From IMG/VR virus record IMGVR_UViG_3300032309_002937, positions 1 to 23,532 of that record: 23,532 nucleotides of DNA; one strand, 5' to 3'. This document shows positions 1 through 23,532 of this stretch, piece after piece. How positions within the stretch are numbered: position 1 is the first letter of the stretch; every line of letters starts with the position of its first letter. Origin of the DNA: a virus. The translations under genes and the position numbers were made by a program. Under the pieces are notes generated by a model. It did no database searches. It saw only the letters and a list, made by a program, of their open reading frames with translations, and had not been told where the DNA came from.

Positions 1-1494
1 AATCAATATTATCCTGACAACAAGAACATCTTCTTTTATATGGGAACAAGAGCGGAAGATAAGTTCTATCACTTTGCCAGCGGTCATCCAAAATCTGATT
101 CAGGATATACAAGAGTAACTTCAGCATTAACTGATTGTCAAACTTGTCTTTGTACTTCTGCAAATACAACCGATATAACTCTTTGTAATGGGGATCAGAT
201 TGAAATAGATTTTAATTGTACAACAATTTATCCATTATCAGGATTTACAATAGGTCCTGTTGAATGTACACATTCAGGAGGTACTTTATGTGGTTGTGAA
301 CACGAATTAATACCTGATGAAGACGCGAATCCTTTATTTAACTCAATGTCAAACGCATTAGCGGTTAAGTTTAGTGGAGACCCGAGTAATCCAAAAATTT
401 GTGTTAGAACATTAGTAATGACTGGAGGTTGCGAAGTAACGGGAGCTTGTGAAACATCAGGAATCACTTACGTTACAGGATACACAGTTCATGAATATTG
501 TTCAACGAAAGGTATTTGGGATAATTGTTCAGGTACAACATATAATACTCAGGAACATTGGGCTCAAATAGACGTTACTTGGAAAAGATATAGTTGGTTT
601 GATACGTGTGATTTGGAATATTTGGGTGGGTTAGGTTTAATAACAGATGTTGTTTATCCACCAGGAATTGAGGCATATCAAATACCTTTAATACAACCAC
701 CAATAACTCATAGTGGTATTACTGTTCCAACACAGAATGTATATCAATTGAATGAGAAATGGTTAGAAACAAAAAAATATAGAAAGGGTCAATTAATTAT
801 TTCTGTAAACGGAATGAGGTTCTTTGTTGTTGAAGATGTCGAAGAAATTATTCCAAGAGCATTAGATACACCAAAACAAAGACAAGTCGGAGTTCCATTT
901 AACATGTCGTGGGGTGGAGGAACTCAAGGATTACATGAGAATCTTACATTTACTGCATGTCCTGTAACAATCACAGGATTAACATATCAACAAGATCCTG
1001 AATGTTTCCCAACTTATATTTTGAGTGGAACAAGTCTATCAGAATTAACAACTAACATATTACTTGAAAGATATTTTGCAGGAACCTTTGAAGGGGGTAT
1101 ATCTCAATTTAGATTCTACATCGAACCTTTGAGTCAACCCGAAATAAGACATAATTTCAAACTATTGAAATCACAATTTTCGATGTATGATCCTTTCTGT
1201 CCAAGTTGTGCAATTTTACCTGATGATTTTGAATACGATGAATATTGTGCAAACCCAACTCCAACTCCAACACCAAGTACAACACCAACGAACACTCCAA
1301 CAACAACTACAACTCCGACAACCACTCCAACACCAACAGTGACAACAAATTTAACACCAACACCTACACCTAATCCAACATCGACACCGACAAACACGCC
1401 AACAATAAGTGTAACACCATCAATTACTCCGTCTCCATCGGCAACACCAGCTGTAGGACCTAACACGGTGTTTATGGGATTTGATATTTTATAA
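1..1494 (+). CDS. Tail-fibre/adhesin-like virion protein with Thr/Pro-rich tract (5' partial)
   Basis: The reading frame is open from base 1, so the start lies upstream of the window; the ATG at 40 is probably internal. The visible ~497 codons are rich in Thr, Ser, Gly and Cys, with cysteine clusters such as CQTCLC and CGCEHE and a later CPSC. The central part (about bases 740-1190) has a strand-rich pattern with the phrases ISVNGMRFFVV and FEGGISQFRFYIEPLSQPE, which resembles concanavalin/LamG-type lectin modules; this is an impression only. Bases 1255-1449 encode a mucin-like Pro/Thr tract, followed by a short tail ending in FMGFDIL. The protease gene starts 3 bases after the stop, so the two are probably co-transcribed. 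No signal peptide can be judged because the start is missing. Likely a structural, host- or surface-binding protein; the exact family is not recognised. Confidence 0.7.
   Translation, partial: NQYYPDNKNIFFYMGTRAEDKFYHFASGHPKSDSGYTRVTSALTDCQTCLCTSANTTDITLCNGDQIEIDFNCTTIYPLSGFTIGPVECTHSGGTLCGCEHELIPDEDANPLFNSMSNALAVKFSGDPSNPKICVRTLVMTGGCEVTGACETSGITYVTGYTVHEYCSTKGIWDNCSGTTYNTQEHWAQIDVTWKRYSWFDTCDLEYLGGLGLITDVVYPPGIEAYQIPLIQPPITHSGITVPTQNVYQLNEKWLETKKYRKGQLIISVNGMRFFVVEDVEEIIPRALDTPKQRQVGVPFNMSWGGGTQGLHENLTFTACPVTITGLTYQQDPECFPTYILSGTSLSELTTNILLERYFAGTFEGGISQFRFYIEPLSQPEIRHNFKLLKSQFSMYDPFCPSCAILPDDFEYDEYCANPTPTPTPSTTPTNTPTTTTTPTTTPTPTVTTNLTPTPTPNPTSTPTNTPTISVTPSITPSPSATPAVGPNTVFMGFDIL
1255..1449 (+). 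repeat. Low-complexity CCAACN tract encoding a Thr/Pro mucin-like linker
   Basis: In-frame runs of CCA/CCG/CCT alternating with ACA/ACT/ACC codons give repeated PT, TPT and TNTP units over ~65 codons at the C-terminus of the first protein. A closely similar tract occurs at 2930-3157, and both contain the phrase STPTNTPTI. Such tracts are extended, may be glycosylated, and can change length by recombination. Confidence 0.85.
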
Positions 1495-1497
1495 CAT

Positions 1498-2712
1498 ATG
1501 AGTGAGAATATTAAAAATAAAATAGAAGAACTTTTCCACAGCACACCTGAGGGTGTGGGAGTCATGCTTGGCAATAAAATAACCAACGGAGAATATACTG
1601 GTGAACAAAGTATTGTGTTCACTGTTGAGAAGAAAAAACCTCTATCTGAACTATCTCCTGAAGAAATATTACCATCTCAGGTTGAGATTGACGGAGTAAC
1701 CTATAAAACCGATGTGTTTGAAACAGGACTTATTGAGACATTTGCATGTCCTTCAAGTGTTACAAGTGCGTGTTATTCTTGGCAATATACACCTCCAGGA
1801 AATAGACAAACAATAAGACCATTGAAAGGTGGTGTTTCTTTAACTTCACAAAATTTACAAGGTTATGTTGGTACTTTAGGGTTTTTAGCCGTTGATTCTG
1901 CAACAGGTGCCTTAGTAGGGATTACAAACAATCATGTTGTTGTTGCAGATGCTTACTACAGCTCTTTCAGATCGACTACGGGTATCCTTCAAAATGAAAC
2001 ATCTGACAGTGCATACCAAACAGGAGATGCACAACCATCTTCATCTTCTTTAAAAATTGGTGAAGTTTTAAGATATGTTCCATTATCTACGCCTCCAACA
2101 ATGAATCAAGTGGACGGAGCTATGGTGTCTATCAGTCAGAGTGTAATGTCTGACAGTGAATCATTTAAACAATATGGTTTATCAGGAACATCAGTTATGC
2201 CATTTGCAACTACATCTGAAATCGATGCTTTGGTTGGTAATAGTTTGACATCAAGTAGTGGAAGATCTACAGGTGTAAAACAAGGACCTTTATGTGGTTT
2301 AACAATACAGGGAGTCAATTATGTGACAGGAGTTTCAGGTTATAAATTACAAGGGACGTCTACGGTTGCATATTTTAATAACTGTATTTCATTTACAAGA
2401 GTATATCCTGATTGTCAGTGGCCTATTTATCCAGGTGATTCGGGATCTGCGTTGGTTGCAACCATAGGTGGTGTTGATAAGATTGTAGGATTGTGTTTTG
2501 CGGGAGGACCAACAATAGGTATTGCTTGTAGAATAGATGTAGTTGCAGAACAATTAGGAATCCAAGCTTGGAATGGAACAACTCCTGAGTTTGTTGATTT
2601 AACAACAAAAAAATTGGTAACAGTTGCGGGTTTTAATAATACTAAAACAATCACTTGTAGTGGACAAACATTATGGCAAGTGGGTGTAATAAACGGAGTA
2701 AGAATATGTTAA
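1498..2712 (+). CDS. Chymotrypsin-fold (S1-like) serine protease
   Basis: A 404-residue protein with a complete candidate catalytic triad: His146 in TNNHVVV, Asp206 in QVDGAMV and Ser315 in YPGDSGSAL, in the order and spacing of the chymotrypsin clan. The N-terminus (about 15-80) has the pattern of a short domain ending in [12 protein letters not shown], a signature I associate with NAL1-like bacterial and plant trypsin-like peptidases. There is no signal peptide or membrane segment, so it would be made in the cytoplasm and may be packaged in the particle. It starts 3 bases after the upstream adhesin gene and ends 4 bases before the next one, so it sits between two Thr/Pro-rich virion proteins. 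Plausible roles are processing of those proteins or cleaving host surface proteins. The protease call is strong; the substrate is unknown. It is not the T4 prohead protease gp21 type by context or motif. Confidence 0.87.
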
Positions 2713-2716
2713 ATTA

Positions 2717-3697
2717 ATGGCACAAATAAGATACATAACAATTTCAAGTGATCTATATGATGGACAAGTATGTTTTGCCAGATTTTTAGACGCTGACGGG
2801 AATACAACGGATCTTGGCCAACAATTACTATCTTTTGAATTTTCAACAGACAGTGAATATGGAACGTGTTTTGTTTATGTTCCATCGGTAGATAATACTT
2901 TTGTTGTTCAGATATCTGAGGCGATTTGTCCAACACCAACACCAAGTGTAACTCCAACATTGACTCAAACACCAACAAATTCCGAAACTCCAACTCAAAC
3001 GCCAACTAACACTTCAACACCAACAAATACGCCAACTATTGGAGTTTCTCAAACACCAACTCCATCACTAACTTCCACACCAACAGTAACTCAAACCGCA
3101 ACTAATACACCAACACCAACAAGAGCCTCAACAACACCTACCCCAACACCAACATTTGTACCTTATATTCCTGGTAATTTCACTTTCAACGCTGATTATA
3201 TCGTATTGACATATGCATTTAATGATGGAACAGATTTAGATACAAGAACGAGAGTTACAGTTCCTGATATTGGACAAAATAGTCTACCTGACTACATCGG
3301 ATGGTGTTGTTCATCTGAATGGCCAACATCGGGTAATCCAATACTAACTTGGGGTGGGGATAATACAGGTACAGGTTTTGAATCTGTGTTAATCGATTTG
3401 ATACAATTTAAACTGGATTATCCTGGTCAAAACATTATAACAATTAATGCAAATGCTGGTTGGTATGGAGACGTGGGTACAAATCCTGTTAACATTCAGG
3501 CTAAATTGTATAAAGGAGGAACTATGATTGCTGTTCCTGATGAATATACATTTGTCAATGAAGGATTTACCGCAGCATATGGTGCAATTTCTACAGGAAA
3601 AGTGGTTACATTAAATCTATTCAATGACTGTATCGATGGTGAAGACGTTAGAAGTTTGGAGTATAATTTGATTAATTATCAAGGAAGATTTATTTAA
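2717..3697 (+). CDS. Virion-like protein with Thr/Pro-rich linker between two domains
   Basis: A 326-residue protein in three parts. Residues 1-71 form a small, probably beta-rich domain (starts [10 protein letters not shown], ends ISEAIC). Residues 72-147 are a Pro/Thr mucin-like linker. Residues 148-326 form a C-terminal domain rich in aromatic residues, Gly and Asn, with phrases such as [14 protein letters not shown] and [14 protein letters not shown] do not recognise the C-terminal family; its composition fits a carbohydrate-binding or receptor-binding head. The start follows the protease stop by 4 bases and has no Shine-Dalgarno sequence, like its neighbours. A strong terminator lies just downstream, making this the last gene of the adhesin-protease unit. 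The shared linker with the first gene suggests that linkers and heads have been swapped between virion proteins. Confidence 0.72.
2930..3157 (+). repeat. Second CCAACN tract encoding a Thr/Pro mucin-like linker
   Basis: About 76 codons dominated by Pro, Thr, Ser, Gln and Asn in units such as TPTQTPTNT. Parts match the tract at 1255-1449 at both protein and nucleotide level, so the two could recombine. It links the N-terminal and C-terminal domains of the encoded protein rather than ending it. Confidence 0.85.
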
Positions 3698-3726
3698 AAA
3701 TACTGAATATTAAAAACTATTTAGTT

Positions 3727-3762
3727 AAAACCCTCCACTTATCAGGAGGGTTTTTTATTTTT
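3727..3762 (+). terminator. Rho-independent terminator
   Basis: Stem CCCTCC (3731-3736) pairs with GGAGGG (3745-3750), extended by flanking A/T pairs (AAAA before, TTTT after) to about 10 bp. The loop is 8 bases and a T-rich run follows. It separates the adhesin-protease unit from the glycosyltransferase cassette. The A-run on the other side could let it work in both directions. Confidence 0.88.
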
Positions 3763-3780
3763 AAATCAAAATATATTTTA

Positions 3781-5046
3781 ATGAAAATTTTTGTACAAAT
3801 CGCCTCGTATAGAGACCCACAGTTAGTTCCAACAATTAAAGATATGTTGGAAAAGGCTAAAAAACCAAAAAACTTAGTTTTAGGTATTGCAAGACAGTTT
3901 AGTGAATCCGATGGTTTCGATAATTTAGATGAATTTAGAGAAGACAAAAGATTTAGAATTTTGGATATTCCATACCAAGAAGCACAAGGAGTTTGTTGGG
4001 CAAGACATTTAGTACAACAACTTTATAGTGGTGAAACATATACACTTCAAATAGACTCTCACATGAGATTTGTTCAGGATTGGGATGATATTTTGATCAA
4101 AATGATAAAGGGTCTTCAAAAGGATGGGTACAAGAAGCCTCTACTTACGGGTTATGTTCCCTCCTTTGACCCTGAAAATGATCCTGCTGGACGTGCAACA
4201 GACGCTTGGAGAATGGCGTTTGATAGATTTATTCCTGAAGGTGCGGTATTCTTCTTACCTGAAACAATTCCAGGTTGGAGAGAAATGAAGAAACCTGTAA
4301 CAGCAAGATTCTATTCTGCCCACTTCTGTTTTACATTAGGTCAGTTCTCAACTGAGGTTCAACACAACCCTGAATATTATTTTCATGGAGAAGAAATCTC
4401 AATTGCTGCAAGGGCATATACCTTTGGTTATGATTTATTCCACCCACACATCCCTGTAATTTATCACGAATACACTCGTAAGGGTAGAACAAAACAATGG
4501 GATGATGACAAAGAATGGGTAAGAAGAAATCAGAGAAGTCATCTCATGAATAGAAAATTATTTGGAATGGATGGAGAAACTCAAGAAGGTCACGATGGAC
4601 CTTATGGTTTTGGTACAGAAAGAACATTAAGAGAGTATGAAAAATATGCGGGTATCCTTTTTGAAAAAAGAGCTATTGATAAACATTGTTTAGATAAACA
4701 ATATCCACCAAGCCCATACAATTTTGAGACAGAAGAAGAATGGAAGAATAGTTTTGCCACAATATACAAACATTGCATTGATGTTGGTTATACAAGCGTT
4801 CCTGAAAAAGATTATGATTTTTGGGTAGTTGCATTCCACAATGCTAAAGATGAAACCTTATTTAGAAAAGATGCGGACAAGAATGAAATTGCAGGTTTCA
4901 TGAGAGATCCTGACGGGTATTGTAAAGTTTGGAGAGAATTTCAAACAACCGAATTACCAACATATTGGGTGGTTTGGCCTCACTCAGAATCTAAAGGTTG
5001 GTGCGATAGATTAACAGGTCAATTAAGTCACAATAACGTTAGCTAA
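3781..5046 (+). CDS. GT60-like (GlcNAc-transferase family) glycosyltransferase
   Basis: 421 residues. The N-terminus reads IFVQIASYRDPQLVPTI, the typical opening of the GlcNAc family (Pfam GlcNAc; CAZy GT60), and is followed by LQIDSHMRF (residues 89-97), where DSH stands in for the DxD metal/nucleotide-sugar motif of GT-A folds. Further family-like positions are AHFCFTLG (180-187), HGEEISIAARA (202-212) and VIYHEYTR (226-233). Characterised GT60 enzymes transfer GlcNAc from UDP-GlcNAc to hydroxyproline or Thr of proteins in Dictyostelium and trypanosomes. The last ~110 residues form an extra Trp/His-rich region of unknown role. This is the first gene of a tightly overlapping cassette. A TATATTTTA element abuts the ATG. 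The acceptor is unknown; the Thr/Pro-rich virion proteins just upstream are attractive candidates. Confidence 0.83.
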   Translation: MKIFVQIASYRDPQLVPTIKDMLEKAKKPKNLVLGIARQFSESDGFDNLDEFREDKRFRILDIPYQEAQGVCWARHLVQQLYSGETYTLQIDSHMRFVQDWDDILIKMIKGLQKDGYKKPLLTGYVPSFDPENDPAGRATDAWRMAFDRFIPEGAVFFLPETIPGWREMKKPVTARFYSAHFCFTLGQFSTEVQHNPEYYFHGEEISIAARAYTFGYDLFHPHIPVIYHEYTRKGRTKQWDDDKEWVRRNQRSHLMNRKLFGMDGETQEGHDGPYGFGTERTLREYEKYAGILFEKRAIDKHCLDKQYPPSPYNFETEEEWKNSFATIYKHCIDVGYTSVPEKDYDFWVVAFHNAKDETLFRKDADKNEIAGFMRDPDGYCKVWREFQTTELPTYWVVWPHSESKGWCDRLTGQLSHNNVS

Positions 5047-5792
5047 TGAATTTCAATTCACTACCAAAGTTTGTTATCAATCTTGAAAATAGACCAGAAA
5101 ATTTAGAAAATATTCGAAAGGAGTTGGACTACATCGGATGGGATTGGGAAAGGTTCGACGCAATTAATCGTGGAGATTATATGGGTTGTACTTTATCTCA
5201 CTTAGAAGTTATCAAGATTGCAAAAGAAAGAGGTTATCAAAGGGTTATGGTTATTGAAGATGACTGTACTTTTATGCCCTATGCCAAGTCTTTTTTAGAT
5301 AAATTAGAACAACAAATCACAGAGATAAAGTTTGGTGTTTTCAACGTTACACCAAGTTTAAATAGACATTTAAATGTTAGTGAGAAATATAACATGTTAT
5401 TGGATTTGACTAATGTTCCACCAAAACAAAATGAAAATCATAGTGAAACTTTTGCAACAAATATGTTAATCTATGATGTGTCAGTTTATGATGAAATACC
5501 TAAAATTGCTGAGACAGCTTTTGGTACTAAAGGTGATTACTATTATCCCATAGATGGATATTTGGCTAAATTTATTTATCCTAACTTTCAAAGTTATTGT
5601 CCTATATTACCTATTGCACCACAAAGAAGATCGTATTCTGACGTTTCACAAGGTATGTATAATAATTTTTATACTCAAACTTATAATTGGAATGAGTATT
5701 CTCCAATTAAATTGTCTCATGAATTCAGAGATGAATATAAAAATGATGAGATAAAAAAAGAAAAAAAACATTTAGAATATAATGAAGGTTAA
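5046..5792 (+). CDS. Glycosyltransferase family 25-like protein
   Basis: 248 residues. FVINLENRPENLENI at the N-terminus is the opening strand of family 25 (LPS-type) glycosyltransferases. It is followed by YMGCTLSHLEVIK (residues 45-57), matching the family's GCxxSH motif, and VMVIEDDCTFMP (68-78) with the acidic EDD expected for metal and sugar-nucleotide binding. Members transfer galactose or glucose to LPS, and related domains modify collagen hydroxylysine. The start overlaps the stop of the GT60-like gene by one base (TAATG), so translation is probably coupled. The C-terminus is Lys/Glu-rich and runs 11 bases into the next gene. No transmembrane segment is visible, so it should act in the host cytoplasm. 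Confidence 0.86.
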   Translation: MNFNSLPKFVINLENRPENLENIRKELDYIGWDWERFDAINRGDYMGCTLSHLEVIKIAKERGYQRVMVIEDDCTFMPYAKSFLDKLEQQITEIKFGVFNVTPSLNRHLNVSEKYNMLLDLTNVPPKQNENHSETFATNMLIYDVSVYDEIPKIAETAFGTKGDYYYPIDGYLAKFIYPNFQSYCPILPIAPQRRSYSDVSQGMYNNFYTQTYNWNEYSPIKLSHEFRDEYKNDEIKKEKKHLEYNEG

Positions 5793-6666
5793 GTTTATAA
5801 CAGCAATTTATGCAAGGTTGGCAGGTTCTGACTTAGGAGGAAGACATGCTAGAGGAGGACACTATAAATTTAGTTTATTGTCACTATTAAAAATGACAAA
5901 TGCGGATTTTATTTGTTATACATCAGAAGATGAAATATATGATTTAGAAATGTTTTTTTATCATGAAAATAATATTTCTAAAGATCAGTTAAAGTTTGTT
6001 GTTTTTGATTTATTCAACACCAAATTCAAAGATTTGATTAATAATAAAAAAAACTTGGAACAAACTCGGAAATCTGATAGGTGTGTTGAGGTTCAATACT
6101 CCAAATTTAATTGGTGGTGGAATGAAGATAAGACCTATGATTATTATTTTTGGATTGATGCAGGTCTATCTCATTGTGGATTAGTCCCAAATAAATTTTT
6201 ACCTCACGAAGGAACACAAAGAAGGTATTATGAGTGTACATTGTTTCAAAATGATTTTTTAAAAAATTTGATTGAGTTTACAGGTGACAAAATTTTTATC
6301 ATGGGAAAAGAAAATGATAGAAACTATTGGTCAGGTACTGTGAATCCAAAATATTATACCGAGTTTGATAGATCAATACATATCATCGGTGGTTTATTTG
6401 GTGGTAAAAAGGAGAATTGGGATTGGTTGGTTTCAACTTTTGAAGATTATGTAAAACAAATTTTAGAGGACAATGATGAAGGAATTCCGATGGAAGAACA
6501 AATTATGACTTTAATGTATTTCAATCATAAAGATAGATTTGAGAGAAAGCATTTCGATATTTGGTGGTGTCCTGATAACTGTCCTCAAGGAACAGACATG
6601 ACACTTTTTGACAGAAACAAAAGTTTCTATAAAATACTTTTAGAATTAAACAAAATAGATGAATAA
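5782..6666 (+). CDS. HtrL/YibB-like glycosyltransferase-type protein
   Basis: 294 residues. It has an N-terminal strand (VKFITAIYA), a YYFWIDAGLS motif at residues 121-130 that resembles the acidic core of HtrL/YibB proteins, an IHIIGGLFGGKKENW segment (199-213), and an IPMEEQIMTLM motif (235-245). The same three landmarks, in the same order, occur in the N-terminal half of the next gene (YLYWLDGGI, RGGFFGGPKD, MGTEESIFSIM), so the two are likely distant paralogues. HtrL/YibB proteins are encoded in bacterial LPS and capsule loci and have a GT-A-like pattern, but few have been characterised. The gene overlaps its upstream neighbour by 11 bases and its downstream one by 8. Sugar donor and acceptor cannot be read from the sequence. 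Confidence 0.7.
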   Translation: MKVKFITAIYARLAGSDLGGRHARGGHYKFSLLSLLKMTNADFICYTSEDEIYDLEMFFYHENNISKDQLKFVVFDLFNTKFKDLINNKKNLEQTRKSDRCVEVQYSKFNWWWNEDKTYDYYFWIDAGLSHCGLVPNKFLPHEGTQRRYYECTLFQNDFLKNLIEFTGDKIFIMGKENDRNYWSGTVNPKYYTEFDRSIHIIGGLFGGKKENWDWLVSTFEDYVKQILEDNDEGIPMEEQIMTLMYFNHKDRFERKHFDIWWCPDNCPQGTDMTLFDRNKSFYKILLELNKIDE

Positions 6667-8341
6667 CATTACTATTGTAACAGGAATTTGGGATATCGGT
6701 CGTGATGGATTGAGTGAAGGTTGGTCAAGATCATATCAACATTATTTGGATAAATTCGAGAAACTTCTCGAAGCTGATGTAAACATGATAATCTTTGGGG
6801 ACAAAGAATTAAAAGAATTTGTTGATAAAAGGAGAGATCCAAATAAGACTCAGTTTATTGAACGTGGTGTAGAATGGTTTAAAAACAATGAGTTTTATAA
6901 TAAGATTCAAACAATTAGGAATAGTTCTGAATGGAAAAACTTGGCAGGTTGGTTACCTGAATCAACTCAATCGAGATTGGAACTTTATAACCCTCTTGTG
7001 ATGAGTAAAATGTTTCTACTTCATGATGCTAAAATCATGGATAGATTTGATTCAGAATATCTATATTGGTTAGATGGTGGAATAACTAATACTGTACATC
7101 CAGGATATTTTACACATGATAAAGTATTAGACAAAATTTCAAAATATACTTCGAAATTCTCTTTCATATGTTTTCCGTACGATGCGGAAAAAGAGATTCA
7201 TGGGTTTGAATATAATCACTTAAACTCAATTGCCGGTGATAAGGTCAAAAGAGTTGCAAGAGGTGGATTTTTTGGTGGACCAAAAGATTCAATATCAGAT
7301 ATGAATGGTATCTATTATAATCTTTTGAATACAACTCTTAGAGATGGATATATGGGTACTGAAGAATCTATATTCAGTATTATGTGTTACAAACATGCAG
7401 ACATCATCAATTATTTTGAGATAGAGGGTAATGGTTTAATCGGTAAGTTTTTTGAAGATTTAAAGAACGATGCACTTGTACCAAAATCAGAAATGAAAGT
7501 AGGGTGTGAATCTAAGACTCCATTAGATCCAAATAAAGTTGCGTTATATGTTATTACTTTCAATAGTCCAAAACAATTTGAAACATTGATAGAATCAATG
7601 AAACAATATGATGAGGATTTCTTAAAAAGACCAACTAAGTTTTTATTAAATAACTCTACAGATAACTCAACATTCTCAAGATATGATGAGTTGTGTAAAG
7701 AATATAACTTCGAACATATTGTACCTGATGAAGGTAATTTAGGTATTTGTGGTGGAAGACAATTCATTGCTGAACATTTCGACAAAACAGGTTTAGATTA
7801 TATGCATTTCTTTGAAGATGACATGTTCTTCTATCCTGAAGAAGATGTTTGTAGAAATGGATTCAATAGATATGTTAAAAACTTTTATACTAAGACTTTG
7901 GAGATTATCCATAAAGAAAACTTTGACTTTTTAAAGTTAAATTATTCTGAGTTTTTCGGTGATAATGGAACACAATGGGCTTGGTATAATGTACCTCAAA
8001 GTGTGAGAGAAGAATTTTGGCCAGGTAAAAATAGATTACCTGAAATGGGATTAGATCCAAACGCACCTAAGACAAGATTCGAAATGGTATTGTCACACAA
8101 AACAATCCCATACGCTGTTGGTGAAATCTATTATTGTAACTGGCCTCAGATAGTATCGAAAGAAGGAAATAAGAAAATGTTCTTGGAAACAACTTGGGCA
8201 AGACCTTTTGAACAAACTTGGATGTCTTACATTTACCAAGAAATGAAGAAGGATAGAATTTATGCCGGATTACTTCTTATGACACCTACAGAACACAATA
8301 GATTTGAACACTACGAAAGAAGTTTACGTAAAGAATCATAA
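6659..8341 (+). CDS. Two-domain protein: HtrL/YibB-like domain fused to a GT-A glycosyltransferase domain
   Basis: 560 residues. Residues 1-270 match the HtrL/YibB pattern well: ITIVTGIWDIGR at the N-terminus, then a YLYWLDGG acidic motif (134-141), RGGFFGGPKD (201-210) and GTEESIFSIM (233-242). Residues 293-560 begin a second domain with VALYVITFNSPKQFETLIESM, the first strand and helix of a GT-A (GT2-like) fold, then NNSTDNS, EGNLGICGGRQ (358-368) and YMHFFEDDMFF (381-391) carrying the acidic metal motif. Fusing two transferase-like units suggests consecutive sugar additions on one acceptor. It is the last and longest gene of the cassette, overlapping the previous gene by 8 bases. No terminator follows. 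Confidence 0.8.
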   Translation: MNNITIVTGIWDIGRDGLSEGWSRSYQHYLDKFEKLLEADVNMIIFGDKELKEFVDKRRDPNKTQFIERGVEWFKNNEFYNKIQTIRNSSEWKNLAGWLPESTQSRLELYNPLVMSKMFLLHDAKIMDRFDSEYLYWLDGGITNTVHPGYFTHDKVLDKISKYTSKFSFICFPYDAEKEIHGFEYNHLNSIAGDKVKRVARGGFFGGPKDSISDMNGIYYNLLNTTLRDGYMGTEESIFSIMCYKHADIINYFEIEGNGLIGKFFEDLKNDALVPKSEMKVGCESKTPLDPNKVALYVITFNSPKQFETLIESMKQYDEDFLKRPTKFLLNNSTDNSTFSRYDELCKEYNFEHIVPDEGNLGICGGRQFIAEHFDKTGLDYMHFFEDDMFFYPEEDVCRNGFNRYVKNFYTKTLEIIHKENFDFLKLNYSEFFGDNGTQWAWYNVPQSVREEFWPGKNRLPEMGLDPNAPKTRFEMVLSHKTIPYAVGEIYYCNWPQIVSKEGNKKMFLETTWARPFEQTWMSYIYQEMKKDRIYAGLLLMTPTEHNRFEHYERSLRKES

Positions 8342-8343
8342 CG

Positions 8344-8352
8344 TATATTTAT
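8344..8352 (+). promoter_or_regulatory. Late-type TATTTAT promoter candidate before 8357
   Basis: TATATTTAT ends 4 bases before the ATG at 8357. If it is a -10 element, the transcript would start at or near the start codon, giving an essentially leaderless mRNA. No host-like -33 TTTG is seen at the right distance. It belongs to a set of similar elements at the starts of virion genes in this window. Confidence 0.45.
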
Positions 8353-8356
8353 TGTT

Positions 8357-8737
8357 ATGGAATTTTTTATTAATCAAAATGCAACCCTTCCTTTACTGAA
8401 GATGCAGATTGTTAAAGATGGTAGAAGTGACTATGTCAACTTTATGAATTTGTTAGAAATATCAAACATATTCTTCACCATGATTAACACTGCAAACGGT
8501 ATTCCGAAAATTGTTTCTGCACCAGCATACATTGTAGAGAAAACATTTGCAGAACCGGGAACACCGACTGAGTATTATGTTTATTTCCAATTCACAGCAA
8601 CTCAAACAAATACACCAGGAAGATACGAAGGACAATTTTTATTAAGTTCCGATGATGGTAATTTAATTCTACCGATAAGAGAACAATTATTTATCAACGT
8701 ACAACCTTCATTTGTTTCTTCAACAAACTGTTGTTAA
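8357..8737 (+). CDS. Small virion-like protein, possibly baseplate/fibre-associated (BppU-N-like pattern)
   Basis: 126 residues, starting MEFFINQNATLPLLKMQIV and ending in NCC. The pattern of a short N-terminal strand with a 'natural ligand' run (INQNATLPLLKM), a central FFTMINTANGIPKIVSAPA and a later GRYEGQFLL resembles N-terminal domains of baseplate upper proteins and other phage Ig-like domains. This is a fold-level impression, not a firm family match. There is no transmembrane segment or signal. It sits between the glycosyltransferase cassette and the DNA polymerase, with its own TATTTAT element 4 bases upstream. The paired C-terminal cysteines are unusual for a cytoplasmically assembled protein. 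Function is otherwise unknown. Confidence 0.65.
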   Translation: MEFFINQNATLPLLKMQIVKDGRSDYVNFMNLLEISNIFFTMINTANGIPKIVSAPAYIVEKTFAEPGTPTEYYVYFQFTATQTNTPGRYEGQFLLSSDDGNLILPIREQLFINVQPSFVSSTNCC

Positions 8738-8768
8738 TTTGACAGACAGACAATTTCAATTATATTTA
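8738..8768 (+). promoter_or_regulatory. Bacteroidota-type promoter for DNA polymerase
   Basis: TTTG (8738-8741), 19 bases, then TATATTTA (8761-8768) fits the primary sigma factor consensus of Bacteroidota (TTTG-N19-TAnnTTTG) with one mismatch at the last base. It lies about 65 bases upstream of the polymerase ATG and just after the stop of the preceding gene. Confidence 0.6.
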
Positions 8769-8788
8769 TGATAGATGAGTAAGGTAAA

Positions 8789-8806
8789 TTTCACGATAGT
8801 GTGAAA
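8789..8806 (+). other. Hairpin in the polymerase 5' leader
   Basis: TTTCAC (8789-8794) and GTGAAA (8801-8806) form a perfect 6-bp stem with a 6-base loop, 26 bases before the polymerase ATG. T4 gp43 represses its own translation through a leader hairpin, so this might be a counterpart. It lies further upstream and has a different loop, so it could also be incidental. Confidence 0.35.
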
Positions 8807-8832
8807 GCCAATAAACCACTCGATAATATCAT

Positions 8833-11622
8833 ATGTTTTCAAACGAAGAAATTGAATCATTCCTACACGGAAATGATGATGAAAAGTACATTGTTGCCAT
8901 TGAGTTCGACTATGTTTCCAACTCAATTTACAAAATCAAAGAAATTCCTGGCAAAGGAAAAGAAATCAGAAAAGACACATTTATCCCCTTCGCTTGGGTA
9001 GGTGATTTACGAGATATTAATTTTTACAATGGTTCCAAGATGGCTCAAAAAGAAGCCATGACGAAGTATGGAATTGTTATTGATAAGTTAGAGACACATG
9101 GTGATGAGAGACTTCAAAAGGGTCTTACCTTTATGGTTAAATCTTTAAAGGGTTACAGAGAGTTAATCCAATTCTTTAGAGATGGTGGTTGTGATCCGTG
9201 GGGTGAAAAGACGAAAGACAAGATAATGGTTCTACCTCCTGTAGAACAATATTTGGTTTCCAAAGAAAAAAGATTATTCAAAGGATATAACGACTACGAT
9301 GAAGTTACAAGACTTGTATTCGACTTAGAGACAAATGCTTTGGATCCAAAGGATGGTCGTATATTCATGATTGGAATTAAGACCAATAAAGGTTTCCATA
9401 AGGTTATTGAATGTCTTGATGAGGCGGATGAGAAGAGAGGTATATTAGAGTTTTTTGAAGTAATAGATCAAATCAAACCAAGTATCATCGGTGGTTATAA
9501 CTCAGCGAACTTCGACTGGCATTGGATTTTTGAAAGGTGTCAAAGATTGGGTATTGATGCTAAAAAAACATTGAAGTCCCTTCACCCGAATCATTCTTAC
9601 ACAAGAAAAGATTCTATGTTGAAATTGGCAAATGAGGTTGAAGAGTTTCTTCAGACTTCAATTTGGGGATATAATGTTATTGATATTATTCATGCGGTTC
9701 GTAGAGCTCAGGCTATTAACTCGAGTATTAAAGCTGCGGGTTTGAAATACATTACAAAGTATATCAATGCTGAAGCACCTGATCGTGTTTACATTGACCA
9801 TGAGAACATTGGAAAGATGTATGCCAAGAAAGAGGAGTATTGGTTGAATATTCAAAATGGAAAATATAAGAAAGCAAATGAATACCAAGACTTAGATGTA
9901 AAGTTTCCTGGTGTATACATAAAAACTACTGGGGACAATTTGGTGGAGAGATATCTTGATGATGACTTGGACGAAACGTTAAAAGTGGACAAAGAATTTA
10001 ACCAAGGTTCGTTCTTACTTGCCGCGATGATTCCAACAACATATGAGAGAGTATCTACGATGGGTACCGCAACATTATGGAAAATGTTAATGTTAGCTTG
10101 GTCTTATAAACATGGACTCGCCATTCCAGCTAAACAATCAAAGACAGACTTCGTAGGAGGTCTTTCTCGACTACTTAAGGTAGGTTATAGTAAGAACGTA
10201 CTGAAGCTCGACTTCTCGTCTCTATACCCCTCTATTCAATTAGTACACGATGTTTTCCCTGACTGTGATGTTACGGGTGCGATGAAAGGAATGTTAAAGT
10301 ATTTCCGTGATACCCGTATCAAATACAAACAACTTGCCGAGAAGTTTGAAAAGACTGATCCTAATTTATCCGCATCATATTCAAATAAACAACTTCCAAT
10401 TAAGATATTCATTAACTCAATGTTCGGTGCGTTGTCCGCTCCTCAGGTTTTTGCTTGGGGTGACATGTATATGGGTGAACAGATTACCTGTACAGGAAGA
10501 CAATATCTTCGTCAGATGATTAGATTCTTCATGATAAAAGGATATGTTCCGTTAGTAATGGATACGGACGGTGTGAACTTCTCAACTCCTGATGATGCTA
10601 AGGACCGTGTTTATGTTGGTCGTGGTTTGAATTGGAAGGTAAAAGAGGGTAAGGAATATTATGGTCCTGAGGCGGATGTTGCAGAATACAATGATATATT
10701 CATGAGAGGTGAGATGGCTCTTGATACTGATGGTGTATGGCCGTCATGTATTAATTTGGCTCGTAAAAACTATGCGGTTATGGATGCCAAGGGTAAGATT
10801 AAGTTAACAGGTAATTCAATCAAATCAAAGAAACTTCCATTGTATATTGAGGAGTTTTTAGATAAAGGTGTTAAACTTTTACTACAAGGTAACGGTAAAG
10901 AATTTATCGAGTATTACTATGAGTATCTTCAAAAGATTTTTGATCAGAAAATCGCATTATCTAAGATTGCTCAGAGAGCTAAAGTGAAACTGACGATAGA
11001 TGATTATAAGAAAAGATTAACTCAAAAGACCAAGGCGGGTAATAGTATGAGTAGAATGGCTCACATGGAATTGGCTATTCAACAAGGAATCAGTGTTAAC
11101 CTCGGAGATGTTATCATGTATGTTAATAATGGTACAAAGGCTTCTCAGGGAGATGTTCAAAAGATGACCGCAAAACAAATCAAAGATACAAATTCGGTTA
11201 ACATATTCAATGATCCAAAGGCGAAACCAATTACAGATGGTGTTACCGTGAATTGTTATATGTTAGATCCAAACATATTAGAAACTAATCCTGATATGAC
11301 AGGTGAGTATAATGTGCCAAGAGCAATCACGACATTTAATAAAAGAATTGAACCTCTTTTAGTTGTTTTTCAACAAGAAGTTAGAGACGCTTTAATTGTT
11401 AACGATCCTGTTGACAGAGGTATTTTTACAACAGCACAATGTGAGCTTATCAATGGTATGCCGTTTGAACCTGGTGATCAAGATAGATTAGATGAAGATG
11501 TTCTTCAAATTACTGACCAAGAACTTAAGTATTGGGAGAAAAGAGGTTTGGAACCTGATTACATGTATAAGTTGGCGGAAGAAGGTTGGGAAAACAAATT
11601 AGGACTGCTTCAACCCGTCTGA
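8833..11622 (+). CDS. gp43: Family B DNA polymerase, T4 gp43-like
   Basis: 929 residues, close to T4 gp43 (898). The 3'-5' exonuclease motifs are present: Exo I VFDLETNAL (Asp164, Glu166), Exo II GGYNSANFDWHW (Asp228) and an Exo III candidate ERYLDDDLDETL (Tyr374, Asp378). Polymerase motif A is LKLDFSSLYPSIQ (Asp460), motif B is KQLPIKIFINSMFGAL (Asn528, Gly532) and motif C is VMDTDGVNF (Asp577, Asp579). So both activities look intact, and it should replicate the phage genome in the cytoplasm. Motif C departs from the usual YGDTDS. The ATG at 8833 is chosen because the exonuclease domain needs the upstream residues and the promoter lies just ahead. No Shine-Dalgarno is present. The 3' end overlaps the convergent minus-strand gene by 24 bases, with no terminator between. 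Confidence 0.97.
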   Translation: MFSNEEIESFLHGNDDEKYIVAIEFDYVSNSIYKIKEIPGKGKEIRKDTFIPFAWVGDLRDINFYNGSKMAQKEAMTKYGIVIDKLETHGDERLQKGLTFMVKSLKGYRELIQFFRDGGCDPWGEKTKDKIMVLPPVEQYLVSKEKRLFKGYNDYDEVTRLVFDLETNALDPKDGRIFMIGIKTNKGFHKVIECLDEADEKRGILEFFEVIDQIKPSIIGGYNSANFDWHWIFERCQRLGIDAKKTLKSLHPNHSYTRKDSMLKLANEVEEFLQTSIWGYNVIDIIHAVRRAQAINSSIKAAGLKYITKYINAEAPDRVYIDHENIGKMYAKKEEYWLNIQNGKYKKANEYQDLDVKFPGVYIKTTGDNLVERYLDDDLDETLKVDKEFNQGSFLLAAMIPTTYERVSTMGTATLWKMLMLAWSYKHGLAIPAKQSKTDFVGGLSRLLKVGYSKNVLKLDFSSLYPSIQLVHDVFPDCDVTGAMKGMLKYFRDTRIKYKQLAEKFEKTDPNLSASYSNKQLPIKIFINSMFGALSAPQVFAWGDMYMGEQITCTGRQYLRQMIRFFMIKGYVPLVMDTDGVNFSTPDDAKDRVYVGRGLNWKVKEGKEYYGPEADVAEYNDIFMRGEMALDTDGVWPSCINLARKNYAVMDAKGKIKLTGNSIKSKKLPLYIEEFLDKGVKLLLQGNGKEFIEYYYEYLQKIFDQKIALSKIAQRAKVKLTIDDYKKRLTQKTKAGNSMSRMAHMELAIQQGISVNLGDVIMYVNNGTKASQGDVQKMTAKQIKDTNSVNIFNDPKAKPITDGVTVNCYMLDPNILETNPDMTGEYNVPRAITTFNKRIEPLLVVFQQEVRDALIVNDPVDRGIFTTAQCELINGMPFEPGDQDRLDEDVLQITDQELKYWEKRGLEPDYMYKLAEEGWENKLGLLQPV

Positions 11623-11937
11623 TGATAAAATATACCAATTACCATTACAGAATCTGAATTCAATACATGCACCTCTATCACAAGTAATTTCATCGAACTC
11701 CTCATCAATTTTTCCCATATCAGGAATTATTGTTAATAGAGTAAGAGCTTTAACTACAATGTGATCTGTAGAAGTACTTTCCAATTTTATTGTGGTATGT
11801 TTTTCGCCTCTAACGATAATACATTCTTCGGCATTAGTTTGGTAAAAGTCTTCACCTGTAATAAGTGCGACTTCAGAGGTAAATAAAACCTTTCCGTTTA
11901 CCAATCTTTGAGATGGTATGTTTTTAATAATTGACAT
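11599..11937 (-). CDS. Small protein of unknown function, probably virion-associated
   Basis: 112 residues, starting MSIIKNIPSQRLVNGK and ending WYILSSDGLKQS. The sequence alternates hydrophobic and polar residues, suggesting a compact beta structure, and the C-terminal phrase IEFRFCNGNWYILSSDG resembles the ends of phage structural proteins. I do not recognise the family. Its ATG overlaps the stop of the gp13-like gene by one base, so translation is probably coupled to it and a neck or head-tail role is a fair guess. The end overlaps the convergent polymerase gene by 24 bases. Confidence 0.7.
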   Translation of the reverse strand: MSIIKNIPSQRLVNGKVLFTSEVALITGEDFYQTNAEECIIVRGEKHTTIKLESTSTDHIVVKALTLLTIIPDMGKIDEEFDEITCDRGACIEFRFCNGNWYILSSDGLKQS

Positions 11938-13049
11938 TAGATAACGTAAATTTGTCTTGGGAACGCTCTGAACTTCATTTGTTTGTTCAGATTCTCCGCT
12001 AACAAAGCTTCTTTCTCCATTACTTTTTCAGGACGTAAACGCTCAAGTCTTAACTTAAGTTCTTCTTCTAATTTTGATTTTTCGTCTTTAGATTCTGTAG
12101 CAAGGCTTTGGTAATCCATTACAATTTCAGAGTCAGGGGTTTTTAAATTACCACTGTATTTTCCTCTTACTCTTGCTAATGTTTCTTTACAATATGCGGT
12201 GAACCATCTCCTAACCCATTGTTGTGCAGGAACGTTCAAGTCTTCCCACTCTAATGTTTCCAATGGAACATCTGAAGGAAGTTTTATTATTTCGGGGTTC
12301 GCTTTTAAACAAGCAGCTCTATCTTCTGGTCCTACATCGTAGTACCAATACCACACTCTATAGTTGTTGTATCCGATAGTACCCCAATCAAATCTACCAC
12401 CTGGGACGTTGTATAACTGTAACATTTTCTCCCCGTCAGGTAAACCTGTAATTCTATATGTTAAATCACCACCATAGATACGGTTTAATATGTTAACTTC
12501 TTGTAAACGTAGTAACATATCGAAACCTGATGTCATGAAATAAGATCCACTATAACCCATTTGAGCGAATCCTGAAGGACCACCCAAACCAGGACCCCCA
12601 ACAAATCCACCACCCCAAGGGTTAAATAGACCTGCCGTCATTTCGGCTGGTGTAAACCATAACACTTCATTAACTTCTCTTCCTTTAGGGATGACGTAGT
12701 TTTGTGTGTTTGCAGATAAATCGATGTAATCTTTTTTCAAGACCCAAGGTCCTGAAGTTTGTAATCCAACAATTTTAGAATATGCGTAACTGAATTGATT
12801 TTCGAAATCCATCGTTCTTGTAACTAATGCCTTAGCAACAGACTTTTCGTCCATGTTAAGGTTAACCAAGTTAACCCACTGACTTTCGATTAACCAATCC
12901 AAAGTGTATTGCGTATAGTCTTGTATTGATAACTCCATTAAAGAGTCCATCATTTCGTCTTCCAATTCTACACTACGAAGTGGAGCACCTAACTGGTGTT
13001 TTATTCTAGTATAAATTCTGGATCTTTCTGGTTCTCCGATTACTGCCAT
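11937..13049 (-). CDS. Neck protein, gp13-like (head completion)
   Basis: 370 residues. The N-terminal RSRIYTRIKHQLGAPLRSVE followed by ELEDEMMDSLMELSIQDYTQYT has the 'LGxP...vEl.DeQi.d.i..a' pattern that opens gp13-type neck proteins in T4-like phages. It is followed by a DYIDLSANTQNYVIPKGREVNEVLWFTPAE segment (about 107-136) corresponding to the family's 'y.IPd.v..vn.v' region. Residues ~143-170 are a Gly/Pro-rich insert (GGGFVGGPGLGGPSGF). The C-terminal ~60 residues are a charged helix (KDEKSKLEEELKLRLERLRPEK), likely coiled. In T4, gp13 sits next to gp14 and both close the head before tail attachment; here the gp14-like gene lies ~3.4 kb away on the other strand. The match is by pattern, so moderately sure. 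Confidence 0.62.
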   Translation of the reverse strand: MAVIGEPERSRIYTRIKHQLGAPLRSVELEDEMMDSLMELSIQDYTQYTLDWLIESQWVNLVNLNMDEKSVAKALVTRTMDFENQFSYAYSKIVGLQTSGPWVLKKDYIDLSANTQNYVIPKGREVNEVLWFTPAEMTAGLFNPWGGGFVGGPGLGGPSGFAQMGYSGSYFMTSGFDMLLRLQEVNILNRIYGGDLTYRITGLPDGEKMLQLYNVPGGRFDWGTIGYNNYRVWYWYYDVGPEDRAACLKANPEIIKLPSDVPLETLEWEDLNVPAQQWVRRWFTAYCKETLARVRGKYSGNLKTPDSEIVMDYQSLATESKDEKSKLEEELKLRLERLRPEKVMEKEALLAENLNKQMKFRAFPRQIYVI

Positions 13050-13055
13050 AATAAT

Positions 13056-13062
13056 ATAAATA
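13056..13062 (-). promoter_or_regulatory. Late-type TATTTAT promoter candidate before the gp13-like gene
   Basis: On the minus strand, GTATTTAT ends 6 bases before the gp13-like ATG (13049). The spacing is the same as at 16439-16445 on the other strand, and would give a leaderless transcript. No -33 box is seen. Confidence 0.45.
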
Positions 13063-13073
13063 CTTTCTAAAAG

Positions 13074-14606
13074 TTATTTTATGTCGTATAACAGTGAGTC
13101 TTTTGGAAAGACGAAGTTTCCACCGATGATATTTGGTTTTTTGTTGAAAATGAGAACGTTCTTACCTTTCTGAAAGATTAACCAATCGGTACTATAATTT
13201 TTTACATTACCCGTACCTTTTAAAGTAATCGTATTATTTTTGTCGATTCTTTCTTTATAACCTTTGATTTGAGCAGTATGAGTTTTTCCATTCAATGTGA
13301 TTTTTGCATCGATACCTTTTAACATATCTTCTTCTCCACCTAACTTGCCAGTTTTTTCAGCAACTTTACCTTTAAAAAATCTGTTAATAATTGCAACCGT
13401 GATTTCTTCTCTTTTGTCACCAGCAGAATCTGTATCAATTAAAGATCTCATTAAATTTTGGAAAGTAGGACTTTCTCTATTAAAAATTCTAAATTTAAAA
13501 TGATCTAATGCTTTAACAAATCTTTTTATTTCTCTGTTTTGTTCACCAGGTGTTTTACCTATAAAAGTTATTGGATCTTTTTTTTGTTCAATTGATCTAA
13601 TTACCTTGTTAACATCTTTCATAAGAATGCAAAACGCGGTATAGTTTGTATTAAGTTTGTTTAAAACTGATCTACCAACTGATTCGAAATTATAAATTCC
13701 TGCTAAGTTACCTTGATTATCTTTGTCAGCCCAATATTCTCTGAACACTTCTTTTAAGATTCTATCAATAGCGTTTCTATATTCTATTTCAATCGGTCTG
13801 TTAACATTGAACATTACTCTTATTGCTTCTGACTCTTCAGTACCACACTTTTCTGATTTTTCTTCCGAAAGTATTTGTCTAAACTTAACTGATTCTGCAA
13901 GTTTTGTTTCAGTTTTCATTTCGTACATTTTCGAAACAAAATCCCAATTGATTACCTTCCAAAAATTTGAAATGTATTCATCTCTTTTGTTTCTGTACTT
14001 CAAGTAATATGCGTGTTCCCATAAATCAAGACCCAACAAAGGGAATCCCCCACCTTCAATAACATTCATTAAAGGATTGTCTTGGTTTGGAGTAGACATG
14101 ATTTTTAATCTGTTCTGACTTGTCAAAACTAACCATACCCAACCTGACCCGAATCTTTCTTTGGCAATTGTTTCGAACTCTTTCTTGAAATTATTAAAAG
14201 ACTTGAATTCTTTTTTTATTTTGGTTTCAAGTTCTCCCGTCAATTTTATTGGTTTCGGAGATAACATATTCCAAAACAATGCGTGGTTAAAGGCACCACC
14301 AGCATTATTTCTAATTGTTTTGTCGTATCTTGATATTGATTTGATAATTTTCTCCAAATCAAGATCTCCGTATTGTTTCTTTGAGAGTGCGTCGTTTAGT
14401 TTATCTACATAGCCCTTGTAATGCTTGTTGTAGTGAAAGTTCATTGTCTCTGGATCAATAAACGTTTTGAGGGCTGAGTAAGAATAGGGAAGTTTCTCTA
14501 TTCCGATTTTTTTCATTTCTGAGATTAACAACTTGGTTTCTTCGGTAACGTGATTTTCTATTATTTGGGTTTCTAGTTGTTTAATCTTCTCTTCTGTTCT
14601 ATTCAT
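13074..14606 (-). CDS. Mn/Fe superoxide dismutase fused to a putative PD-(D/E)xK nuclease domain
   Basis: 510 residues. Residues 39-230 are a full-length Mn/Fe superoxide dismutase: LPYSYSALKTFIDPETMNFHYNKH, NNAGGAFNHALFW, FGSGWVWLV and LGLDLWEHAYYLKY. All four metal ligands are present (His58, His108, Asp194, His198). Gln175 in STPNQDNPLM with Gly at the alternative site points to the Mn type. A ~270-residue C-terminal part follows in one frame without a stop. It has helical stretches, a conserved-looking Glu (REEITVAI, ~400), then GIDAKITLNGKTHTAQIKGY (431-450), whose Asp433 and Gln446-x-Lys448 fit a PD-(D/E)xK core with Gln in the acidic position. SOD converts superoxide to peroxide and oxygen; the fused domain may act on DNA. 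Usual SODs are ~200 residues. It sits between the helicase and neck genes. SOD is near certain, the nuclease moderate. Confidence 0.88.
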   Translation of the reverse strand: MNRTEEKIKQLETQIIENHVTEETKLLISEMKKIGIEKLPYSYSALKTFIDPETMNFHYNKHYKGYVDKLNDALSKKQYGDLDLEKIIKSISRYDKTIRNNAGGAFNHALFWNMLSPKPIKLTGELETKIKKEFKSFNNFKKEFETIAKERFGSGWVWLVLTSQNRLKIMSTPNQDNPLMNVIEGGGFPLLGLDLWEHAYYLKYRNKRDEYISNFWKVINWDFVSKMYEMKTETKLAESVKFRQILSEEKSEKCGTEESEAIRVMFNVNRPIEIEYRNAIDRILKEVFREYWADKDNQGNLAGIYNFESVGRSVLNKLNTNYTAFCILMKDVNKVIRSIEQKKDPITFIGKTPGEQNREIKRFVKALDHFKFRIFNRESPTFQNLMRSLIDTDSAGDKREEITVAIINRFFKGKVAEKTGKLGGEEDMLKGIDAKITLNGKTHTAQIKGYKERIDKNNTITLKGTGNVKNYSTDWLIFQKGKNVLIFNKKPNIIGGNFVFPKDSLLYDIK

Positions 14607-14612
14607 ATCGAT

Positions 14613-14636
14613 GGATTATTCTAATATAAATAATCC
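14613..14636 (-). promoter_or_regulatory. Perfect 8-bp dyad over the SOD promoter element
   Basis: GGATTATT (14613-14620) and AATAATCC (14629-14636) are perfect inverted repeats around an 8-base spacer, located 7-30 bases upstream of the SOD-nuclease ATG. The late-like element TATTTAT on the minus strand (14626-14632) lies inside it. There is no T-run after it, so it is unlikely to be a terminator of the helicase gene. An operator for a dimeric repressor or a leader hairpin are the simplest readings. Confidence 0.5.
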
Positions 14637-14644
14637 GAAAGGCG

Positions 14645-16402
14645 TTATTGTTTACGTTCATTAATTTGTTTCATAATTTCTTCCACCAAATCTACATCAT
14701 TTTTGATGTCACCCATAACCGTAGCAATAACTTGTTTTTTCTTATTCAGGATGTCATAGATTATACCTTCGATTGTATTCTCGAAGATTGGATAGTAAAC
14801 TAATACATTGTTTTTTTGACCATATCTGTAAGCTCTGTCCTCTGCTTGAGAGTGATCTGATGGTAAAAATGATAGGTCATTCATGATTACCGCTTCTGCT
14901 GCAGTCAATGTAATACCAACACCAGCCGCTTTTATGTTTCCAACAAAAACTTTTACTTTAGGGTCTGTTTGGAATCTATCAACACTGTTTTGTCTGTCGG
15001 GTTTTGACATTGAACCATCAAGACGAACCGCAGCTTTACCGAAATGTTCTACAATTTTTTCTAATGAGTTGGTAAAGTTACAAAATATAATAACTTTTTT
15101 ATCTTGTTCGATAATGTTTTCTGCAAGTTCAATTGTTTGTGATATTTTTTCATCAGCAATCACCTGACGAACTTGTGTTAACTTTGTAAATTGAACTGTA
15201 AGTGATTTACTCTCATCAGGATTTTTTTCATACCAATTGTAATAGTCACCCATAACCTCTTCATATTTTTTTGATTTTAATCGAAGGTAAACAGGAGTGA
15301 TAATTTTATCAGGTAAATCCAATACGTCTTCTTTCAACCTTCTTAATACAAGGTTAGATGTTCTATCTCTAAGTTCCTCAAGATTGGATGCACCCATAAC
15401 ATTCCAAACTTTTCTAGCACCAACTTTGAACTGATACCCTTCACAGTATCGGATAACATATGCCATCCAATTTTTGGCAACGGGTGAATCAACAAGGTTC
15501 AAGAGATTATAATAATCTATGGGTCTCGAAGTCATTGGAGTACCGGTCAACAACCAAAGTCTATCAACATTTTTTACAATGTCGTTTATAAGTTTGGTTC
15601 TTTGGGCTTGAGAATTCTTAATATAGTGTGCTTCGTCAATAACCACCAAATCAAAATTGGCTCTAATAATTTGCGAATCGTCTTTCTTTTTTGGGTCATG
15701 AAAATTTTTTATGATATCATAATTTATAATAACAAAATCATGGTCTGTACTAAAGTTTTTACCTTCAGCAATAAAAACGGATTTTTTTGAGTAGTTCTCT
15801 ATCTCTCTTTGCCAGTTAATCTTCAAAGATGCGGGACAAATAATTAAGGTTTTTTTTGATTTAGCTTCTAATGCTGATATGATTGTTGATGTTGTTTTAC
15901 CAAGACCCATATCATCCGCCAAAACATATTTTTTGTTCTCAACTAACTTTTGAATTGCCTCTTTCTGATGTGATAATGGAGGTCTGTGAGAATACTTCTC
16001 GTAATCAATAACAACATCTTTCACGGAGTTGTCTTTAATTATGGAAGCCTTTGGTAACCAAAATTCATGCATTTGTTCGGTTTCAAAAACTCGACCCCAA
16101 ATGTGAAACGCCTTTTCTTTTTCTGCCAACAATTTCTCAACCCAAACCTTCTTAGGTATTTCGGTGTATAATTTATTGTCGGCTAATTTTTGTGCAAAGT
16201 AAGAATCAAGAACAACCCACTTTTTAGCCACCTTAGGTTGTTTGTCATGGTTATTAATAATATACTCTGATTGACTTCTTGTTGGGTAGAACTTTTTATT
16301 GAGCACAGATTTCCTCTTAAGTTCCTGTATGTAATTGTTGGAACCTTCATAACTCTCAAGTAGAGACAAGGCTTTAGATTCTAAACTGATTTCAATACCC
16401 AT
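14645..16402 (-). CDS. SNF2-family helicase/ATPase
   Basis: 585 residues with the complete SNF2 motif series: Q-like PPLSHQKEAI (141-150), Walker A DDMGLGKT (163-170), CPASLKINW (189-197), DEAH (256-259), WLLTGTPM (283-290), then in the second lobe VIIFCNF (437-443), VRLDGSM (459-465), FVGNIKAAGVGITLTAA (486-502) and QAEDRAYRYGQ (519-529). The N-terminal ~130 residues are not recognised; a HARP-like or phage-specific DNA-binding domain is possible. Compact SNF2 proteins of this size resemble SMARCAL1/HepA-type remodellers that anneal or regress DNA forks, a job T4 gives to UvsW. It is the first gene of the minus-strand block and has a host-like promoter. Translation starts at ATG 16402 without Shine-Dalgarno. 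The helicase-family call is very firm; its exact role is inferred. Confidence 0.95.
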   Translation of the reverse strand: MGIEISLESKALSLLESYEGSNNYIQELKRKSVLNKKFYPTRSQSEYIINNHDKQPKVAKKWVVLDSYFAQKLADNKLYTEIPKKVWVEKLLAEKEKAFHIWGRVFETEQMHEFWLPKASIIKDNSVKDVVIDYEKYSHRPPLSHQKEAIQKLVENKKYVLADDMGLGKTTSTIISALEAKSKKTLIICPASLKINWQREIENYSKKSVFIAEGKNFSTDHDFVIINYDIIKNFHDPKKKDDSQIIRANFDLVVIDEAHYIKNSQAQRTKLINDIVKNVDRLWLLTGTPMTSRPIDYYNLLNLVDSPVAKNWMAYVIRYCEGYQFKVGARKVWNVMGASNLEELRDRTSNLVLRRLKEDVLDLPDKIITPVYLRLKSKKYEEVMGDYYNWYEKNPDESKSLTVQFTKLTQVRQVIADEKISQTIELAENIIEQDKKVIIFCNFTNSLEKIVEHFGKAAVRLDGSMSKPDRQNSVDRFQTDPKVKVFVGNIKAAGVGITLTAAEAVIMNDLSFLPSDHSQAEDRAYRYGQKNNVLVYYPIFENTIEGIIYDILNKKKQVIATVMGDIKNDVDLVEEIMKQINERKQ

Positions 16403-16417
16403 TAGGTGCTAATGTTT

Positions 16418-16448
16418 CAAATATAATTCTTTCTGAAGTATTTATCAA
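16418..16448 (-). promoter_or_regulatory. Bacteroidota-type promoter for the SNF2 gene
   Basis: Read on the minus strand, TTG (16448-16446) is followed by 20 bases and TATATTTG (16425-16418), an exact TAnnTTTG -7 box. The predicted transcript starts only about 10 bases before the ATG at 16402. The divergent plus-strand element at 16439-16445 overlaps it. Confidence 0.6.
16439..16445 (+). promoter_or_regulatory. Late-type TATTTAT promoter candidate before 16452
   Basis: TATTTAT ends 6 bases before the gp14-like ATG, which would place the transcript start at the start codon. It lies within the spacer of the divergent host-like promoter of the helicase gene, so occupancy of one could block the other. 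Confidence 0.45.
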
Positions 16449-16451
16449 CAT

Positions 16452-16964
16452 ATGGATAAGAAAGTTCCAATTACGAGATTAGGTAAGTTTTTTGGTGGGG
16501 AGGATTTTGCCTTGGATATTGGTATGGGTGAAGAGTGGCTCGAGGGTGATATGAATTTTACTTTGGTTCTTTATAAGGTTGATAGAAAAAAGACGAAGAC
16601 AGATGATGTATATGGTGAGGCTTTACAAGACGGGATTCAGTTTTTACCTCCTGTAGAGTTCAAGGGATATGTTCAAATTATGACACCAACAAATCAGATG
16701 TTGGGTAGATCAAGAATTAACCAATCAGAACCAGGTAATTTGAGGGTATCGGTTTATCAACAAACTTTAGATGATTTACAAATCTCAGTAGATTTTGGTG
16801 ATTACTTAGGATATTATGAAACTGAAAATAGAGTTAGATATTATTCTGTTATTGATGATGGTAGGGTTAACTCAGACAATAAACACACTTATGGTGGATA
16901 TAAACCTTTTTATAGGACAATACTTGCAACACCTGTAACTGATAACGAATTTAGAGGATTATAA
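16452..16964 (+). CDS. Neck protein, gp14-like
   Basis: 170 residues. The central phrase KTDDVYGEALQDGIQFLPPVEFKGYVQIMTP (about 51-82) matches the 'dDvyGEa...' region of gp14-type neck/head-completion proteins of T4-like phages, and the surrounding strands suggest a compact beta-rich protein. It is followed after 9 bases by the gp15-like gene, which fits the T4 gene order gp14-gp15. gp14 joins the portal side of the filled head to the tail. The length is below T4 gp14 (256 residues), so it may be a reduced version. The assignment is by short pattern and context, so moderate. Confidence 0.6.
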   Translation: MDKKVPITRLGKFFGGEDFALDIGMGEEWLEGDMNFTLVLYKVDRKKTKTDDVYGEALQDGIQFLPPVEFKGYVQIMTPTNQMLGRSRINQSEPGNLRVSVYQQTLDDLQISVDFGDYLGYYETENRVRYYSVIDDGRVNSDNKHTYGGYKPFYRTILATPVTDNEFRGL

Positions 16965-16973
16965 TTATAGAAT

Positions 16974-18014
16974 ATGCCGTTTCCAAAACAAATAAAAAAA
17001 CAAATCGATTTAGTTCCTCAAAAGGAATTATTGGCACGTAGAGAACAACTTTTGGATTATATCACAAGAGATGGTACCTACTTACCTAAATCAGTTTTAC
17101 ATGCTGACTTAGACAGGGGGATGCTCGACTTTGTTAAAAATGATTTGAAGACGGTGACTTCGGGTAAAATAGTTCCTACGGTTGATATTATGATTACGAC
17201 TCAAAACTGGGCACAGTTTACAGAAACTTGGAACTTCTCGGATTTAGATAAAAACGTTAACGTTCCATTTATAACTGTGGTCAGAAACCCCGAAGTGAAA
17301 TATGGGTCAAACCCTGCATTGATTTATAATATCCCAAACAGAAGACAATATTATTTTGCAACGGTTCCTACTTGGGATGGTCAAAGAAAAGGTGTGGATA
17401 TCTATACAATTCCCCAACCTGTTCCTGTGGACATCACTTATAGTTTGAAATTCATTTGTAACAGAATGAGAGAGTTGAACCAATTGAATAAAATTGTAAT
17501 GCAAAAATTTGCATCTAGACAAGCCTATACCTTTGTTAAAGGTCACTATGTTCCAATCATTTTACAAAACGTTTCAGACGAATCGGTTTTAGAATTAGAT
17601 AAAAGAAAATATTACATACAAAGTTATGATTTCTTAATGATGGGATTCTTGATTGATGAAGAAGAGTTTGAAGTGAAACCGGCAATTTCAAGAACAGTTC
17701 AATTATTAGAAACAGTCAATAATAGAAAGAAAGGTAAAAAGAAAGTTTATCCAGAAAACGCTACAACATTCTCATTAACATTTAACTTGGATGCGGGAGA
17801 AACAACTTATACTGAAAATTTCAAGTATACCGCAAATTTAAATTTCAATAGTTTGGTTAATGTTAATACCTATGATGTTTACTTGAATGATTATTACTAC
17901 GGTAGTGATATGTCAACAATTCAGATAACTACAGGGGATACATTGAGACTCGAAGTAATACCTGTCGACAATACAAAGACCTCTTCAATTGTTTATATCT
18001 CAACACTTATTTAA
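16974..18014 (+). CDS. Tail-completion/sheath-stabiliser protein, gp15-like with extra C-terminal domain
   Basis: 346 residues. Residues ~65-250 carry the pattern of gp15/gp3-type tail terminators: TVDIMITTQNWAQFTETWNF, VPVDITYSLKFICNRMRELN (about 143-162), and SYDFLMMGFLIDEEEFEV (about 215-232). In T4, gp15 caps the finished tail sheath and docks to the neck. The gene sits between gp14-like and the sheath gene, as in T4. Beyond residue ~260 there is an ~85-residue Thr/Tyr/Asn-rich strand-forming tail (FSLTFNLDAGETTYTENFKY) resembling an Ig-like or fibronectin-like add-on not found in T4 gp15 (272 residues). gp3 is the main alternative. The stop overlaps the antisense small gene by 4 bases. 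Confidence 0.65.
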   Translation: MPFPKQIKKQIDLVPQKELLARREQLLDYITRDGTYLPKSVLHADLDRGMLDFVKNDLKTVTSGKIVPTVDIMITTQNWAQFTETWNFSDLDKNVNVPFITVVRNPEVKYGSNPALIYNIPNRRQYYFATVPTWDGQRKGVDIYTIPQPVPVDITYSLKFICNRMRELNQLNKIVMQKFASRQAYTFVKGHYVPIILQNVSDESVLELDKRKYYIQSYDFLMMGFLIDEEEFEVKPAISRTVQLLETVNNRKKGKKKVYPENATTFSLTFNLDAGETTYTENFKYTANLNFNSLVNVNTYDVYLNDYYYGSDMSTIQITTGDTLRLEVIPVDNTKTSSIVYISTLI

Positions 18015-18184
18015 TCTTCTCCGTAAAGATCTGTTTTTTCTTTGCATTTTTCAAAGATTAAATTCTCGAGGAATTTGTAAATTTTAATCCCCCTTTTATC
18101 GCAGTACTTTTTTAACTTTTCATGAGACTCAACTGAGATCTTGATGTTTTTGATTTCTTTTTTGGTTTTCAATAGTGTTTTCAT
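18011..18184 (-). CDS. Small ribbon-helix-helix-like protein
   Basis: A 57-codon frame with ATG at 18184 and TAA at 18011, encoding a basic protein. The order of one strand and two helices is suggestive of Arc/MetJ/CopG-type DNA-binding proteins: IKNIKISVES as a strand, HEKLKKYCDKRG as helix A, and IKIYKFLENLIFEKC as helix B. Such proteins bind operators as dimers through the paired strands. It fills the otherwise empty interval between the gp15-like and sheath genes, on the opposite strand, overlapping the end of the former by 4 bases. No Shine-Dalgarno is visible, as with other genes here. It could regulate phage promoters; a structural or non-functional reading is possible because the frame is short. 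Confidence 0.55.
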   Translation of the reverse strand: MKTLLKTKKEIKNIKISVESHEKLKKYCDKRGIKIYKFLENLIFEKCKEKTDLYGED

Positions 18185-18262
18185 AGGCAGAAAAAAGGAA
18201 GAAAAAAGTATCCTAATTTACAAATACATATGCAGGAGTAAAGATTTTTGTGTTTAATTTAA

Positions 18263-18269
18263 TATTTAT
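18263..18269 (+). promoter_or_regulatory. Late-type TATTTAT promoter candidate before the sheath gene
   Basis: TATTTAT lies exactly 32 bases upstream of the sheath ATG, the same spacing as at the tail tube gene (22425-22431). No -33 TTTG is found at the host spacing. The interval 18185-18301 holds no gene beyond this element. Confidence 0.5.
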
Positions 18270-18301
18270 GATAAAATAAATCAAGTTAGAACTTTTTAAT
18301 A

Positions 18302-21300
18302 ATGGCAACAACACAAAAAGTATTTGTATCACCTGGTGTTTACACTACAGAGACCGACCTGTCCTTCGTGGCACAGAGTGTCGGTGTAACAACATTAGGT
18401 ATCGTGGGAGAAACCCTAAAGGGGCCTGCCTTCGAACCAATATTCATTACGAATTATGATGAATTCACAACTATTTTCGGACCAACATCTCCTGAAAAAT
18501 TTGTGAATACACAAATCCCTAAATATGAGGCGGCGTATATCGCAAAGTCTTATTTACAACAATCTAACCAATTGTTTGTTACAAGAATTCTTGGTTTGTC
18601 AGGTTATGACGCTGGTCCTTCTTGGTCTATTACAACAATTGCAAACGTTGATCCTTCAACAATTGCTACTGGGTCGACTTCTAATTTCACATTTTTATTT
18701 TCGGGTAATACGGGTGGAACAATCAGTCTTACTGCACTTACAACACCAAATATTATTTGGAATAATTTAGATACACCGTTTACTCAAAATAATGGTACTC
18801 AAACTTCTTTCAGAAATGATATTAACACACAGATTTTAAATATTGCAAAGGCAACAGGAACAACATCGGCAACATCTGTATACGTGTATGGTGCAATTAG
18901 TCCTGATAAATTATCTGATTTAACGGGTTCAACATATACTGGTGTAACTAACGCTCTTGGTGTTAGTGATATGGACGTGGATAATATTGTTTTTTCAGCT
19001 GAAAGCAATGATGAATGGTATTACGCAACTTTCAATAAACCTAACACATCTTTAAGTGGATATACAGGATTTTCTTTTGTCAATTACGTAACAGTTATGA
19101 CAGGTGGAACCACAGGTTCTTACCAAACTTTTTCAGGTCAGATGACAGGATCCTATTATCAATTCAGTGGAGGATCATATACAGAATATGATAATTTAGT
19201 TGTTGCAACTTTGAGATCAAGAGGAATTAGTTTATACAATAACGTAACTGACGGACCTAGATACCAAGTATCGGGTTTAACTGATGTTGTTATTGATACA
19301 TCAGGTGCATATTCTGCAATTACATCAAATCCGTTTTCAACATTTGCAATATCAGGTATTACAATTCCAGATGAAAATGGAGTTAGAGATACCTTCTCTT
19401 TTGAGACTTCATTCCAATCTTCAGATTCAGAATATATTACAAAGGTATTGAGTATTGCAAACTTTACTAAATCAAGATTTGAAGTTCCTTTATTTGTCGA
19501 AGAATATTATCAAACAATGTTGAACTGGTCATACAACAACGGTTACATCCGTGGTATTAATCCAAATCTAACTGAATTACCTGAAGCAAGAGATGGTAAT
19601 GTAAGTTCAATTGCAAATAATTTATTCCAATACCAAAGTCCTAAATCACCTTGGATTGTTTCTGAATTAAGAGGTAACAAAGTTTATAACTTATTCAAAT
19701 TCATTTCAATATCTGACGGAGATTCTGCAAATACTGAAATCAAAATTTCAATCATGAATATGTCATTCAACAACAGTACGTTTGACGTTATGATTAGAGA
19801 TTTCTTTGATACAGATGCAAATCCAGTTGTGTTAGAGAAATTCACAAACTGTACAATGGACCCAGCTAGTAATTCATTTGTAGCTAAGAAGATTGGTTCT
19901 TCTGATGGAGAATATGCTTTGAATTCAGCATTTGTAATGCTTGAGTTATCAGAAGAATATCCTGTTGACGCTTTACCGTGTGGATTTGAGGGTTACATCA
20001 TGAGAGACTACTCAGGTGATATTCAATCTCCAATCCCTATCTATAAAACAGAATATTATTATCCTGGTCAAGTAATTTACAATCCTCCATTTGGAACAAC
20101 AAATGGTGGTACTAATCAAGTACAAAGTGCTGGTGATAACGTAAGAAGAACATTTTTAGGTTTCTCTAATACAATCGGGATTGATGAATCGTTCTTAGAA
20201 TTCAAAGGATTCCAAAATATTTTAGATCATTGTCAAACAAATGTTGAAAACCCTTGGAACTATAAAACTAAAGGTTTCCACATGGACTCAGGTGCAACTG
20301 TTGTAACAATCGGAAATACTTTTATGACTAGTGGTCAGTCAGCTTTCGAAGTTGGTGATGCTAGTTTTAATCAAGAACCTACAAGTGTGGAAAACCCTTA
20401 TTACAGATTATTTGCAAGAAAATTCACAGTATGTTTAGCAGGTGGTTTTGATGGTTGGGATATCTACAGAGAATCAAGAACAAATACAGATGACTATATT
20501 TTAGGTGGACCAGGATATTTAAAAGGAGCTTGTGCTTCGTCAAGATACCCAACAGCAACAGGATGGGGTGCATTTAGAAACTATGCAGTAGGTGATCAAG
20601 TATCTGATTGGGCAAACACTGACTACTACGCATACCAATTGGGTATATCAACGTTCGCTAACCCTGAGGCAACAAATATTAACGTATTTGTAAGTCCAGG
20701 TATCGACTATGTTAACAATAGTGGATTGGCTGAATACGCTGTTGATATGGTTGAAGATGACAGAGCAGACTCAATTTATATCGTTACAACTCCTGACTAC
20801 GACATGTTCGATCCGTCAACTGTTGATAACAACGGATTTATCTATCCAACTGAAGCGGTTAATGACTTAGAAAACACTGGTATCGATTCGAACTACACAG
20901 CAACTTACTACCCATGGATTCTTGTAAGAGATACAGTTAACAATACACAACTTTATATTCCTTCAACAGGAGAAGTTTGTAGAAACTTAGCTCTAACAGA
21001 TAACATTGCGTTCCCTTGGTACGCATCAGCGGGTTACACAAGAGGTCTTGTTAATTCAATCAAAGCTAGAAAGAAATTAACTCAAGAAGATAGAGATACT
21101 CTATACAAAGGAAGAATCAACCCAATTGCAACCTTCTCTGACGTAGGTACAGTAATTTGGGGTAACAAGACACTTCAAGTTGCAGATTCTGCTTTAGATA
21201 GACTGAATGTTAGAAGACTTCTATTACAAGCTCGTAAGTTGATTTCAGCGGTGGCTGTAAGATTACTGTTCGAACAAAACGATGAAATCGTAAGACAACA

Positions 21301-21508
21301 ATTCTTAGACGCTGTAAATCCTATCATGGATTCTATCAGAAGAGACAGAGGTGTTTACGACTTCCGTGTAACAGTTTCTTCATCACCTGAAGATCTTGAC
21401 AGAAATACACTAACAGGTAAAATTTACTTAAAACCAACGAAAGCTCTTGAATTCATTGATATTGAATTCTTGATTACACCAGCAGGTGCTACTTTCGAAA
21501 ATATCTAA
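18302..21508 (+). CDS. gp18: Tail sheath protein, gp18-like (oversized)
   Basis: 1068 residues. The N-terminus KVFVSPGVYTTETDLSFVA, followed by GIVGETLKGPAFEPIFITNYDEF and YEAAYIAKSYLQQSNQLFVTRI, is diagnostic of contractile tail sheath proteins (Phage_sheath). The C-terminal ~190 residues are the conserved polymerising domain (TDNIAFPWYASAGYTRG, ALDRLNVRRLLLQARKLI, DLDRNTLTGKIYLKPTKALE). The sheath forms the contractile tube that drives injection. T4 gp18 has 659 residues; here ~400 extra residues are found mainly in the middle, in Ser/Thr/Gly-rich strand-type stretches (for example residues ~115-330), probably surface-exposed decoration domains. It is preceded by its own promoter element and followed by a strong terminator. 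Codon use and composition look like its neighbours. Confidence 0.97.
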   Translation: MATTQKVFVSPGVYTTETDLSFVAQSVGVTTLGIVGETLKGPAFEPIFITNYDEFTTIFGPTSPEKFVNTQIPKYEAAYIAKSYLQQSNQLFVTRILGLSGYDAGPSWSITTIANVDPSTIATGSTSNFTFLFSGNTGGTISLTALTTPNIIWNNLDTPFTQNNGTQTSFRNDINTQILNIAKATGTTSATSVYVYGAISPDKLSDLTGSTYTGVTNALGVSDMDVDNIVFSAESNDEWYYATFNKPNTSLSGYTGFSFVNYVTVMTGGTTGSYQTFSGQMTGSYYQFSGGSYTEYDNLVVATLRSRGISLYNNVTDGPRYQVSGLTDVVIDTSGAYSAITSNPFSTFAISGITIPDENGVRDTFSFETSFQSSDSEYITKVLSIANFTKSRFEVPLFVEEYYQTMLNWSYNNGYIRGINPNLTELPEARDGNVSSIANNLFQYQSPKSPWIVSELRGNKVYNLFKFISISDGDSANTEIKISIMNMSFNNSTFDVMIRDFFDTDANPVVLEKFTNCTMDPASNSFVAKKIGSSDGEYALNSAFVMLELSEEYPVDALPCGFEGYIMRDYSGDIQSPIPIYKTEYYYPGQVIYNPPFGTTNGGTNQVQSAGDNVRRTFLGFSNTIGIDESFLEFKGFQNILDHCQTNVENPWNYKTKGFHMDSGATVVTIGNTFMTSGQSAFEVGDASFNQEPTSVENPYYRLFARKFTVCLAGGFDGWDIYRESRTNTDDYILGGPGYLKGACASSRYPTATGWGAFRNYAVGDQVSDWANTDYYAYQLGISTFANPEATNINVFVSPGIDYVNNSGLAEYAVDMVEDDRADSIYIVTTPDYDMFDPSTVDNNGFIYPTEAVNDLENTGIDSNYTATYYPWILVRDTVNNTQLYIPSTGEVCRNLALTDNIAFPWYASAGYTRGLVNSIKARKKLTQEDRDTLYKGRINPIATFSDVGTVIWGNKTLQVADSALDRLNVRRLLLQARKLISAVAVRLLFEQNDEIVRQQFLDAVNPIMDSIRRDRGVYDFRVTVSSSPEDLDRNTLTGKIYLKPTKALEFIDIEFLITPAGATFENI

Positions 21509-21517
21509 TAAAATAAT

Positions 21518-21542
21518 GGGGGAGATTAACTCCCCCTTTTTT
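21518..21542 (+). terminator. Rho-independent terminator after the sheath gene
   Basis: Stem GGGGGAG (21518-21524) with CTCCCCC (21530-21536), 5-base loop ATTAA, then six Ts. It ends the sheath transcript, which is made in high amounts, and reduces read-through into the HAD-like gene 8 bases further on. Confidence 0.93.
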
Positions 21543-21550
21543 AGCCAAAC

Positions 21551-22372
21551 ATGAAGAAAGAATTTAAAGAAGGGTTTGATACGAAAGGTTCACCGGATAT
21601 GAAATATTACGCCTTTGATTGGGACGATAATATTGTTCATATGCCAACTGAAATTGTATTGAAAGACGAAGATGGAGAAGAGGTTGGAATGTCCACTGCG
21701 GATTTTGCGGAATACAGAACAAGGATTGGAAAAGAAGATTTTGACTATAATGGTCAAAAAATTGTAGGGTTTGCGGAAAATCCATTCAGAAACTTCAGAA
21801 CTGAAGGGGACAAACAATTTTTGATTGATGCCATGAAAGCTAAAGTAGGTCCTGCGTTTGATGACTTTAGAGAGGCAATCAATAATGGATCAATTTTTTC
21901 TATCATTACCGCGAGAGGACACAATCCAAACACTTTAAAACAAGGAGTTTACAATTATATCATCAACGACTTCAATGGTATTAATAAGGAACAACTAATT
22001 AAAAATTTAAGAAAGTATCGTTCGTTTGTGGGTGAAGAAGAAATGACCGACAATGAATTAATTAAATCATATTTGGAACTCAACAAGTATCATCCCGTTT
22101 CTTTTGGAGACGAAGGAGGTGCGTCTAATCCTGAAGAAGCTAAAGTTAAAGCAATGGAGGGGTTTGTTGATTACATAAAAGCCATGGCTGCATTACTTAA
22201 TAAAAGAGCATTCCTTAAAAAAGATGTTGCTAATAAGTTTGTTCCTAGTATTGGATTTTCAGATGACGATATTAGAAATGTAGAAGTAATGAAAAAAAGA
22301 TTTGATAAAGAACCAGATAATATAGTTAAAACTTATTATACTGGAACTGGAAAGAAATCAAAGATGGAATAA
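21551..22372 (+). CDS. HAD-superfamily phosphatase-like protein
   Basis: 273 residues. The HAD catalytic motifs are seen in order: motif I YAFDWDDNIV (nucleophile Asp23, general acid/base Asp25), motif II FSIITARGHN (Thr120), Lys in EEAKVKAMEGF (about Lys198 or Lys200), and motif IV-type GFSDDDIRN (Asp238, Asp239). The ~90 residues between motif I and II act as a cap. HAD enzymes dephosphorylate small molecules, nucleotides or polynucleotide ends; the substrate cannot be read here. It sits between sheath and tube genes, an unusual place, and follows the sheath terminator by 8 bases, so it is likely expressed at lower level by read-through. No promoter is obvious. The C-terminus is Lys-rich. 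Polynucleotide phosphatase activity (as in T4 Pnkp) is one possibility. Confidence 0.8.
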   Translation: MKKEFKEGFDTKGSPDMKYYAFDWDDNIVHMPTEIVLKDEDGEEVGMSTADFAEYRTRIGKEDFDYNGQKIVGFAENPFRNFRTEGDKQFLIDAMKAKVGPAFDDFREAINNGSIFSIITARGHNPNTLKQGVYNYIINDFNGINKEQLIKNLRKYRSFVGEEEMTDNELIKSYLELNKYHPVSFGDEGGASNPEEAKVKAMEGFVDYIKAMAALLNKRAFLKKDVANKFVPSIGFSDDDIRNVEVMKKRFDKEPDNIVKTYYTGTGKKSKME

Positions 22373-22424
22373 ATGAATATCTTTTTTCCTCGAATAAGTA
22401 AATAGAAAAAAATTTTCGGGGATA

Positions 22425-22431
22425 TATTTAT
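22425..22431 (+). promoter_or_regulatory. Late-type TATTTAT promoter candidate before the tail tube gene
   Basis: TATTTAT lies exactly 32 bases before the tail tube ATG, as at the sheath gene. The leader (22432-22463) is A-rich and lacks a Shine-Dalgarno sequence, as is common in Bacteroidota messages. Confidence 0.5.
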
Positions 22432-22463
22432 ACATATAAACAAAAAAACAAAATTAATATACT

Positions 22464-22952
22464 ATGGCTGACTTACTGATGAAAATGCCAATACCTTACG
22501 AACCGAAACGTCAGAATCGATTCATTTTGAGATTTCCTTCGACATTAGGTATTAACGAGTGGTTTGTGGAGTCTGCAGCAAGACCTCACATAACAATCGG
22601 ATCTACAGAGATTCAATTTTTGAATACTTCTACTTACGTTGCTGGAAGATTTAACTGGCAACCAATAAACGTAAACTTCCGAGACCCAATTGGACCTTCA
22701 GCGGCTCAAGCTCTTATGGAGTGGGTACGTCTACATGCAGAATCTGTTACAGGTCGTATGGGATATGCTGCAGGTTACAAAAAGGATATCGACCTTGAAA
22801 TGTTGGATCCAACAGGAGTGGTTGTTGAGAAGTGGATTCTTTACGGAACTTTCTTAACAGACGTTAACTTCAATTCTTTATCATATTCACAGGATGCTTT
22901 AGCGAATATTACAGCTTCTTTAAGAATGGATAGATGTGTACTCATATATTAA
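22464..22952 (+). CDS. gp19: Tail tube protein, gp19-like
   Basis: 162 residues, matching T4 gp19 in size (163). PYEPKRQNRFILRFPSTLGI near the N-terminus, INVNFRDPIGPSAAQALMEWV (68-88) and the ending YSQDALANITASLRMDRCVL are characteristic of T4-type tail tube proteins. Hexamers stack to form the inner tube inside the sheath, through which DNA passes. It has its own promoter element and terminator, suggesting an independent, highly expressed transcript. There are no insertions, in contrast to the enlarged sheath. Confidence 0.97.
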   Translation: MADLLMKMPIPYEPKRQNRFILRFPSTLGINEWFVESAARPHITIGSTEIQFLNTSTYVAGRFNWQPINVNFRDPIGPSAAQALMEWVRLHAESVTGRMGYAAGYKKDIDLEMLDPTGVVVEKWILYGTFLTDVNFNSLSYSQDALANITASLRMDRCVLIY

Positions 22953-22977
22953 TTCTTTATAAAAAGTAAAGTCAGTT

Positions 22978-22985
22978 TATATTTA
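22978..22985 (+). promoter_or_regulatory. Weak promoter candidate overlapping a terminator
   Basis: TATATTTA, one base off TAnnTTTG, ends where the terminator stem begins (22985). A TTTA lies 18 bases before it. If active, transcription would begin inside the first arm of the hairpin, so the new transcript could not form the terminator. Confidence 0.3.
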
Positions 22986-23016
22986 ACCGTGAGGACAAAA
23001 CCTCACGGTTTTTTAT
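22985..23016 (+). terminator. Rho-independent terminator after the tail tube gene
   Basis: A 10-bp stem AACCGTGAGG (22985-22994) and CCTCACGGTT (23001-23010) with a 6-base loop ACAAAA, followed by TTTTATT. It lies immediately upstream of the ATG of the next gene, only 7 bases away. Confidence 0.92.
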
Positions 23017-23017
23017 T

Positions 23018-23532
23018 ATGGATAATGAAACAATGCAATACGCAACACAAACACTATCTCTTCCACATGACGTGGTTCCTCTTCCATCAGGTGGTGTTTT
23101 TTATAAGAACAAAAAATCATCAGTTAAAGTTGGTTATCTAACTGCGAACGATGAAAACATATTGATGGGAGGTGGTGACGATTTAACAATGAATCTTATC
23201 AGAGCAAAACTATTCGAACCGGATATCAAACCCGAAGAAATGTTGGAGGGAGATATTGAAGCGATTCTTATTTTCTTGAGAAACACCGCGTTCGGACCTG
23301 AGATGACACTTAATTTAACCGACCCTGTAACTAAGAAAGCGTTCCAAGGGACCGTATTACTTGATGAACTCAACATTAAGAAAGGTCTTCTACCTAATGA
23401 AGAGGGGTTATACGAAACAGTTTTACCAAAATCTAATATGAACGTTAAGTTGAAACCATTATCGTTTGGTGAATTAAGAGATATTAGAAATATGGTCGAA
23501 AAGTATCCCGCGGGAAGAGCAGCACCAAGAGT
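23018..23532 (+). CDS. Baseplate hub protein, gp26-like (3' partial)
   Basis: The frame from ATG 23018 stays open to the window end (171 codons, cut). It begins MDNETMQYATQTLSLPHDVV, followed by PLPSGGVFYKNKKSSVKVGYL, ENILMGGGDDLTMNLIRAKL and EGDIEAILIFLRNTAFGPEM. The 'LPSgG..y......v.v..lt..dE..L' opening followed by a 'l..gDr.aiL..lR..ayG' helix is the pattern of T4 gp26-type baseplate proteins (T4_baseplate family) or tail-assembly chaperone-like hub proteins. It lies after the tail tube gene, before presumably further baseplate genes. The assignment is by pattern; moderate. The C-terminus and length are unknown. Confidence 0.66.
   Translation, partial: MDNETMQYATQTLSLPHDVVPLPSGGVFYKNKKSSVKVGYLTANDENILMGGGDDLTMNLIRAKLFEPDIKPEEMLEGDIEAILIFLRNTAFGPEMTLNLTDPVTKKAFQGTVLLDELNIKKGLLPNEEGLYETVLPKSNMNVKLKPLSFGELRDIRNMVEKYPAGRAAPR

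Follow-up and report, generated by a model that had tools for sequence, protein, structure and literature searches.

A probable mucin-type O-glycosylation cassette beside Thr/Pro-rich virion proteins in a contractile-tailed phage

Only a few cases are known in which the proteins of phage virions are glycosylated. In mycobacteriophages, the enzymes responsible are encoded by the phage itself. The glycans of these virions are described at the C-termini of capsid and tail tube subunits, as the work is cited in two later papers (Freeman et al., 2023, cited in PMC12619734 and PMC12691614). A second case is the cultured phage XacN1, for which proteomic analysis yielded at least two virion glycoproteins and in which two glycosyltransferases, ORF334 among them, are listed (Yoshikawa et al., 2018; PMC5852040). 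ORF334 proves to be a GT60 gene, and it lies in a single cluster with a carbamoyltransferase gene and genes resembling F and G of the locus described below. XacN1 therefore combines GT60, F-like and G-like genes, proteins with Thr/Pro-rich (TP) tracts (ORF325, 350, 370 and 372) and reported virion glycoproteins in one cultured phage, whereas the main text of its description names neither the GT60 family, nor TP tracts, nor the virion proteins or sites that carry glycan (PMC5852040). Finally, a 2025 paper on aquatic 'moraphages' reports four core glycosyltransferase orthogroups, to which no role is assigned, and gives DNA glucosylation as a reported role (PMC12619734). These are large aquatic phages that, like the phage studied here, have a tail sheath and polymerase B, and the lineage of our phage may belong to them; a text search of that paper for threonine, proline, mucin and GlcNAc returned none of these words (PMC12619734).

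A literature search for a phage system that glycosylates TP tracts or mucin-like proteins returned nothing beyond the XacN1, moraphage and mycobacteriophage papers. An earlier note on this DNA, which knew of no described phage system with such a layout, must accordingly be narrowed: virion glycosylation in mycobacteriophages, glycoproteins in XacN1 and glycosyltransferases in moraphages are all known, whereas a mucin-like TP-tract system was not found in the literature. Outside phages, the closest known enzymes belong to families GT60 and GT27. The acceptors of the Trypanosoma cruzi GT60 enzyme are Thr-rich mucins. The characterised GT60 enzymes, namely Gnt1 of Toxoplasma and Dictyostelium and the T. 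cruzi enzyme, are polypeptide alpha-GlcNAc-transferases (PMC6939170), and in both GT27 and GT60 a DxH motif substitutes for DxD (PMC7185993). GT27 comprises the polypeptide GalNAc-transferases of animal mucin O-glycosylation.

The window, that is, the whole stretch of DNA analysed, is a 23.5 kb virus record (23,532 nucleotides) from a contractile-tailed phage; downstream lie genes for sheath, tube and baseplate, and a DNA polymerase of family B is also encoded. The left end of the window carries an operon at 3781-8341 that probably constitutes a mucin-type O-glycosylation cassette for the Thr/Pro-rich virion proteins of the phage. The features that bear on this reading are the following.

1..1494, + strand: TP-tract protein A, whose 5' end lies beyond the window, with a C-terminal mucin-like tract at 1249-1458
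1498..2712, + strand: trypsin-like serine protease (phrog_20754, E 1e-23), with a GDSGSAL motif in its translation
2717..3697, + strand: TP-tract protein C, with a mucin-like tract at 2930-3172 and a C-terminal domain of phrog_24956
3727..3754, + strand: intrinsic terminator between the TP genes and the glycosyltransferase operon
3781..5046, + strand: GT60 enzyme D, a predicted priming polypeptide alpha-HexNAc-transferase (PF11397, E 4e-68; phrog_24687, E 8e-166)
5046..5792, + strand: GT25-family enzyme E, predicted to extend the chain (PF01755, E 9e-12), a swappable middle gene
5782..6666, + strand: HtrL/YibB-like enzyme F, also predicted to act in extension (hhalign to the N-terminal half of G, 98.9%)
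6659..8341, + strand: two-domain enzyme G, with an HtrL/YibB half (PF09612, E 5e-17) and a glycosyltransferase-like half, the conserved last gene of the cassette
8357..8737, + strand: putative BppU-like baseplate protein H, which adjoins the cassette and has homologues with TP tracts
18302..21508, + strand: tail sheath P (phrog_23, E 8e-55), with a Ser/Thr-rich N-terminal third

From the left end, the order is thus protein A, protease, protein C, terminator and the genes D-E-F-G, whose reading frames overlap by 1, 11 and 8 bp. Every element of the layout first proposed, Thr/Pro-rich proteins followed by a terminator and four overlapping glycosyltransferase-type genes, is found in the window, with some amendments. 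Both TP proteins are there, but the trypsin-like protease gene lies between them and the first open reading frame is truncated at the window edge. D, E and G match Pfam families, whereas F has no Pfam family match and is homologous to the HtrL/YibB half of G.

The TP tracts are pronounced in composition. Residues 417-486 of protein A contain 30 Thr and 19 Pro in 70 amino acids, and residues 72-152 (approximately) of protein C contain 32 Thr and 19 Pro in 81. Peak Thr plus Pro content per 40 residues reaches 34 in A and 26 in C, whereas 2000 residue shuffles of these proteins never gave more than 22 and 23, respectively. Because their codon usage is mixed, the tracts are not simple microsatellites. 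Homologues of A in related loci mostly share 46-52% identity with it (83% in L033), and the body of A gave no match among phage records. A long homologue in L023 (1785 aa) carries Laminin_G and phrog_8510, annotated 'virion structural protein'; Laminin_G lectin-like domains and a virion structural family are thus represented among TP proteins near the cassette. The terminator also recurs: in 73 of 78 related loci, a similar hairpin with a T-run, its stem altered, separates the upstream gene from GT60.

Enzyme D would act first in the proposed chemistry. The assignment of the first gene to GT60 stands firmly, with 230.9 bits to PF11397 (CAZy GT60) over a curated cut-off of 21 and a DxH motif (D92-S93-H94) that is invariant over 66 homologues 38-90% identical to D. 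An AlphaFold model of D (pLDDT 91.9, pTM 0.84) has a GT-A fold near GT27. When it was compared with solved structures, the 29 top entries were all GT27 polypeptide GalNAc-transferases (Z 18.8-21.8 over about 262-281 residues), whereas the next structural family reached Z 16.5. The structure comparison called for in the earlier note thus favours a polypeptide transferase by a clear margin. By sequence, D departs from GT27: it is about 12% identical to these structures in the structural alignments, a direct sequence search against solved structures gave no match where the fold search succeeded, and PF11397 alone matched D at E <= 0.1, with no match to the GT27 domain set, including its ricin-type lectin domain; the C-terminal domain of D may therefore be of another kind. 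The model and the family together make D a predicted priming polypeptide alpha-HexNAc-transferase.

With the eukaryotic GT60 polypeptide alpha-GlcNAc-transferases, D shares the Pfam family, the DxH motif and the predicted GT-A fold. In contrast to them, it is phage-encoded, heads an operon beside its likely substrates and mostly occurs without a PF13640 prolyl hydroxylase. Of 33 large GT60 records, four have a hydroxylase of that family above cut-off, and on the count for this one family a Skp1-like hydroxyproline route was not kept as a general mechanism.

The nature of D also bears on the possibility that the enzymes glycosylate hypermodified phage DNA, which we regard as very improbable. 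DNA glucosylation is the reported role according to the moraphage paper (PMC12619734), and E and G weakly match the HMC glucosyltransferase family phrog_842 (E 0.04 and 5e-4, the latter at residues 339-426 of G). Thymidylate-synthase-like genes accompany GT60 in 14 of the 33 large records; they may be ordinary thymidylate synthases, no such gene occurs in the other 19, and as an indicator of DNA hypermodification the count was set aside as uninformative. Against action on DNA, the characterised members of the family of the first enzyme act on polypeptides, and this enzyme, the most conserved of the cassette, has a polypeptide-transferase fold.

The remaining genes would fit the extension of a glycan whose composition may differ between phages. 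G matches PF09612 with 62.7 bits (cut-off 24.1), and F reaches that family solely through profile-profile comparison with G. Among the 80 loci closest to D, a set chosen for its resemblance to D, so that the conservation seen for this gene is biased, D is followed by E-F-G in 57; ten further architectures occur, and G closes every cassette counted. The genes swapped in encode glycosyltransferases of families GT2, 7, 10, 11, 25, 34 and 92, including fucosyl- and galactosyl- types, as well as FkbM methyltransferases and sulfo-, carbamoyl- and pyruvyl-transferases. Such a cassette, with conserved end genes and an exchangeable middle of glycan-building enzymes, recalls bacterial capsule and O-antigen loci. 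It differs from them in its likely substrate, which is protein, and in that no lipid-carrier enzyme, flippase or polymerase families were among those found in the scanned cassettes.

In a different explanation, the cassette alters host LPS or capsule against superinfection or re-adsorption in lysates, and adjacency to TP genes reflects a shared late module only. The YibB family is mainly known from LPS biosynthesis, which counts in favour of a host target. GT25 is likewise known mainly from LPS biosynthesis (Pfam description, PF01755). The fold of the first enzyme, closest to polypeptide transferases, and the lack of lipid-carrier, flippase and polymerase families in the scanned cassettes argue against it, and we consider a host-surface role unlikely. 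The distribution of TP tracts, which bears on both this explanation and the preferred one of virion protein glycosylation, is as follows.

A search with D recovered relatives in at least 540 contigs of viral origin, and the 80 best matches were read. Among these, 75 loci had room upstream, and in 71 of them the gene immediately 5' of GT60 carried a TP tract, mostly at a gap of 57-105 bp and typically about 80 bp. Under permuted gene order, adjacency of GT60 and TP genes was expected in 25 of these 75 closest loci and was observed in 73; for L352-type loci, the figures were 9.3 expected and 17 observed among 41. Against permuted order, adjacency was not strong in the polB-anchored, XacN1-type or bacterial sets (not significant, p 0.10, for the bacterial set), and adjacency alone is consequently not a universal rule. 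In the XacN1-type lineage, for instance, the nearest TP gene usually lies at a distance of 5-7 kb or in another part of the record. When GT60 was clustered at 75% identity, only 10 of the 22 informative clusters had, in the majority of their members, a TP gene no more than 3 kb away. The enzyme itself is widespread in the lineage: in polB-anchored contigs with at least 9 kb upstream, GT60 is present in the locus in 35 of 40 and elsewhere in the contig in four more (39/40).

Since the closest loci had been selected for their similarity to D, we drew two samples with less bias, comprising 50 contigs retrieved through a TP DNA pattern and 50 through a random 14-mer. PF11397 was present in nine of the TP-tract contigs and in none of the random ones (Fisher p 0.0026). 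These nine GT60 enzymes are 28-83% identical to D, and in seven of the nine contigs a TP gene is no more than about 3 kb away, in differing gene settings. Conversely, 29 of 35 records chosen for cassette or lineage contained the TP DNA pattern, as against 1 among 50 random contigs, a comparison tilted in favour of the GT60 records by their larger average size. The co-occurrence of tract and cassette for which the earlier note proposed to search related phages is therefore observed. Its converse, cassettes that consistently stand without mucin-like proteins and beside LPS or DNA-modification genes, is not the pattern; the exceptions form a minority.

These exceptions lend some weight to a host-surface target. 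The other two GT60 contigs of the TP sample (L354 and L355) have sugar-type neighbours and no nearby TP gene, and bacterial GT60 loci mostly lack TP tracts, with tracts in 11 of 80 and several striking pairs with TP proteins. Against such a target, the TP association repeats under differing gene orders.

A further alternative is that the GT60 cassette acts on another phage or host protein and that TP tracts are plain flexible linkers. GT60 was not found in 41 of the 50 TP-tract contigs, so that TP tracts need no GT60 cassette, although most of the records are fragments, and the XacN1-type TP genes are several kilobases distant; both observations are compatible with this alternative. The narrow spacing in most of the 75 loci speaks against it, as does the evidence from cultured phages, where the TP DNA pattern was found in both GT60 carriers tested and in none of 11 phages that lack GT60. 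The domain family of protein C follows the same division among the cultured phages read, with a TP tract in XacN1 and RAS14, both GT60-positive, and none in S-SSM7 and crAss, both GT60-negative. An acceptor other than the TP proteins is thus quite unlikely, slightly more so than a host-surface role.

Enzyme families, fold, gene order, TP association and cassette exchange are supported by sequence and structure. From them, we infer the acceptor, the donor sugar, the order of addition and the benefit to the phage. The cassette would act on the upstream TP array, which ends with A and C, and in related phages also on the candidate baseplate protein H and on the sheath. A cytoplasmic GT60 enzyme would place a HexNAc, probably alpha-linked GlcNAc from UDP-GlcNAc, on Thr and Ser of the TP tracts, after which E (GT25), F (YibB-like) and G with its two domains would build and cap a short glycan. 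Entering tail and baseplate, the glycosylated proteins may form stiff stalks covered with sugar. Since the enzymes lie directly beside mucin-like virion proteins, it is very likely that these phages, a widespread family of large aquatic viruses, decorate their own tails with sugars. As exchange affects the middle genes and leaves the first and last enzymes in place, the type of glycan would vary between related phages. We also favour, with rather less confidence than the reading of the operon itself, the broader proposal that large aquatic phages possess a complete mucin-type system, in which GT60 primes TP tracts of adhesins, baseplate and sheath and an exchangeable set of enzymes determines a phage-specific tail glycan.

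Such a system would share with that of mycobacteriophages its phage-encoded glycosyltransferases and its virion-protein glycans, here predicted, and would differ in that the glycans would sit on mucin-like TP tracts of proteins from tail and baseplate, in the leading position of GT60 and in its exchangeable multi-gene cassette. If the proposal is correct, tail glycan types would be a form of phage serotype variation, of which no description was found, and phages would appear to vary their surface glycans as bacteria vary capsules. It would also explain the Thr/Pro tracts in many aquatic phage proteins, link phage tails to the enzyme fold behind animal mucins and yield a naturally diverse collection of soluble enzymes for O-glycosylation. 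In hundreds of viral contigs, the enzyme stands together with the tracts that are its likely substrate and with the variable sugar-building genes, which makes the question of the acceptor directly testable, and XacN1 is an available cultured phage with reported virion glycoproteins.

The extension of the candidate substrates to baseplate and sheath rests on relatives of the window. The best solved matches of H are phage baseplate proteins (4v96, 6v8i, 9m8o and 3uh8), including BppU, at weak scores of Z 7.8-8.4 over a background of about 7.5; fusions of H with a TP tract occur in loci L347, L349, L350 and L419. The earlier note's side suggestion that the sheath inserts may be targets gains support from relatives. 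The window's own sheath P contains no TP tract, despite its Ser/Thr-rich N-terminal third, but among the tail-sheath homologues of polymerase-anchored loci, 27 of 55 carry TP inserts near residue 290.

Thr/Pro-rich (TP) tract proteins are also encoded beside genes of the GT60 glycosyltransferase family in some bacteria, as in the following loci.

L505:5942-9227, Jiulongibacter sediminis: TP-tract protein between two GT60 genes
L537:4388-12056, Sphingomonas MAG: TP protein, then GT60 and further GT60 genes

The arrangement in Jiulongibacter sediminis is likely a bacterial counterpart of the TP/GT60 pair. There, the TP-tract protein carries a possible export signal, and 79 bp separate its gene from one of the flanking GT60 genes. 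In the Sphingomonas MAG, the first GT60 gene starts 5 bp after the TP protein gene, whose product contains an Rv2525c-like hydrolase domain and has an N-terminus resembling baseplate J protein; this locus perhaps encodes a phage-tail-like particle. In two contigs of the TP-tract sample (L354 and L355), GT60 genes adjoin sugar-type genes, with no TP tract nearby; an upstream gene in L354 reads like a GDP-mannose dehydratase.

Two further genes of the window, and sheath homologues in related contigs, are listed below.

1498-2712 (+): trypsin-like protease, flanked by both mucin-like proteins
13074-14606 (-): phage-encoded Fe/Mn superoxide dismutase fusion (PF02777, E 7e-41; PF00081, E 9e-23)
L460, from 17308 on, and other loci like it: homologues of the tail sheath with a TTTTTIPFTPTPTPS-type insert near residue 290

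The protease possibly acts in processing the TP proteins or in protection from them. In some relatives (L450, L453 and L454), a protein resembling it has a TP tract of its own. The dismutase is joined to approximately 280 further residues, which matched no Pfam family.
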